A stretch of DNA of 64,000 nucleotides from the NCBI GenBank assembly GCA_937873495.1, contig CALMXZ010000002.1, forward strand, positions 62,001 to 126,000, read 5' to 3'. Position 1 is the stretch's first letter. The number at the start of each line of letters is the position of its first letter. The notes below the pieces were generated by a model. That model was not told the DNA's origin. It worked only from the letters and a program-made list of their open reading frames with translations, and did not search any database. The DNA comes from an uncultured Trueperaceae bacterium. GTDB lineage: Bacteria; Deinococcota; Deinococci; Deinococcales; Trueperaceae. The position numbers and the translations under genes were made by a program. Of this stretch, positions 1 through 64,000 are shown piece by piece.

Positions 1-1996
1 GGATCTTGTGGCCGGCCTCGAACACGTGCCCGGCGAAGTGCAGGTAGAGCTCGTACGCCTCGACACTGCCGGGCGTGAGGAGGGCGGACGGCACTGCGGG
101 CCAGTTCCTGAACTCGGCGCGGATGCCGTTCGTCGACACCTTGCGCGCCACGCCCTTCTCGTCGACGTCGGACACGGTGACGAAGAAGTCCGTGTCGACG
201 GCGCTCGACGCGGCGAAGAAGCGCGCAGACAGGTTGCCCGCCACGGCGACGTTCTGCTTCAGGACGCCGGTCTCGTACACGAGGTAGTCCTGGCGCGACT
301 GTTGCGGGTTGAGCACGGACGGGGTGAACTGCCCGTCGCCCGACGCCACGTTGCTCGGGTCGTACACGTAGGTGTCGAACCTGTCGCCCGGTGTGGGGGT
401 AGTGACGAGCCGACCGTTGCCGTGCATGGAGTTGGCGCCGCCGTCGCTGTCGAGGTACAGCTCGACGAGCTGCGCCTCCGCGGGGTTCCAGTCGTCGGAG
501 GTGCGCCACTCGTTGGCGCCCTCGCCGCCCAGGTAGTAGGTTGCGCGCGGCTTCTCGTCCTCGCCGTTGGCCACGCCCTTGAGGTAGCGGTCGAACCAGC
601 GGATGGTGCGGGTGTCGAAGTCGTAGTCGATGGCGTTGTCGCCGTACGCGAGGTCCATGCAGTCGCGGAACGCGTTGAGCCCATGGGGCCACGGGCCGAT
701 GATGATGCGCCGGCCGGGCACGTCGTGCTCGGTGAGGAAGCGCCACGTCTCCTGCACGCCGAGGGCGTCGCCGTCGTGCCACCCCGACAGGATGAGCATC
801 GGGACCTTGAGGTCGTGCGCGTGCGCGCCGTTGTCGCAGTGGCGCCAGAACTCGTCGTACTGATAGTGCTCCGCCCACATGTCCCATGGGCCGGAGCGCT
901 TGCCGATAGCCTGGGTGGGGATGTCGAGGAGCGGCCGCATCCGCACGACCTTCTCCGGGTCGACGGTCTTGCCGCCGAACACGTCGAAATCCGTCCTGTT
1001 CGACACTGACTGGCCGAGCGTCCAGCACAGCAGCGGCCACGAACACACGGCCCCGCCGCGGCGCACCGTGTCGTAGTAGAAGGGCGAGCCGACGTTCACC
1101 TCGCTGATGGCCGTCTTGAGGTTCGGGTGGCCCGTCGTCGCGGCGGCCGTCGTCGTGTACCCGAGGTAGCTGGCGCCCCACATGCCGATGTTGCCGTCGC
1201 TCCACTCCTGGGCGGCGATCCAATCGAACAGGTCGCGGGCGTCCTCGCGCTCGTGATAGAAGGGCACGAGCTCGCCGTCCGAGTCGGAGCGGCCCCGCAC
1301 GTCCTGGATGACGAACGCGTAGCCGCGGTTCACCCAGTGGGTGCAGCGGTGGAGGTCGCGCGCCTTGCCGTAGCACGTGCGCACGACGATAGCTGGGAAG
1401 CGTTGGCCGGGTCGGCCGCCGGCGGGGAGGAAGACCTCCGTGGCGAGGTCGACGCCGTCGCGCGTCCGCACCGCCTCGTTGCCCAAGGGGCGGATCCCGT
1501 ACTCCGCCTTCGACAGCACCGGGTCGGCGTACTTCGTGAACGGCGTCACGCTCTCGTGACCTTCCAGGATCAGCATCTCGCTCGAGATGCGCCCTGGCAT
1601 CACGAAGGCGACGACCGTGCCGGCTACCGTGACGACGTCCATGATGGGCGGTTCGCCGCGCATCGCCCAGAGCTGACCCGTCGCCTCCCGCCCGTCGACC
1701 GTCCCCGGGAACGCCAGGTAGCGGTTGTAGCGGGTGCCGTTCGGGAGCGTGACGGTCTCACCGCTCCACGCGGCCGACGAGAGGGCGGCGAAGTTCGCGT
1801 GCAAGGCAGGGAGGTCGAAGAGCGACTCCTTCATGCCCTTGTCGAACAGGATGCGCTTGAGGTGCATGCGCGTCTGCGGGTCGATGCCGAGCCAGAGCAG
1901 CTCACTTCCGCCGAACACGAACTGTCCCTCGTAGACGCCGGAGCGGTAGTGGTTGAACGTGATGGTGGGTGGGGCTTCCTTCGCTGCTGCTTCCAT
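1..1996 (-). CDS. CocE/NonD family alpha/beta hydrolase (partial, 3' end beyond window)
   Basis: About 665 residues are visible and the frame is still open at the left edge. The protein reads as an X-Pro dipeptidyl-peptidase (S15)/cocaine esterase type hydrolase. The nucleophile motif GASYLGY places the serine near residue 276, followed by a cap region and the start of the C-terminal jelly-roll domain (YELYLHFAGHVFEAGHKI). About 150 N-terminal residues precede the core that starts at RTRDGVDLATEVFLP, longer than in many family members. The start at 1996 has a GGAGG 8 bases upstream. It is last in the peptide-uptake operon, 86 bases after the DppC-type gene. No signal peptide is evident, so it probably acts on imported substrates; acyl-peptide, ester or amide substrates cannot be told apart. 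Confidence 0.88.
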   Translation of the reverse strand, partial: MEAAAKEAPPTITFNHYRSGVYEGQFVFGGSELLWLGIDPQTRMHLKRILFDKGMKESLFDLPALHANFAALSSAAWSGETVTLPNGTRYNRYLAFPGTVDGREATGQLWAMRGEPPIMDVVTVAGTVVAFVMPGRISSEMLILEGHESVTPFTKYADPVLSKAEYGIRPLGNEAVRTRDGVDLATEVFLPAGGRPGQRFPAIVVRTCYGKARDLHRCTHWVNRGYAFVIQDVRGRSDSDGELVPFYHEREDARDLFDWIAAQEWSDGNIGMWGASYLGYTTTAAATTGHPNLKTAISEVNVGSPFYYDTVRRGGAVCSWPLLCWTLGQSVSNRTDFDVFGGKTVDPEKVVRMRPLLDIPTQAIGKRSGPWDMWAEHYQYDEFWRHCDNGAHAHDLKVPMLILSGWHDGDALGVQETWRFLTEHDVPGRRIIIGPWPHGLNAFRDCMDLAYGDNAIDYDFDTRTIRWFDRYLKGVANGEDEKPRATYYLGGEGANEWRTSDDWNPAEAQLVELYLDSDGGANSMHGNGRLVTTPTPGDRFDTYVYDPSNVASGDGQFTPSVLNPQQSRQDYLVYETGVLKQNVAVAGNLSARFFAASSAVDTDFFVTVSDVDEKGVARKVSTNGIRAEFRNWPAVPSALLTPGSVEAYELYLHFAGHVFEAGHKI

Positions 1997-2082
1997 GCGT
2001 GCGGCCTCCGTACGTGCGGCTTCGGTGCTTCCGGCCGCGGGCTCGTTCCATGCGCCGCTAGTGGCGGCGGTCACAGGCGGGT

Positions 2083-2949
2083 TCACCGGTTGGACATCCG
2101 CGAGTCGATCGCGTCCCGCAGGCCGTCGCCGACGAGGGTCAGGGCGATGATCGTCAGCACGATGGCGGCGCCGGGCAGGGTCGTGATGTGCCACGCGTCC
2201 CTGATGTAGGCGCGCCCGCTAGCGAGCATGGCGCCCCACTCTGGGGTAGGGGGTTGGATGCCGAGGCCTATGAACCCTAGGCCGCTGATGGTCATGATCC
2301 CGCCCGGGATGTACATGACGAAGCTGGCGATCACTGGCCCGATGGCGTTGGGCAGCACGTGCGCGACGAGGACCCGCGCGGTGCTCGCGCCTTGAGCCCG
2401 AACGGCCGCCACGTACTCGAGGTCCTTGACGGAGAGCACCTGGGCCCGCACGAGGCGGGCCATCCCGGGCACGAAGCTCAAGCCGATGGCGAGCATGAGG
2501 TTCGTCTGGGTGGGCGCCATGATAGTCACGAACGTGATCATCAGGAGCATGGCCGGGATCGCCAGCAGCACGTCGAGCGCCCGCATGAGCAGGCTGTCCG
2601 TGCGGCCGCCGTAGTAGGCCGCGACCGTACCGATAAGAGTGGCCGCGAGGCTGGCAAGCACGACGGACCCGATGCCGATCGTGAGCGAGACGCGGCCTCC
2701 CCACAGGATGCGTGCGAGCAGGTTCCGACCGAGCTCGTCTGTGCCGAGAGGCTTCCCCTCCACCGGGATCCGTAGGCGCTGGGCGATGTTCACCCCCACG
2801 ACATCGCGCTGGTAGTCGAACCAGAGCGGCGCGCTGAAGCAGGCGAGGACGATCACCGCCAGGAGGAAGAGCCCCGCCACCGCCGTGCGGTTGCGGCTTA
2901 GGCGCCGCCACGCCGTCTGCCACGGGTTCCGGCCGAGCCTCTCCTGCAT
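2083..2949 (-). CDS. ABC dipeptide/oligopeptide transporter permease, DppC type
   Basis: This 288-residue inner-membrane permease has the DppC/OppC layout: a cytoplasmic N-terminus, a first membrane helix (AGLFLLAVIVLACFSAPLWF), the family motif GTDELGRNLLARILWG, then five more helices. The EAA coupling loop is near EYVAAVRAQGASTARVLVAH and contacts the ATPase. The chosen start overlaps the stop of the preceding permease by one base (TGATG), indicating translational coupling; an upstream extension of the frame only reads through dppB. It would pair with the DppB-type gene. No ATPase genes (dppD/dppF) follow within the window. Confidence 0.93.
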   Translation of the reverse strand: MQERLGRNPWQTAWRRLSRNRTAVAGLFLLAVIVLACFSAPLWFDYQRDVVGVNIAQRLRIPVEGKPLGTDELGRNLLARILWGGRVSLTIGIGSVVLASLAATLIGTVAAYYGGRTDSLLMRALDVLLAIPAMLLMITFVTIMAPTQTNLMLAIGLSFVPGMARLVRAQVLSVKDLEYVAAVRAQGASTARVLVAHVLPNAIGPVIASFVMYIPGGIMTISGLGFIGLGIQPPTPEWGAMLASGRAYIRDAWHITTLPGAAIVLTIIALTLVGDGLRDAIDSRMSNR

Positions 2950-3887
2950 CAGGCCGCCGGCTCCCCGTACATCGACTCGAGCCGCGGGTCGATCACCGCG
3001 TACGAGAGGTCGGTGAGCAGGTTCGCCACCGCGATCACCACGGCGGCGATCAGCACCCCGCCCATGATCGTGGGCACGTCCTGCTGCCGCACGGCGTCGA
3101 CCATCATCTTCCCGATGCCGTTGATGCCGAAGAGGATCTCGATGACGACGGCGCCACCCACGGACTGCCCGACGAGGAGACCGACGGACGTCACCACCGG
3201 CAACAGGGCGTTGCGCAGCGCGTGCTTGCGCATGACCACGCCCTGCGGGAGCCCCTTGGCGCGCGCGGTCCGGATGTAGTCCTGCCGCACCACGTCGAGC
3301 ATGGACGCCCGTGTGAGGCGCGACGTCACGGTCCAGCCCGCCACGGCCAGGCAGACGAGCGGCATGATGGCGGCCCGCACGTTGTCGAGCCCGCTCGACG
3401 GGAGCCAACCGAGCTTCACGGAGAAGAGGAGGATGAGCATCAGCCCGAGCCAGAAGCTGGGCATGGCGGCCGTGAGGAGGGTCAACACCCGCATCACGTT
3501 GTCGAAGAGCGTATTCTGCCGCACCGCCAACGCGACGCCGAGCGGGATCGCCACGATCAGGATCAACGCGAGCGAGCCGAACGCCAGGACGAGGGTGTTG
3601 GGCAGGCGGACGCCGATCATCTCGAGCACGGGCCGCTTGGTGGAGTACGACGTCCCGAAGTCGCCCGTGAGGACGCCGCCCATGTAGCGCGCGTACCTGA
3701 CGAGGAGCGGGTCGTTCAGGCCGAGCTGCTCGCGCATCTGCGCCAGCTCCTCCGGCTTGGCGCCGACCCCGAGGATCAGCTGCGCCGGGTCGCTCGGGCT
3801 GAGGGAGAGGAGGGCGAAGACGAGCAGGGTGGTCGCGATGAGCACCGGGATGATGTGCGTCAAGCGCTTCAACACGTAGCTGGTCAT
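2949..3887 (-). CDS. ABC dipeptide/oligopeptide transporter permease, DppB type
   Basis: The 312-residue product starts MTSYVLKRLTHIIPVLIATTLLVF, a typical DppB N-terminal helix, and continues with the DppB/OppB motif region DPAQLILGVGAKPEELAQMREQLGL and six predicted membrane segments. The EAA loop is at DYIRTARAKGLPQGVVMRKHALRNALLP. It forms the translocation pore with the DppC-type protein. A GAGGGAA Shine-Dalgarno lies upstream. A 148-base gap holding a strong stem-loop separates it from the binding-protein gene, so permease expression may be lower than that of the binding protein. Confidence 0.94.
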   Translation of the reverse strand: MTSYVLKRLTHIIPVLIATTLLVFALLSLSPSDPAQLILGVGAKPEELAQMREQLGLNDPLLVRYARYMGGVLTGDFGTSYSTKRPVLEMIGVRLPNTLVLAFGSLALILIVAIPLGVALAVRQNTLFDNVMRVLTLLTAAMPSFWLGLMLILLFSVKLGWLPSSGLDNVRAAIMPLVCLAVAGWTVTSRLTRASMLDVVRQDYIRTARAKGLPQGVVMRKHALRNALLPVVTSVGLLVGQSVGGAVVIEILFGINGIGKMMVDAVRQQDVPTIMGGVLIAAVVIAVANLLTDLSYAVIDPRLESMYGEPAA

Positions 3888-3971
3888 GGCTTCCCTCTAC
3901 CGTGCGGCTCGGTGAGCGTCGGGGCGGACCCCCGCCCTGTGGGCGCGGTGTCGAGGCGGGTCGTCGCTGCA

Positions 3972-4021
3972 GCGTCGGGCGTCGGCGGAGCCGCCTGCGC
4001 GGCCCTACCGACGCCCGACGC
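3972..4021 (-). terminator. intercistronic stem-loop between binding protein and permease genes
   Basis: A perfect 14-bp inverted repeat, GCGTCGGGCGTCGG at 3972-3985 and CCGACGCCCGACGC at 4008-4021, encloses a 22-base loop that can form a smaller GGCGG/CCGCC hairpin. No U-run follows on the minus strand, so partial termination or protection of the upstream mRNA 3' end is more likely than full termination. Analogous hairpins occur in the other two importers of this window. Confidence 0.6.
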
Positions 4022-4035
4022 GTGACGCATGGGCC

Positions 4036-5559
4036 TTACTCGAACCGGGCGTGCCGGAACGAGTAGAGCGAGCTCGGGTACGTCTCGACCCCGACGAGGC
4101 GGGCGTCGAACGCGAACATCGCGAGCGTGCTGAACGTCGGGATGATGGGCATCTGGGCGGCCGCGATCTCCTGCACCTCGCGGGCTGCGTCGATCAACAC
4201 GGAGTTGTCGAGGGTGCCCTTGGCCAGTTCGTACAGCTCGTCGACGCGCGCGTTCTCGAAGAATGAGATGTTCTGCGAGCCGAAGCTCCCGCTCCAGTAG
4301 TTCTCCAGCGCGCTCATCGGGTCGCCCGTGATGTTATTCCATGAGCCGGACAGCATCTGGTACTCGCCGCGCGCCATCCCCTCGAGGAAGACGCCGAACT
4401 CGAAGTTCTTGATGCTCATCTCCACGCCGATGGCGCTGAGCAGCGCCTGGTAGGTCTCGGCTACCGACGTGTTGCCGCCGTACGTCCACATGTCGAACTT
4501 GAGGGGGTTGGACGGACCGTAACCCTCGGCCTCCAGCAGCTGCCTGGCCTTCTCCAGGTCGAAGGTGGGCAGGTTCGGCGAGGCGTAGTAGGTGGAGAAC
4601 ATCGGCGGGGTCATGCTGTAGATCACGGTCGAGCCGCCCTGGACGACCGCCAAGCCTTCCTTGTCGGTGGCGTAGGCCATGGCGAGCCTGACGTTCGCGT
4701 TGTCGAACGGCGCCTTCTGGGTGTTCATGGAGATGAAGGCGGTGTTGGTGGTCTTCTGCTGGATGACGTTGAGGCGCGGGTTGCTCTCGGCGCGCGCCAG
4801 GTCGTGGAAGCTGATGGCGGCGAACTGCGCCTCGCCCGTCTCCGCGGCGATGTACCGGTTGGCGTCCTCCGGGATGGTCCTGAACACGATGCGGGGGATG
4901 GCAGGCGCGGTGAACGGGTAGTCGGCCCACGCCGTCAGCTCGAGCCTGTCGCCGGGCACGAAGTTGCTGACGACGTACGGGCCGGTGCCGATGGGCTTGT
5001 TGGCGTAGTCGACGCCGGGCGTCTTACTGTACGCCTCGTTGAGGACGTGCGAGTTGGCCATGAGGGCGCGGATGGTGGAGTTGTTCGGCTCCACCAGCTT
5101 GATGGTGACCTCCGACTCGCCGGTGGCCTCTGTCGACGCCACGTTGTTCATCACCGAGGCCAGGCGCGGCACGTCGCGCAGGCGCTCGATCGAGAACACC
5201 ACGTCCTGCACCGTGAGCGGCGCGCCGTTGTGGAAGACGAAGCCGTCGCCGACGGTCAGCTTGAACGTGGTGGCGTCGACGAACTCCCAGCTCGCCGCCA
5301 CCGCGGGGGCGAACTCGAAGTTCTCGTCGATGTAGATGATCCGGTCGTAGACGTGGCCCATGGCGGTCGCCGTGTTGGCGAAGTTCGCGACGGCCGGGTC
5401 GAGCGTGTTGCCGATGGCCGTCAGGGCCACCACCAGCTCGGTCGGCGTGGCGCTCTGGGCGGTCGCGGTGGCGAACGTCAGGAGAAGCGCGAGGAGGGCC
5501 GGCAGGACGACGGCGAGTCGCCTGCGTGGCGCGTGTCTTTGGGTCGAGGCTGTCGTCAT
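4036..5559 (-). CDS. ABC transporter family-5 solute-binding protein (peptide type)
   Basis: The 507-residue protein carries an N-terminal signal peptide (RRRLAVVLPALLALLLTFATATAQS), then an SBP_bac_5 fold: ELVVALTAIGNTLDPA at the mature N-terminus, NNSTIRALMANSHVLNEAYSK in domain II and the characteristic NKPIGTGPYVVSNFVPGDRL motif. It would capture peptides, opines or nickel-type ligands outside the membrane and deliver them to the DppBC-type pore. There is no lipobox cysteine at the signal cleavage site, so anchoring is uncertain. GGAG precedes the start. The neighbouring M19 dipeptidase and cyclodeaminase suggest peptides or modified amino acids as ligands. Confidence 0.93.
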   Translation of the reverse strand: MTTASTQRHAPRRRLAVVLPALLALLLTFATATAQSATPTELVVALTAIGNTLDPAVANFANTATAMGHVYDRIIYIDENFEFAPAVAASWEFVDATTFKLTVGDGFVFHNGAPLTVQDVVFSIERLRDVPRLASVMNNVASTEATGESEVTIKLVEPNNSTIRALMANSHVLNEAYSKTPGVDYANKPIGTGPYVVSNFVPGDRLELTAWADYPFTAPAIPRIVFRTIPEDANRYIAAETGEAQFAAISFHDLARAESNPRLNVIQQKTTNTAFISMNTQKAPFDNANVRLAMAYATDKEGLAVVQGGSTVIYSMTPPMFSTYYASPNLPTFDLEKARQLLEAEGYGPSNPLKFDMWTYGGNTSVAETYQALLSAIGVEMSIKNFEFGVFLEGMARGEYQMLSGSWNNITGDPMSALENYWSGSFGSQNISFFENARVDELYELAKGTLDNSVLIDAAREVQEIAAAQMPIIPTFSTLAMFAFDARLVGVETYPSSLYSFRHARFE

Positions 5560-5703
5560 GTTCTCAGGGCTCCGTTCCTTGAGAGGCTTCGATGGCTGCT
5601 TCGGGTCGTTCGGGGTGGTCGCGCACTGGGATCGGTCGGTCTGCCGGGCCGGGCGGCCATGGCGGGCGGAGGGCGGCGCCCCCCGCCGGGTCTGTTCCGG
5701 CCA

Positions 5704-6855
5704 TCAGCCGCATACCTCCCGCAACACGCGTAACCAGTTGCCGCCGATGACCTTGGCGGCGTCCTCGTCGCTGTACCCGCGGGCGAGCAGGCCGGCGGTG
5801 ACGTTGGGGAACTCGCGGTAGTCCTTCAGGCCGTGGATCCACTCGGTCGAGGGCCCGTCGCCCGGCGCGAACCCGATCGTCGGCGCTATCAGGCGCTTGA
5901 ACTCGAGCGCCATCCACTTCGTCTGCGGCATGGGCCAGTCCGTGCCGATCCCCACGCTGTCGATGCCGACGAGGTTCACGATGTGATCGACGTGGTCGAG
6001 CACATGATCGAGGGTGGAGTTCGCCGGATCGGGCGCCACGAACCACGGCATGGCGAAGACGCCGATCACGCCGCCCGTCTCCGCGATGGCCAGTATCTCG
6101 GTGTCGCTCTTGCAGCGGTCGTGCGCGTAGACGGCGGAGGCGCCTGTATGGGTGGCCACCACGGGTCGCTCCGCGTAGGTGCAGGCGTCGAGCGTCGTCT
6201 GCCGCCCGCAGTGCGACGTGTCTACTACGATGCCGAGCTCGTCGCATTTGGCCACGAACTTCATGCCGAAGCGGCTGAGCCCGGCGTCGTTGGGCTCCAT
6301 GCACCCCGCGCCGATCAGGTTGTGATTGTTGTACGTGAGTTGCTGGACGCGCAGCCCGAAGTCGTAGGCGAGCTCGAGGAGCCCGAGGTCCTTGCCGTAC
6401 CCTTCCGCCTCCTGGCTCGTGACGATCCCCGCGCGTAGGCCGTTCGCGTGCGCCGCCTCTATCTCGCCGGCCGTGCGCGCCTTCACGAGCCACGCCTTGT
6501 GGTCGAACTCCTCTTGCACGTTGACGATGCTGCGCATGAGGGAGTCCTGCGTCCGGATGGAGAGCTGGCGGCACGCGGCCGTGATGCCGCTCTTGGTCCA
6601 GCACTCCTCGTAGAGGTCCGCGAGTTTGCCGTTCGTGTACCAGCGGCGGACCATCTCGCTGGCGTAGCGCACCTGCTCGGCCTCGTCGCCCGGGCGGGCG
6701 CGCTGCGCGAGCGCCAGGAGCTCGCCCTCGAGCTCTTCCGGCAGGGAGTAGGTGCCGATCGGGCCCTGGAAGAGCATGTCGATGACGATGCTGCCTTCGT
6801 GCAGCTCGCGGGCGTGGCCGAGCTGGGCGTCGGTGAGGGCGTGGCGTTGGCTCAT
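5704..6855 (-). CDS. membrane dipeptidase-like zinc hydrolase (peptidase M19)
   Basis: The 383-residue protein matches the M19/renal dipeptidase family, TIM-barrel zinc enzymes that cleave dipeptides. Visible landmarks are IVIDML near residue 24 in place of the usual DGHNDL, GIVVDTSHCGRQTTLDA (the DLSH motif), HTGASAVYAHDRCKSD, and the late IGTDWPMPQTKW segment. The start at 6855 forms an ATGA overlap with the upstream cyclodeaminase, which decides it over a longer frame that runs into that gene. The lost N-terminal HxD motif may indicate altered metal binding or a specialised substrate. No signal peptide is seen, so a cytoplasmic role on imported dipeptides is inferred. Confidence 0.88.
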   Translation of the reverse strand: MSQRHALTDAQLGHARELHEGSIVIDMLFQGPIGTYSLPEELEGELLALAQRARPGDEAEQVRYASEMVRRWYTNGKLADLYEECWTKSGITAACRQLSIRTQDSLMRSIVNVQEEFDHKAWLVKARTAGEIEAAHANGLRAGIVTSQEAEGYGKDLGLLELAYDFGLRVQQLTYNNHNLIGAGCMEPNDAGLSRFGMKFVAKCDELGIVVDTSHCGRQTTLDACTYAERPVVATHTGASAVYAHDRCKSDTEILAIAETGGVIGVFAMPWFVAPDPANSTLDHVLDHVDHIVNLVGIDSVGIGTDWPMPQTKWMALEFKRLIAPTIGFAPGDGPSTEWIHGLKDYREFPNVTAGLLARGYSDEDAAKVIGGNWLRVLREVCG

Positions 6856-7895
6856 GCGGCTGGCTCCCTTCCCGAGCCGGTCTGCAGCGCGGTGAAGACG
6901 TAGTCGGCAGCCAGCAGGTCCTGCACCGCCTGCCCGAGCGACTCGAAGACGGTTATCTCGCTCGGGTCCGTCCTGCCGGGCAGGTCGCCGGCCAGGACGC
7001 CGCCGACCTCGCCGATGACGTGGTCCTTGGTAACGGTGCCCTCCTCGATGGCGAGCAGGAGGTCGCCGGCTTCCTTGAGGGCCGCCGGCAGCCAGTCGAC
7101 GAAGACCCTGCTGGCGGCGACCAAGTCGCCGGCCAGCTCGCGCGCCTTGGGGGTGCACGAGCCGACGGCGTTGACGTGCGCGCCTGGCTTCACGCCGGAG
7201 GCGAAGAGGATGGGTTCGGTGGCGGCGGTGACGGTGCAGATGATGTCGGCGTCGGCCGTGGCTTCCGCGACGGTCGCGCAGGCGGTCACCGGGAGGCCGA
7301 GCTGGGCGCGTGCGTACTGGGCGAAGGCTTCCGCGCGCGCCGGCTGGCGGTCCCACACGCTCACGGCGCGCAGCTGCCTGACGAGCGCCATCGCCTCGAG
7401 GTGCTGTCTGGCCTGGACGCCGGTGCCGAGGATGGCGAGGCGGTCCGCGGCCGGCCTGGCCAGCGCGTCGGTCGCTGCTGCTGACGCCGCCGCCGTGCGT
7501 ATGGCCGTAACGGCCTCGGCGTCGACGACGGCCTTGACGGCGCCGGTGCGCGTCTCGAACAGGAGAATGAGCCCTTGGTGCGACGGCCTGCCGAGCTGAT
7601 AGTTGCCTGGGAAGACGCTCAGTACCTTCACGCCCGCGACCTCGGCGTCTTGGTCGTAGGCGGGCATCATGCCCAGCACGTTGCGCCCGTACAGGGGGAG
7701 GACCGGACGCACCATCTGGCGAGCCCGGTCCGTGCCGAGCGCCGTCAGGGCCGTGCGCATCAAGCCTATGCAGGTACCCATGTCGAGTAGGGCTGCGACC
7801 TGCGCGCCCGTGATGACCGTCGGTTCGACGCCGTGCTCCGAGCCAAGGCCGATCGAGACCTGGTTCGGCCGCTCTGTCAGTAGCTCTTCTGGCAT
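6852..7895 (-). CDS. ornithine cyclodeaminase / mu-crystallin family protein
   Basis: The 347-residue NAD(P)-binding protein has the OCD/mu-crystallin signature: GRNVLGMMPAY, GLILLFETRTGAVKAVVDAEAVTAIRTAAASA, the Rossmann motif AILGTGVQARQHLEAM, and the later GAHVNAVGSCTPKARELA. Members include ornithine cyclodeaminase, alanine dehydrogenase and imine or opine reductases; the exact activity is not determined here. The ATG at 7895 is preferred over a GTG at 7916 because AGGAG sits 5 bases upstream. It is the first gene of the minus-strand operon and is divergent from the regulator at 8038. Confidence 0.9.
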   Translation of the reverse strand: MPEELLTERPNQVSIGLGSEHGVEPTVITGAQVAALLDMGTCIGLMRTALTALGTDRARQMVRPVLPLYGRNVLGMMPAYDQDAEVAGVKVLSVFPGNYQLGRPSHQGLILLFETRTGAVKAVVDAEAVTAIRTAAASAAATDALARPAADRLAILGTGVQARQHLEAMALVRQLRAVSVWDRQPARAEAFAQYARAQLGLPVTACATVAEATADADIICTVTAATEPILFASGVKPGAHVNAVGSCTPKARELAGDLVAASRVFVDWLPAALKEAGDLLLAIEEGTVTKDHVIGEVGGVLAGDLPGRTDPSEITVFESLGQAVQDLLAADYVFTALQTGSGREPAA

Positions 7896-8037
7896 CAGCG
7901 CTCCTACAGGAGGCACGATAGGCGCGGACCCGGCTGTCTGTATACTGACCGGAAGTCGTCCCGAAGAGGCGCGCTTAGGCGCCGGCCTGCTCGGGCACGC
8001 TTCGAAAGCGTGGGTCGGGAGCGAGGTTCAAGGGCGG
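7896..8037. promoter_or_regulatory. divergent intergenic control region
   Basis: These 142 bases separate the scavenging operon from its divergent regulator. A TATACT hexamer at 7941-7946 could be a -10 element for the plus strand, and its reverse complement gives TATACA on the minus strand. No convincing -35 matches at 17-base spacing were found. The position makes it the likely binding region of the regulator. Confidence 0.4.
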
Positions 8038-9360
8038 ATGTTCAGGCTTGGCGTGGTCGGCCACCGCGATACGTTGCGAGCTGTCGAAGGCATCGTGGTG
8101 GAGTACTTCGACGATGTCGCCGTCGTGCCGGAGGAGTTCGGCAACGACGACGACATCGTCGACGCCGTCCGGCGCATCGCGCACCTCCAGACCCGCTGCG
8201 ACGCGATCCTCTACTCGCGCAAGGACCCGTACCTGCTCGTAGCGAACCGCCTCCACCACAACGTGCCCGTTCGCTACGTCGACGTCGACAGCTCGGACCT
8301 CCTCATCAGCCTTCTCGCCGCCACGGTCCAGCTCGCGTCGGTGCCGGACTCCATCAGCGTCGACTCGTTCGACGCGCCTGCCGTCGCCACCGCCCTGCGC
8401 AGCGTCGGCATCGCCGAGGAAACCATCGCTATCCGCTGCGTCGGCCCGCAGCCGAGCGGCGCCGGCCTCGTGAAGGCGACCCTCCAGCAGCACCTCGGCC
8501 ACCACGCGGCCGGCGCCCGGCTCTGTATCACGAACATCACGGACGTCCATCACTCGCTGCTCGGTCTGGGGGTGCCGAGCACCCTCATCAGCCCGTCGAT
8601 CGAGTCGTTCGTGCACGAGATACGCAACCTCATGCTGCGGCACCAGGCGCGCGCCCAGGACTCGGCGGGCCTGGCGATCATGCACATCCACTTGCAGTAC
8701 AAGGAGAAGTACCGCTACCACGGCACGATGCCCATCCGGGAAGTCGACGACCTCAGCACGGCGGCCAAGCTCATCGCCGTGTTCGCGGAGGAGGTCGATA
8801 GCGCCATGTTCCACCTGAGCCGCTGGGAGTACCTGATCCTGTGCAGCCGGCCGCTGCTCGAGAACGCCACGGACCGCTTCGCGGACATAAGCATCATGCG
8901 CGACATCAACCAGGAGACGACGTTTGACGCGGCCATCAGCATCGGCTGCGGGCAGACGGTCAAGCAGGCCGAGGCGAACGCGTTCAGCGCCCTGAACGAG
9001 GGCCAGACGCTCGCGGGCACGTACGCGTTGGTGGTCACGGGCTCGGGCGAGCCGCTCGGTCCGATTAAGCCGAAGAGCCGGCGCTACCCGGAGCCGAGCG
9101 GCGCGGAAGCGAACCTGGCGCGCATAGCGGGGGAGACGGGCCTGAGCACGCAGGTCCTGAACCGCCTCTACGGGCTCACGGTGTCCAGGAACACGAACCT
9201 GTTCACCTCGGCCGAACTGGCGGAGCTGTTGGGCGTGAGCACGCGGACCGTCAACCGCATCGTCGGGCGGCTGCTGCAGCACGGGCACGTGGCCGTGGAG
9301 GGCAAGGACCTGACGCGTGGGTTCGGCAGGCCCGCCCGGGTGTTGCGGTTCAGGTTGTGA
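8038..9360 (+). CDS. one-component transcriptional regulator with degenerate cyclase-like domain and C-terminal winged helix
   Basis: The 440-residue protein has no family I can name with certainty. An N-terminal alpha/beta region (MFRLGVVGHRDTLRAVEGI) resembles periplasmic-binding or receiver folds. A central region around residues 215-345 (YKEKYRYHGTMPIREVDDL, ISIGCGQTVKQAEANAFSAL) resembles a GGDEF or class III cyclase fold without catalytic residues. The last 65 residues (LFTSAELAELLGVSTRTVNRIVGRLLQHG) form a clear winged helix-turn-helix. The start has an AAGGG 4 bases upstream; a longer open frame overlaps the divergent gene and is unlikely. It probably senses a substrate of the adjacent operon. 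Confidence 0.7.
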   Translation: MFRLGVVGHRDTLRAVEGIVVEYFDDVAVVPEEFGNDDDIVDAVRRIAHLQTRCDAILYSRKDPYLLVANRLHHNVPVRYVDVDSSDLLISLLAATVQLASVPDSISVDSFDAPAVATALRSVGIAEETIAIRCVGPQPSGAGLVKATLQQHLGHHAAGARLCITNITDVHHSLLGLGVPSTLISPSIESFVHEIRNLMLRHQARAQDSAGLAIMHIHLQYKEKYRYHGTMPIREVDDLSTAAKLIAVFAEEVDSAMFHLSRWEYLILCSRPLLENATDRFADISIMRDINQETTFDAAISIGCGQTVKQAEANAFSALNEGQTLAGTYALVVTGSGEPLGPIKPKSRRYPEPSGAEANLARIAGETGLSTQVLNRLYGLTVSRNTNLFTSAELAELLGVSTRTVNRIVGRLLQHGHVAVEGKDLTRGFGRPARVLRFRL

Positions 9361-9414
9361 GGGGTGCTTCAGGGTGCGTGGCAGCCGGGGCAGACGTAGC
9401 CACTGAGCAGATGT

Positions 9415-9740
9415 TCAGTAGATGACCGCATCGAGTAGCGCCAAGACTTCGTCCAGCACCGCGGGTGGCGCTTCGCCGGCCCTTCGCATTTGAAGTCGAC
9501 CGACTTGATCTGCTCGACCATGATGAAGCCGGTCACGGCCGCTGCGCTTGGCAATTCGACATGAAACGGGAAATGTCGACGCGTGCTGGTGATGGGGCAG
9601 ACGATGCAGAGACCGGTATGGCGATTGAACAGCCCGTTGCTGACGACTAAGGCTGGCCGACGACCGTGCTGCTCGTGACCCGATCGAGGGTCGAAGTTGA
9701 CTGTGACGAGATCGCCTTTGCGTGGGACGTAACTTGTCAC
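9415..9740 (-). pseudogene. mazF: frameshifted MazF-type toxin (endoribonuclease)
   Basis: The first 84 codons read as a normal MazF: GDLVTVNFDPRSGHEQHGRRPALVVSN, then PITSTRRHFPFHVELP and MVEQIKSVDFK. The frame then degenerates (CEGPAKRHPRCWTKSW) and runs to 9369, while the canonical ending GEAPPAVLDEVLALLDAVIY lies in the next frame and stops at 9415. Adding one A to the AAA run (TTT on the plus strand at 9489-9491) restores SVDFKMRRAGEAPPAV, so a one-base contraction explains the break. GTG start directly after mazE. The mutant protein lacks the C-terminal helix that MazE binds. A sequencing error is the alternative. Confidence 0.85.
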
Positions 9741-9989
9741 TCACCACGCCTCCCTTGAGAGCGGCTCGCCCCAGTCGACTTCTTCCGGGGCATAGTCCTT
9801 TGGTATCGCCTCAACCAGCGCCCTAAGGTCGAGCTTGCCCCGTACCGATCGGGCGGGTCGGACCACGATCGTGCCATCTTCGACCACGATGATCACCTCG
9901 TCTCCGACTTCGAGATCCGCTTGTGCCAGGATCGCTTTGCTCAGGCGGAGCCCTTGGCTGTTCCCCCAGCGTTGGATCTTCGCGTTCAT
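9741..9989 (-). CDS. mazE: MazE-type antitoxin, AbrB-fold
   Basis: The 82-residue antitoxin begins MNAKIQRWGNSQGLRLSKAI, the classic MazE AbrB-type DNA-binding half, followed by VGDEVIIVVEDGTIVVRP and an acidic flexible tail (YAPEEVDWGEPLSREAW) that would wrap the toxin. An in-frame upstream ATG at 10025 lies inside the inverted repeat and is a less likely start. Its stop is immediately followed by the mazF GTG. Because the toxin is frameshifted, this antitoxin may now act only as an autorepressor or as an antidote to related toxins. Confidence 0.9.
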   Translation of the reverse strand: MNAKIQRWGNSQGLRLSKAILAQADLEVGDEVIIVVEDGTIVVRPARSVRGKLDLRALVEAIPKDYAPEEVDWGEPLSREAW

Positions 9990-9997
9990 CGGTGTTC

Positions 9998-10029
9998 TCT
10001 CATGGCTATACAAAGTTATAGCCATGAGA
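9998..10029 (-). promoter_or_regulatory. mazEF operator/promoter: 13-bp inverted repeat
   Basis: A perfect 13-bp inverted repeat, TCTCATGGCTATA at 9998-10010 and TATAGCCATGAGA at 10017-10029, has a 6-base spacer. The minus strand contains TATAAC inside the repeat, fitting a -10 element. MazE and other AbrB-fold antitoxins bind palindromes at their own promoter, so this is the probable autoregulatory operator. Confidence 0.65.
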
Positions 10030-10304
10030 AGGCGAGCGCGCCTCAGGTGCCGCCCGTCTGCCGCCCCTCACCGCGCACCCCCGGATCTTGGAGGTCTTGC
10101 ATCGGATGCTGTCGTACAAGCCCATGCCGCGAATGTAGATCGCTGCGCGCGGCGTTACTTCATCACCTTGGCTCGTCGCCAAACGTCACGGGGCCGTAGC
10201 CTAATGTTCATGCCGACGCTGCCATCCGCCGAGGCAGGGTATCGAGCCGAGAGAGGGTGGAAACCGGCCATGTGGCACGTGACGAGCTGGTGACCGGAGG
10301 AACC

Positions 10305-11597
10305 ATGGACGAGCTGCTTGATACGTCGGCATCGAACATCGCGCGAGCGATCCGGGCGCGCGAGGTCTCGTCCTACGAGGTGACGCGTGCGTTCCTCGAG
10401 CGCATTGGGAAGCGCGACCCCGCTTTGAATGCGGCTGTGCAAGTGACGAGCGAGCGCGCGCTGGCCGAAGCGGCCGCGGCGGACGAAGTCCTGCGTCAAG
10501 GTGCCCCGGTCGGCCCGCTGTTCGGCGTGCCGTTCACCGCCAAGGACATCTTCGATACTGCAGGGGTCGTCACGGCCGTGGGGCTCGAGGAGCGGGCGGG
10601 CTTCGTGCCTGGCCAGGACGCGGTGGTGGTCGCGCGCTTGCGCGCGGCCGGCGCCATCCTCATCGCCAAGACTAACTGCCCGCCGGAGGGCGGTGGCGGT
10701 GTCACCGACAACCCGGTCTACGGGCGCACCAACAACCCGTACGACGCCGCACGAACGCCGGGCGGCAGCAGCGGCGGCGAGGCGGCGCTCCAGGGGGCCG
10801 GCTGCTCGCCGATAGGCTTGGGAAGCGACTCGGGCGGCAGCATCAGGCTGCCCGCCCACTACTGCGGCGTGGCAGGGCTCAAACCCACCGCGGGGCGCGT
10901 TCCGAGCACGGGCGCCTACGGGCTCCCGGGCGGCCTGAGCGACGTGCGGAGCCAGGTCGGGCCGCTGTCGCGCTTCGTCGAGGACCTCTTCCCGCTGCTG
11001 GCGGTGATCGCGGGGCCGGATTGGCGCGACTCGGCCGTGGTCCCCATGCCGTTGGGCGCGCCAGAAGCCGTTGCGCTGAAGGGCCTTCGCGTCGGGTACT
11101 ACGAGGACGACGGTCTGAGCAGGCCGACGGCGGAGACGCGCGCCACGATCGAACGGGTCGCCGCATTGCTTGCCGACGCCGGCGCCATCGTTGAGCGAGC
11201 CCTACCGGACCTCAGTGAGGTATGGGACATCACGAGACTCTTCTGGCGATTGGACGAGTCGAGCGGCCCCGAGGTCGAGGCGCTGTACCGACGCTGGGAT
11301 GGCTTCCGCACGGACATGCTCGGCTTCATGCGCGCCTACGACGTGCTCATCTGCCCCGTCGACAGCCATCCGGCGCCCCTCCACGATGAGGAAGACCCCG
11401 AGCGGTTCTCGTACACGCTCCCCTACAGCCTGACCGGCTGGCCGTGCATCGTAGTCCGAGCCGGAACCTCGCCCGAGGGGCTGCCCATCGGCGTGCAGGT
11501 CGTTGCGCGCCCGTGGCGCGAGGACGTGGCGTTGGCGGTCGCTCGGCGTATCGAGGAGTCGACCGGGGGCTGGCGGCCGCCGGACGTAGTGCGCTGA
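10305..11597 (+). CDS. amidase (amidase-signature family)
   Basis: The 430-residue enzyme has the amidase-signature Ser-cisSer-Lys triad: lysine in PFTAKDIFDTAG, the glycine-rich GGSSGGEAALQGAGCSPIGLG and the nucleophile region SDSGGSIRLPAHYCGVAGLKPT. It hydrolyses amides of unknown identity; GatA and fatty-acid-amide hydrolases share the fold. No gatB or gatC neighbours, so a catabolic role is more likely than tRNA amidation. The start at 10305 has GGAGG 4 bases upstream. At 430 residues it is shorter than many members (460-500), with a compact segment before the C-terminal LPIGVQVVARPWRED. The 275 bases before it hold no gene. Confidence 0.9.
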   Translation: MDELLDTSASNIARAIRAREVSSYEVTRAFLERIGKRDPALNAAVQVTSERALAEAAAADEVLRQGAPVGPLFGVPFTAKDIFDTAGVVTAVGLEERAGFVPGQDAVVVARLRAAGAILIAKTNCPPEGGGGVTDNPVYGRTNNPYDAARTPGGSSGGEAALQGAGCSPIGLGSDSGGSIRLPAHYCGVAGLKPTAGRVPSTGAYGLPGGLSDVRSQVGPLSRFVEDLFPLLAVIAGPDWRDSAVVPMPLGAPEAVALKGLRVGYYEDDGLSRPTAETRATIERVAALLADAGAIVERALPDLSEVWDITRLFWRLDESSGPEVEALYRRWDGFRTDMLGFMRAYDVLICPVDSHPAPLHDEEDPERFSYTLPYSLTGWPCIVVRAGTSPEGLPIGVQVVARPWREDVALAVARRIEESTGGWRPPDVVR

Positions 11598-11814
11598 CAT
11601 ACGCGGTGCGCTGACGGGCACGACGTGCCCGGCCGGGGCGCGGCTGCGCGCCAGGGTCGCTATGCGTTTCCAGCCAGGGTGAGCCCGCGGAGCCGCGCTC
11701 TTTCCGGTAACGACCCAGCAGCGATGCGGCAACGACCCGGATATCATGCGGACCAGGCAGAAAGCCTACGAGCGAGGCGTCCGCGCTGGGGGCCTCACGT
11801 TGGAAGGAGCAGCT

Positions 11815-12729
11815 ATGGACGGCTTCGGCCTCCTGACCACGGTCCTGGTGATCATCGCGCTCGCTGTTCTGTTCACCGGCATCAAGACCGTGCCGCAAGG
11901 CGAGCAGTGGACGGTGCAGCGTTTCGGCCGCTACGTGCAGACGCTCAGCCCTGGGCTTCGGTTCATCGTTCCCTTGGTTGACCGCGTCGGGAAGCGGCTC
12001 AGTGTCATGGAGCAAGTCCTTGACGTGCCGGCCCAGACGGTGATCACCCGCGACAACGCGGCGGTCGTCACGGACGGCGTCGTGTTCTTCCGCATCGACG
12101 ATGCCGCCAAGGCCGCGTACCAGGTGCAGCAGCTGCAGAACGCCATCATCAACCTGACCACCACGAACCTGCGCAGCGTGATCGGGGCCATGGACCTGGA
12201 CGAGACCCTCTCGAACCGCCAACGCATCAACGAGACCCTCATGGGCGTCGTCGACGACGCGACCCAGCCGTGGGGCGTGAAGATAATCCGCATCGAGATC
12301 CGCGACATCCGCATGTCAGCGGAGCTGCAGGACGCGATGAATCTCCAGATGACAGCCGAGCGGCGGAGGCGCGCCACCGTCACGGAAGCCAACGGCCGGC
12401 GCGAGGCCGCGATCCTGGAAGCGGAAGGCGGGAAGCAGGCGGAGATCCTGCGCGCGCAGGGGCTCCGTGAAGCCGCGTTCCTCGAGGCGGAGGCGCGGGA
12501 GCGTGCGGCCGAGGCCGAGGCGAGGGCGACGACCACCGTGTCGGCGGCGATCAGGGACGGCGACGTGCGCGCGATCCAATACTTCGTCGCGAAGGAGTAC
12601 GTAGCCGCGCTGCAGACGGTCGGCTCTGCTCCGAACAGCAAGGTCGTTCTCATGCCGGTGGAGGCCACGGGCATCACCGGCGCCATCGCTGGCGTGACGG
12701 AACTCCTGCAAGGCACGAAACCCGGATGA
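11815..12729 (+). CDS. SPFH/band 7 membrane protein (stomatin-like, QmcA type)
   Basis: The 304-residue protein has one N-terminal membrane helix (residues 5-22), then an SPFH domain (VPQGEQWTVQRFGRYVQTLSPGL) and a long Ala/Glu-rich coiled coil at about 175-255 with ERRRRATVTEANGRREAAIL. It ends with a hydrophobic tail. SPFH proteins oligomerise as membrane scaffolds affecting proteases and membrane microdomains. AAGGAG precedes the ATG. Its stop overlaps the start of the NfeD gene (ATGA), a pairing widely conserved in bacteria. Confidence 0.93.
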   Translation: MDGFGLLTTVLVIIALAVLFTGIKTVPQGEQWTVQRFGRYVQTLSPGLRFIVPLVDRVGKRLSVMEQVLDVPAQTVITRDNAAVVTDGVVFFRIDDAAKAAYQVQQLQNAIINLTTTNLRSVIGAMDLDETLSNRQRINETLMGVVDDATQPWGVKIIRIEIRDIRMSAELQDAMNLQMTAERRRRATVTEANGRREAAILEAEGGKQAEILRAQGLREAAFLEAEARERAAEAEARATTTVSAAIRDGDVRAIQYFVAKEYVAALQTVGSAPNSKVVLMPVEATGITGAIAGVTELLQGTKPG

Positions 12730-13172
12730 ACTGGCTGTTCGACACGCCGTGGCTCTGGTGGATAGCGGGAGCGGCCCTGGTGGGCCTCGAGCTCGCGGCG
12801 CCTGGCGTCTTCCTACTCTGGATAGGGTTGGGTGCCGCTGCTACCGGCGTGGTGCTGGCGGCGGTACCTGGCCTCCCGCTTGCCTGGCAGCTCCTGGCCT
12901 TCGCCGCGCTCATGTTCGCCTCGCTGGCCGCCGGCGTCGCCGTTCAGCGCAGAGCCAACCGGGCTGGACCGCAGCTCAACCAGGAGCTTCAAGGCCTCGT
13001 CGGGCGGCGGTTCCAAAGCCTGGTGACGTTCGAACACGGGCGGGGGAGGGTGCAGGTCGGTGATTCCAGCTACGCCGCGGAGTCCGACGAGGCTGTGATG
13101 GCTGGGGAGTTGGTGGAGGTCGTTGGGACGGAGGGGACTAGGCTCCGAGTCAAGCCCGTAGTCAACGCTTAG
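12726..13172 (+). CDS. NfeD-like membrane protein
   Basis: The 148-residue protein has two or three membrane helices in residues 5-75 (LWWIAGAALVGLELAAPGVFLLWIGLGAAATG) and a C-terminal OB-fold NfeDC domain (LVGRRFQSLVTFEHGRGRVQVGDSSYAAES...ELVEVVGTEGTRLRVKP). This short NfeD1b type lacks the ClpP-like protease domain. It is coupled to the SPFH gene by an ATGA overlap and is expected to work with it in membrane organisation. Confidence 0.92.
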   Translation: MNWLFDTPWLWWIAGAALVGLELAAPGVFLLWIGLGAAATGVVLAAVPGLPLAWQLLAFAALMFASLAAGVAVQRRANRAGPQLNQELQGLVGRRFQSLVTFEHGRGRVQVGDSSYAAESDEAVMAGELVEVVGTEGTRLRVKPVVNA

Positions 13173-13267
13173 AGAGGTGACTAGGACGAGTTCACGCGCT
13201 TGCTTCACTGGCGCAGAGTTCAGTCAGACGTTCCGAACACGGTTCGTTTCGGTTGAAGGCCAGGAGC

Positions 13268-13293
13268 GCCCAGGCGTTGAGGATCGCCTGGGC
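13268..13293 (+). terminator. stem-loop downstream of the SPFH-NfeD pair
   Basis: GCCCAGGCG at 13268-13276 pairs with CGCCTGGGC at 13285-13293 across an 8-base loop. A second small palindrome, CTAGGC/GCCTAG, is at 13326-13342. Neither has a clear T-run, so a terminator role is tentative. Nothing else is recognisable between 13173 and 13383. Confidence 0.35.
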
Positions 13294-13383
13294 AATAGTG
13301 TGACTTGGTAGGGCACATTGGGTAGCTAGGCATAGAGCCTAGGCAGTCGATCGCGCCGGTTCGTTCGGGCCTCTCCCGCGTGG

Positions 13384-13558
13384 CTACTTCATGGAGTGGA
13401 AGCCGACCTTGTTGCCTTCGGTGTCCTCGAACAGCGCGTAGTACCCGAAGTCGTTGCCGATCTCGGTTTTCTGCATGAGCACCTTGCCGCCGGCAGCTTC
13501 TACACGGGCGAGCGCGGGGGAGAGGTCTTCGCCGACGTTGAGGTAGACCAGGCTGCCC
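13384..13558 (-). pseudogene. truncated VOC (glyoxalase/dioxygenase superfamily) protein, C-terminal half
   Basis: About 58 codons read GSLVYLNVGEDLSPALARV, AAGGKVLMQKTEIG and FEDTEGNKVGFHSMK, the C-terminal beta-alpha-beta module of a vicinal-oxygen-chelate protein, with the metal-site-type EGN motif. An in-frame TAG lies immediately upstream of the first conserved residue and no start or N-terminal module exists. The gene has therefore lost its first half, apparently by a deletion joining it to the gene at 13598-14143. It is too short for standard gene calling. Confidence 0.8.
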
Positions 13559-13597
13559 TAGCAGCCCCGAAAGGCTCTTGGGTGAGGAGGGCTACGC

Positions 13598-14143
13598 CTA
13601 GCCCACTTTGAGCGTCATGCCCTGCTCGGACAAGGACTCTCGTAGCACACGGATGGCCTTGGGACCGACGCCGTGGAGGGCGAGCAACTCGCATTCCGTC
13701 CAATGAATCACTTCGTCGAGGGTCGTGACTCCGGCGGCCAACAACGCCTGGGTCGCCGGCTTCCCGATGCTCCCCGGTAGGGTGTGAGCGCCCCCGTTGG
13801 CAGAGTCGGCGCGGGCGGCCAGTCTGGCCTTCGCCAGCGCTGCCGGAGCTTTGCTCGACCACGACTTCTCCACCAACGAGTTGAGGTCTTTGCCGTTGAC
13901 GGCTGCGAGCGGGACCCGGATGCCGATCGACTTGCCCGAGCGTGTGACCCTCTCGGCGGCGGGGAAGAGCGCGAGCGCCTCATCGGCGAGCTCTTTCGTC
14001 ATCGCCAGTTGCACGAAGTCGTCGTTCGTGAGCGACGCGAACCCTTTACCTCGGACCTTGAAGGCAAGCATGCCGAAGTGCGCGCCTTCTTCGACCCCGG
14101 GAAGGGAGAGGACTGCTTTGCGGAGCTGGGCTTTACTCGTCAT
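13598..14143 (-). CDS. MmcQ/YjbR-like protein with C-terminal helix-hairpin-helix
   Basis: The 181-residue protein begins with an MmcQ/YjbR-type cyclophilin-like DNA-binding fold (LRKAVLSLPGVEEGAHFGMLAFKVRGKGFAS, residues 7-115). It continues with a 60-residue tail, IGKPATQALLAAGVTTLDEVIHWTECELLALHGVGPKAIRVL, which matches the helix-hairpin-helix module seen in the RNA polymerase alpha C-terminal domain. This fusion suggests DNA or nucleoprotein contact, but the function is unknown. A GGAAGG lies upstream of the start. It borders the truncated VOC remnant. Confidence 0.75.
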   Translation of the reverse strand: MTSKAQLRKAVLSLPGVEEGAHFGMLAFKVRGKGFASLTNDDFVQLAMTKELADEALALFPAAERVTRSGKSIGIRVPLAAVNGKDLNSLVEKSWSSKAPAALAKARLAARADSANGGAHTLPGSIGKPATQALLAAGVTTLDEVIHWTECELLALHGVGPKAIRVLRESLSEQGMTLKVG

Positions 14144-14269
14144 GATGCCTGCCTTCCTGGTGCCAAGCTTAAGGTCCGGCTGGCTCTTGGTATCTAGCTG
14201 ATGCTAGGCCGCCGGATGGGGAAGACGCCAAGCGGGTTAGACATTGTGTCTCGTTGACTCGGTACCGCC

Positions 14270-14473
14270 ATGCGATCCGCCCCCCCCTCATCGCGGATTT
14301 CCTACCTCCAGTTCCCGGGCGTCGAGGACTTCAAGGTTCGTGCGGATGCCGGCAGGGTAGTCCTGGAGCCCATCTTTCGGAGCCGAGCCGATGATGTTCG
14401 CGCTAAGCTCTCGCAACTCGGCATCAGCGAGCAGCATTTGGCTAGCGCTGTCGCATGGGCGCGCAGCCGCTAG
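14270..14473 (+). CDS. small antitoxin-like protein, orphan
   Basis: The 67-residue ORF reads RISYLQFPGVEDFKVRADAG, then RVVLEPIFRSRADDVRAKLSQLGI and ends SEQHLASAVAWARSR. The pattern (short beta-strand region, RVVLEP, then a helix ending VAWARSR) resembles small antitoxins found with PIN-domain toxins, by my recollection of the family rather than a search. No toxin gene is adjacent. A run of eight to nine C near codon 5 could shift the frame. It may be a relic of a lost toxin-antitoxin pair. Confidence 0.4.
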   Translation: MRSAPPSSRISYLQFPGVEDFKVRADAGRVVLEPIFRSRADDVRAKLSQLGISEQHLASAVAWARSR

Positions 14474-14516
14474 CTCTAAGGCTGTCTAAGGTAGTTTCAG
14501 GTAGCTTCAGGGGTAC

Positions 14517-14690
14517 TTACTTTGAGGTCGGGTAGCCAAGGGCCTGATGGGACGTGGTTGTAGTCATGAACGTGGGCCGTGAGGGCAGCTTGATCTTTGT
14601 CCCGATCCTGAAAGGCTGACTTGAAGGCGCAACGTTCCTCGGTGCGCGGTTTGAGGCAGCGCCCCAGGTTGGCGTCCCCCTTTGCCGTGG
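14517..14690 (-). pseudogene. remnant of a DDE integrase-type transposase, C-terminal end
   Basis: One minus-strand frame gives QDRDKDQAALTAHVHDYNHV and the neighbouring frame continues SHQALGYPTSK before a stop at 14517. Together they match the C-terminal signature DYNHVRPHQALGYLTPK of IS3/IS481-type transposases with a small deletion between DYNHV and HQALGY. No N-terminal catalytic region and no terminal repeats were found. It is the decayed edge of an insertion sequence and supports past mobility of this patch. Confidence 0.6.
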
Positions 14691-14914
14691 CGTGGCCGGC
14701 GTGATCCTTAACTGCCCGAGCCAGGGCACTTGCAGGCACCTGCGAAGTGCCCCGCGAGTTCTCTGCCGTTTTGCACACCTCGATGTTCTTATGCTTAGCG
14801 ACGTCACGCTTCCGCGTATCGGGACTATGAAAGTGTGATCGCAGTGTGGTGATAGTTGACTGATCCTATAAGCAACTCTAAACTCTACGCGCCTTCTTAC
14901 GATTCAGCGTCGCG

Positions 14915-15994
14915 TTATCCGTCTCTCGGTATTGGCGTGATTGAGATCGCGTCTGAAGTAGGTTTGGGCTCTGGATCAGCCTGAAGGCCGAGTTCTGCGG
15001 ACAAGACTGTGTGGACGGGTTCGTCTCTTGGATCCGCATTTGCGATCAAATCCGGTTGTGCCATCTCGGATATGGCGGCAATGACCTCGACCACGGGGAA
15101 GTCCTTGCGCTGCTCTAGCAACCCACAGATTAGACGGTCCTCAGAGTCTGGCAAATCTACCGGCCTTGGAAGTGTCGCATCAGCCCTCAGGAAAGCACGC
15201 GCAAGGAAGAAGGACTTATAAAAGACCTCCATGAACTGGCCATCGTAGGGTAGAGGCAAGCGAATCAGGTTGAGTTGCTCATCACGACGCGGAACATCAC
15301 GTTCGTTTAATCGAGGGTAGATACCGATGCGTAGCCCTTGAGCTGCTTGTAGGTGCGTGGGGTTGATCTTGATTGTTGTCCCGACCCACGCGTCCATTTG
15401 GCGATTGCCCAAGAATAGATCAGCCTTCCATATCCCGCTAATCGCACGCGGCAGCGTGTTCCGAGCCTCGTTACGCCGATAAGCATTCATGATCTGCGGG
15501 ATGTATCGCTTCAGCTTTGGGGGCCGCCCACGGTTTCCAACGTAGACAACAGAATCATCGGTAAGCGCCTGCTCTACACTCTCTAGAATTGGGATTACAC
15601 CTGCTTTCTCGGGCCCAAACAATATAGACTCCGCTCCGCCGCCAATCCGACAAAGATCCTGCAATACCTCGCTTGCAAGGCTTGCGATGAGAGGATGGTT
15701 ATTAGCAATCGCTTCATGCACAGCGTACTCAAAGCATATTCCTGCGTCGCCATGACCTTCTCTTACTTCGCGAGCTAAGTCACGAACGGTGACACATTCG
15801 ATTCCTCCTAGTCTGTTGATTCGATCCCGTGATAATGAGTGCAAAATCGCCTTTAGGACCGGTACAACCATCGCTAGCTTCGCTCGAACGAAGTCCTGCA
15901 CCTCAGCCGTCTGGTTGCCCAGAATTAGCTTCATTGATTGCATCTCCTCCGGTTGGCTCGAGCGTACTTGCTCAACGGCTTTCCAGTCGACCAT
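14915..15994 (-). CDS. hypothetical protein, possible PD-(D/E)XK-like nuclease core; lower GC
   Basis: I cannot assign a family to this 359-residue protein. The segment KADLFLGN...WVGTTIKINPTHLQAAQGLRIGIYP (about residues 189-227) has the spacing of a restriction-endonuclease-like core (acidic residue, short loop, T-x-K), which is a guess from pattern. The N-terminal half is helical; the C-terminal 60 residues are acidic and proline-rich. GC is clearly below its neighbours (roughly low fifties against 70 percent), suggesting transfer. The minus strand upstream holds a GATAAT that could be a -10. It lies next to a deoxyribosyltransferase-like gene and a transposase relic, a context typical of defence genes. 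Confidence 0.65.
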   Translation of the reverse strand: MVDWKAVEQVRSSQPEEMQSMKLILGNQTAEVQDFVRAKLAMVVPVLKAILHSLSRDRINRLGGIECVTVRDLAREVREGHGDAGICFEYAVHEAIANNHPLIASLASEVLQDLCRIGGGAESILFGPEKAGVIPILESVEQALTDDSVVYVGNRGRPPKLKRYIPQIMNAYRRNEARNTLPRAISGIWKADLFLGNRQMDAWVGTTIKINPTHLQAAQGLRIGIYPRLNERDVPRRDEQLNLIRLPLPYDGQFMEVFYKSFFLARAFLRADATLPRPVDLPDSEDRLICGLLEQRKDFPVVEVIAAISEMAQPDLIANADPRDEPVHTVLSAELGLQADPEPKPTSDAISITPIPRDG

Positions 15995-16219
15995 GCCCTG
16001 AACCGCAACGTCATCATTATCTTAGTTGGCTATGCTGCAGCTCGCTAGCCTTAGGGAGATGAGGAGGGCCAAGCACTGAATTGAGATCCGCCCACCACGG
16101 AAGGATAAAGCTCGAAGTCACGGGTTCAACGGACAGTCAAGGTCGGCATACTGACTAATTTGCGCCGATGCTGGTGACGGTCTGCCCAATCCCGGCTCTG
16201 GACACGGCATAAACGTTTA
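15995..16219. other. intergenic spacer inside the low-GC patch
   Basis: No gene is recognisable here. On the minus strand, GATAAT around 16005-16015 may serve as a -10 for the downstream gene, and a TATCCT hexamer lies at 16102-16107. The spacer argues that the two flanking minus-strand genes need not be a single transcription unit. Confidence 0.4.
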
Positions 16220-16972
16220 CTAGAATGGTAGGTCCTCGCTAGTGATACGGAAGTTCAAGCGGTCAGTGTTTTGGTCGAGCCATTCAAAACCCGCTTCTGT
16301 TGTCTCAATCGCCGAGTAGGGATAGCCACTTTCATCTTGCGTCTCGCACTCAACAAGAAGGCTTCTGCGCAAGAGTGATCGGATAGCGAGGGCCGCTGCG
16401 ATGTCAGCGTATCCTGCCCGATTCAGATCCTGCTTCAATTGCCATCTTGTCGGAAGCGAACTAGGGGTGGCTGAGTAAGAAGCTACGGCAATCAGAGTGG
16501 CGACCTCATGGTCCGATAGCCCGCCGGATGTTGCTAAGGGAGAGAGGTCAGCAATGTCAGTTAGCTCTCGTTGCCGGTCAAGCCCCGCCTTGAGTTTTGC
16601 GGTCACTCCCGAGGCCAAGTCGGCGAAGTCCCGAGGAGACTCCGACTTGTAGTGAATGATAGCTCGATGCTGGATATCAAACGGGAATCGCGTCCGCGTT
16701 TCATCACAGACAATGACAACCTCTTTTCTTGCGGCGATGGCGTAGCCCAATTCAAACCATACATTCGGATTGTCCTGAGACACTTCGGCGAAGCATATAT
16801 CTGACTTCCTGATCCCGCGTTCAATGTCTTGGATCGGGACGACAACTCGCGGGTCTTGGTCAACTCGATACGGTTCGAGTCCTGCGGCTTCTATCGCGTG
16901 CCGGAACACGTCTTCGTACCGCTTGTCGTACGTGCCTCCGTCGAAGGGTTGGATCACAAAGCAAAAGCCCAT
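16220..16972 (-). CDS. nucleoside 2-deoxyribosyltransferase/TIR-like domain protein with winged helix
   Basis: From the chosen ATG the protein is 250 residues. The N-terminal 130 residues (MGFCFVIQPFDGGTYDKRYEDVF, VDQDPRVVVPIQDIERGIRKSDICFAEVSQDNPNVWFELGYAIAA) match the Rossmann-like nucleoside deoxyribosyltransferase family: NPNVWFELGYA carries the expected catalytic-type glutamate, and PFDIQHRAIIHY is a conserved later motif. The C-terminal 90 residues look like a winged helix (LPTRWQLKQDLNRAGYADIA). Domains of this superfamily are common nucleotide-consuming effectors in phage defence. The start is uncertain: in-frame upstream codons exist and no Shine-Dalgarno is seen. GC is low. Confidence 0.7.
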   Translation of the reverse strand: MGFCFVIQPFDGGTYDKRYEDVFRHAIEAAGLEPYRVDQDPRVVVPIQDIERGIRKSDICFAEVSQDNPNVWFELGYAIAARKEVVIVCDETRTRFPFDIQHRAIIHYKSESPRDFADLASGVTAKLKAGLDRQRELTDIADLSPLATSGGLSDHEVATLIAVASYSATPSSLPTRWQLKQDLNRAGYADIAAALAIRSLLRRSLLVECETQDESGYPYSAIETTEAGFEWLDQNTDRLNFRITSEDLPF

Positions 16973-17221
16973 GACCCATGGTCGACCGTGCAGGAAGTTT
17001 TGGCAAGTACTTTGAGCCGGTCTCACACTCATCGTGGCCGGGCAGCATAGCAACCTTGCGAACCCAGCCACCTGCGAACACTCCACCCAAATCGCTCCAA
17101 GGAAACCTCACTTCTCTGCGACCTGAAAGCACCCTATGGTGTTTCAAAGCCGCCGCAGTTCGAGGTGGGTCAAGGGTCGTGCCTTGGATGTAACAAGCAG
17201 TCACGGTCGGATCGCTATAAA

Positions 17222-17249
17222 AAACCTGATAACTCGTCTTATCAGACTA
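17222..17249 (+). promoter_or_regulatory. dif-like recombination site (or operator) beside a tyrosine recombinase
   Basis: The core CTGATAA at 17226-17232 and TTATCAG at 17239-17245 are perfect inverted repeats around a 6-base centre (CTCGTC), giving the 11+6+11 layout of Xer/dif sites, including the inner ATAA...TTAT. It lies 16 bases upstream of the recombinase start. Single-Xer systems (XerS, XerH) also place their dif beside the recombinase gene. Alternatively it is an operator controlling the recombinase promoter. Confidence 0.5.
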
Positions 17250-17252
17250 AGC

Positions 17253-17258
17253 TAAACT
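17253..17258 (+). promoter_or_regulatory. leaderless-type -10 element of the recombinase gene
   Basis: TAAACT ends 6 bases before the ATG and no Shine-Dalgarno is present, the arrangement of leaderless transcripts that are abundant in Deinococcus. It overlaps the right flank of the dif-like inverted repeat, so a protein bound there could also control transcription. Confidence 0.45.
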
Positions 17259-17264
17259 CCCACC

Positions 17265-18326
17265 ATGAGACCAGAGCTCGAAGTCGCCCGCAGCACCGAC
17301 ACGCTCGCCCGCGCCGAGTCTTGGGCCGGATTACCGCCCGAGGAACTCAAGCGCCGCGCCGCCGGCGCGGCCACGAACCGCGACGCCGAGCAGCTCTGGG
17401 CCCTGACCGAAGCGTACCTCTTCCTGCACGGCTCGCGCGGCGCGAAGGTCAGCCGGCACACGCTGCGTACCTACCGGCGTGGCGTGCTCGACCTCGTCGA
17501 GGCCTGGGCCGGCGAGAACCTCCTGCGGCCGAGCCGTGACGCTGGCGTGGTCTACATGCGGCGGCTCGAGGCCCGGCCGGCGCCGGGCGCCGCGCAACCC
17601 CCCAAGACCAAGCGAGCGGCGACTGCCCGACCCGACGACGGCGCCGACGAGCCGCTCAGCCCGGCGTCGCTGCAGGTGAAGCTCGCCGCGGCGCGTACGC
17701 TGTACAAGGCCTTGCGCTGGGCCGGCGCGACCGAAGCGCGGCCCTTCGATGACGTCAGGGTCGCCAAGGACCCGACGCCGGCATGGGAGAAACGCCGCCC
17801 CTACACCGATGACGAGGTCGAGGCGCTCCTGGAGTTCGCCGATCCCGCTGAGAAGATCATCGTGCTCCTCGGCGCCCACGCCGGCCTCCGGATCTCCGAG
17901 ATGACCGACCTCAGATGGACGGACCTCGATCTGGAGCGCGGCCAATTGCGCGTGCGCTCTGGCAAGGGCGGCAAAGCCGCGACCGTTAGCCTCACTAAGC
18001 GCCTCAGGGACGCGCTTTCCGACCTGAGGCTCGTCGCGATGTCCGGCCAGAACGGCAAGAACAGGCAACGCGACTCGGGTCTGGTCCTGCCTTGGGCGGC
18101 GGATCACGCCAGGCGCAGGTTCAAGCACGTCTGCGCGTTGGCCGGCGTCGAGTACGTGAGCGCCGGCGTGCACGGCCTGCGCCACGGTGCCGGTACCCGC
18201 TACTACCGGCAGACTGGCGACCTTGGCAGGGTCGCCGCTCACCTGCGCCACGCGGACATCCAGACCACGCGCATCTACGCCAAGATCAGCGCGCAGTCGA
18301 TCGGCGAGGACATCGAGGACTGGTAA
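17265..18326 (+). CDS. tyrosine recombinase, XerC/D type
   Basis: The 353-residue protein has an N-terminal SAM-like core-binding domain (residues 45-165) interrupted by a Pro/Arg/Asp-rich linker near 105-125, and a C-terminal catalytic domain. All catalytic residues are visible: R209 in HAGLRISE, the beta-hairpin lysine in RSGKGGKA, H303 and R306 in HGLRH, H329 in HLRH and the nucleophile Y338 in TRIYAKIS. Such enzymes cut and rejoin DNA to resolve chromosome dimers or integrate elements. It is high-GC like the host, unlike the patch to its left, favouring a housekeeping Xer. A dif-like site lies directly upstream. Confidence 0.92.
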   Translation: MRPELEVARSTDTLARAESWAGLPPEELKRRAAGAATNRDAEQLWALTEAYLFLHGSRGAKVSRHTLRTYRRGVLDLVEAWAGENLLRPSRDAGVVYMRRLEARPAPGAAQPPKTKRAATARPDDGADEPLSPASLQVKLAAARTLYKALRWAGATEARPFDDVRVAKDPTPAWEKRRPYTDDEVEALLEFADPAEKIIVLLGAHAGLRISEMTDLRWTDLDLERGQLRVRSGKGGKAATVSLTKRLRDALSDLRLVAMSGQNGKNRQRDSGLVLPWAADHARRRFKHVCALAGVEYVSAGVHGLRHGAGTRYYRQTGDLGRVAAHLRHADIQTTRIYAKISAQSIGEDIEDW

Positions 18327-18387
18327 GGAGGGTCTTCCCCACCCATCGCCGCGACCGTCGTCCGGCGGCGCGTCACCGACGCCAAGC

Positions 18388-19776
18388 TCAACTGAACCGC
18401 CGCCTGGTCATCGCTCCCCACTTGCCCCTGCTGCTCTTGATCTTGAACATCGCCAGTACGCGCACGACGGCCAGCCACTGGCGATAACCGAGGTTCTCCG
18501 TCATCACGGCGATGAACAGCCGGTAGCGGTCGCCGACGCTCTTCGGCGAGTGCGGCAGCGTCTGGTCGAGCGCGGCGCTCGCCAGGCCGACCAGGGTGCC
18601 GTAGCCGACGGAGAGCGCAAGGAACGCGCCTACGAACGGCCAGTCCAAGGTCCCGAGCAGCGCCATCAGTACGATGGTCAGGTAGCCCGAGACCTCGAGG
18701 ACGGGCGATAGCCCCTCCACGTACCAGGCATAGGGCAGCGCCATGCTGCCGATCAGTCCGTAGCGCCTGCGGAAGAGCATGCCGCGGTGCGCCCACAGCG
18801 CCTCGAACAGGCCCCGGTGCCAGCGGTCGCGCTGCCGGGCCAGCACCTTGGCTTCCTCCGGGACCTGCGTCCAGCACACCGGATCGAGCATGAACTCGAT
18901 CCGGTAGGGCCGGTTCAGGTCGCGGAAGTGGCGGTGGAGCCTGATCGTCAGCTCCAGGTCCTCGCCGACCGTGTCCGTCCGCAACCCGCCGACGTTCAGC
19001 AGGGCGCTCCTGCGGAAGATCCCGAACGCCCCCGAGACCGAGATCAGGCAGCCGACCTGGCTCATAGCGGCCCTGGCCGTGATGAACGCGCGCAGGTACT
19101 CGAGGAGCTGCCACCGGGCGAAGAAGTTGCGCGGCGTGCGCGGCCGCACCACCGCCCCGTCGACCACGTCGGCCTCGTTCACGACCCTGATGGTGCCCCC
19201 GAGCGCCACCAACGAAGGCTCGTCCAGGAAGCGCGTGCCGGCGCGCTGCAACGCTTCCGGGTCTATGAGGCTGTCGGCATCCGTGAGCACCACCACCGGG
19301 TAGCGCGCCTGCTCGAGGGCGGCGTTGAGCGCGTCCGCCCTGCCCCCGTTCACCTTGTCGAGCACGAAGAGGTTGGGGCGCGTCAGGCTGCGGTAGGCCG
19401 TTCGGACGGTCGTGTGCGAGGCGAACCGCCGGGGGCTCGGCAGGCATGGGACGAGTTCGAAGGCGGCCTTCATGGCGGCCATGGTGCCGTCCTTGGAGCC
19501 GTCGTTCGTCACGATCACCTCGAACTCCGGGTAGTGCATGGCCAGCAGGCTCTGCAGGCTCTCCACGATCGTCGCTTCCTCGTTGTAGGCCGGGATGAGG
19601 AAGCTCACCGGCAAGTAGGTCGCCGAGCGCATGAGGACCTTCTCCTCCAGGGTCGAGACCCGCCGCTCCCGCTGCATGCTCGCCCTTGCGGCGAGGACGA
19701 TGGCGGCCGTGTTGCCGCCGTTGATGGCGATGAACGCGAGGAGGACGAAGAGCTGCAGTGCTTCCGGCAGCGACAC
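18388..19776 (-). CDS. family 2 glycosyltransferase, membrane polysaccharide synthase type
   Basis: The 462-residue protein has an N-terminal membrane helix, a GT-A domain with VSFLIPAYNEEATIVESLQSL, NDGSKDGT, LTDADS (DxD) and the processive-synthase motifs VGEDLELT and QRDRWHRG, then three or four C-terminal helices. It resembles PgaC/IcaA and hyaluronan synthase enzymes that polymerise and export a polysaccharide from UDP-sugars; the substrate is not determined. It follows the HEAT-repeat gene by 3 bases and is the third gene of a three-gene operon. No PgaA, PgaB or BcsB-like partners are nearby. Confidence 0.9.
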   Translation of the reverse strand: MSLPEALQLFVLLAFIAINGGNTAAIVLAARASMQRERRVSTLEEKVLMRSATYLPVSFLIPAYNEEATIVESLQSLLAMHYPEFEVIVTNDGSKDGTMAAMKAAFELVPCLPSPRRFASHTTVRTAYRSLTRPNLFVLDKVNGGRADALNAALEQARYPVVVLTDADSLIDPEALQRAGTRFLDEPSLVALGGTIRVVNEADVVDGAVVRPRTPRNFFARWQLLEYLRAFITARAAMSQVGCLISVSGAFGIFRRSALLNVGGLRTDTVGEDLELTIRLHRHFRDLNRPYRIEFMLDPVCWTQVPEEAKVLARQRDRWHRGLFEALWAHRGMLFRRRYGLIGSMALPYAWYVEGLSPVLEVSGYLTIVLMALLGTLDWPFVGAFLALSVGYGTLVGLASAALDQTLPHSPKSVGDRYRLFIAVMTENLGYRQWLAVVRVLAMFKIKSSRGKWGAMTRRRFS

Positions 19777-19779
19777 GGC

Positions 19780-21057
19780 TCAGGACCCGCCAGGGGCGTA
19801 TGACACGGCCGTCGACTGAGGCGCCTCGCGCGCGGCCGGCGGCGTGAGCCCCTGGCGGGAACGCACGAGGCTGGCGATGTCCATCGCGAACGCGTCGCGG
19901 TGCGAGGTCGCGCAGCGCTTCAGCAGCGCCTCCCCTTCGGAGCCGCACGCCTTGAGTGCGGTCGCGGCCGCTAGGCGCGCGTCGAACGACCTGTCGGCCA
20001 GCAGGTCCCATAGGGCCGGGAGGGCTCGCTCCGGTCTGGCGCCCACCAGAGCGTGCGCCGCCTGAACGCGCACGCCGGGGTGCTCATGCCGCGTGGCCTC
20101 CACGGCCGCGTCTTCCGCGGCCCCGTCCAAGTGCCCGAGGCGAGCGAGCGCCTTGAGGGCGGCCGCCAAGACCTCGGGTTCTACCGCGCGCCCGGCTTCG
20201 CGATTCGAGCCGAGCCAGCGCGACACCACGGCCCCCGCCTCGCTCATGCGCGTTATCCCGATGGCGTCTAGCGTCGCCGCCCTGACGGCTTCCGGCGCCG
20301 GACGCTCGAGCAGCGTTGCTGCCAGCCACGCCTGATGAGGGCCGGTGGTCGCCATGGCTGCCGCGAGGAACGCTCGTGAGCCGTACGGCTCACGAGCGGC
20401 GACGGCGTGCGCCACGATGGCGGCGGCCACCTCGCGGCCGAAGGGCTCCGCCGCGCCCTGCGCCGCGAGGACGCGACAGGCTCCGAGCAGAGCTGCCTGT
20501 GCCACGCGCGGTTCCGGGCTGGTGGCCGCCTTGCGGAACAGGGGCATGGCGGCCGGCACGGCGGCCCACGCCAGGCGCTCCAGGGCGGCCGCAGCTCTCG
20601 CGGTCGACCCGGCGCCACCGGCGGCCGCGATGCGCAGGTCGTTGCCGGTCACGCCGGCGGAGTCGAGGGCCCTACGGAGAGTGACGGCCTCGTGCCCCTC
20701 GACTTCCTGCATGAGGAGGGCGGCCCCTTCCGAGGCCGCTATCAGGTCGCCCCTCTCGACCACCGGCGGCTCGCCACCGGCAGCGACCACGCTCCACACC
20801 TTCAACCAGCCTTCGGTGCGCTTCGACAGCCGCTCGGCGCCGAGCTGCCTGGCAGCGAACAAGGACAGGTGGGCGATGGTCACGAGGCCGATGCCGGCCC
20901 CGACGCCGGCCATGGCCACGAGGAGGGAGCGCCACGAGCCCGACTGGCCGGCGTCGGCGCCCTCGTACCGAAGCAAGAGTGCGCCCATGGTGACGGCGAC
21001 GGTGACGGAGGCCGAGAGTATCAGGATGAAGACGACGGTCAGCTTCGCCCGGCGCAT
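19780..21057 (-). CDS. membrane-anchored HEAT-repeat protein
   Basis: The 425-residue protein has two membrane helices in residues 5-75 (VFILILSASVTVAVTMGALLL and LLVAMAGVGAGIGLVTIAHLSLFA) followed by about 340 residues of alanine-rich helical repeats of HEAT type, such as RVAQAALLGACRVLAAQGA and VRVQAAHALVGARPERALPAL. HEAT arrays are protein-interaction scaffolds. The start overlaps the stop of the receiver gene by one base (TGATG). Its place between a receiver protein and a polysaccharide synthase suggests it transmits a signal to the synthase; this is inference. Confidence 0.85.
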   Translation of the reverse strand: MRRAKLTVVFILILSASVTVAVTMGALLLRYEGADAGQSGSWRSLLVAMAGVGAGIGLVTIAHLSLFAARQLGAERLSKRTEGWLKVWSVVAAGGEPPVVERGDLIAASEGAALLMQEVEGHEAVTLRRALDSAGVTGNDLRIAAAGGAGSTARAAAALERLAWAAVPAAMPLFRKAATSPEPRVAQAALLGACRVLAAQGAAEPFGREVAAAIVAHAVAAREPYGSRAFLAAAMATTGPHQAWLAATLLERPAPEAVRAATLDAIGITRMSEAGAVVSRWLGSNREAGRAVEPEVLAAALKALARLGHLDGAAEDAAVEATRHEHPGVRVQAAHALVGARPERALPALWDLLADRSFDARLAAATALKACGSEGEALLKRCATSHRDAFAMDIASLVRSRQGLTPPAAREAPQSTAVSYAPGGS

Positions 21058-21914
21058 CAGATCGCTTCGAGCGTCGCTGTTCCGTTCGTCACCAGCGAGT
21101 AACCTCGGCCGGCGGTGTTCTGAGCGGCGAGGCGGTCGGTGCCGCTCGCCTGATCAACGGCTCGCGCCACGCGCGCCACGAGGCTGCGCATGTCGAGCGG
21201 CTTGGCGACGATGTCGATCGCACCGGCCGCGAACGCCTGCTCGACCTGCTCGGGCCCCGCGAGGTTGCTGAGCATGATGACGGCGGCTCCGCGCTCGACG
21301 AACTCCCGAGCGTGGTGCAGGCCGTTGCCGTCTGGCAGGTAGACGTCCAGGACGACCGCCGCGGGTGCCGGCCCCTCGGCGAGCGCCTGCTGCGCAGAGT
21401 GGAGGTCCTCGAACTCCGTCGGGCGCCAACCCGTCCGCTGGAACGCGCTCCTTGCCAACAGCCGGATGGCGGGGCTGTCGTCGACGATCCAGACCTCCGG
21501 ACCGGGGACGGGCTCCGGGGCGCGCCGCTCGTGAGTGCCGCCGTAGCCTGTCGCGGTCCCATCGGCTGCGAGGAGGATGCGTTTGGCGCCCGCCGAGCTG
21601 GCCAGGCCAGAGACGTAGGCGTCGTTGCGGGTCGCCACGAGCACGAGCTCCGCCCTGTCGTTCCCGTCGCGCAGGCGCCCGAGCACCTGAGCCGGATGGC
21701 GTCCGTCGCGCAACCTCGGTAGGTTGGCGTCTACGACGATCAACCGTGGCAGTGTGAGCCGCGCCTGCGCGACTGCTGCCTCACCATTGGCTGCCACCAC
21801 CACGTGCCAGCCCGCGGCGCTTATGGCACCGCATATCCCTTGCTGATCCCGCCCCCTGTGAAGCACTACTAGCGCGGTTGCGCCCCCATCGGCCGCCCGA
21901 AGGTCCCGATGCAT
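21057..21914 (-). CDS. double receiver-domain protein
   Basis: The 285-residue protein contains two CheY-like folds. The second (VWIVDDSPAIRLLARSAFQR, VLDVYLPDGNGL, VIMLSNLAG, IVAKPLD) keeps the acidic pair, phospho-acceptor aspartate, serine and lysine. The first (VLHRGRDQQGICGAI, VVDANLPRL) lacks the acidic pair and is probably not phosphorylated. No output domain is present. The start at 21914 is chosen because a TATCCT hexamer ends exactly 7 bases upstream, the leaderless arrangement seen elsewhere in the window; a frame from 21938 would begin inside that element. It likely signals to the HEAT-repeat and glycosyltransferase proteins. Confidence 0.83.
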   Translation of the reverse strand: MHRDLRAADGGATALVVLHRGRDQQGICGAISAAGWHVVVAANGEAAVAQARLTLPRLIVVDANLPRLRDGRHPAQVLGRLRDGNDRAELVLVATRNDAYVSGLASSAGAKRILLAADGTATGYGGTHERRAPEPVPGPEVWIVDDSPAIRLLARSAFQRTGWRPTEFEDLHSAQQALAEGPAPAAVVLDVYLPDGNGLHHAREFVERGAAVIMLSNLAGPEQVEQAFAAGAIDIVAKPLDMRSLVARVARAVDQASGTDRLAAQNTAGRGYSLVTNGTATLEAI

Positions 21915-21998
21915 GCGATGAAGGATAGCTGTGGCCATAGCACGTCGCGTGGGGCGAAACTCACTTGCCGGGCGCAGGGATGGTGTGCAGGACGACGC

Positions 21999-22772
21999 TC
22001 ATCGGTAGGTTCCGATGGTACCGCTTCTCACCAGGTAGGGCTCCTCGCACCCCTCGACCTTCAGAAGCAGGCCGCCGTCGGTGGCGATGCCGCAGGCCAC
22101 GCCCGTCAGCGCGCCATGGAGCGCCGGGCCGTCGACGTCACCGGGCTGCCCGGCGCGCGGTGCGTGGGCGACGGCATCCTGGACGGTGACCACCTTGCCG
22201 AACAGCCAGTCTCGGGTGGCGAAGCGGCGGCCGAGGCCGTCGGAGGCCGACTCCGACGTGCCGGCGGCCAGCCTCAGCGCCGCCTCCATACCCTCCACCA
22301 CGAGCTCAGACACGGCCGCGCGCGTCAGCACGCCGGCCAGGGCGACCGAACCAGGCGGCGGGGTGTTGTCCACGTTGATGCCGATCCCGACGAGCAGGTG
22401 GCCCTTGACCCGCTCCACGAGGATGCCCCCGAGCTTACGGTCCTGGTAGTAGAGGTCGTTGGGCCACTTGACGGTGCACTCAGTGCCGGCGCCGGCGAGG
22501 GCCTCGGCCACGCAGACGCCCACCGCCAGCGGGAACCAGGGCGCGGTGCCCAGTCCAACCGGCTCCGGGATAGCGAAGGTCGAGTAGGAACCGCCGGCGC
22601 CGCTTCGCCACTCGCCTCCCCGCCTGCCCCTACCGGCCGTCTGGGCGTTGGCGCGGACCACCACCCACGCGACGTCCTCGCCCCCGGCGAGCCGGCGCTT
22701 GAGGACGTCCTGCGTCGAGTCGACGACGTCATGCTGTTCGACGCGCCAGGCGATCACCCGGCCGGAACTCAT
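21999..22772 (-). CDS. birA: biotin-[acetyl-CoA-carboxylase] ligase
   Basis: The 257-residue enzyme attaches biotin to carboxyl carrier proteins via biotinyl-AMP. Visible motifs are VDSTQDVLKRR, the biotin/ATP loop GRGRRGGEW, KWPNDLYYQDRKLGGILVE and GIGINVDN, then a C-terminal SH3-like domain. There is no N-terminal helix-turn-helix, so it is a class I ligase that does not repress transcription. The start overlaps the smc stop (ATGA). The C-terminal region holds an insertion rich in Ala/Pro (AHAPRAGQPGDVDGPAL). Confidence 0.93.
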   Translation of the reverse strand: MSSGRVIAWRVEQHDVVDSTQDVLKRRLAGGEDVAWVVVRANAQTAGRGRRGGEWRSGAGGSYSTFAIPEPVGLGTAPWFPLAVGVCVAEALAGAGTECTVKWPNDLYYQDRKLGGILVERVKGHLLVGIGINVDNTPPPGSVALAGVLTRAAVSELVVEGMEAALRLAAGTSESASDGLGRRFATRDWLFGKVVTVQDAVAHAPRAGQPGDVDGPALHGALTGVACGIATDGGLLLKVEGCEEPYLVRSGTIGTYR

Positions 22773-25700
22773 CCGACGGGCAGCGCGTCCGCTCGCCGAG
22801 CCGCGCCCGACTCGGGCTCCTTGCGCACGCTGAAGACGCGCGAGACGCCCTGCTCCGTCGTCACGCCCCAGATGGCCTCGGCGATCTCGAACGTCGCCTT
22901 CTGGTGGGTGATGAGGACGAACTGCGTCCCGCGCTGGGCGAGGCGTTCGACGAAGGACCCGTAGCGGCGGATGTTCGCCTCGTCGAGCGGAGCGTCGACC
23001 TCGTCGAGGACGGCGACGGGCAGGTTCGCCCCGTCCGCCGAGAGCAGGGAGAACAGGAAGGCCAGCGCCCCCATGGTGCGCTCCCCGACCGAGAGCAGGT
23101 GCAGCGACTGCGTCTGCTTGCCCGGTGGCTGCAGCCGGATGCGCAGACCGACCGGCCTCGCGCCCTCGGCCTCCACCTCGATGCCGCCGCGGCCGTCGTC
23201 GCCGAACAGTTGGCGTACGTGGCGCCCGAACGCCTCCTGGAGCCGCTCCACGGCGCCACCGAGGCGCGCGGTGGTCTCCTTGTCGATCCGGTCGAGAGCC
23301 GCCTGCAGCTCCGTCACCGCGAGCGTCGCCTGGACGGCCTCGACCTCGAGGTTCTCCAGGCGCTCCTTCGCCTCGGCCAGGTCGGCTACCGCCCGGTGGT
23401 TGACGGCACCGAGCGCTTCGAGCTCCTCGCCAACCTCGCGGACGCGAGCCCGGGCAGCGCGCTCGCTCGTGTCGAGGGCGACGAGGCCGGGCGGGAAGTC
23501 GCGCAGCTCTTCCTGCGCCAGCTCCAACGCCGTCTCGCGGCGGGCGGCCTGGACCTTCGCCTCCTCGAGCTCCTGGGCGCGCGCCGCCTGGGCCTCCGCC
23601 ATGCGCGTGAGGGCCGCTTCCGCCGCCGCCAGGCCCTCGCGCGCCGTTCGGAGGGCGCTCTCCTCGGCGTCCAGGTTCGCCGGCACGGCCGCCTCGGCGA
23701 GGTCGCGAGCGGCGCGGGCCTCGGTGAGCTCGCGTACCAGTTCTGCCTCGCGCCCGGCGTTCGCGGCCAGGACGTCGCGCAGCTCGCGCGCCCGTTGAGC
23801 GCCGGCGGCGAAGCGCGCCTCGGCGTCCAAGTACGTGCGCCACCGCTCCTCGACGAGGGTGGCCGCCTGCCTGGCCGAGTTGGCTGCCAGCTTGCGCTCC
23901 GCGGCGAGCGCCCTCACCCCTTCCAGGTCATGCACGGCGGCCATGAGGTCGGCCTCCGCGCTCGCGACGGCTTGCGCGAGCGCCGCGACGGAGAGTACTT
24001 CGTCACCCCGCGCTTCGGCGGCCCCCAGCGCCGCGGCCTCCGAGGTCAACCGCTCCTGGCGCGCCTGGAGGTCGACGGCCAGCCGCTCGTGGCCGGCGTG
24101 CTGCTCGCGCGCCGCCGCGAGGGCCTGAGCGGCGGCGCGGTTCTCATCGGCGGCCGAGCGCTGCTCGTCCAAAAGGGAGCGCAGGGCTGCCTGCGCCGTC
24201 GCCAGCCGCGCCGCGCTCGCTTCGCCGGCCGTCGTCGCGGCGGCGGCGGCGGCCTCGGCCTCCTCCAACTCGGCGGCCGCGCCGAGGACCGTGGCGTGCT
24301 GCGAACGCTTGCCCCCGGACATGGCACCGGTGGCCTCCACCACGTCGCCCTCCAGCGTGACGAGGCGCGGGCGCTGCGCCTCCTGCCTCGCTATGGCCGT
24401 GGCGTCGGCCATGGTCCTGACCACCATGGTGCCCCCGAGGAGGTTCTCGAACAGGACCCGGTACTGGGAGGCGATCGTCACGAGCTCGAGCGCTGGGCCT
24501 ACTACGCCCCGGCGCGTCGCGAACGAGCCGTGACCGCGCTCGGGCTGGCGCCGCAGCAGGTCGAGGGGGAGCACGGTCACGAAGCCGCCCGCGCGTCGCA
24601 CATGACCGATGACGGCCTCGCCGGAGTCGGCGTCGGTGACGACGACGTACTCGGCACGCCTACCCAGGGCGCCCGCGATCGCCTCCTGGTACTCGGGGGC
24701 GACCTTGACGAGGTCGGCCACCGCCCCGACTACCCCGGGCAGACCGGAACTCAGGGCGTTCCGGGGGCCTTGCGCGAAGCCGCGACGGGCCTCGAACGCC
24801 GCGCGGCTGCGGCCGGCGGCGCGGGCACGGGAGACGGCCTCCGCGCTCAGCAGCGCGTGCTCCTCGTGCGCGCGCGTGAGCGCCGCCCGCTGCGTCTCGA
24901 CCTGCGCTTCGACGCGCGCCAGCTCGGCCGCGGCGGCGGCCTGACGTGCGAGAGCAGCAGGGAGGTCGGCGAGCCCCGCGTCTGCCGACAGGGCGGCGAG
25001 CTGCTCGCTCACCTTCGCCAGCTGGTCCTCGATGGCGGAGCGCGTCGAGTCGAGCGCCGCTGCCGCCCGCTCGGCCTCGGCGTGCTCCGTGCGCCGCCGC
25101 TCGAAGGCCAGCCTCCTCGACCTCTCGAGCTCCACGGCGGAGTTGAACGCAGCCTCGGCCGCGTGTTGCGCCGCCGTGGCCGCCTCCACGTTCCTGCTCG
25201 CGGCGTCGGGCGACTCCTCCGGCTCCGTCGGCGGCGCAGCCGCCTCGATGAGCGCGAGCTCGTCGCGCGCTCGCGACGTCTGGGCGCTCAGGTCGCCCAG
25301 CCGCTCCGTCGAGCGGGCGAGGCGCTCCTCGGCGAGCCTCAAGTTGCCACGCCGGTACTCCAGCTGGGCCGACGCTTCGCGGTACCGCTCCTCGGCCGCG
25401 TCCCTCGCACCCGCCCCCGACCTGGCCGCCGCCCGCGACGCCTCTAGCAGCACCCGCCCTTCCAGGATGGCGGCCTCGAGGAGCGCGCGCTTCTCTTCCA
25501 GCTCGCGCAGCTCGGAGCGCAACGTGCCGACGCGGGTAGTGGCGAGCGTATAGCGCAGCGCGAGCTGCTCGGCGCTCAGCCGGGCGTGCTTCGCGGCGTC
25601 GCGCGCCTCGGTCTCCAGCGCGGCGCAGCGCGCCGCCAGCTCGACGAGGACGTCTTGCAGGCGCGCGAGGTGCTGGGTCGCCGTGTCGAGGCGCGCCCAA

Positions 25701-26209
25701 GTCTGCTCCCTGCGGCCGGCCAGGCGGGCCACCCCGGCCGCCTCAGCGACGTACTCGAGGAGCTTGGCCGGGTCGGCCATCAGCACCTGGCTGACCTCGC
25801 CCTGTCCGATGATCGCCACGCCGGAGCGCCCGAGGCCGCTTCCCGCCAGCGCGTCCTCCACGTCGAGCAGCCTGGCGTTGCGCCCGTCGAGCTTGAGCCG
25901 CGTGGTCCCTTCGCGATCGAGGCTGCGGTAGACCTTGACGCTCCTGGCGCCGTCCCTCAGCTCGACCTCGACCTCGGCGAGCCCGACCGAGCGCTTGCCG
26001 CTCGCGCCGTGGAAGATCAGATCAGTCTTGTCCGTCGCGCGGAACTCGCGCGCGCGGCCGCCGCCGGTCGTCCAGCGCAGCGCGTCGATGACGTTCGACT
26101 TGCCCGAGCCGTTCGGTCCGATGATGGCCGTCACGCCGGGCGCGAACTCGATGCTCACCCGGTTGCCGAAGCTCTTGAAGCCTTGCAGCGTCAGGGACGC
26201 CAGTCGCAC
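22769..26209 (-). CDS. smc: chromosome segregation/condensin ATPase SMC
   Basis: The 1146-residue SMC has a head with Walker A (IIGPNGSGKSNVIDALRW, residues 29-46), a coiled coil to about 480, a hinge (about 490-640, GLPGVVGAVADLVKV and GGRRLVTLEGD-like region), a return coil and a C-terminal head with Walker B (PVAVLDEVDAPLDEANIRRY). The signature reads LSVGERTMGALAFLF instead of the usual LSGGE. It folds and segregates the chromosome with ScpA/ScpB, which are not in the window. Its start follows hspR by 12 bases and its stop overlaps birA, so it sits in a heat-shock-controlled transcription unit if no internal promoter exists. Confidence 0.95.
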   Translation of the reverse strand: MRLASLTLQGFKSFGNRVSIEFAPGVTAIIGPNGSGKSNVIDALRWTTGGGRAREFRATDKTDLIFHGASGKRSVGLAEVEVELRDGARSVKVYRSLDREGTTRLKLDGRNARLLDVEDALAGSGLGRSGVAIIGQGEVSQVLMADPAKLLEYVAEAAGVARLAGRREQTWARLDTATQHLARLQDVLVELAARCAALETEARDAAKHARLSAEQLALRYTLATTRVGTLRSELRELEEKRALLEAAILEGRVLLEASRAAARSGAGARDAAEERYREASAQLEYRRGNLRLAEERLARSTERLGDLSAQTSRARDELALIEAAAPPTEPEESPDAASRNVEAATAAQHAAEAAFNSAVELERSRRLAFERRRTEHAEAERAAAALDSTRSAIEDQLAKVSEQLAALSADAGLADLPAALARQAAAAAELARVEAQVETQRAALTRAHEEHALLSAEAVSRARAAGRSRAAFEARRGFAQGPRNALSSGLPGVVGAVADLVKVAPEYQEAIAGALGRRAEYVVVTDADSGEAVIGHVRRAGGFVTVLPLDLLRRQPERGHGSFATRRGVVGPALELVTIASQYRVLFENLLGGTMVVRTMADATAIARQEAQRPRLVTLEGDVVEATGAMSGGKRSQHATVLGAAAELEEAEAAAAAATTAGEASAARLATAQAALRSLLDEQRSAADENRAAAQALAAAREQHAGHERLAVDLQARQERLTSEAAALGAAEARGDEVLSVAALAQAVASAEADLMAAVHDLEGVRALAAERKLAANSARQAATLVEERWRTYLDAEARFAAGAQRARELRDVLAANAGREAELVRELTEARAARDLAEAAVPANLDAEESALRTAREGLAAAEAALTRMAEAQAARAQELEEAKVQAARRETALELAQEELRDFPPGLVALDTSERAARARVREVGEELEALGAVNHRAVADLAEAKERLENLEVEAVQATLAVTELQAALDRIDKETTARLGGAVERLQEAFGRHVRQLFGDDGRGGIEVEAEGARPVGLRIRLQPPGKQTQSLHLLSVGERTMGALAFLFSLLSADGANLPVAVLDEVDAPLDEANIRRYGSFVERLAQRGTQFVLITHQKATFEIAEAIWGVTTEQGVSRVFSVRKEPESGAARRADALPVG

Positions 26210-26221
26210 GCGCCCGTACCC

Positions 26222-26692
26222 TCAGCCGTCGTTCTCGTCGGCGTGCTGGTCGTCGCCGTCCGCGTCGTCCGGCATGGCGAGGGCGCGGCTCCGCAGGGCG
26301 TCGAGGCGGTCGCGCAGCTGCCCCTGGATGTTCGTGATGCGGCCTTCCATCGAGGCCTGCAACTCGTCGAGCCTCTGGCGCAAGCGGATGATCTCCTCGA
26401 CGCCGGCGAGGTTCACGCCCAGCTCCTGCGTGAGGCGCCTTATCTCGCGGAGCTGCTCGATGTTGCGCTGCGAGTACAGCCGCGTCTTGCCCGCGCTGCG
26501 GCTCGGCTCGATGAGTCCCTTGCGTTCGTAGAGCCTCAGCGTTTGCGGGTGCATGTCGACGAGCTCCGCCGCCACGCTGATGACGTAGAGGGGCTTGTCC
26601 TGATCGACGGCGTGCGGGTCGTCCTTGCCGTGGCCTCCGCCACCGGAGGCGCCTGCGGCTGCTGATAGCTCGTACATGCGTGCCCTGTTCAC
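26222..26692 (-). CDS. hspR: MerR-family heat-shock repressor HspR
   Basis: The 156-residue protein has a variable 35-residue head, then [69 protein letters not shown], the MerR winged helix characteristic of HspR, and a coiled coil with an acidic tail. HspR represses chaperone genes through HAIR repeats, with DnaK as co-repressor in known cases. The GTG start overlaps the dnaJ stop (GTGA) with GGAGG 10 bases upstream. An internal ATG at 26677 is an alternative. A HAIR-like site precedes the operon, indicating autoregulation. Confidence 0.9.
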
Positions 26693-27723
26693 CTGCGCTC
26701 GCCTCCCTGCGTCAGCTTACGCAACCAGCGGCCGGCGGCGCGAGCCGCCCCTTCCAGCCACGCCGTCTCGATAGTCAGCCTCAGGTCGCCGCTGGCGCCT
26801 TGACCGACCAGACCCTTGCCACGGACGACGACGGTGTCGCCGGCCCGGCTGCCCTTCGGCACGGTGACGCTCACGCCGTCGAAGTCCGCCTCGGCGCCTC
26901 GGGCTGCCTCGATGGGCGTGAGCGTGAGCCGGCCGGTCACGTCGAGGCCGTTCGCGTTCGCGCCCTGGGGCTGGGCCCAGCCCACCTGGACGAGCACGTC
27001 GCCGGGCGGGTTGCCAGGTTCGCCTGCGCCCGCGAGCCGCAGCTTGCTGCCAAGCCCGGTGCCGGCGGGTACCCGCACGCTCAGCCGCGCCCCCGCGCGC
27101 CTTACCCGGCGGCCCCCGCAGTCGGGGCACACGACCAGCGCGCTCCGCGGAGCGCTCGTCGCCTCGAAAGGCCCGGGCGACCGGCCGCCGACCTTGCTCG
27201 CGTCGACCCTGCCAGTGCCCTTGCACGTCTGACAGACGCTGGGCCCAGGGACGGTGATGGTCGCCTCCGTGCCGCCGTGGATGGCGCCGAGGCTCAATGG
27301 GAGCTGCACCTCGTAGGTGCGTCCGGCCACCATGCCGGCTTGCCGGAGGACGCCCGACATCATGCCGAAGAGCATGTCGAACACCGCGTTGCCAGTCTGA
27401 GGCACGCCGCCTCGGCCGCCCCAGTCGACGTGGATGTCGGCGTCGCGGAACACGTCGCGCCAGTCGACGTTGCTCGTGTCGTGGCGGTAGGTGGCCGGCT
27501 GCTGCGCGCCATATCTGTCGTAGCGCGCGCGGGCCTCGGGGTCGCGCAGCACGGCGTAGGCCTCGGAGACCTCCTTGAAGCGCTCTTCGGCCTCGCGGTC
27601 GCCAGGGTTGCGATCAGGGTGGTACTGCAGCGCTTTCTGGCGGTAGGCCGCTTTGAGCGTGTCTGGAGAGGCGTCGCGTTGGACGCTGAGGACCTCGTAT
27701 AGGTCGCGAACGGTGCGGCTCAC
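26689..27723 (-). CDS. dnaJ: DnaJ-type co-chaperone with reduced zinc finger
   Basis: The 344-residue protein has a J-domain ([52 protein letters not shown], with the HPD motif), a linker without a typical G/F stretch, and a C-terminal substrate domain. The zinc region keeps only two cysteine motifs (CQTCKGTG and CPDCGG) instead of four. It stimulates DnaK ATPase in protein folding. The GTG at 27723 is chosen because TATGCT ends 7 bases upstream, a leaderless promoter pattern; an ATG at 27735 is the alternative. First gene of dnaJ-hspR-smc-birA. Confidence 0.92.
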
Positions 27724-27741
27724 TCGCAGAAGCATACATTG

Positions 27742-27762
27742 CTTGAGCCTCCAACACTAAAG
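27742..27762 (-). promoter_or_regulatory. HAIR-like HspR operator upstream of dnaJ-hspR
   Basis: CTTGAGC-N7-ACTAAAG matches the HAIR consensus CTTGAGT-N7-ACTCAAG at 12 of 14 defined positions. It covers the -35/spacer region of a putative promoter whose -10, TATGCT, lies at 27731-27736 on the minus strand. HspR encoded in the operon is the obvious ligand. Confidence 0.7.
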
Positions 27763-27765
27763 TCT

Positions 27766-27792
27766 GGATAGCGAGCGGAGCGATGCTATCCT
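27766..27792 (+). promoter_or_regulatory. inverted repeat and TATCCT -10 for the downstream lipoprotein gene
   Basis: GGATAGC at 27766-27772 and GCTATCC at 27785-27791 form a 7-bp inverted repeat with a 12-base spacer. Its right arm contains TATCCT at 27787-27792, the -10 hexamer used repeatedly in this window. A start near 27799 would give a leader of about 90 bases for the gene at 27892. Confidence 0.4.
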
Positions 27793-27891
27793 GGCGTCGG
27801 CCGGATGCGTTCGGGCGCCCGGGTGTGCGGGGCCGCTTCGGTCCTCGAGCCGCGCGTGAGTCGCGCCCTCGGCCAGGAAGGGTGGTGAGGC

Positions 27892-28236
27892 GTGAAGCTC
27901 ACCTCTAAGAAGGTCGTGATGGCCCTGAGCATCCTGCTGTTGGCGCTCTTCGCCACGGCGTGCCGCAACGAGGCCCAGAACCGCATCCGCCGCAGCATCC
28001 AGGAGTACACCGCCCAACGGATGTACATAACGGTCTATTCCTACGACGGCAAGGCCGTGTTCACCGGCCTCGTGGACGGCAAGGTCACGCGCTCCGGTAA
28101 CGCGAGCGAGGGTGGGGTCGGCGATCAGTCGCTCGGCGCGTACATCTACTGGTACGACGACCGGGGGCGCTATCACCAGACGGACCTCCCCTACCTGCTC
28201 ACGTCTTACGAGCGCAACGTCCCGAGCCAGCCGTGA
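27892..28236 (+). CDS. small predicted lipoprotein
   Basis: The 114-residue protein begins KLTSKKVVMALSILLLALFATACRNEAQ, a signal peptide with a lipobox-like ATAC cysteine at residue 24. The mature part (IQEYTAQRMYITVYSYDGKAVFTGLVDGKVTRSGN) looks like a compact beta-rich domain, possibly OB-like; I do not recognise a family. GTG start preceded by GGTGGTGAGG. It is followed by a second lipoprotein gene. Confidence 0.7.
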   Translation: MKLTSKKVVMALSILLLALFATACRNEAQNRIRRSIQEYTAQRMYITVYSYDGKAVFTGLVDGKVTRSGNASEGGVGDQSLGAYIYWYDDRGRYHQTDLPYLLTSYERNVPSQP

Positions 28237-28313
28237 CATTACGGTTAAGGCGGCCTGGGTTCGCGCTCACGAGCCCGTTGCTACACTGACCGAGTGACCA
28301 CCAGGAGGCCCAC

Positions 28314-28820
28314 ATGAGATACAAGACGCTTCGCCTCGCCTTCGTGGCGCTCGCGGTCGCCATGCTCGCCTCCGCCTGCACGATCTACGTGCGGCCGGGC
28401 GGGTTCGTGAGCGACGAGATCTCCCTCAGCGGCGTCATCCAAGACTTCCAGCCCACGCGCGGCGCCGGCTCGAGCTACTACCCGGGTGAGAACGTCGAGT
28501 TCCGCATCGTCACCACCCAGAGCGGCTACGTGACCCTCACGGCCCTCGACCCGGACGGGCGCATCTACGTCTTCGAGCGCAACATCCCCGTTGGCGCCGG
28601 CGCGAACTACCTGCCCCTCGCCGGCGCTCGCCACGTCTACACGGTGAACCCGCCGCGCGGCTTGCAGCGCGTGCGGGCCAGTTTCACCTCCACTGCCACC
28701 GACGGCAACGTGCGTTACGTAGGGCGTTACGGCGACGGCGAGTGGTCAAGCGCCATCTCCCTCGAGATCCGCCCCTCCCCCGTCCGCGACGTAGCAGAGA
28801 CGGACTTCTACATCCGTTGA
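28314..28820 (+). CDS. DUF4384-type lipoprotein
   Basis: The 168-residue product has a clean lipoprotein signal (RLAFVALAVAMLASAC, cysteine at residue 22) and a DUF4384-like domain: YYPGENVEFRIVTTQSGYVTLTALDPDGRIYVFERN. This beta-sandwich is common in secreted or kinase-associated proteins of Deinococcus; the function is unknown. CCAGGAGG precedes the start. A TACACT at 28281-28286 may be its -10. Confidence 0.82.
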   Translation: MRYKTLRLAFVALAVAMLASACTIYVRPGGFVSDEISLSGVIQDFQPTRGAGSSYYPGENVEFRIVTTQSGYVTLTALDPDGRIYVFERNIPVGAGANYLPLAGARHVYTVNPPRGLQRVRASFTSTATDGNVRYVGRYGDGEWSSAISLEIRPSPVRDVAETDFYIR

Positions 28821-28868
28821 GCCAGGGCGGCGTGGTACTCCACGCCCCTCCCAAGCTCGCAAGCGAAC

Positions 28869-28893
28869 CACGGCCCGCGCCAAGCGGGCCGTG
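28869..28893 (+). terminator. stem-loop after the lipoprotein gene
   Basis: CACGGCCCGC at 28869-28878 pairs perfectly with GCGGGCCGTG at 28884-28893 across a 5-base loop. There is no T-run, so it may act as a factor-assisted terminator. Just downstream, GTGACG (28890) with TAGAAT (28912-28917) at 16-base spacing is a candidate promoter for yebC. Confidence 0.55.
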
Positions 28894-29034
28894 ACGCGTG
28901 AGCGGGGGATGTAGAATGAGAAGGCCGCGGCGGGTCCCCCGCTGCGGCGTGCGTGAGAGCCCGGCGTCACCGTCGGGGCGCACGCAGCGGTGATGGGCGG
29001 TGGCGACGCCCCGCCTTGGAAAGGAAAAACCGTC

Positions 29035-29775
29035 TTGGCAGGACATAGCAAGTGGGCCCAGATCAAACGCAAGAAGGGCGCCAACGACAAACAGCGCGGC
29101 AAGGTCATCAGCAAGCATGTCCGGGCCATCCAGTCTGCCGTGCGGAGCGGCAACAGCGGCGACGCGAGCACCAACCTCGCCCTGAAGAACGCGTTGTCCG
29201 CCGCCAAGTCGGACAACGTGCCCATCGACAACATCGATCGTGCCGTGGAACGCGCGCTCGGGGGCGGAGAGGGCGGGAACTTCGAGCCGGTCTACTACGA
29301 AGGCTACGGCCCGGCCGGTGTCGCCATGCTCGTCGAGGCCCTCACCGACAACAAGAACCGCACCGCCGGCGAGGTGAGGCACGTGTTCAGCAAGCACGGC
29401 GGCAACATGTCCGGCTCGACGGCCTGGCAGTTCGACACCAAGGGGATGATCATCGTCGAGCAGACGGGCGACGCCGTCGAGGAGGCCGCCATCGAGCTCG
29501 GCGCCGAGGACCTCGAGGCGGACGACGGCACCTCGGTGATCTACACCGCGGCCGCCGACCTCTACGCCGTCGTGGAAGGGCTGCAGTCGCGCGGCCTCCC
29601 CGTCGACGTCGTCCAGATCACCAAGCTGCCGCAGACGCAGACGGCGCTCACCCCTCACGAGGCCGAGAAGGTCATGAACTTCCTCGAGAGCCTCGAAGAC
29701 CTCGACGACGTGCAGAACGTCTACACGACCGCCGATCTCGACAGTATCGGCGAGAGCGTCGACGCCGCCGGCTAA
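29035..29775 (+). CDS. yebC: YebC/PmpR family translation or transcription factor
   Basis: The 246-residue protein has the hallmark N-terminus AGHSKWAQIKRKKGANDKQRGKVISKH and the later GYGPAGVAMLVEALTDNKNRTAGEVRHVFSKHGG. The family was long annotated as transcriptional regulators; more recent work ties YebC to ribosomes stalled on proline-rich stretches. The start is TTG: translating it as Met gives the conserved MAGHSKW, with AAAGGA upstream. This rare start codon may hold expression down. NnrE follows 19 bases later. Confidence 0.94.
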   Translation: MAGHSKWAQIKRKKGANDKQRGKVISKHVRAIQSAVRSGNSGDASTNLALKNALSAAKSDNVPIDNIDRAVERALGGGEGGNFEPVYYEGYGPAGVAMLVEALTDNKNRTAGEVRHVFSKHGGNMSGSTAWQFDTKGMIIVEQTGDAVEEAAIELGAEDLEADDGTSVIYTAAADLYAVVEGLQSRGLPVDVVQITKLPQTQTALTPHEAEKVMNFLESLEDLDDVQNVYTTADLDSIGESVDAAG

Positions 29776-29793
29776 GCCGCAGAAAGGGTGTGC

Positions 29794-30507
29794 ATGAGCT
29801 TTCCGCACGTCCGCTGGGACGACCTGCCAGCCATCAACGCGAACCAGATGCAGCAGCTGATCATGTTGGCGACCGGCAAGTTCGGGCTCGACAACCGGGT
29901 CCTGGTGGAGCACACGGCGCGCAACCTCGTCGAGCTCGTGGACGCCTACGGCACGGACGGACCCGTGCTCGTGGTCGCGGGGCGCGGCAACAACGGTAGC
30001 GGTGGCCTGGCGGCCGCCCGGCTGTTGGCGGCGCGGGGTAGGCGCGTCTGGGTCGTCCCGACCCACGAGGCGGAGAACTACTCCGGCACCCCGAAGGAGC
30101 AGCTCGAGCATCTGCGCCATTTCGAGCGCGTCAAGGTCCGCACCAGCTTGCCGAAGATGAAGTTCGGCTGCATCATCGACGCGGCGATCGGCACGAACCT
30201 CGAGGGTCCGCCTCGCGGGCGCACGCTCGACGTCATAACGGTCCTGAACCACGCGCAGACGGACTGCATGGTCATCTCGCTCGATACCCCGACCGGACTC
30301 AACGTCGACGACGGCAGCACGCCGGGCGACGTCGTGCACGCGACCATGACCCTCAGCATCGCCCTCCCCAAGGTGGGAGTGCGGCCGGGCGGACACGTCG
30401 GCAGGCTGTTCGTCGGCGACCTCGCCCTGCCCCCCGGGCTGATGGAGGCGCTCAGACTCCCGCCCGTCGAGTTGCCCGGCTTCGTCACCGAGGTCGACGC
30501 GTCCTGA
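29794..30507 (+). CDS. nnrE: NAD(P)H-hydrate epimerase (YjeF N-terminal domain)
   Basis: The 237-residue protein is a stand-alone YjeF_N epimerase that converts R- to S-NAD(P)HX for repair of damaged NAD(P)H. Motifs: VLVVAGRGNNGSGGLAAARLL (nucleotide loop), GCIIDAAIGTNLEG and SLDTPTGLNVDDG. The usual partner, the ADP/ATP-dependent dehydratase NnrD, is not fused or adjacent. AAAGGG precedes the ATG at 29794, favoured over the GTG at 29788. Confidence 0.88.
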   Translation: MSFPHVRWDDLPAINANQMQQLIMLATGKFGLDNRVLVEHTARNLVELVDAYGTDGPVLVVAGRGNNGSGGLAAARLLAARGRRVWVVPTHEAENYSGTPKEQLEHLRHFERVKVRTSLPKMKFGCIIDAAIGTNLEGPPRGRTLDVITVLNHAQTDCMVISLDTPTGLNVDDGSTPGDVVHATMTLSIALPKVGVRPGGHVGRLFVGDLALPPGLMEALRLPPVELPGFVTEVDAS

Positions 30508-30587
30508 GCTAGCGCTGTCGCGAGTTGTGCCCGCCACCGCGGCTACCCCGCGGGTTCACGCCGCCCGACCGGGTTAACTTGGCCTTG

Positions 30588-31937
30588 ATGACCCAGTTGC
30601 TCTCCTCCAGCCGCGCCATGTTCCGCGGTTGGTGGGTGGTGTCGGGGGCGATGGCCGTGCAGGCCTTGCAGGCGGCCCTGTTCCAAGGCGCTTTCGGGGT
30701 CTACGCCCCGTTCTGGATGGCGGAGTTCGGCTGGAGCCGCACGACCATCTCGCTCATCCACTCGCTCCAACGTACGGAGAGCGGCCTGCTCGGCCCGATC
30801 AACGGTTGGCTCATCAACCGCTTCGGACCGCAGCGGCTCACGAGCGTAGGACTTGCCTTGATGGGCGGGGCGATGGTGGCCCTTGGCTTCGCGACCGGCA
30901 TCGGCACGTTCGTAGCCGCGTTCCTGGTGATGGCCGTTGGCGCCAGCTTCTGCGGCATCCTCTCGCTCATGACGATCGTCGTCAACTGGTTCGAGCGCCG
31001 CCGTGCCACGGCCATGGCGCTCGCCGGTCTGGGTATGAGCATCGGCGGACTGACGGCGCCGCTGTTGGCGACCCTGATAGTCAACTACGGTTGGCGTGGC
31101 GTCTCGATCGGCTCCGGCCTCCTGCTCCTGGCCCTCACGCTGCCGCTCGGGCGGCTGCTGATCAGCGAGCCGGAGGCCGTCGGCTTGCGGCCCGACGGTG
31201 CCGTGGACGGCCCGAGCCTAGCGCCTAGCGTCGCGCATGGGCCTACCTCAGGCGACCTCGCAGGCTCGAAAGTGGCCGAGCCAAAGGGCCGGGCGGCGGT
31301 CCCTGCCACGCGCCGAGCGCTGCGCTCCCGCGCCTTCTGGCTCATGTCCATCGGCCACTCGAACGCGTTGGCCATCGTGGGTGCCGTCGGGGTCCACTTC
31401 GTGATCTTCGCGCAGGAGGTCGTCGGGCTCTCCGTCACGGCCGCGGCAGCGCTCCTGACGCTCATGACGGTCTGCTCGATGGTGGGTCAGGCGACCGGTG
31501 GCATGCTGGGCGACAAGCTCGACAAGCGCTGGCTGGCCGGGGCGGCCATGCTGTTGCATGCCGGCGCCATGGCCATCCTAGCGTTCGCCCCGGGCGGGGT
31601 CGGGGCGGCGGCCGCGGTGGTCATACACGGTCTGGCATGGGGAACCCGCGGCCCGCTCATGGGGCCCTTACGCGCCGACTACTTCGGCCGCGCCGCCTTC
31701 GCCATGGTCATGGGGTTCTCCTCGATGATCGTCACCGTCGGGTCGGTGCTCGGTCCGCTCGCCGTCGGCCTCTTCGCGGACGGCACGGGCGGTTACGTCT
31801 GGGGCTTCGGCCTCCTCACCGTGGTGGGCCTGGTCGGAGCGGCGGCCTTCTTCCTGTTGGAGGCGCCGCCGCGGCCCGGTACGCCCAGGGCGACGGCTGC
31901 GGGAGCCGTCTCCGTAGCCGGCGGGTCGTCAGGGTAG
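30588..31937 (+). CDS. major facilitator superfamily transporter (oxalate/monocarboxylate-type)
   Basis: The 449-residue protein has twelve predicted helices. GWWVVSGAMAVQALQAALFQGAFGVYAPFW and FERRRATAMALAGLGMSIGG are typical of the OFA/monocarboxylate-carrier branch, with a charged central loop near residues 205-240. It would exchange or import small carboxylates; the substrate is unknown. The start is chosen because TAACTT (30575-30580) ends 7 bases upstream and no Shine-Dalgarno is present. A rho-independent terminator follows. Confidence 0.88.
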   Translation: MTQLLSSSRAMFRGWWVVSGAMAVQALQAALFQGAFGVYAPFWMAEFGWSRTTISLIHSLQRTESGLLGPINGWLINRFGPQRLTSVGLALMGGAMVALGFATGIGTFVAAFLVMAVGASFCGILSLMTIVVNWFERRRATAMALAGLGMSIGGLTAPLLATLIVNYGWRGVSIGSGLLLLALTLPLGRLLISEPEAVGLRPDGAVDGPSLAPSVAHGPTSGDLAGSKVAEPKGRAAVPATRRALRSRAFWLMSIGHSNALAIVGAVGVHFVIFAQEVVGLSVTAAAALLTLMTVCSMVGQATGGMLGDKLDKRWLAGAAMLLHAGAMAILAFAPGGVGAAAAVVIHGLAWGTRGPLMGPLRADYFGRAAFAMVMGFSSMIVTVGSVLGPLAVGLFADGTGGYVWGFGLLTVVGLVGAAAFFLLEAPPRPGTPRATAAGAVSVAGGSSG

Positions 31938-32008
31938 TCGGCTCGTCCGGCACTGCTGGCGGTGGTAGGCAGTGGGTGGAAATATACGCTCTTCGCCGGG
32001 AAGAGAAG

Positions 32009-32049
32009 AACCCCGTCACCTGCTGTTCGAGCGTCGGTGACGGGGTTTT
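32009..32049 (+). terminator. strong bidirectional terminator
   Basis: AACCCCGTCACC at 32009-32020 pairs perfectly with GGTGACGGGGTT at 32036-32047, followed by TTTT. It ends the MFS transcript on the plus strand. On the minus strand the same stem is followed by a T/C-rich stretch, so it can also end the tRNA transcript. Confidence 0.85.
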
Positions 32050-32053
32050 GTCT

Positions 32054-32128
32054 TGGTAGGCGCGGACAGGATTGAACTGTCGACCTCTACAGTGTCAGTG
32101 TAGCGCTCTCCCACTGAGCTACGCGCCT
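32054..32128 (-). tRNA. tRNA-Val (anticodon GAC)
   Basis: Cloverleaf elements: acceptor AGGCGCG/CGCGCCT, D-arm GCTCAGTGGGAGAGC, anticodon stem CTACA/TGTAG with loop CTGACAC giving GAC, T-arm GACAG-TTCAATC-CTGTC, discriminator A. The CCA end is encoded at 32054-32056. It lies 143 bases downstream of tRNA-Cys and may share its transcript. Confidence 0.95.
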
Positions 32129-32271
32129 GCGGTACTGCCGTTGCCTTGCGATCCTACCTGCCTTGCGGTCCTGCTCTCTTACTCTGTACTCTCTTGCCCT
32201 ATCCTCGCCTGCTCTGCCCTCGCCCCGAGTCCGGCGCCCCCCTTCGAGGCGGGCGCCGACCGGGTAGGTGA

Positions 32272-32346
32272 TGGAGGCGCCGACCGGAATCGAACCGGTG
32301 AATCGAGGTTTTGCAGACCTCTGCCTTACCGCTTGGCTACGGCGCC
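32272..32346 (-). tRNA. tRNA-Cys (anticodon GCA)
   Basis: Acceptor GGCGCCG/CGGCGCC, D-arm GCC...GGC, anticodon stem GAGGT/ACCTC with loop CTGCAAA giving GCA, T-arm ACCGG-TTCGATT-CCGGT, discriminator U typical of tRNA-Cys and an encoded CCA at 32272-32274. A good promoter lies just upstream on the minus strand. Confidence 0.96.
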
Positions 32347-32357
32347 AAGCTCACAGA

Positions 32358-32386
32358 AGGTAACACGGGCCCGTCGGAGACGTCAA
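32358..32386 (-). promoter_or_regulatory. promoter of the tRNA-Cys/tRNA-Val unit
   Basis: On the minus strand TTGACG (32381-32386), exactly 17 bases, then TTACCT (32358-32363) form a sigma-70-type promoter. Transcription would begin about 5 bases before the tRNA. It is divergent from the dnaE promoter about 40 bases away. Confidence 0.7.
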
Positions 32387-32423
32387 CGCGCGGTGAGCCG
32401 ACCGGGCGTGGGAGCACCGGGGG

Positions 32424-32429
32424 TATCCT
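32424..32429 (+). promoter_or_regulatory. leaderless-type -10 (TATCCT) of dnaE
   Basis: TATCCT ends 7 bases before the dnaE ATG at 32437 and there is no AGGAGG-like ribosome site between, suggesting transcription starts at or next to the start codon. The same hexamer and spacing occur at 40442-40447 and, on the minus strand, at 21922-21927. Confidence 0.55.
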
Positions 32430-32436
32430 GAGCCTC

Positions 32437-36231
<3,795 letters not shown>

Positions 36232-36381
36232 GCGAGGCGCCTTTCTCGGAGAGGCGCCCTTCTGGGCGAGGCGAGCCCATAGCTCGTCCCGGCGGCACGG
36301 GCTCTCATGTGGCCAACCGTTACACTGCCTGGTCATGAACGTAGCCCCCATCACCCGAACGCATCGCCATACGAGGCGGCC

Positions 36382-37464
36382 ATGACGCGCGTAGCGGCCC
36401 TGGTAGTCCTGGCGATCATCATCGTCGGGAGCGGCTTCTGGCTGGCCAGAGACCGCTCGACCTCCACCGGCCCGGCCGCCGACGCGCCCTCCGCCGCCGC
36501 CACGCCGGAGGCGCCCGCCGCCGACACCCCCCCGAGCGCCGAGGTCCCCCCCGACTCGCCGCAGGCCGATGAGGAGCGGCAGACGGGCGCCCCGGACGGT
36601 GCCGCTACGGCCGGCGCCGAGCCGGACGCGGAAGCGAGCGAGGCCGACGGCTCGCCCGGGCCGGTCGCCGAGGTCGGTTCGCTCGCCCCCGTGGCGCTGT
36701 CTGACGGCTACACGGAGGTCGACTACCTGAGCGACGTCCCGGTCCAGGCCTTCGACGCCCCCCGCCAGGTGCTCGACGCCGGCCTCGAGTACGAGGCTGT
36801 GTTGCGCACGAACCGAGGCGACATAACGGTCGATCTCTTCGACGAGGCCGCCCCGCAGACCGTCAACAACTTCGTCTTCCTCGCCCTCAACCGTTACTAC
36901 GACGGCGTGCCGTTCCACCGCGTGCTGGAGGGGTTCATGGCCCAGACCGGCGACCCGACCGGCACCGGCCGGGGTGGGCCTGGCTACGCCTTCGACGACG
37001 AGATCTCGCAGGACCTCTCCTTCGATACCCGTGGCGTGCTCGCGATGGCCAACGCCGGCAAGGACGCCCAAGGGAACGGCACGAACGGCTCGCAGTTCTT
37101 CCTGACCTTCGAGCCGACACCATGGCTCGACGGCAACCACACCATCTTCGGCCGCGTCGTAGCCGGCGACCCAGTGCTTGACGAGATCACCAGGATCGAT
37201 CCGAGCACGCCGTCGGCCATCGCGTTCTTCGGCGACACGCTCGCGCAGTTGAGGGAGCAGGGCGTCGACATCCCTGGAGCCGACGACGAGAAGGTCTCGG
37301 ACGCGATCGAGGCGCTCCTCGGCGCCCTGCCGCTCACGGGCCAGACGTTCGCGGTCGCCGGACGGACCGCCGTCGTCGGCACGGCGGGCGGCGATCCGGC
37401 GTTCGGCTTCTGGCCGTCGCCGGACGAGCTCCTCACCGTCGTGATAGCCGCGCGCCCGCGCTAA
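36382..37464 (+). CDS. secreted/membrane-anchored cyclophilin-type peptidyl-prolyl isomerase
   Basis: The 360-residue protein has an N-terminal membrane helix ([19 protein letters not shown]), a Pro/Ala/Glu-rich linker at about 25-100, and a cyclophilin domain at about 130-280: [35 protein letters not shown] with the catalytic arginine in [12 protein letters not shown] and [14 protein letters not shown]. An extra C-terminal 75 residues have no clear match. It would assist folding outside the membrane. The cytosolic paralogue lies 31 bases downstream. Confidence 0.9.
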
Positions 37465-37495
37465 CGACCACGAGAACGACACCGAAGGGAAGCAC

Positions 37496-38077
37496 ATGTC
37501 AGACCTACTCGCAGGTTTCCAACCCGTCGCCCCCCTCTCAGCCGAGCGCGTGACGCGCTTCTCCGCCGCCGAGCCGGTTCTCGACCAGGCGGGCGGCAAG
37601 GAGTACCGCGCCCTGATCAAGACGAACAAGGGCGACATCGTCCTCGAGCTCTACGCCGACAAGGCGCCGCGCACGGTCAACAACTTCGTCTTCCTCGCCC
37701 TGAACCACTACTACGACGGGATCGTGTTCCACCGCGTGCTGGAGGACTTCATGGCGCAGACCGGCGACCCGACCGGCACCGGTACCGGCGGTCCCGGCTA
37801 TACCTTCGCAGACGAGTTCCACCCCGACCTGCGGCACCGCGGCGTCGGCGTCCTGAGCATGGCCAACGCCGGCCCCGGGCTGCGGGGCGAGGGCACCAAC
37901 GGGTCGCAGTTCTTCATCACGTTCGTCGATACCCCCTGGCTCGACGGCAAGCACAGCGTCTTCGGCAAGGTCATCGGCGGGGCCGACGTGCTCGAGCGCA
38001 TCCAGCGCATCGACCCGGGCAGGCGCGGCGGCGCGCAACCCGACGTCATGGAGAAGGTGGAGATCTTCTCGCGCTGA
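37496..38077 (+). CDS. cytosolic cyclophilin-type peptidyl-prolyl cis-trans isomerase
   Basis: The 193-residue protein lacks a signal peptide and is almost entirely a cyclophilin fold: [87 protein letters not shown]. It is closely similar to the domain of the preceding gene, indicating tandem duplication followed by re-targeting. GAAGGGAAG precedes the start. A strong terminator follows. Confidence 0.94.
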
Positions 38078-38108
38078 GGCGCCGGCGCTCCGCTCGCTTC
38101 AGGCTAAG

Positions 38109-38143
38109 GGTTCGGGCCGCGGTCATCGACCGCGGCCCGAACC
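38109..38143. terminator. convergent terminator hairpin between cyclophilin gene and thrS
   Basis: A perfect 16-bp inverted repeat, GGTTCGGGCCGCGGTC at 38109-38124 and GACCGCGGCCCGAACC at 38128-38143, has a 3-base centre. It lies between convergent genes and can stop transcription from both sides, although T-runs are short. Confidence 0.8.
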
Positions 38144-38183
38144 TTGCTGCCGGCCGGCAGCGCGTAGGCTCGGCCGATCGACC

Positions 38184-40181
38184 TCAGCTCAGCGGGCTCA
38201 CCTTGAGCAGCCGCCTCGCGTGGGCGTCCTTCAGGTGCGCGATGAAGGCTTCCGCGCTCACCGCTTGCCGGTCGGGCTCCTGCTTGCTTCGGAACGACAC
38301 CTCGTCGGCCGCCGCCTCCTTGTCGCCCACCACCACGATGTAAGGCACCTTGTAGAGCTCGGCGTCGCGGATCTTGGCGTTCATGCGCTCGTTGCTGTCG
38401 TCGACCTGACTGCGCAACCCGGCCGCCGCCAGCCGCTGCTGGAGCCCGTTGGCGTACTCGGCGTGGCGGTCGGCGATAGGCACGATGCGCACCTGCTCCG
38501 GCGCGAGCCACACCGGGAAGTGCCCGGCGAAGTGCTCGATCAGGAAGCCGATGAGGCGCTCGTGGGTCGAGAGCGGTGCCCTATGCAGGCACAGTGGAGT
38601 CTTGCGCTCGTTGTTCTCGTCGACGTAAGTCAGCTCGAAGCGCGCGGGCTGGGCGAAGTCGACCTGGTTGGTGGCCAGGGTGAACTCGCGGCCGATGACG
38701 CTCTTGATCTGGACGTCGATCTTCGGGCCGTAGAAGGCGGCTTCGTCCTCCTCCTCGACGAACGGCACGCCGGCGCTCACGAGCGCTTCGCGCACCATCG
38801 CCTCGGTCTTGACCCACAGCTCCGGTTCGTTGACGTACTTCTTGCCGAGGCCGTCGGGAGCGTGCTTCGAGAGGCGCATCTGGTAGTCGTCGATCCCGAA
38901 GAGCTCGAAGTAGTGGGTGTAGAGGTCGACGACCTTGAGGAACTCCTCCTCGAACTGCCCTTCGGTGCAGTAGATATGCGCGTCGTTCATCTGCATGGAG
39001 CGCACGCGCATCAGGCCCATGAGGGCGCCGGAGTCCTCGTAGCGGTAGCAGGTGCCGTACTCGGCCAGCCGCAGCGGCAGGTCGCGGTAGCTATGCGGCC
39101 TGGCCGCGTAGATCTTGTGGTGGAACGGGCAGTTCATCGGCTTGACGTAGTACTTCTCGCCGTCGTCGAAGACCATCGGCGGGTACATGGACTCCGCGTA
39201 ATAGGGCAGGTGACCGGACTTCAGGAAGAGCTGCTCCTTGGTGAGGTGCGGGCTACGCACGCGCTGGTAGCCGGCCGCCTCCTCGGTCTCCTTGGCGAGA
39301 CGTTCGATCTCCTCCACCATGATCGCGCCGCGCGGGAGCCAGAGCGGCAGGCCGGGGCCGACGTCCTCGTCGAGCACGAAGATGTCCAGCTCCGCGCCCA
39401 GCTTGCGGTGGTCGCGCTTCTTCGCCTCCTCGAGCTGCCAGAGGTGGTGATCGAGCTCCTCCTTGGCTGCGAACGCCACGCCGTAGATACGTTGCAGCAT
39501 GGGCCGCGACTCGTCGCCACGCCAGTAGGCGCCCGCCACGCTCATCAGCTTGAAGTAGGGCGGGATGGTGCCGGTACGCGGCACGTGCGGGCCGCGGCAC
39601 AGGTCGGTGAAGCCGGCCTGACCGCCCTGCTCGTAGAAGCTGATCGGCTCGTCGGCCGGCAGGTCGGTGATCAACTCGACCTTGTATGGGTCGCCCTGCT
39701 CCTCGAAGCGCCGTAGGGCGTCCGCGCGCGGCAGCTCGTACTTCGCCAGCGGCAGGTCGGCCTTGACGATGGCCCGCATGCGCTCCTCGATGGCGGCCAG
39801 GTCGTCCGGGGTGAGGGAGCGCGGCAGGTCGAAGTCGTAGTAGAAGCCGTTCTCGATGACGGGGCCGACGCCCATCTTCACGGAGGCGGCCGGGAAGCCC
39901 TCGACGACGAATAGTTCGCGGACCGCCTGCGCCATGACGTGGGCGAGCGTGTGGCGGGCGAGGAGGATGGCCTCCGGGTCCTTCTTGGTCACGACGGCGA
40001 CCTTGGCGCCTTCCGGTACGGCGCTCTGCAGGTCGGAGAGCTTGCCGTCGACCTTGATGCCGAGGGCGGCCTTGGCGAGGCCCGGGCCGATGGCGCTCGC
40101 CACGTCCGAGCCTGTTGCGCTCGCCGCGCCGGCGCCGGCCGCCACGTCTAGGCGCTTACCGTCTGGGAGGAACACGAACAT
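38184..40181 (-). CDS. thrS: threonyl-tRNA synthetase
   Basis: The 665-residue class II enzyme has an N-terminal TGS-like domain (1-65), the editing domain with HTLAHVMAQAV and CRGPHVPRTG (both metal-binding-type motifs intact), then the catalytic core: MNCPFHHKIYAARPHSYRDLPLRLAE, RYEDSGALMGLMRVRSMQMNDAHIYC and CLHRAPLSTHERLIGFLIEHF. The zinc ligands Cys, His and His are visible. The C-terminal anticodon-binding domain starts near PVWLAPEQVRIVPI. AAGGTG precedes the start. It is monocistronic, with a 270-base upstream region. Confidence 0.96.
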   Translation of the reverse strand: MFVFLPDGKRLDVAAGAGAASATGSDVASAIGPGLAKAALGIKVDGKLSDLQSAVPEGAKVAVVTKKDPEAILLARHTLAHVMAQAVRELFVVEGFPAASVKMGVGPVIENGFYYDFDLPRSLTPDDLAAIEERMRAIVKADLPLAKYELPRADALRRFEEQGDPYKVELITDLPADEPISFYEQGGQAGFTDLCRGPHVPRTGTIPPYFKLMSVAGAYWRGDESRPMLQRIYGVAFAAKEELDHHLWQLEEAKKRDHRKLGAELDIFVLDEDVGPGLPLWLPRGAIMVEEIERLAKETEEAAGYQRVRSPHLTKEQLFLKSGHLPYYAESMYPPMVFDDGEKYYVKPMNCPFHHKIYAARPHSYRDLPLRLAEYGTCYRYEDSGALMGLMRVRSMQMNDAHIYCTEGQFEEEFLKVVDLYTHYFELFGIDDYQMRLSKHAPDGLGKKYVNEPELWVKTEAMVREALVSAGVPFVEEEDEAAFYGPKIDVQIKSVIGREFTLATNQVDFAQPARFELTYVDENNERKTPLCLHRAPLSTHERLIGFLIEHFAGHFPVWLAPEQVRIVPIADRHAEYANGLQQRLAAAGLRSQVDDSNERMNAKIRDAELYKVPYIVVVGDKEAAADEVSFRSKQEPDRQAVSAEAFIAHLKDAHARRLLKVSPLS

Positions 40182-40389
40182 GGTTCACCTTGGTCTCTAC
40201 GCGGAGCGGTCCAGCTCCCGTGTGCGAAGTCTTTCGGTTGTGTAGGTCGAGCTTCGGAGGGTCGAGCGACCGTTCGAGGAACGGCCTGTGGTTGGCGTGG
40301 GTAGACGTCGCTTCAGCGACGCGTTCGCTTCACGCGCGCTTGCCCAGATCCTGGCCGGAACCACGGTGCGTCGGCTGATACCGCGGGCA
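40182..40389 (-). promoter_or_regulatory. thrS upstream region with two small hairpins
   Basis: Two short palindromes lie here: CCGTTC/GAACGG at 40270-40284 and CGTCGCT/AGCGACG at 40306-40321. They could fold in a thrS leader RNA. I looked for T-box landmarks (specifier loop, conserved antiterminator bulge, terminator U-run) and did not find them, so regulation of this type is not supported. Confidence 0.3.
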
Positions 40390-40441
40390 ACATGGTGAGG
40401 ATGTTAGCACGACCAGCGCGTGCTCCCCTCGTTCGGCCTGG

Positions 40442-40447
40442 TATCCT
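40442..40447 (+). promoter_or_regulatory. leaderless-type extended -10 (TGGTATCCT) for the shikimate-dehydrogenase-like gene
   Basis: TATCCT ends 7 bases before the ATG at 40455 and is preceded by TGG, an extended -10. No Shine-Dalgarno is present. The arrangement is identical to that of dnaE. Confidence 0.55.
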
Positions 40448-40454
40448 CGGGCCC

Positions 40455-41234
40455 ATGCACTTGGTCGCCCTCGTCTCGGATGACGCCACCCTCAAGCACG
40501 CGCTCCGCGACTTCCACGACGAGGCGGGCCGGTTCATGCTCCATCCGGTGCCCGACGGTTCGATGAGCGACCTATTGCGCGCGCTCCCGAGGCTCGACTT
40601 CGCCGGAGCCCTGGTGCTCGACGACGCGAGGCAGGCCGAGGCGAAGGCGCTCGCCAACCGCGCCTCGTTGGACGCCGACGACCTGGGCGTGGCGGACACC
40701 CTGACGGTCACGCAGGCCGGCATCATGGCCGACCACACCTTCGGGCGGGCTCTCAGCGCCATGCTCACGGCACGCCGCTGGCACGCCGCCGGCGCCCACG
40801 CCGTCGTGCTCGGGGCCGGTCCGGAGGCGCGGGCCGTCGTGCGCGAACTGGCGCGCCTGGGGGTCGCCTCGCTGGCCGTGCTGGCCCAGGACCGCGTGGT
40901 GGCCGAGCGCACCCGCCCGCAAGCGGCCGGAGCCACCTTCTACGCCCGCACTTACCAGGACCCGCTCGGCAACACGCTCCTCGAGCGGGCCGACCTCGTG
41001 GTCCGGCTCGACGAGGACGCCCGGGTGCCGGAGGAGTTCGTCGGACCCCACCTGACGATCATCGACCTCGCCGACCCCCGCGTATCCGCCCTGCGCAGCC
41101 GCGCCATCGCGCTCGGGGCGCTCACGTTCAACCGCCGCGACGTCGAGGCCCATCGCTTCGAGCTGGCCCTCAGCCAGATCCTGGGCGGCGGCATCGGGCT
41201 CGAGCCCATCCTGACCCTGTTCCACGGGCTCTAA
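40455..41234 (+). CDS. shikimate dehydrogenase-like Rossmann protein
   Basis: The 259-residue protein has the two-domain layout of AroE-type dehydrogenases. A NAD(P)-binding motif HAVVLGAGPEARAVVRELARLGVASLAVLAQD lies at about 115-145, and the end (FELALSQILGGGIGLEPILTLFHGL) resembles the AroE C-terminus. The usual catalytic Lys/Asp motifs (NVTxPxK) of the substrate domain are not recognisable, so the true substrate may differ or activity may be lost. It stands alone between thrS (divergent) and the envelope gene group. Confidence 0.6.
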   Translation: MHLVALVSDDATLKHALRDFHDEAGRFMLHPVPDGSMSDLLRALPRLDFAGALVLDDARQAEAKALANRASLDADDLGVADTLTVTQAGIMADHTFGRALSAMLTARRWHAAGAHAVVLGAGPEARAVVRELARLGVASLAVLAQDRVVAERTRPQAAGATFYARTYQDPLGNTLLERADLVVRLDEDARVPEEFVGPHLTIIDLADPRVSALRSRAIALGALTFNRRDVEAHRFELALSQILGGGIGLEPILTLFHGL

Positions 41235-41293
41235 CGCCCCCGGCCCGCCAGGCGGCGGCCGGCTCACGGGACGCTGGCACGGCTACCCCGCTC

Positions 41294-42910
41294 ATGAACT
41301 TCTCGCGTCGGCCTGCGAGACTCTGTGGGATGTCGGTGGTACCGCAAGGCCAGGTGAGGCCGCTCTTCTCGCTCGCTCTACTCGTTTGCCTCGCGTTCTG
41401 CGGTGTCGCCGGCGGTCAGGCCGCCGAGCGGACCGCCTACTACTCGCTCCCCGGCGCGGTAGTCACCGTCAACGGCGACGCAGTATCGATCACCTACGGA
41501 CCCTATCGGGAGACGTATGTCGCCGGCCTCGGCTGGCTATCGAACCTGGCAGCCGACCCGCCCGTGCTGCGCGGCGACGACGTGCTCGTCAACGCCAGCG
41601 TCCTCGACGCCCTGGGCGTCTCGGAACCACGCCTGGCCGGGATCCGCTACTCCGGCGGCGCCGAGGTGCGCATCGTCCTGGACTTCGTCGACGTCTCTCC
41701 CGCGGACCTCGCCGGGCTGCGGACGGGTGGATCGCGCGACGCGGGGGCGTCCTTGGAGCTCCGGTTACCTCGGCTGCTCCTGCCGGCCGGCACGCCAGAG
41801 GACGTGGCCGGCCTCGAGCTGGAGCTCGTCCCGGACGGCGACGGCGTGCGCCTGCGCCTCACCGGTCCGGCCTTCGACTACGCTGCCTTCGCGCTTGCCG
41901 ACCCGGCCCGCCTGGTGATAGACGTGACGCCGCAACGCGATCTCAGTCAGCTCGTCGAGCTGGAGAGCGAGGTGGCGCCGGGTGTCACGTACAGGCGTTA
42001 CCGGGTCTTCTCCGACTCGGGTCCGAGCGTAGTGCACCTCGTGAGCGTCGCGCCCGGGAGCGGTGAGTTCCGTGTCGTCGGGGAGAGCCGTGTCGCGATG
42101 AGCGTCAGCCAGCTGGCCTCCGGCGCCCTGGTGGCCCTCAACGCCGGCTACTTCGACACGAGCGACTACGCCGCCATAGGCCTCCTGAAGATCGACCACG
42201 GGCTCCTCTCCCTGCCGAGCCGGGGCCGCGCGGGCGTCGCGTTCGGAGTCCAAGGCGGCCCGCTCATAGACCGGCTCGACGCGGACGTCCTCATCACCAC
42301 GGCGCGCGGCGTGCTCCGCGTCGGCACCGCGAACGGTGACGGGGTGAGCGTCACCACCACCGCGGGCGCGCTCGCCGGTACGCCGAGCCAGGGCGTCCTC
42401 GTCATAAAGGACGGGGTGGTCGAGGAGAACAAGATCGGCCCGCGCCTGGTGCCGCGTGACGGGCTCGCCCTCGCCTACCCCGCCACCAACAGGGAGCTCG
42501 CCCTGCTCGACACCGGCGACCGCGTGAGCATCGACACCAGCCTGCGCCCCACCGGCTTCCAGGCCGCCGCCTACGCCGTCGAGGCGGGCCCCCTCCTCGT
42601 CAGGGACGGCGTGGCGGCTTACGAGCCCGGCTCGGAGGGCTTCGCGAGCGGCCAGCGGATCCTCGACGGCCTCACCCAACAGGCGGCGATCGGGGTCATG
42701 CCGGACGGGACCACCCTCCTGGTGGTGGCCGAGACCATGCGCGCACAGGACCTGGTGCCGCTCTTCCTCGGGCTCGGCGCCGACCGGGCGATGCGCTTCG
42801 ACAGCGGCAGCAGCACTACGCTCATCGTGGACGGGAAGGTAGTGAACCGGAAGACGGAACGCAAGGTCGTGAGCGCCGTCGTGTTCATCCCGGCGCTAGC
42901 CGGCCGCTGA
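41294..42910 (+). CDS. secreted phosphodiester glycosidase (NagPA-domain) protein
   Basis: The 538-residue protein has a signal peptide (LFSLALLVCLAFCGVAGGQAAE), an N-terminal region with AMIN-like or copper-amine-oxidase-N-like strands (residues 50-220), and a C-terminal NAGPA domain (about 235-535). The latter shows ALNAGYFDTSDYAAIGLLKIDHG, AGVAFGVQGG, AYAVEAGPLLVRDG, AIGVMPDGTTLLVVAE and MRFDSGSSTTLIVDGKVVNRKTERKV. Members hydrolyse sugar-phosphodiester links in cell-wall polymers. Two in-frame ATGs (41294, 41330) both precede the signal peptide. It leads into the three coupled envelope genes. Confidence 0.88.
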   Translation: MNFSRRPARLCGMSVVPQGQVRPLFSLALLVCLAFCGVAGGQAAERTAYYSLPGAVVTVNGDAVSITYGPYRETYVAGLGWLSNLAADPPVLRGDDVLVNASVLDALGVSEPRLAGIRYSGGAEVRIVLDFVDVSPADLAGLRTGGSRDAGASLELRLPRLLLPAGTPEDVAGLELELVPDGDGVRLRLTGPAFDYAAFALADPARLVIDVTPQRDLSQLVELESEVAPGVTYRRYRVFSDSGPSVVHLVSVAPGSGEFRVVGESRVAMSVSQLASGALVALNAGYFDTSDYAAIGLLKIDHGLLSLPSRGRAGVAFGVQGGPLIDRLDADVLITTARGVLRVGTANGDGVSVTTTAGALAGTPSQGVLVIKDGVVEENKIGPRLVPRDGLALAYPATNRELALLDTGDRVSIDTSLRPTGFQAAAYAVEAGPLLVRDGVAAYEPGSEGFASGQRILDGLTQQAAIGVMPDGTTLLVVAETMRAQDLVPLFLGLGADRAMRFDSGSSTTLIVDGKVVNRKTERKVVSAVVFIPALAGR

Positions 42911-43019
42911 CCGGTCCCTCACCCATCGCCCCGCGGCCCGCTCGGCACGGGCCTAGCGCGCGACGCCTCCCGGTGCCATGCCCGTGTACGCTCGAGACCG
43001 GATGCCTACCATGGGTGCC

Positions 43020-44558
43020 ATGCGTCTGATCGTGCCGGCAGCGCGCTCGCGTGGGGCGGGCCTTGTCCGCGCGCTCGCGCTCCTCGCCTGTCTGGTCGTC
43101 TGCGGCACGGTGTCGGCGGCGGGGGCGGCCGTCGGGTTCAGGCTCGGGATCGCCAACGAGGTCGTGATCGGCGCCTGGAACATGCTGCGCGTCGAGACCC
43201 GCGACCTGCCGAGGAGCACCCTGACACTCATGCTTGACGTCGGCACCCTGCGAGACGGCGAGGTGCCGGTCGAACTCACCTTCGAGCTGTCGGGCGGTGG
43301 CGGCGTCAACGCGTTCGAGACGGAACTGTTCGTCCCCCCTTTCCGCAGCCTCAGCTGGTGGGTGACCACCGCCGAGCGGGTCGTGGCCAGCGGCAGCCTC
43401 GCCGGCCGCGAGACGGATGGGCGTCCGCTCGACCTGGTCCTCACCTCCCGCGGGCCGGTGCCACGCGCCGTCATAGCCAACGCCGTCGGAGGTGCGGCGC
43501 GACTCGTGGAGGTCACCCTCTCGGACCTGCCGGCCTCCCCCGCCGCCTTCGATGGGGTCAGGAGCCTCACCGTCGAGGGCTCCGCGCCCGTCGACTCCAT
43601 CGTGGCGGCCGCCGTGGCCGGCGCTTCCGTCGTCCTGGCTGGGGGGCGCGAAGCGTTGGCCGGTCCGCTGGCCGCGCTGGTGCCGGAGACGGGGGTGGCG
43701 ACCATCGGCGCCGGCCGCGTGGCCGTGCTCGACCTGCCCGTGGCCGAGGCCGCCGTCGCGGCCATCGGCGGAGCAGGCAACCTCGGGAGGCCCGGTCAGC
43801 TGCTGGTCGCGGTACTGGCGGAGCCGCTCGTCGGCACGCCACGGCAGGCGCCGGTCGGCGCCATCCTGATCGGCTCCGTCATCTACGCGGTCATGGCGCT
43901 CGTGGCCATACGGCTCGGCGGGGCGCCTGGGCTGCTGGCTTCCGCGATCGTGGCCGCCTTCAGCGCCTTCGGCGCTTGGCAGGCCCTACGCCCGCCCCCG
44001 CCGCCTTACGTCGGCGCGGTGGCGCTGGCGCAGGTCGGTGGTCCGCTCGCCGTCATGCACGAGGCGCTCGAGAGCCTCACGCTGCCCCGGGCGCTGCTCG
44101 CCTTCCCGGCGGGCGCCGCGCCGGTGCGCCCTCAGTCGTACTCCGGCAGCGCCCGGTCGGTGAGCGTGCCAACGCCGGCGTGGCGCTCCGTCACGGTCCG
44201 CCTGCCCCCGCGCGCGGTCGGCGCCCCCCTGGCGGTCGTAGGACGCACCGTCCGCAACGACTCGAGCGTGCCGCTGACCGGCGTCTACGTGACGGGCCTC
44301 GGCGCGCAGCCCGACCTCGCCCCTGGGCAGACCGTGGAGCTGGCGCCGGGCGAGGTCGGCGCCTACCCCGCCCTCTACCTCGCGCTCGTACCGGCGCTGC
44401 CGGACGGCACCTTGGTGGCCAGCAGCGGCTGCGCCGTCGAGGGGCGGTGCGTCGTGTGGCTGGCGACCGTCGGCGCCGCCGCGGCGCCGGAAGCCGTAGC
44501 GCCCGAGGCCTTAGCCGCCGCGCCGCGGCCGAGCGACGGCGGGCCGTGGTCGCCGTGA
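43020..44558 (+). CDS. secreted/membrane protein of unknown function (first of three coupled genes)
   Basis: The 512-residue protein has a signal peptide (LVRALALLACLVVCGTVSAAGAAV), an extracytoplasmic beta-rich domain (GFRLGIANEVVIGAWNMLRVETRDLPRSTLTLMLD), a Rossmann-like stretch rich in Ala/Gly/Val near 150-255, and two membrane helices at about 285-330. A second beta-sandwich-like domain follows (SVTVRLPPRAVGAPLAVVGRTVRNDSSVPLTG). The architecture resembles proteins encoded beside MoxR/vWA operons, but I cannot name a family. Start at 43020: TACCAT ends 7 bases upstream, a leaderless pattern. Its stop overlaps the next GTG start. Confidence 0.65.
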   Translation: MRLIVPAARSRGAGLVRALALLACLVVCGTVSAAGAAVGFRLGIANEVVIGAWNMLRVETRDLPRSTLTLMLDVGTLRDGEVPVELTFELSGGGGVNAFETELFVPPFRSLSWWVTTAERVVASGSLAGRETDGRPLDLVLTSRGPVPRAVIANAVGGAARLVEVTLSDLPASPAAFDGVRSLTVEGSAPVDSIVAAAVAGASVVLAGGREALAGPLAALVPETGVATIGAGRVAVLDLPVAEAAVAAIGGAGNLGRPGQLLVAVLAEPLVGTPRQAPVGAILIGSVIYAVMALVAIRLGGAPGLLASAIVAAFSAFGAWQALRPPPPPYVGAVALAQVGGPLAVMHEALESLTLPRALLAFPAGAAPVRPQSYSGSARSVSVPTPAWRSVTVRLPPRAVGAPLAVVGRTVRNDSSVPLTGVYVTGLGAQPDLAPGQTVELAPGEVGAYPALYLALVPALPDGTLVASSGCAVEGRCVVWLATVGAAAAPEAVAPEALAAAPRPSDGGPWSP

Positions 44559-45193
44559 GGGCGCTCGCCACGGTGGCAGGCAGGCTGCAACGCGCCGACC
44601 TCCTGCAGGTCACGGCTCTGACGTTCGCGGTGCTCGTCGTCGCGCTCAACGTCAACTGGCCCGACGGCGGCGCTCGCGTCAACGAGGCCTGGGGCCCGGT
44701 GGCCGCGCTGCGCAACAGCCTCTTGGCCGTCCTCGCGCTCGCTTACGCCGTCAGCATCTGGGGGCGCGTCGCGCCGGGCAGGTTGGCCGAGGCCAGGGTG
44801 ACGTTCCTCGCCCTCGTAGCGGTGGCGGTCCTGACGTGGCCTTTCGAGGTAGCCGCGCGCGCCGCCTCCTACCCGGCCGTCCCGGGTTACTGGCCGGCGC
44901 TCGTGGCCTTCGCCACCCTGGGGGCGTACTTCGGCCTCGGGCTCCTGGTAGGACGCGCGCTCCGGGGCCCGTACTCCGGCGTGCTCACGTTCATCGCCGT
45001 ACCGGCGGCGTTGGCCCTCATCGTGTGGCTGGACGTGGGCGTGGGTGGCGGCCACCTCAACCCGTGGAGCGTACCGAGCGCCGTCTCGCTCACCTACTTG
45101 GCTTGGTCGTCGCCGTTCGCCCTGGTCTGCGCGTTCCTCCTGGCCAGGCCGAAGCGGCGCCCAAGCGTAGCGGCGGGTGGAGACGCACGGTGA
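44555..45193 (+). CDS. polytopic membrane protein of unknown function (second of three coupled genes)
   Basis: The 212-residue protein has six predicted helices, for example LLQVTALTFAVLVVALNVNWP, LRNSLLAVLALAYAVSIWG, RVTFLALVAVAVLTWPF and FIAVPAALALIVWLDVGVGGG. It has no recognisable motif. The GTG start forms a GTGA overlap with the preceding stop, and its own stop forms a GTGA overlap with the next gene, so the three products are probably made in fixed ratio. Confidence 0.7.
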   Translation: MRALATVAGRLQRADLLQVTALTFAVLVVALNVNWPDGGARVNEAWGPVAALRNSLLAVLALAYAVSIWGRVAPGRLAEARVTFLALVAVAVLTWPFEVAARAASYPAVPGYWPALVAFATLGAYFGLGLLVGRALRGPYSGVLTFIAVPAALALIVWLDVGVGGGHLNPWSVPSAVSLTYLAWSSPFALVCAFLLARPKRRPSVAAGGDAR

Positions 45194-46629
45194 TCACGCC
45201 TAGCCGCCGTCGGCAGCCTAACGAGCCCAAGAAGGGCAGCCCATACACGCTGCACGTTGCCGCGGCCAGGCGCATGGCGCTCGAGCGGCGCGCTTGGCGC
45301 GCGGCGGTCGGGGCGTTGGGCGGCGCGGTGATCGGGGCGGTGCTCAGCCGCTTCCTCGAGCTACCCGTGCTCGCGCACCTCGGGCTGACGCTCGGCGCGG
45401 CCGCCGTTGGTGCCGCGCTGCCGGTGCCGTCGCTCGTGCGAGAAGCGCTCGACACCATCGCCGACCAGGCCGGCCTCGCCTACGAGTCCGGGCTGAGCGT
45501 GCTTGGACGCGCTGAGGAAGGCGCTGCTCCCGACGAGTTCGGCCTGGCCGCGCGCGTCCTGGAGGCGGGCGCGCGCTCGGTGCGCGACTACCGGCCACCC
45601 AGGGCGCCGGCGTGGTGGCTGCCCGTAGTCGTGCTCGCTCTCGCGACCCTGGGGCTCACGTACGCCTTCCCGCGCCGCCCGGCGCCGGAGGCGCCGTCTC
45701 GAACGACGGAGGCGGGGGCACCGGCCGACCGGGAGGACGACGTTGACGGACCGCTCGAACGCGTCGGCGAGCTCGCCGGGCGCCCGGAGGCCGCGAGCCG
45801 GGCGGAGGGCGCCGCCGCGCAGGAGCAGGTGGGTGGTGCCGTCGACGATCGCGACGCGCTGCCGCCCGGCACCGAGGCAGGCAACGAAGCGTTGTCGCGC
45901 TTCCTCGAGGCCTTGCGCCAAGGAGAGCCGACCTCCGGCGCCGGCGCCGGCTCGGGTGCAGCGTCCTCCACCGGAGGTGGCGATGGCGCCGATGGCGGTC
46001 GGCCCGGTGAGACAGGCGAAGCGGAAGGCGCCGCCGCCGATGCCCCCCAACCCGGCGGAGGCGAGGGTGGCGGTGGCGAGCGCTCCGACGACGCCTCGGA
46101 GGAAGGCACACCGGGCGGTACCCAGGCCGCGGGCGCACGGCCGGAGGGGCCGAACGGTGAGCAGGCCGACGACGGCGGGGCGCGCGGGCCGGATGGGGCG
46201 ACGGCGCAGGGCACCGACGGCCAGGCCACGGAGGAAGACCGGCGGCTGAGCGAAGGCGAAGAGGCCATGGGCGGAGGGGGTGCGCAGCGGCCCGGCGGGG
46301 ACGACAGGGGCGGCGGCGAGGGCGGGGCCGCCGGGGTGGACCAAGAGACGAGCGAAGCCGGCGCCGTAGGCGTGGGCGGCGGCGCCCTGCAGGACACGGC
46401 GGAGGGTGGCGAACCGGCGTTCATGACCGGTGGGGTGGAGCTCCTGCCAGGGGTCGTCGAGGCCGGGCCGACGAACCCCGCTGGGCGCGTGAGACTACCG
46501 GGAGCTTCCGAAGTGGAACTCCCGGCCGGCACGCCGCTCGGTCCGTACGCGGAAGCCGCGGAGGAGGCGGTCGGCGAAGGCGACCTGCCAGCCGGCTACC
46601 AGGAGATCATCCGCCGTTACTTCCGATGA
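45190..46629 (+). CDS. low-complexity Gly/Glu-rich membrane protein (third of three coupled genes)
   Basis: The 479-residue protein has membrane helices at about 38-75 (VGALGGAVIGAVLSRF, LAHLGLTLGAAAVGAALPV) and 137-155 (WWLPVVVLALATLGLTYAF). About 250 residues of acidic Gly/Ala/Glu/Asp-rich low-complexity sequence follow, then a conserved-looking C-terminus, AGYQEIIRRYFR. A terminal (P)xxYxxxIRRYF peptide is also seen in proteins encoded with MoxR-type ATPase and vWA genes, which suggests a docking tail; this is from memory. GTG start in a GTGA overlap. The 3' end overlaps the convergent lipoprotein gene by 23 bases. Confidence 0.68.
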   Translation: MITPSRRRQPNEPKKGSPYTLHVAAARRMALERRAWRAAVGALGGAVIGAVLSRFLELPVLAHLGLTLGAAAVGAALPVPSLVREALDTIADQAGLAYESGLSVLGRAEEGAAPDEFGLAARVLEAGARSVRDYRPPRAPAWWLPVVVLALATLGLTYAFPRRPAPEAPSRTTEAGAPADREDDVDGPLERVGELAGRPEAASRAEGAAAQEQVGGAVDDRDALPPGTEAGNEALSRFLEALRQGEPTSGAGAGSGAASSTGGGDGADGGRPGETGEAEGAAADAPQPGGGEGGGGERSDDASEEGTPGGTQAAGARPEGPNGEQADDGGARGPDGATAQGTDGQATEEDRRLSEGEEAMGGGGAQRPGGDDRGGGEGGAAGVDQETSEAGAVGVGGGALQDTAEGGEPAFMTGGVELLPGVVEAGPTNPAGRVRLPGASEVELPAGTPLGPYAEAAEEAVGEGDLPAGYQEIIRRYFR

Positions 46630-47224
46630 GCAGGCTGTTCGTCAGGTACGGCAGCTCGGCGCTGAGGGCCGCCGCCAGCTCCGGCACGGCCTGATCGCGC
46701 AGGGCCTGCACGGTGGGGTCGAGCTGAACGGCCACCATCTCGCCATCGTTCGCCTCGACGCGCGAACCCTGCAACGTGCGGGTGCGTAGCACTTGCACCA
46801 CGGCGTCTGTGCGTGCGTCGACGACCTGGGCCTCCAAGGCCACCGCCACGTCCACCCTGCGGCTCTGGCCGTCGCGCGACGTCGTGGCGGTGCGCTCCAG
46901 CACGGGCGCGCTCACCATCACCGCGAGGTCGGCCCCTTGGGTGCGCGCGATCCGAGCCGCGCTCGGCGCGGCGCGGCTGAAGAACAGGTCGTTGTGCGTC
47001 TCGAGGAAACGCATCGTGAACGACGAGACGTAGCTGAGGTTGGGCGCGGTCTCGCGCTCTAGGATGCCCTGGACCCCCTCGGCGGACCCTTCGAGCACGG
47101 ATTGGGCGGGGGCGTTGAGCACGGCGACGAGCACCGCGCCGCCTTGGGTGCGCGCCGGGGCGCACGCTCCGAGGAGCGCGCCGAGCAGCAGGAAGATCGA
47201 CCAGGTCTTGGTGCGCTGTCTCAT
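46607..47224 (-). CDS. predicted lipoprotein
   Basis: The 205-residue product has a lipoprotein signal with lipobox LLGAC (RQRTKTWSIFLLLGALLGACAPA). The mature region, VLEGSAEGVQGILERE and TQGADLAVMVSAPVLERTATTSRDGQSRRVDVAVALEAQVVDARTDAVV, looks like an outer-leaflet assembly-type alpha/beta domain. No family is recognised. GGGAGG lies 4 bases before the ATG at 47224; further ATGs occur at 47227 and 47236. It overlaps the preceding plus-strand gene tail to tail. Confidence 0.7.
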   Translation of the reverse strand: MRQRTKTWSIFLLLGALLGACAPARTQGGAVLVAVLNAPAQSVLEGSAEGVQGILERETAPNLSYVSSFTMRFLETHNDLFFSRAAPSAARIARTQGADLAVMVSAPVLERTATTSRDGQSRRVDVAVALEAQVVDARTDAVVQVLRTRTLQGSRVEANDGEMVAVQLDPTVQALRDQAVPELAAALSAELPYLTNSLLIGSNGG

Positions 47225-47280
47225 CATGCCTCCCATCGTGCCACCTCAAGGCCCGGGGCGCGGTGAGGCGGGCTTCATGA

Positions 47281-47316
47281 CCGGCTAAGGAGTTCGAGGA
47301 CGCACCCTCCCGAGGC
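47281..47316. repeat. 36-bp direct repeat, copy 1
   Basis: This unit begins CCGGCTAAGGAGTTCG and ends CCCTCCCGAGGC. It is 34/36 identical to the copy at 47353-47388. The two copies start 72 bases apart, with an unrelated 36-base segment between. Confidence 0.85.
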
Positions 47317-47352
47317 TTCGGCTCCGTCGCGCGAGGCGACACCGTCCTACAG

Positions 47353-47388
47353 CCGGCTAAGGAGTTCGGGGACGCGCCCTCCCGAGGC
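47353..47388. repeat. 36-bp direct repeat, copy 2
   Basis: Second copy, differing at two positions (A to G). It lies 12 bases beyond the yigZ stop. The pair may be downstream processing or regulatory signals, or a remnant of an interspersed repeat family. Confidence 0.85.
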
Positions 47389-47399
47389 GGCTTCGCGCC

Positions 47400-48014
47400 T
47401 CAGACGCCCTCCACCGTGGCCGCGCCGTTCGTGGCCTCCATGAGCCGGGCCTCCAGCGCGGCCACGGCGGAGGCAGGCACGTCGACCTCGACGGTCATCC
47501 CGCTCGCGCTGAAGCTAGGCGCGCCCCTGATCAGCGAGCTGAAGGCCGCCATCCTGCCGAGCTCGTCAAGGAGCCGCAGCGCCACGTCCATGTTCGCGAA
47601 GGGTACCGACACCCGCACGCCGGCGCGGTCGAGGACCTCGCGCACGCCGGCCAGGTCGAGCGCCTTCGCCAGCGTGCCGGAGTACGCCCGCACGAGGCCG
47701 CCGGCGCCGAGCTTCTTGCCGCCGTAGTAACGGACGACCACCCCTCCGACGTGATCGAGACCGCGCTTGAGCACTACCTCGAGCATGGGTCTGCCCGCCG
47801 TGCCGCCCGGCTCGCCGTCGTCGGAGAAGCGCTGGGCGGGCCCCACGCGGAACGCCCAGCAGTGATGCGTAGCGTCGGGGTGATCGTCCCTGATGCTCGC
47901 TAGCCGGCCGAGGGCCGCCTCGGGCGAGTCGGCTTCGAACACGAACGCGATGAAGCGCGAGCCCTGGATGCTCTGCTCGAGGCTCGCCGCGCCCGCGACC
48001 GTGACGTACGCCAT
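47400..48014 (-). CDS. yigZ: YigZ/IMPACT family protein
   Basis: The 204-residue protein matches the UPF0029/IMPACT family: SIQGSRFIAFVFEADSPEAALGRLASIRDDHPDATHHCWAFRVG, SDDGEPGGTAGRPMLEVV and VVVRYYGGKKLGAGGLVRAYSG, followed by a C-terminal EF-G-domain-V-like half. Bacterial function is uncertain, possibly ribosome or tRNA related; eukaryotic IMPACT regulates GCN2. ATG at 48014, with a TACAGT hexamer 5 bases upstream. Confidence 0.92.
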   Translation of the reverse strand: MAYVTVAGAASLEQSIQGSRFIAFVFEADSPEAALGRLASIRDDHPDATHHCWAFRVGPAQRFSDDGEPGGTAGRPMLEVVLKRGLDHVGGVVVRYYGGKKLGAGGLVRAYSGTLAKALDLAGVREVLDRAGVRVSVPFANMDVALRLLDELGRMAAFSSLIRGAPSFSASGMTVEVDVPASAVAALEARLMEATNGAATVEGV

Positions 48015-48298
48015 GCCGGACTGTACCGTGGGTGCGTCCCGACCCCGTTCAGTGCGTGCTAGACTCGCCCGCATGAGCGCACGCGGCTACTCATCGGCCC
48101 GGGGCGGCCGCATGCCGGTCGCCGCGAGAGGTGTGAGCGCAGTGTCGGTGGCCGCTCACGCGCCGCGATGTCGCGCCTCACTGTTCTGAGCGTCGAACCG
48201 TGCCATCGGCACGCGGACCGTACCTTCCCGATCAGTCCATCCACCCTCGTGGGCTCGCCTGAGAGCCGTTCGAGGCGTTACTCGAAGGAGTAAGCGTT

Positions 48299-49723
48299 AT
48301 GGCGCTCGAGTTCTACAACACTCTCACGCGCGAGAAAGAGCCGTTCGAGCCCGTCGTGCCCGGTCACGTCGGCATCTACATGTGCGGTCCGACCGTCTAT
48401 TCCGACCCGCACCTCGGTCATGCCCGCGGCCCCGTCGTGTTCGACGTGCTGCGCAACTGGCTGGAGCACGAAGGGTTCGTCGTGAGGCTCGTGACGAACG
48501 TGACGGACGTCGGCCACCTCGTCGACGACGCCGACGACGGCGAGGACAAGCTGGCCCGGCGAGCGCAGATCGAGCGTCTCGAGCCGATGGAGGTCGCGGA
48601 GAAGTACTTCTGGGCCTACTTCGAGGCCATGGCCGCCATGCGCGTCAGGCGTCCGAGCATCGTGCCGCGCGCGTCCGGGCACATCATCGAGCAGCAGGAG
48701 CTGACCGAGGAGCTCGTCGCGAGGGGCTTCGCCTACGAGAAGGACGGCAGCGTCTACTTCGACGTCTCCGCCTGGCACGAGTACGGCCGCCTCTCGGGCC
48801 GCGACCCGGCCCATCAGATCGAGGGCACCCGGGTCGAGGTCAGGTCGGAGAAGGACGACCCGCGCGACTTCGCCCTGTGGAAGCGGGCGGAGGGCGGACA
48901 CATCATGCGGTGGCCCAGCCCGTGGGGCGAGGGTTTCCCCGGTTGGCACATCGAGTGCTCCGCGATGAGCACCAAGTACCTTGGCGACGAGTTCGACATC
49001 CACGGCGGCGGCCTCGACCTCGTGTTCCCCCACCACGAGGCGGAGCTGGCCCAGGCGCAGGCGGCGGGCAAGCCGTTCGCGCGCGTATGGCTGCACTGGA
49101 ACATGATCACGCTTCAGGGCGAGAAGATGGCGAAGTCGAAGGGGCACTTCGTCACTTTGGCGGACCTGTTCGAGGCGTACGACCCGCTCATCATCCGCTT
49201 CCACCTGCTTCGCTCCCACTACCGGAGCACGTCGGACTTCAGTGAGGACGGCATCCGTTCGTCCGCCCAGGGCTTGAAGCGGCTGAGCGAGACCTACAAG
49301 GCGTTGCTCGAGGGCGCTTCTGGCTCCGAGCGCGACGACCGACCCTTCGTGGAGTACCGCGCCCGGTTCGCGGCCGCCATGAACGACGACCTCAACACCC
49401 CGCAGGCCATCGCCGTGCTGTTCGACCTGGCTAGGGCCGCCAACAAGGAGCTGGAGGACGGCGCGGCCGGCGCCTACCGCCTTGGCGCGGCGGCGGTGCT
49501 CGATGAGCTGCTCGCCGGTGTGCTCGGCGTTCCCCTGCTCGAGCAGGACGCCTCGGCGGCCGGCCGGGTCTTGGACGGCGCCATGGAGCTCCTGTTGGAG
49601 GAGCGCCAGCGCTCGCGCGATCGTCGCGACTTCGCCCGCGCCGACACGCTGCGCGACCGGCTCGCGGAGCTGGGCGTGAGCATCGACGACACCGCCGAAG
49701 GCAGCCGGTGGCGCCTCGAGTGA
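48299..49723 (+). CDS. cysS: cysteinyl-tRNA synthetase
   Basis: The 474-residue class I synthetase has the zinc cysteine and HIGH region ([17 protein letters not shown]), the zinc/cysteine motif [24 protein letters not shown], and the signature loop [12 protein letters not shown], where KMSKS reads KMAKS. The C-terminal anticodon-binding helices follow ([17 protein letters not shown]). GAAGGAG precedes the start. The 284-base region upstream contains a CGTGCC/GGCACG hairpin near 48198 and no recognised T-box. A dprA gene follows. Confidence 0.95.
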
Positions 49724-49790
49724 GGTCGCCGCGGCAGCGGGGTCGGTAGGGGGCACGCGACCCGTACCGGCTAGGCAGCGAACCCGAGAC

Positions 49791-49838
49791 CACGCTCATG
49801 GGCCCGGCGGCGCGAAGCATGCTGGGCCCATGAGCGTG
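49791..49838 (+). promoter_or_regulatory. hairpin overlapping the dprA start codon
   Basis: CACGCTCATGGGCCC at 49791-49805 pairs perfectly with GGGCCCATGAGCGTG at 49824-49838, and two to three further pairs extend towards an 18-base interior. The right arm contains the dprA ATG at 49830, so in RNA the start codon would be locked in a 15-bp stem. No Shine-Dalgarno is visible. This could damp translation or serve as the cysS 3' end. Confidence 0.65.
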
Positions 49839-51035
49839 TCGGTGCTACCCGCGGACGAGCTCGCCGCGCACTACCTGGCGGCGCAGGCCACGCCGGGCGT
49901 GGGACCGGCGCGCCTCAGAGCCATCACCGATGCCTACGGCGGCATGGCGGGGGTCGTGAGCGGCGTACCGCCCGCCCCGGAGCGGGTCGACGCCCGGTCC
50001 TCGCATCTCGCCCACGTCGTGCTCGCGTCGTTGCCGGCTTCCCTGCCCCGCGCGCGCCGCGAGATCGCCGAGGCGCGCGCGGCCGGCCTGCGGGTCGCGT
50101 GTTGGGAGGACGCCGGTTACCCACCGGCGCTGCTGGAGGACGAGCGCGGCGCCCCGCCCGTGCTCTTCGTCGCCGGCGAGATCCCGGCCCAGGTCATGCT
50201 GCCCTCGCAGCAGCTGGCGAGCTGCGCCCTGGTCGGCACACGCAAGGCCTCACAGCCCGCGCTCGCGCTGGCCCGCGACCTGGCGCGCTCGGCGGCGCGC
50301 CACGGCCTCGTGGTCGTCTCCGGCCTGGCGCTCGGGATAGATTCGGCGGCCCACGAAGGCGCGTTGGAGGTGCCCGCCGGTTCCGGCGCCACGATGGCCG
50401 TGCTTGGCGGCGGGCACGGCCGGCTCCATCCGGCCGGCAACCGCGGTCTGGTGGAGCGCATCCTGCGCCACGGCGGCGCGGTCCTCTCGGAGTGGCCCCC
50501 GGCGGTCAACCCGCAGCCGCACCACTTCCTGCGCCGCAACCGTCTCATCGCCTGCCTGGCGCGGGTCGTCGGCGTAGTGGAGGCCGGCGTCCCGTCGGGG
50601 GCGCTCAACACGGCCAGCCATGCCGCGGAGCTCGGCAGGACGGTGCTCGCCGTTCCCGGCCGCCCGCAGGACGTGCGCAACCGAGGGGCGCTCGAGCTGC
50701 TCCGGGAGGGCGCGACCCCGTTGATAGACGCCAGCGACCTCCTGCACCACTTCGGCCTTAGCAGCGCAGAGACGCCGCGCGCCGAGCTTCGTGAGCGCGG
50801 CGTTGCGGCGCCCGGAGCGGCGGGCGTGAGCGGCGTCCCGGGCGGGTCGGCCGACCTGGCGAACGCAGCCGTCGCCAATCTCGCGGACGCCTTCAGGGGC
50901 GGCGAGGCGACGGTGGACCAGCTCGGCCTGGCGACCGGTCTCCCCGCGTCCGAGCTGCTAGCGTCCTTGGCCCTCCTCGAACTCGAGGGGCGCGTGGCGG
51001 CCACGGGCGGTGGGCGGTACCGCTGGCGCGGTTGA
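49830..51035 (+). CDS. dprA: DNA-processing protein DprA (Smf)
   Basis: The 401-residue protein protects incoming single-stranded DNA and loads RecA in natural transformation. It has an N-terminal helix-hairpin-helix/SAM region (QATPGVGPARLRAITDAYGG), the Rossmann core with VGTRKASQPALALARDLA, HGLVVVSGLALGIDSAAHEGAL, AVLGGGHGRLHP, FLRRNRLIACLARVVGVVEAG and GALNTASHAAELGRTVLAVPG. A C-terminal winged helix follows a 60-residue linker. The core carries an FLRRNR version of the usual F(P)xRNRxI motif. GTG at 49836 is an alternative start outside the loop centre. Confidence 0.93.
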   Translation: MSVSVLPADELAAHYLAAQATPGVGPARLRAITDAYGGMAGVVSGVPPAPERVDARSSHLAHVVLASLPASLPRARREIAEARAAGLRVACWEDAGYPPALLEDERGAPPVLFVAGEIPAQVMLPSQQLASCALVGTRKASQPALALARDLARSAARHGLVVVSGLALGIDSAAHEGALEVPAGSGATMAVLGGGHGRLHPAGNRGLVERILRHGGAVLSEWPPAVNPQPHHFLRRNRLIACLARVVGVVEAGVPSGALNTASHAAELGRTVLAVPGRPQDVRNRGALELLREGATPLIDASDLLHHFGLSSAETPRAELRERGVAAPGAAGVSGVPGGSADLANAAVANLADAFRGGEATVDQLGLATGLPASELLASLALLELEGRVAATGGGRYRWRG

Positions 51036-51099
51036 GGAGGGCGTGGTTCGGCGCGCGCCGCACCGTCCTTCGGTCGGCGCTCGGCGGGACGAAGCTCTG

Positions 51100-51128
51100 T
51101 GGACACGGGAGCGGCGGGTGGCTATCCT
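51100..51128 (+). promoter_or_regulatory. promoter of the maltose-type operon
   Basis: TGGACA at 51100-51105 and TATCCT at 51123-51128 are separated by exactly 17 bases. The leader to the GTG at 51211 is about 76 bases and can form a GAGACGG/CCGTCTC stem around 51146-51172. No LacI-type operator is evident here. Confidence 0.65.
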
Positions 51129-51210
51129 GGTGCCGCGTATGTCACGAGACGGGGGTCGAAAGCTCCGCCGTCTCCTGGTGGTATGGCCGATGCGGCCGGA
51201 AGGAGTAAGT

Positions 51211-52398
51211 GTGAAGAAGTACCTGGTGTTCCTGGGGATCGTGGCGTTGAGCCTCGGGATGGCTAGTGCCCAGACCCTCAAGGTCTGGACGACGTGGCAG
51301 GATCAGACCCTCGACTGGCTTCGCTCGGAAGCCGCCAGCTTCACGGCGGCCTTCGGCGTTGACGTCGAGCTCGTGCGGCTCGACGTCAACGAGCTCAAGC
51401 AGCAGGCCCTCCTCGCGGCTCCGCAGGGCGAGGCAGGCGACGTCTTCGCGGGCGTCCCCCACGACCAGATCGGTGAGATGGCCGTCGGCGGCATCCTGCT
51501 CGACATGAGCAGCTTCGCCACCGCCTCTTACCTGTCCGACCTCAGCGAGCAGGCCCGCCTCGGTTACACGTTCGCAGGCAAGCTCTTCGGCCTGCCGATG
51601 TACGTCGAGGGTCCGGCGCTCATCGTCAACGACGACCTCGTCCCGAGCGTCCCGGCCACCTACGAAGAGACGATGGCGCTCGCCGAGCGGCTCACCACGG
51701 CCGACACCTTCGGCTTCATGTTCGACATCCCCAACTTCTACTTCAGCTACGGCTGGCTCCACACCTTCGGCGGCTACGTGTTCGGCCGCGACGCCACCGG
51801 CTCGCTCGATGCCAGCGACGTCGGTCTCGCCAACGAGGGCGCGATCAAGGGCGGCGAGGCGCTCGCCGCGCTGCGCTACGACCTCGGCCTGATCCCGTCC
51901 GGCACGAACTACGACGTCGCGAACGGCCTGTTCGTCGACGGCGCGCTCGCCATGATCTACACCGGCCCGTGGGCGATCAGCCAGTACCAGGACGCCGGCC
52001 TGAACGTGAGCGTCCACCCCGTTCCGCCGCTCGCGGACGGCACGCCGTTCTCCGGCTTCATGGGCGTTCAGGGCGTGCTCGTGAACTCGTTCACGAGCCT
52101 CAAGGTCGAGGCTGCCAACTTCGCCAAGTGGCTCTCCCGCAAGGACGCCCAGGTGTCGATGGCCAAGCTCTCCGGCCGCATCCCCGCCAGCGTCTCAGCG
52201 CTCGACGAGGTCATGGACGATCCCATCATCGCCGGCTTCGGCGCCGCGCTCCTCCACTCGGAGCCGATGCCCAACATCCCGGCCATGGGCGCCGTGTGGG
52301 CCCCGATGGGCAACGCCCTCACCGTCCTGACGGAAGACGCCTCGGCGGACGTGGCGACCGTCCTCCAGCAGGCGGTAAACGAGATCCAGGGCCAGTGA
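51211..52398 (+). CDS. malE: maltose/maltodextrin-type ABC solute-binding protein
   Basis: The 395-residue protein has a signal peptide (KKYLVFLGIVALSLGMASAQ) and a MalE-like SBP_bac_1 fold: LKVWTTWQDQTLDWLRSEAASFTAAFGVDVEL, GEAGDVFAGVPHDQIGEMAVGGIL, FTFGGYVF-like TFGGYVFGRDA and ALAMIYTGPWAISQYQDAGLNV. The order malE-malF-malG and the large MalF loop support an alpha-glucoside or maltodextrin substrate. GTG start with AAGGAG 5 bases upstream; the frame is open further up to 51139 but without a ribosome site. A stem-loop separates it from malF. Confidence 0.88.
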   Translation: MKKYLVFLGIVALSLGMASAQTLKVWTTWQDQTLDWLRSEAASFTAAFGVDVELVRLDVNELKQQALLAAPQGEAGDVFAGVPHDQIGEMAVGGILLDMSSFATASYLSDLSEQARLGYTFAGKLFGLPMYVEGPALIVNDDLVPSVPATYEETMALAERLTTADTFGFMFDIPNFYFSYGWLHTFGGYVFGRDATGSLDASDVGLANEGAIKGGEALAALRYDLGLIPSGTNYDVANGLFVDGALAMIYTGPWAISQYQDAGLNVSVHPVPPLADGTPFSGFMGVQGVLVNSFTSLKVEAANFAKWLSRKDAQVSMAKLSGRIPASVSALDEVMDDPIIAGFGAALLHSEPMPNIPAMGAVWAPMGNALTVLTEDASADVATVLQQAVNEIQGQ

Positions 52399-52488
52399 GC
52401 CCCGGCCCGCGTGCGCCCGGCTCCCGGTCCGGTCGCGAGACCGGCCGCGGGCCTGGCACGCGGGCACGCCCGCTATAGGTGACGACCT

Positions 52489-52516
52489 CGGCTAGGAGCC
52501 ATCCGACTCCTAGCCG
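52489..52516 (+). terminator. malE-malF intercistronic stem-loop
   Basis: CGGCTAGGAG at 52489-52498 pairs perfectly with CTCCTAGCCG at 52507-52516 across an 8-base loop. No T-run follows. A position between malE and malF is where E. coli carries stabilising palindromes that keep malE mRNA more abundant than malF mRNA. Confidence 0.6.
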
Positions 52517-52540
52517 ACTGCTTAGGGTGAGCAACGGACC

Positions 52541-54154
52541 ATGGATATCTCTCGCTCGGTCAAGGACCATCTGCCCCGCAGCCGCACTACGGTCGGCGGT
52601 CTGGCCAAGTCGCTCGGCCTGCTGACGGCGGCGCTGTTCCTCGCCACCCTGGTCGGCTTCCTCGGAGCAACGCTGCTCCGGCTCATCGCCCCGGGAGCCC
52701 CCGCCTACGCCGGAATACCCATCGCGGCGGTGGCCCTGGTGCTCATGCTGCGCTACCTGGCGCGGCGCTTCGACTGGCTCATCCCCTGGTACTACCTGCT
52801 CCCCGCGATCGTCTTCCTCCTGACCTTCACCGTCTTCCCCGTCGTCCTGACGGTGTTCCTCGCCTTCACGGACTATGCGGGCATCAGGAACGGCGAGCTG
52901 AACATCAGCAGCGAGACGGAGATCGTGGCGGTTGACGGCGTGAACCTGACCATCGCCGACCCGGCCACCTTGGACTGCGTCGACCTGCGCGACGGCTGCA
53001 ACGGCGTACGGGCCGTCGTGTACGCGAGCGGCATGGAGACCGTCGCCGCCGAATCCATCACGGGCACGCAGCTGGTCATGGCCGGTCAGCTCCCGGCCGG
53101 TCGGGACGTCATCGGCGTCGAACTCGACCTCCCCGACCTCGGCTTCCCCGTCAGCTTGCGGGTGACGAGCGTCGACGGCAACGTGCTCACCCTCGAGCGC
53201 GCGCCGCCCTTCCCGCCCGACCTGACGGACGTGCGCGTCCAGCTGGACCGCGCCGCCATCTCGCGCGTGGTCGTGGCGGAGGCGGGCGACCGCCTGACGC
53301 TCGACGAGCCGTTGCCAGAGGGTCTCGAGGCGAGCGCCATCGCCCGCTACAACGACTTCGGCTTCGTCGGCCTGCGCAACTTCAGACGCGTCATCGCCTC
53401 GGCGCCACGCGCCCTCATCCCCGTCTTCCTCTGGAACGTATCTTTCGGCTTCCTAACAGTGCTCATCAACACCGCGGTAGGCGTGCTCATCGCCGTCTTG
53501 CTCAACAACAAGGCCCTGCGGTTCAGGAACCTCTACCGGACGCTCCTCATCGTGCCGTGGGCCCTGCCGAGCGTCATCACCATCCAGGTGTGGCGCGGCT
53601 TCCTCAACCAGAACTTCGGCGCCATCAACCGTGTCCTCGCGCTTCTCGACATCTCCCCCGCCCCGATCAACTGGCTGGCCGGCGACCCGACCGCGGCTCG
53701 CGCGGCCATCCTGGTCGTCAACCTATGGCTGGGGCTGCCGTTCATCATGACCGCCACGCTCGGCGCGCTCTCGGCGATCCCGGACGAGATCTACGAGGCG
53801 GCGCGCATCGACGGCGCCAACGTCTGGCAGGGGTTCTGGAACGTGACGGGGCCGCTGCTGCGCACCGCCCTCATCCCCATCACCCTGAGCAGTTTCGCGT
53901 TCAACTTCAACAACTTCAACGTCGTCTTCCTGCTGACGGACGGCGGACCGCCAGTGAGCTGGGGCACCGCGACCGCCAGGGGCACGGACATCCTCATCAG
54001 TTGGGCGTACAACGAGGCGTTCCGCAGCCAGGGCGGTTACGCCTACGGCTTCGGCTCGGCCATCTCCCTCCTGATCTTCGTCATAACGCTGGCCGTCAGC
54101 CTCATGAACTTCAAGGTGACGGGCGCGCTCAAGGAAGAGGGCGCGCGAGCATGA
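52541..54154 (+). CDS. malF: maltose-type ABC transporter permease MalF
   Basis: The 537-residue permease has eight predicted helices and a large periplasmic domain between helix 3 and 4 (about residues 115-270, beta-rich, with a CVDLRDGC cysteine pair), equivalent to the MalF P2 loop that docks MalE. The EAA loop reads EIYEAARIDGANVWQGFWNVTGPLLR. NNFNVVFLLTDGGPP is a family motif. Its stop overlaps malG (ATGA). The ATPase MalK is absent from the window. Confidence 0.92.
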   Translation: MDISRSVKDHLPRSRTTVGGLAKSLGLLTAALFLATLVGFLGATLLRLIAPGAPAYAGIPIAAVALVLMLRYLARRFDWLIPWYYLLPAIVFLLTFTVFPVVLTVFLAFTDYAGIRNGELNISSETEIVAVDGVNLTIADPATLDCVDLRDGCNGVRAVVYASGMETVAAESITGTQLVMAGQLPAGRDVIGVELDLPDLGFPVSLRVTSVDGNVLTLERAPPFPPDLTDVRVQLDRAAISRVVVAEAGDRLTLDEPLPEGLEASAIARYNDFGFVGLRNFRRVIASAPRALIPVFLWNVSFGFLTVLINTAVGVLIAVLLNNKALRFRNLYRTLLIVPWALPSVITIQVWRGFLNQNFGAINRVLALLDISPAPINWLAGDPTAARAAILVVNLWLGLPFIMTATLGALSAIPDEIYEAARIDGANVWQGFWNVTGPLLRTALIPITLSSFAFNFNNFNVVFLLTDGGPPVSWGTATARGTDILISWAYNEAFRSQGGYAYGFGSAISLLIFVITLAVSLMNFKVTGALKEEGARA

Positions 54155-55479
54155 CGCGCGGCACAAGGCGCCACTACCTGAGCATGGCCGCCCTCGTGAT
54201 CGTGGTTGTCGGCGGCATCGCGCTCCTCTTCGCGACCGCTCCCGAGCCGATCGTCCGCGACCGCATGCTCGTGGTGCCCGGCGCCTGGCTGCGCTTCCTC
54301 GCGGCGTTCGCGCTCGCGGTCGCGGGCGTCGCCGGCACCGCTTACCTCTACGGCCTCGCGACGCGGCCGATGCGGGCGCCGAGGTACGCGGTCACGGCCG
54401 GCACCCACGTCTTCATCTGGCTCGTGATCGGCGCGGTGTTCTACCCGGTCGTCTACCTGCTCTCCGTGTCGCTCAACCGCAACGACACGCTCGCAGGCTC
54501 GCTGCCGAGCACCGGCAACCTCCTCGTGCGCGCCGGGGTGATGCCGAACCCTGCCGACTTCTCCACGTCACAGTTCGAGAAGATCGTCTCGCAGACGCAT
54601 ATGTACGGCTACCAGTGGCTGCTGGTCGGCGTCATGCTGCTGGCCGTCGCACTCCTCGTCGCTGGCTTCGCCCTGCCGCGCTTCGGCGTCAGCAGCGCGC
54701 GCGCCGACCGGCTCAGGGGTTACGCGGGTTGGGTCGTCTTCATCAGCGCCGCAGCGCTCGTGCTGTCCGTGCAGCCCGGGCAGTTCTACGGGGTCCGCGC
54801 GAGCGACGGCGCCAGGCTTCCCGCCAGCATCGGCGGCATGGTGCCCCTGTACATCCGCAACACGCTCCTCGTCTCAGGGGTCACGGGCGTCATGGCTGTC
54901 CTGCTCTCCACCACGGCGGGCTACGCCTTCTCGCGGCTGCGCTTCCAAGGGCGTTACGGCACGCTGCTCGCCTTCGTGTTCGTGCAGATGTTCCCGACGT
55001 TCATGGCGTTGGTCGCCATTTTCTACCTCATGAGTAGGCTCGACCTGCTCAACACGTTCACCGGCCTCATCCTCGCCTACTCCGGTGGCGCGATCGCGTT
55101 CTCGTCCTGGATCTTCAAGGGCTACCTGGACTCGCTCAGCCCCAGCCTCGAGGAGGCGGCGATGGTGGATGGGGCCACGCGGTGGGGGTCGTTCTGGCGG
55201 GTGATCCTGCCCATCAGCGTGCCCATGCTGCTGTTCATCTTCCTGCAGCAGTTCATAGGCACGTACAGCGAGTTCATCCTCGCCAACACCATCCTCGTCG
55301 GCCAGGACCTGTGGACGGTCGGGGTGGGGCTGCGCAACTTCTCCACCAACCAGTTCGCCACGCAGTGGGGAGCCATGGCCGCCGCCGCCGTGCTGGGGAG
55401 CGTTCCGATCCTGGTCATCTTCTACTCGTTCCAGAACGCCTTGACCGGCCAGTTCACCGCCGGGAGCGTGAAAGGCTGA
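54151..55479 (+). CDS. malG: maltose-type ABC transporter permease MalG
   Basis: The 442-residue permease is longer than typical MalG (about 280-300). An extra N-terminal helix pair and a periplasmic insertion around 110-170 (SLNRNDTLAGSLPSTGNLL) precede the core. The core shows YIRNTLLVSGVTGVMAVLLSTTAGYAFSRLRF and the EAA loop SLEEAAMVDGATRWGSFWRVILPISVPM. It ends ALTGQFTAGSVKG, a typical MalG terminus. ATGA overlap with malF. Confidence 0.92.
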   Translation: MTRGTRRHYLSMAALVIVVVGGIALLFATAPEPIVRDRMLVVPGAWLRFLAAFALAVAGVAGTAYLYGLATRPMRAPRYAVTAGTHVFIWLVIGAVFYPVVYLLSVSLNRNDTLAGSLPSTGNLLVRAGVMPNPADFSTSQFEKIVSQTHMYGYQWLLVGVMLLAVALLVAGFALPRFGVSSARADRLRGYAGWVVFISAAALVLSVQPGQFYGVRASDGARLPASIGGMVPLYIRNTLLVSGVTGVMAVLLSTTAGYAFSRLRFQGRYGTLLAFVFVQMFPTFMALVAIFYLMSRLDLLNTFTGLILAYSGGAIAFSSWIFKGYLDSLSPSLEEAAMVDGATRWGSFWRVILPISVPMLLFIFLQQFIGTYSEFILANTILVGQDLWTVGVGLRNFSTNQFATQWGAMAAAAVLGSVPILVIFYSFQNALTGQFTAGSVKG

Positions 55480-55965
55480 ATGGTAGACTCGTACATGGTT
55501 AGCGCTAACGAGAGCTTCGGCTACGGGACGCAGGTCTGTCTTGACGGCGCCTCGGCGGACCCGGGCGCGCTCGCGGACGTCGAGGGTGCCAGGCGCTTCG
55601 TCAGGGAGCTCGTCTCCGCCGTCGAGAACACGTGCCACGAGCTGACGGACGCCTCGGTGGTCATGGTTGACGCCGGGCCGGACGGCTACAGCGCGGCCCT
55701 GGTGGCGGGCGAGACGTCGGCCTCCCTGCACGTGTTCGTCGAGCTCAGAAGCGTGGCGTTGCAGCTCTTCTCCCCGCATAGCGTCCAGGCTGGCAACGTG
55801 ACCGAGCTCTTCCTCGCCGCCTTCCGGGTCGGTCGTTACCAGAGCGGCGTGCGCGGCAGGGGCCTGATCCTCCCCTCGGACCGCGCGCTCCTGACCCGCA
55901 TGCTGAGCGGCCAGCGTGACTACGCGAGGCTCAGGGTCCAGCCCGCCGAGCCCGTCACCCTCTAG
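55480..55965 (+). CDS. small protein resembling a degenerate AdoMet decarboxylase fold
   Basis: The 161-residue protein has the strand-helix pattern of S-adenosylmethionine decarboxylase proenzymes: RFVRELVSAVENTCHELTDASVVMVD, AGETSASLHVFVELRSVALQLFSPHSV and TELFLAAFRVGRYQSG. The self-cleaving ESH motif is replaced by TSASLH and the catalytic cysteine is not obvious, so decarboxylase activity is doubtful. The assignment is from pattern only. It begins at the ATG directly after the malG stop, with AAAGG upstream; ATG 55495 is an alternative. It sits between malG and glpK. Confidence 0.5.
   Translation: MVDSYMVSANESFGYGTQVCLDGASADPGALADVEGARRFVRELVSAVENTCHELTDASVVMVDAGPDGYSAALVAGETSASLHVFVELRSVALQLFSPHSVQAGNVTELFLAAFRVGRYQSGVRGRGLILPSDRALLTRMLSGQRDYARLRVQPAEPVTL
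55498..55509. promoter_or_regulatory. LacI-family operator-like palindrome
   Basis: GTTAGCGCTAAC is a perfect 12-bp palindrome centred on CG, the form of many LacI/GalR-family operators. It lies at the 5' end of the small gene before glpK, with a TAGACT hexamer at 55484-55489 just upstream that could be a -10. Confidence 0.4.
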
Positions 55966-55968
55966 AAC

Positions 55969-57462
55969 GTGACCACCTCTTCGCTCGTCCTCGCCCTTGA
56001 CCAGGGAACGACGAGCTCGCGGGCCATCCTGTTCGACGCCGACGGACAGGTCCTCGGGTCGGTGCAGAAGGAGTTCGCGCAGAGCTACCCCCGGCCGGGC
56101 TGGGTCGAACACGACCCGCTCGACCTCTGGTCCAGCCAGGTCGGAGTCGCTGGTGAAGCGCTGACACGCGCCGGGGTCCCCGCCGCGCGGTTGGCCGCGG
56201 TCGCCATCACCAACCAGCGGGAGACGACCGTCGTCTACGAGCGCTCGACCCTACGGCCGATCGCCAACGCCGTCGTATGGCAGGACCGGCGCACCGCGGC
56301 CGAGGTCGAGCGGCTGCGCGCCGCCGGCGCCGAGGAGCTCGTCCGCGCCAAGACGGGGTTGCTCCTCGACCCGTACTTCTCCGCCACGAAGATCGCGTGG
56401 CTCCTCGACAGCGTGCCGGGGGCGCGAGCGCGTGCCGAAGCGGGCGAGCTGGCGTTCGGCACCGTCGACACCTGGCTGAGCGCGAAGCTGACGGGCGGAA
56501 GCGAGCACGTGACCGACGTCAGTAACGCATCGAGGACCCAGCTCTTCGACATCCACCGCGCCGACTGGGACGACGAGCTGCTCGAGCTCTTCCGGGTGCC
56601 GCGCGCGCTCCTGCCCCGGGTGGCGCCGACGAGCGGCGTCGTCGCCGAGATCACCGAGGGGCCGCTGGCCGGGGCGCCGATCGCCGCCCTCGTGGGGGAC
56701 CAGCAGGCGGCCACGTTCGGGCAGGCCTGCTTCGCGCCTGGTCAGGCCAAGGCCACCTACGGCACCGGTGCCTTCCTTGTCCTCAACACCGGCGTCGACG
56801 CGAAGGCGTCGCGCAGCCGTCTGCTCACGACCGTCGCCTGGTCCGAGGGCGGCCGGCTCGAGTACGCGCTCGAGGGCAGCATCTTCATGGCCGGCGCCGT
56901 CGTGCAGTGGCTGCGCGACGGACTTGGGCTCATCCGCGAGGCGAGCGACGTCGGCAAGCTGGCCGCCGGCGTGCCCGACTCGGGGGGCGTCATGTTCGTA
57001 CCGGCCATGACGGGCCTCGGCGCACCGTACTGGGACTCCGGCGCCAGGGGCACCATCGTCGGACTCACCCGGGGCTCCACCGCCGCGCACGTGGCGCGCG
57101 CCGCCCTCGAAGGGATCGCATTGCAGGTGGCCGACGTCGTCGACGCGATGCAGGCTGACGCCGGCCAGGTAGGCGAGCTGCGCGTGGACGGCGGCGCCTC
57201 CCGCTCCGACGAGCTGATGCAGCTCCAGGCCGATGTCCTCGGCGTCGAAGTTGTGCGCGCCTCGCAGAGCGAGACCACGGCCCTCGGCGCCGCGCACCTG
57301 GCCGGCCTGGCCGTCGGCGTCTGGCCGGACCGCGACGCGCTTGCCGCGCAGTGGCGAGCCGGCCGCCGGTTCTCGCCTCGGCTGGACGAGGGACACCGGA
57401 CCGCCCTCAAGGAGCGCTGGGCGGCGGCGGTGGAGCGCTCGAAGGGGTGGGCGGACGGTTGA
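55969..57462 (+). CDS. glpK: glycerol kinase
   Basis: The 497-residue FGGY kinase phosphorylates glycerol to glycerol-3-phosphate with ATP. Landmarks: [16 protein letters not shown] (phosphate loop), [79 protein letters not shown] and the ADP-binding [45 protein letters not shown] start 4 bases after the preceding stop, without a clear Shine-Dalgarno, so coupling is likely. No glpF or glpD nearby. Confidence 0.96.
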
Positions 57463-57516
57463 CGCCTCGGTAGGCGATACTGGGTCGAGCGTGTGTCCGA
57501 CACGCGGCCAGGCCGT

Positions 57517-57603
57517 GCCGGAATGGCGGAACCGGTAGACGCAGCAGACTTAAAATCTGCCGCCCCCACGGGCATGCGGGTTCGAGCCCCGCTTCCGGCA
57601 CCA
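57517..57603 (+). tRNA. tRNA-Leu (anticodon TAA)
   Basis: An 87-base class II tRNA: acceptor GCCGGAA/TTCCGGC, anticodon stem GCAGA/TCTGC with loop CTTAAAA giving TAA, a long variable arm (CGCCCCCACGGGCAT), T-arm GCGGG-TTCGAGC-CCCGC, discriminator A and encoded CCA at 57601-57603. Confidence 0.96.
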
Positions 57604-57803
57604 GATAACAGCGTCCAGCACGCGATGACGACGAGGCCTTCGATTCGGTCCGAAACCACCCTCCCCTTCCTAGGGCAGGTTGGGGCAGAACGTAGCGAAA
57701 CCGGCCCTCGACCTCGCTGGACACAGGGTGCGCCGCGGGCGCGCCTCACCCAGTCCCGCGCATAAGAGCCGCGTAAGAGCGAGCGCGGTACACCAGGGGC
57801 GTC

Positions 57804-58061
57804 GTGCCCTCCGCCAACCCCCACACCGACGAACCGGAACCCGTGCCGGCGCCCCTCTGCCCCAGTTGCGGCAGCCCGGTAGTGCACATCGACACATCCG
57901 TCGAGGTCAAGTACCTCGTGCAGTACGCGTTGATGGTGCGAGACCTCGAGGTGCTCTCGGAGCAGCTCGGCGATGCCGGCTGGGACGATCACACGCCCGC
58001 GGCCTGCGACGCCTGTGGTTGGCGCGGCGAGGTCGGGGCGCTCAAGCACCCGAAGCGCTGA
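57804..58061 (+). CDS. small zinc-ribbon protein
   Basis: The 85-residue protein has two zinc knuckles, CPSCGSP at residue 19 and CDACGW near 68, separated by a helical middle (VEVKYLVQYALMVRDLEVLSEQLGDAGWDD). It probably folds as one zinc ribbon and binds nucleic acid or protein; no partner is evident. GTG start with AGGGG upstream. It lies alone between two tRNA genes. Confidence 0.7.
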   Translation: MPSANPHTDEPEPVPAPLCPSCGSPVVHIDTSVEVKYLVQYALMVRDLEVLSEQLGDAGWDDHTPAACDACGWRGEVGALKHPKR

Positions 58062-58112
58062 ACGCCGTGCGGCGAGACGAGCGGCCGGACTGGCGCGAGG
58101 GTGGCTACCCGG

Positions 58113-58118
58113 TATAAT
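58113..58118 (+). promoter_or_regulatory. consensus -10 (TATAAT) of tRNA-Met
   Basis: A perfect TATAAT lies 58 bases before the tRNA. The -35 region (GACTGG near 58089) is a weak match. It is the only consensus -10 noticed in the window. Confidence 0.6.
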
Positions 58119-58175
58119 CTATGCGTCCGCCGGCGAGGCGCCTGCCATGGCGCTCGGCGGTCGGGTAGGTAGCGA

Positions 58176-58252
58176 GGCGATGTAGCTCAGCCGGTGAGAG
58201 CGCACGACTCATAATCGTGAGGTCGACGGTTCGATCCCGTCCATCGCTACCA
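58176..58252 (+). tRNA. tRNA-Met (anticodon CAT)
   Basis: Acceptor GGCGATG/CATCGCT (first pair G-U), D-arm GCTCAGCCGGTGAGAGC, anticodon stem CACGA/TCGTG with loop CTCATAA giving CAT, T-arm GACGG-TTCGATC-CCGTC, discriminator A and encoded CCA at 58250-58252. Elongator Met is favoured; a lysidine-modified Ile2 tRNA with the same anticodon cannot be excluded. The acceptor pairs normally, so it is not an obvious initiator. Confidence 0.9.
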
Positions 58253-58259
58253 CGTGCAG

Positions 58260-58294
58260 GACGCGGCTTCTCGCGAGGCCGCGTCTTTCTCTTT
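58260..58294 (+). terminator. rho-independent terminator after tRNA-Met
   Basis: GACGCGGC at 58260-58267 pairs with GCCGCGTC at 58278-58285, followed by TTTCTCTTT. Just downstream, GAGTAACCAA occurs twice 12 bases apart (58300-58321). Confidence 0.75.
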
Positions 58295-58414
58295 GCCGCG
58301 AGTAACCAACGGAGTAACCAATCACCGCTGCGCTAGGGCGGTCCCGCAGTCGGCTTCCTATGACGGCACGACCAGCTTGCTCGGCCTCCAGCCCGCGCGA
58401 CACCTCGCCCCCTA

Positions 58415-58475
58415 TTGACGCCTCCCCGGTCTCGTGCTACCTTGCTGAAAAGGTTTTCAGATAACGTTTTCACGG
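58415..58475 (+). promoter_or_regulatory. lacI-family gene promoter with two operator-like palindromes
   Basis: TTGACG (58415-58420), 17 bases, TACCTT (58438-58443) form a strong promoter. Directly downstream are CTGAAAAGGTTTTCAG at 58445-58460 (7-bp arms, 2-base centre) and an imperfect AGATAACGTTTTCA around 58459-58472, both LacI-family operator-like. Binding at +1 to +30 would block transcription, so autoregulation is expected. Confidence 0.75.
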
Positions 58476-58485
58476 AAGGGCTCAG

Positions 58486-59484
58486 ATGGCCACCATCCGC
58501 GAGGTCTCCCGGCTAGCCGGGGTATCGAACGCCACCGTATCCCGGGTCTTGAACGGCACCGTCCCCGTTTCTCCCGAGGTCACGGAGCGCGTCCTCGCGG
58601 CCGTCGAGCAGCTCGGCTACCGCCCCAACGCCTTCGCCCGCGGGCTCGTCACCAACCGGTCCGGCGGTCTGGGCGTGTGCGTCAACGACGTCGCCAGCCC
58701 CTACTTCGGCCTGCTCATCCGCGGGGTCGAGGCGGAGGCGGAGGCCGCCGGCATGCACCTGCTCGTCTCCAGCGGCCACGCCCTTGCCGAGCAGGAGCGC
58801 GCCGGCCTCGAGTTCCTCGCCGATCGCCGGTCCGACGCCCTGGTGGCCCACATCGAGGCACTGCCGGACGAAGCGTTGATCGAGTACCTCGCCCGCCCGA
58901 CCCCGCTCATCCTCGTCGGGCGCAAGCTCGTCGGGCACGAGGAGCGCTGCGTGTACCTCGACAACGAGGTGGGCGGCGTCCTCGCCACCGAGCACCTCCT
59001 CGAGCACGGTCACACGCGCATCGCCCACATCACAGGCCCCGAACGCTTCCCGGACAGCCGCGCCAGGCGCCGCGGCTTCGAGCGCGCTCTGCGCGCCGCC
59101 GGCCTCGTGCCCGACCCGCGCCTCATCATCGAGGCCGACTTCGAGGAAGAAGGCGGCTACCGCGCCATGCGCCAGCTGCTCGAAGTCGATGCCGGCGTCA
59201 CGGCCGTCTTCGCCGGGAACGACCAGATGGCCGCCGGGGCCTTCGCGGCCTTGCGCGAGGCCGGCCTCAGCATCCCGGACGACGTCTCGATCGTCGGCTA
59301 CGACGACGTTCTGCTCGCGCGCTACCTCTACCCGACTCTCACCACCATCCGCCAGCCACTCGAGGAGATGGGTCGCGCCGCGACCCGCGCGGCGCTGGCA
59401 CTACTGGCGAACGAACGAACGGAGGTGAGGAACCGTTTCGAACCGCAGCTCGTGAACCGGCAGTCGGTGGCACGACTGCGGTGA
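58486..59484 (+). CDS. LacI-family transcriptional regulator
   Basis: The 332-residue repressor begins with the LacI helix-turn-helix and hinge: MATIREVSRLAGVSNATVSRVLNGTVPVSPEVTERVLAAVEQLGYRPNAFARGL. The periplasmic-binding-type effector domain follows, with GVCVNDVASPYFGLLIRGVEAEAEAAGMHLLVSS, VFAGNDQMAAGAFAALREAGLSIPDDVSIVGYDDV and YLYPTLTTIRQPLEEMG. It likely represses itself and the downstream sugar uptake genes in the absence of a sugar inducer. GGAAGGG precedes the ATG. The binding-protein gene starts 60 bases later, so the genes may be co-transcribed. Confidence 0.94.
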   Translation: MATIREVSRLAGVSNATVSRVLNGTVPVSPEVTERVLAAVEQLGYRPNAFARGLVTNRSGGLGVCVNDVASPYFGLLIRGVEAEAEAAGMHLLVSSGHALAEQERAGLEFLADRRSDALVAHIEALPDEALIEYLARPTPLILVGRKLVGHEERCVYLDNEVGGVLATEHLLEHGHTRIAHITGPERFPDSRARRRGFERALRAAGLVPDPRLIIEADFEEEGGYRAMRQLLEVDAGVTAVFAGNDQMAAGAFAALREAGLSIPDDVSIVGYDDVLLARYLYPTLTTIRQPLEEMGRAATRAALALLANERTEVRNRFEPQLVNRQSVARLR

Positions 59485-59544
59485 CCCAGGCGCAAGAGCC
59501 GGCGCCGGCCACAGGCCGCGCCGGTCGTGGAAAGGAAGGCGAGA

Positions 59545-60804
59545 ATGCACGCTAAGGCAAGACAGTTCCTGTTGGTCGCAGCCCTGCTGCTCCTCCCCGG
59601 CGCGTTCGCGCAGACTCAGATCTCGATCGGGCTGTTCCCGGACCTCGACTCCCACGTCAACGCCGTCTTGGAGCAGTTCCAGGCCGAGAACCCCGACATC
59701 AAGGTCGAGGTGCGCGTCCTCCAGCACGGCGACCACCACACGGCCCTCGTCACCAACCTGGCGACCGGCTCAGGCGCCGCCGACGTGGTCGCCATCGACG
59801 TAGGCTTCATCGCCCGCTTCGTGGCGGACGGCGGGCTCGTCGATCTCAACGCCGCCCCGTACAACGCCTCGCAGTACCAGGACCTCTTCGCGGAGTACGC
59901 CTGGCTGCAGTCGAGCACCACCGACGGCCGGCTCATCGCCATGCCGACCGACCTCGGTCCGGGTGTCATGTTCTACCGCCGCGACCGCTTCGAGCAGGTC
60001 GGGGCGAACATCGACGACGTCATCGCGGACTGGAACTCCTACGTTGAGTTCGGCCGCCAAGTGACGCGCGACACCGACGGTGACGGCAAGGTCGACGTCT
60101 TCCTCATCGCCGACGCCTCCGACGTGGCGCGCGCCATCATGCGCTCCAACATCGCCGCCGGCGACGGCGTCTTCTTCGATGCCGCCGGCAACGCCCTCGT
60201 GGAGTCCGACCGCTTCAAGGAGGCCTTCCGGATCGCCAAGGAGATCCGCGACGCCGGCCTCGACGCCCGCATCGGCTCATGGACGAACGAGTGGTACGAG
60301 GCCTTCAAGCGCGGCACCGTCGCCACCCAGCTCTCCGGCGCCTGGCTACTCGGCCACCTCCAGAACTGGATGGCGCCGGAGACGGCCGGCATGTGGGGCG
60401 CCTCCGACCTGCCGAACGGTATCTACGGTTCGTGGGGCGGCTCGTTCTACGGCATCCCCGAGCAGTCCCAGAACAAGGAAGCGGCCTGGAAGCTCGTGCA
60501 GTTCCTGACCACGAGGCCCGACATCCAGCTCGCCGCCTTCGAGCGCATCGGCGCCTTCCCGGCCGTGACCAGCACCTACGGCGACGCCCTGTTCGACGAG
60601 GAGATCCCCTTCCTCGCCGGCCAGAAGGCCAGGCAGCTCTTCGCACGCGTCGCTCAGAACATCGAGGGCCGCGCGACGAACCCTGGTGACCAGATCGCCG
60701 AGGAGATCGTGAACTCCGCCCTCTCGCAGGTCCTCGACGAGGGTAGGAGCATCGACGAGGCGCTCGCCGAAGCCCAGCGGCTCATCAGCCGTCGCGCCAG
60801 GTAG
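59545..60804 (+). CDS. sugar ABC transporter solute-binding protein (family 1)
   Basis: The 419-residue protein has a signal peptide (KARQFLLVAALLLLPGAFAQ) and an SBP_bac_1 fold: FPDLDSHVNAVLEQFQAENPDIKVEV, IAMPTDLGPGVMFYRRDRFEQVG, VATQLSGAWLLGHLQNW, GGSFYGIPEQSQNKEAAWKLVQFL. It probably binds a di- or oligosaccharide released by the glycoside hydrolase at the end of the operon. GGAAGG precedes the start. A hairpin follows before the permease genes. Confidence 0.93.
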   Translation: MHAKARQFLLVAALLLLPGAFAQTQISIGLFPDLDSHVNAVLEQFQAENPDIKVEVRVLQHGDHHTALVTNLATGSGAADVVAIDVGFIARFVADGGLVDLNAAPYNASQYQDLFAEYAWLQSSTTDGRLIAMPTDLGPGVMFYRRDRFEQVGANIDDVIADWNSYVEFGRQVTRDTDGDGKVDVFLIADASDVARAIMRSNIAAGDGVFFDAAGNALVESDRFKEAFRIAKEIRDAGLDARIGSWTNEWYEAFKRGTVATQLSGAWLLGHLQNWMAPETAGMWGASDLPNGIYGSWGGSFYGIPEQSQNKEAAWKLVQFLTTRPDIQLAAFERIGAFPAVTSTYGDALFDEEIPFLAGQKARQLFARVAQNIEGRATNPGDQIAEEIVNSALSQVLDEGRSIDEALAEAQRLISRRAR

Positions 60805-60821
60805 AGCCTCCACCCGACCTT

Positions 60822-60863
60822 CCGCGCGTCCGTCCCTACCCGTGAGGGCGGCCGGACGCGCGG
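60822..60863 (+). terminator. intercistronic stem-loop after the sugar-binding protein gene
   Basis: CCGCGCGTCCG at 60822-60832 pairs perfectly with CGGACGCGCGG at 60853-60863; the 20-base loop contains a nested CCCT/AGGG. No T-run follows. The position mirrors the hairpins at 3972-4021 and 52489-52516. Confidence 0.6.
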
Positions 60864-60880
60864 GGGCCGGGGCGCCTGCC

Positions 60881-61879
60881 ATGACCACAGGACCCAGGAC
60901 CACTACCGGAGGACCGCCGCCCGCGCGAACGTTCCGTTGGCACCGCTGGCAGCGCCGTTGGGCCCCCTACCTCTTCGTCAGCCCCTTCTTCATCCTCTTC
61001 GCCGTCTTCGGGCTGTTCCCCACCCTCTTCTCCATCTATCTGTCCTTCCAGGCCTGGAACCCCGTGCAAGGCCTCGGGTCCATGAAGTGGGTCGGGCTCG
61101 AGAACTACCAGTTCCTCCTGACGGACCCGTGGTTCTGGAAGTCGCTGCGCAACACCATCTGGATCGCCTTGGCGTCGGGCATACCGCAGCACGTGATAGC
61201 CATCCCCCTCGCGTTCGTCCTGGTGAGCGGCGTGCGCGGTGCGCTGCGGCACCCCCTGACGGCCGCCTATTTCCTGCCGTACATAACTTCGACGGTGGCC
61301 GTCGCCATCGTCTTCAACACGATCTTCGGGACGCAGTTCGGCCTCCTCAACTGGACCATCGACGGCCTCGCCTCGTGGCCCGTTACCGCCTGGCTGTTCT
61401 CGGGCATCAAGGAGTCGCTGCCCATCAACTGGCTCGGCCGCGCGCCGTACATCAAGCCGGCCATCAGCATCCTGGTGGCCTGGAAGTACTTCGGCTTCAA
61501 CGTGGTGCTGTACAGCGCCGGGCTGGCCACCATCCCCCGCGAGTACCACGAGGCCGCGATGGTGGACGGCGCCAGCCCGTTGCAGCGCTTCTGGCACATC
61601 ACGCTGCCGCTGCTAAGGCCCATGATGTTCTTCGCGATAACCCTGACCATCATCGGCAACCTGCAGCTCTTCGACGAGCCGTTCATCCTCACGAACCGCA
61701 CGGGCGGCCCCAGCGAGTCCGGCCTCACGCTGGCGATGTACCTCTACCGCACCGGCTTCGAGTGGCTCGACATGGGCACGGCGGCGGCCATGGCGTGGGT
61801 CCTCTTCCTGGTCATCGGGACGGCCACCATCGTCCACTTCTTGCTCTCGGGCCGCAGGGGCCTGGAACGGAGGGAGTAG
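60881..61879 (+). CDS. sugar ABC transporter permease (MalF/UgpA type)
   Basis: The 332-residue permease has six helices; SPFFILFAVFGLFPTLFSIYLSFQAWNP is the typical first helix and loop. The EAA loop is REYHEAAMVDGASPLQRFWHITLPLLRP, followed by LTIIGNLQLFDEPFILTNRTGGP. A stretch of about 35 residues between helices 3 and 4 (DGLASWPVTAWLFSGIKESL) is longer than usual. The ATG at 60881 is preferred; an upstream GTG at 60842 lies inside the hairpin. Confidence 0.92.
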   Translation: MTTGPRTTTGGPPPARTFRWHRWQRRWAPYLFVSPFFILFAVFGLFPTLFSIYLSFQAWNPVQGLGSMKWVGLENYQFLLTDPWFWKSLRNTIWIALASGIPQHVIAIPLAFVLVSGVRGALRHPLTAAYFLPYITSTVAVAIVFNTIFGTQFGLLNWTIDGLASWPVTAWLFSGIKESLPINWLGRAPYIKPAISILVAWKYFGFNVVLYSAGLATIPREYHEAAMVDGASPLQRFWHITLPLLRPMMFFAITLTIIGNLQLFDEPFILTNRTGGPSESGLTLAMYLYRTGFEWLDMGTAAAMAWVLFLVIGTATIVHFLLSGRRGLERRE

Positions 61880-62734
61880 GTGGGCACGCCACGCTCGGCC
61901 ACCACCAAGGCGTTGCCGCGCGCCGGGCGCATCCTCGCGCTCGTCGTGCTCGCCGCGCTCGCGGTCCTCACCGTCTTCCCGTTCTACTGGATGTTCGTGC
62001 TCGCCACGCACACGCGTGAGACGATCTTCACGGCGCCGCCGCCGCTGCTCTTCGGCGACGCGCTCCAGCGCAACTACGAGGGGCTCGTCGCCACCCTCCC
62101 CTTCTGGCGCAACATGTGGAACAGCGTCTACGTGGCGGGCATGGCGACCGTCACGACCCTGTTCTTCTGCTCCCTGGCCGGCTTCGCCTTCGCCCTCTAC
62201 GAGTTCAGGGGCCGCAACCTGCTCTTCGGCTTCCTCGTGGCTTCGCTGACGTTCCCCCAGCTCCTGAACATCATCCCGTACTACCTCATCATCGACTTCA
62301 TCGGCTGGCTCGACACCCCGCGCGCCCTCTGGTTCCCCGGCATGGCGAGCGCCTTCGGCATCTTCCTGATGCGCCAGTACATCGCCTCGGCCATCAACCG
62401 CGACTTGCTCGACGCCGCGAGGATCGACGGCGCCACGGAGTTCCGTATCTACTGGAGCGTCGCGCTTCCCCTCATACGGCCGGCGCTCGCCACGCTCGCC
62501 CTCCTCACGTTCATCGGCCAGTGGAACAACTTCCTCGGCCCGCTCGTCATCCTGCGCAGCCGCGCGACCTTCACGCTGCCGCTCGCCCTACGCTCGCTGC
62601 AAGGGCTGGTCAACACGGACTGGGGCGTCGTCATCCTCGGCACGGCCCTGGCGGTCGTGCCGCTCCTGGTGCTCTTCTTCTTCGCCTCGCGTCAGGTGAT
62701 CGAGGGGCTGACGGCCGGGGCTGTCAAAGGCTGA
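61880..62734 (+). CDS. sugar ABC transporter permease (MalG/UgpE type)
   Basis: The 284-residue permease has six helices with FPFYWMFVLATHT after helix 1, PYYLIIDFIGWLDTPRALWFPGMASAFGIFLMRQYI, the EAA loop RDLLDAARIDGATEFRIYWSVALPLIRPALA, and the MalG-type ending QVIEGLTAGAVKG. GTG start immediately after the previous stop, with GGAGGGAG upstream. It overlaps the following glycosidase by one base (TGATG). Confidence 0.94.
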   Translation: MGTPRSATTKALPRAGRILALVVLAALAVLTVFPFYWMFVLATHTRETIFTAPPPLLFGDALQRNYEGLVATLPFWRNMWNSVYVAGMATVTTLFFCSLAGFAFALYEFRGRNLLFGFLVASLTFPQLLNIIPYYLIIDFIGWLDTPRALWFPGMASAFGIFLMRQYIASAINRDLLDAARIDGATEFRIYWSVALPLIRPALATLALLTFIGQWNNFLGPLVILRSRATFTLPLALRSLQGLVNTDWGVVILGTALAVVPLLVLFFFASRQVIEGLTAGAVKG

Positions 62735-64000
62735 TGGCCGGCGCCGGAGCGGGCGTTACCCGTGCGGGGCGCGGCGCCAAGCGTCGCCGTGGGGCTGCTC
62801 GCCTCGTGGCCGCTCTGGGCGCGGCGGCTTTCCTCGTCCCTGGCGCCCACGCCCAGGCCACGGTGTGGGTCGGCGCAGGCACGGGCCTGCGCATCGCGGA
62901 GCAGGCGCTGAGCGGCTTCAACTACGGCAACTCCATGCGCGTGGTGGGGTGGGAGGAGCGGTTCGCGGCCCTAGGCGTCACGTCGTTGCGCTTCCCGCCC
63001 GGCAACGTAGCCGACGAGCAGCCGCTCAACGACGCGGCCGTCGCCGCGCTCGGGGTGAACTGGGAGCTGCTCGGCAGGCCCGAGGTCACGTTCGTCGCCA
63101 ACCTCTTCACCGGCAGCCCGGGCGAGACCGCCGCGTCGGCGCGCCTCCTCACGGCGGCCGGCATCGACGTCACGCTCTGGGAGATCGGCAACGAGCCCGA
63201 CCTCTACGCCGCCAACAGGCTCGACCCGTCGTGGACGCCCGAGCGCTACTGCGCCGCCTTCCGCGAGCACGGCGCCGCGCTGCGGGAGGTCATGCCGGGG
63301 GCGCGCCTGGCCGGCCCCGGCGTGTCGGGCGCGCGGCCGGGCGGCATGGTCTACCTGGCTGAGGTCCTGCGCCTATGCGGTGACGTCATCGACGTCCTCA
63401 CCTTCCACGTCTACCCGACTGACGGCACCTGGAGCGACGCCGCCGCGTTGGCCACCGCCGACCTCGTCACGGGCGAACTCGAACGCGTGGCGGCTTGGCT
63501 CGCCGACCGGGACGCCAACCCGCTCGGCTATGAGCGCCACATCGAGGTAGGTGTCACCGAGTTCGGGCTGTCGTGGCGCACGAACAACTTCCATCATCTG
63601 GAGGACATGACCGCCGCCCTGTGGCTGGCCGACACGCTCGGCCGCATGGCGACCGGCGGAGTGGCGATCGGCCACTACTTCGCCCTGCAGGCGATGGGCG
63701 GTCACGGCCTGATCGATTCGAGCGGTTGGGTGCGGCCGACCTACCACGTCTACGCCCTCCTGGCCGGCTTCCGCGGTGAGGTGCTCGAGACGGCGGTCGC
63801 GGGCGCCCCCGGCCTCACCGCCTACGCGGCCACGGAGGACGGCGGCATGAGCGTCCTCGTCGTGAACCTGTCGGGGGACGCCATCACCGTCGCGCTCGAG
63901 CTACCGGCGGGCGCGCCGAACGAGTTCGAGGCGCGCATGTTGAACGACACCACCTTCGATCGGTTCGACGGGCCGAGCGCGGGCGCCTACGCCGCCGGCA
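62734..64000 (+). CDS. secreted clan-A glycoside hydrolase (partial, 3' end beyond window)
   Basis: At least 422 residues are visible. A signal peptide (AARLVAALGAAAFLVPGAHAQA) is followed by a TIM-barrel hydrolase resembling GH79/GH39/GH51 enzymes: FGYN-like GFNYGNSMRVVGWEERF, LRFPPGNVADEQ, the acid/base motif WEIGNEPDLY (E in NEP), ITFHVYP-like VLTFHVYPTDG and the nucleophile motif VGVTEFGLSW. A C-terminal beta-sandwich begins near VLVVNLSGDAITVALELP. It probably releases sugars outside the membrane for the upstream importer. Coupled to the permease by TGATG. Confidence 0.88.
   Translation, partial: MAGAGAGVTRAGRGAKRRRGAARLVAALGAAAFLVPGAHAQATVWVGAGTGLRIAEQALSGFNYGNSMRVVGWEERFAALGVTSLRFPPGNVADEQPLNDAAVAALGVNWELLGRPEVTFVANLFTGSPGETAASARLLTAAGIDVTLWEIGNEPDLYAANRLDPSWTPERYCAAFREHGAALREVMPGARLAGPGVSGARPGGMVYLAEVLRLCGDVIDVLTFHVYPTDGTWSDAAALATADLVTGELERVAAWLADRDANPLGYERHIEVGVTEFGLSWRTNNFHHLEDMTAALWLADTLGRMATGGVAIGHYFALQAMGGHGLIDSSGWVRPTYHVYALLAGFRGEVLETAVAGAPGLTAYAATEDGGMSVLVVNLSGDAITVALELPAGAPNEFEARMLNDTTFDRFDGPSAGAYAAG

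Follow-up and report, generated by a model that had tools for sequence, protein, structure and literature searches.

The 64,000-nucleotide stretch of an uncultured Trueperaceae genome analyzed here, referred to below as the window, contains a short palindrome directly upstream of a tyrosine recombinase gene, which raises the question of whether the two form a module that resolves chromosome dimers. In the literature we searched, chromosome dimer resolution in Deinococcota is unsettled. Deinococcus and Thermus are absent from the main text of a comprehensive dif prediction paper (PMC3025954), and a study of FtsK in D. radiodurans presented six recombinases as candidates along with putative dif sites, leaving the choice to later work (PMC9764985). 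We estimate a probability of roughly 0.87 that the 28-bp palindrome is the chromosomal dif of this Trueperaceae-like bacterium and that the one Xer recombinase cognate to it is the product of the neighboring gene. A named site, recombinase, and terminus position in the culturable Truepera, Oceanithermus, and Meiothermus make the question of dimer resolution testable.

A dif-like palindrome upstream of a tyrosine recombinase gene

The site, AAACCTGATAA-CTCGTC-TTATCAGACTA, occupies positions 17222-17249 and has the general form of a dif site, with about 28 bp, inverted 11-bp arms, and a 6-bp spacer. Its left arm (17222-17232, plus strand), the putative binding site for one recombinase subunit, is kept in the genomes G003, G004, and G005. 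The right arm (17239-17249, minus strand) is the putative site for a second subunit, and the central CTCGTC (17233-17238) is the putative strand-exchange overlap region; a spacer of 6 bp recurs in nearly all related sites found. Symmetry between the arms is perfect over the inner seven bases (7/7), reaches only 1/4 in the outer bases, and amounts to 8/11 overall. A preliminary description of this DNA had read CTGATAA-N6-TTATCAG in an 11+6+11 layout with inner ATAA/TTAT, exactly as the window letters have it (core CTGATAA-CTCGTC-TTATCAG, 17226-17245). Its distance of 16 bases to the recombinase gene needs correction to 15 bp, the gap between the end of the palindrome at 17249 and the ATG at 17265.

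When any sequence is allowed, this GC-rich window has many inverted repeats of the 7+6+7 type (13 observed, about 11 expected). With TAA/TTA at the inner ends, one was present in the window and none in 300 Markov-generated windows. For the pattern CTGATAAN6TTATCAG with up to three mismatches, the expectation is 0.15 matches per window; its sole match was the exact one. When the search for further copies was extended to the whole 3.4-Mb genome with up to two mismatches, three places matched this pattern and none matched a reversed control pattern. The palindrome is not a chance occurrence.

The adjoining xer gene (17265-18326, plus strand) encodes a tyrosine recombinase of 353 aa (Pfam Phage_integrase, 85.9 bits, together with a SAM-like N domain), putatively the only recombinase cognate to the dif site. 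It had been described as possessing all catalytic residues, and the set is complete: R209, K234, H303xxR306, H326, and Y338 are present and invariant across 18 relatives. Archaeal XerA (4a8e, 5hxy) gave the best PDB-chain profile matches as well as the top fold match, and XerH (5jjv, 58 bits) was weaker. Because the AlphaFold model has a pTM of 0.51 and the full-length TM-scores in the fold search were 0.34-0.44, that search speaks for a tyrosine recombinase and for nothing narrower.

We compared the recombinases of the draft genome with curated families. A canonical xerC/xerD pair, which the preliminary description had named as evidence against its reading, was sought genome-wide, and none of the PF00589 genes reached the TIGR02224 or TIGR02225 cut-offs for XerC and XerD. 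The window Xer scored 47.2 bits against the XerS family NF003462 (cut-off 267) and 77.5 bits against the archaeal XerA family NF040815 (cut-off 220). Since the cut-offs for XerC, XerD, XerS, and archaeal XerA were not reached, we file the module under no named Xer family, XerH and XerL included. The recombinase is not "lone", as it had been called: the genome holds seven Phage_integrase genes, and a genome-wide search for a second xer found a closest paralog with 50% identity, likewise below the XerC and XerD cut-offs, that has a related dif-like site of its own. The FtsK gamma domain was present as one coding copy in each of seven genomes searched, including that of the window. As a separate observation, three tandem tyrosine recombinase genes with overlapping ends lie at G000:C11, ~234.5-237.8 kb (L002 784-2993, L003 1168-3092); none exceeds the XerC/XerD cut-offs, and they look like a mobile-element trio.

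Conservation of the site among relatives

To compare the xer upstream regions of relatives, we scanned up to 200 bp upstream of each gene for arms with inner TAA/TTA or TTA/TAA and at least 8/11 symmetric positions, using windows from the same loci as controls. An 11+6+11 palindrome was found by these rules at 10 of 17 Trueperaceae clade-A or basal loci (1.5% of control windows), at 11 of 20 loci from other families (0.3%), and at 9 of 16 Deinococcota plasmid loci (0%). When spacers of 3-10 were scanned over the three sets, all matches had a spacer of 6, save four other-family loci with a spacer of 8. Some clade-A sites were missed by the scan, lying farther upstream or falling marginally below the threshold.

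The letters of the arms vary by lineage, and the palindromy and the 6-bp spacer are retained. CTGATAA is the arm in the window's genus and two other genera; CCAATAA, ACGATAA (11/11), AAGATAA (11/11), and CCACCTAA occur upstream of other xer orthologs, and family f3 has ATTCCCGTTAA (11/11 symmetric). The comparison suggested in the preliminary description thus came out in favor of its reading, with the palindrome conserved and symmetry kept while the arms change. Symmetry that persists through letter changes would fit one protein binding both arms, and such sites form a natural series in which the co-evolution of recombinases and their sites can be followed.

The xer gene stands beside its own dif, the arrangement of single-recombinase Xer systems of the XerS/XerH type. 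The right flank of the pair is common to relatives and the left flank is not. On the right, outside the module, the conserved neighbor is an smc-like gene (22769-26209, minus strand; name read from sequence), which shows synteny with xer/dif in seven genomes (G001, G003, G004, G005, G009, G019, and G021).

Position at the replication terminus

Because the draft genome comprises 17 contigs (3.4 Mb, 97% completeness), its terminus was placed by way of a relative. The contig containing the window, C2 (216 kb), is collinear with 1.23-1.39 Mb of a complete genome of the same genus, G001, in which xer occupies the matching place. The cumulative GC skew of C2 is maximal in the 70-80 kb bin, and dif lies at 79,226. 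Measured from dnaA as a fraction of the circle, xer is located at 0.493 in G001, 0.4998 in G017, 0.531 in G038, 0.513 in G056, and 0.4995 in the chromosome of G046, so that the terminus placement is repeated in five complete chromosomes from three families. In G017, presumed to be Truepera radiovictrix, a species with a genome of 3,260,398 bp (PMC3072082), the sampled GC skew was for the most part positive up to xer and for the most part negative beyond it; in G001 and G021 the sampled skew was too weak or noisy to locate the terminus. The preliminary description had asked whether the site lies at the GC-skew switch opposite oriC. For the window itself, the skew peak of C2 and the collinearity with G001 place it there, in agreement with the distance of about 0.5 from dnaA in relatives, and the site is very probably the chromosome's dif.

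G021 is an exception, with its clade-A xer at 0.25 of the circle beside a weaker site and an xer of a different clade at 0.49. Its two xer genes are found at G021:C1 2,557,748 and 3,581,898.

Plasmid-borne pairs and a second recombinase clade

Complete plasmids of Oceanithermus, Meiothermus, and Deinococcus have xer genes of their own, paired with private palindromic sites. The plasmid of Oceanithermus profundus, of 135,351 bp (PMC3111992), has an xer with the adjoining site ATGTCCACTAA-TACTTG-TTAGTGAACAT (NC_014753), and the chromosome has ATTCCCGTTAA-TAACCC-TTAACAGGAAT. The nine plasmid loci with a site include those of M. taiwanensis pMtWR-220 and D. aetherius pDAETH-1 (perfect 11/11), and a search for a TAA/TTA-type site found none at seven plasmid loci, that of D. 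radiodurans MP1 among them. In Deinococcota, the site and its own recombinase seem to travel as one cassette, on the chromosome and separately on large plasmids.

The 50%-identical paralog in the window genome, on contig C15, is a member of a separate clade, clade B. A site related to that of the window, TTGATAA-GACGAC-TTATCAA, lies 2.5 kb from it, and related sites likewise occur in G003 and G005. No TAA/TTA-type site with spacer 6 was found within 200 bp upstream of clade-B genes; where found, clade-B sites are 2.5-11 kb from xer. C15 shows little synteny with the sampled chromosome of G001. A search for parB covered ten genomes, and each of the seven that carry a clade-B or B-like xer had a second, distinct parB. 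Of those with no clade B, G017 and G021 had one parB each; in the complete chromosome of G001, a second parB that is weaker and different lies next to an integrase gene (G001:C1 1,423,102-1,424,329), possibly an integrated plasmid-like element. The second parB and the clade-B or B-like xer share a contig in G004, where the recombinase gene is a diverged fragment with a long branch, and in G020; three of the second parA/parB pairs were verified by Pfam. From these associations we infer that clade-B xer and the second parAB mark a second replicon. In G002, a clade-A xer is represented by its C-terminal 54 residues at a contig edge (G002:C53:3334-3495; L273, also L081), and this genome therefore probably carries both clades, with only B complete.

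The genus g16 shows a different arrangement. In its genome G020 (97% complete), there are two GATAAN6TTATC sites but only one Phage_integrase gene, which belongs to clade B and lies on contig C65. One, AAGTGTGATAA-GACAAC-TTATCAAACCC, is located ~0.7 kb from smc, where other genera have the clade-A xer; the other, GCGTGTGATAA-TCTGCC-TTATCAAACCC, is on C65. The two sites have most of both arms in common and differ in the spacer. On the simplest reading, g16 seems to have retained the chromosomal dif after losing the chromosomal xer, and the C65 recombinase would act at both sites. We lean slightly towards a general scheme for Deinococcota in which each replicon has a private xer/palindrome pair, with different arms on plasmids and chromids, and in which the recombinase of the ParAB2 replicon serves both sites in g16. 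If true, such private pairs would offer a multi-replicon cell one means of keeping its replicons from fusing.

Alternative explanations

Palindromes near start codons are often operators, and this one ends 15 bp upstream of a start codon; the recombinase or another protein might bind it and control transcription of the recombinase gene, as the preliminary description had also considered. However, among clade A and basal relatives the site lies anywhere between 15 bp and ~1.9 kb from xer, and in G020, G027, and G033 a site of the same type persists beside smc where no tyrosine recombinase gene is close by, the only PF00589 gene of G020 being on another contig. A 6-bp spacer with TAA/TTA ends is moreover the architecture of an Xer crossover site, and an operator would leave the terminus position unexplained. 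The variable distance and the xer-less sites make autoregulation extremely unlikely as the role of the palindrome, although recombinase binding may have a secondary regulatory effect.

The flanks bear on another suggestion of the preliminary description, an attachment site for the low-GC patch to the left. The palindrome would then mark the integration of this patch or of some other element, with the gene as the corresponding integrase. GC content drops to 0.53-0.59 at 14-17 kb, and it is the left flank that relatives do not share. However, the site is present in a single copy in the 216-kb contig, where the next-best 28-mer matches at 17/28 positions, and no half-site borders the patch. The gene, for its part, lies on the conserved side, in the same neighborhood as in other genera. 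Elements can insert at a dif site, but we saw none here that has a visible second att site, and we regard an attachment site as highly unlikely. The plasmid-borne pairs described above, together with the apparent link between clade B and a second parAB, would also suit a Cre/loxP-like cassette for plasmid multimer resolution that sits in the chromosome by chance and does not serve chromosome dimers. Clade A, however, is found at the terminus with neighbors conserved across several genera, a placement too regular across the five complete chromosomes and three families for such a stray cassette to be anything but extremely improbable.

A probable single-recombinase module and its counterparts

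Upstream conservation, terminus position, and the absence of genes above the XerC/XerD cut-offs support the single-recombinase dimer-resolution module suggested in the preliminary description as the probable function of this locus. The site, the gene and its catalytic residues, the terminus location, the conserved architecture with changing arms, the FtsK-gamma gene, and the family scores were computed; the mechanism we propose goes further, to binding, cleavage positions, FtsK dependence, and dimer resolution itself. Two recombinase subunits would bind the two near-identical arms of dif. Once sister chromosomes had been joined into a dimer by homologous recombination, the two copies of dif would be synapsed at the division septum, presumably gathered by FtsK, which would also activate the reaction. 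The active-site tyrosines would cut at the borders between arms and spacer, and strand exchange across the 6-bp CTCGTC would add one crossover, so that the dimer would become two monomers.

On the best reading, the module would act like known single-recombinase Xer/dif systems, to which XerS, XerH, and XerL are comparable. In difSL/XerS of Streptococcus and Lactococcus and difH/XerH of Campylobacter and Helicobacter, one recombinase of ~355 aa acts at a site beside its gene at the terminus (PMC5357621). The preliminary description had drawn the same parallel, and the review agrees with it. The window module resembles these systems in its single recombinase, gene-adjacent site, and terminus location. 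The near-palindromic arms of the Deinococcota sites, often symmetric at 10-11 of 11 positions, with a 6-bp spacer, set them apart from difSL, a 31-bp site of atypical form, and from difH, whose 11/10-bp arms are imperfect. XerL of Legionella and Coxiella, by published description, is likewise a single recombinase with long palindromic arms. In Legionella, however, dif and xerL are >400 kb apart, whereas the Deinococcota pair usually adjoins, and the phyla differ. A plasmid-encoded XerL of Coxiella with its own plasmid dif has been proposed to act also at the chromosomal dif (PMC9765430), which provides a precedent for the apparent arrangement in g16.

The XerC/XerD-dif system has in common with that of the window an 11+6+11 site at the terminus, tyrosine recombinases, and the FtsK gamma domain. 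It uses two recombinases, whereas the window genome has no pair above the cut-offs, and the near-palindromic arms of its site are what binding of a single protein to both sides would lead one to expect. Archaeal XerA/dif shares the single recombinase and gave the best structural-profile match, but XerA is FtsK-independent (PMC5357621), whereas the window genome and its relatives encode an FtsK gamma domain. In V. cholerae, the dif1 and dif2 sites of two replicons differ in their central regions and share common recombinases (PMC2533119), a combination of shared recombinase and divergent spacers like the one that appears to hold in g16. The XerCD proteins of V. cholerae are chromosomal, whereas the only recombinase found in g16 is on the contig with the second parAB, and most Deinococcota lineages analyzed here, unlike V. 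cholerae, have one recombinase per site.

Other genes to the left of the site

Two overlapping small ORFs at 9369-10025 (minus strand) resemble, by reading of their sequence, a MazF-type toxin and an AbrB-type antitoxin; PADLOC gave no match for this pair. The ORFs of the low-GC patch belong to no clear family. One of them, at 16220-17086 (minus strand, 288 aa), has a weak TIR match (PADLOC, 4e-7) and a sub-cut-off Pfam match resembling nucleoside deoxyribosyltransferase, and may possibly encode a defense effector.
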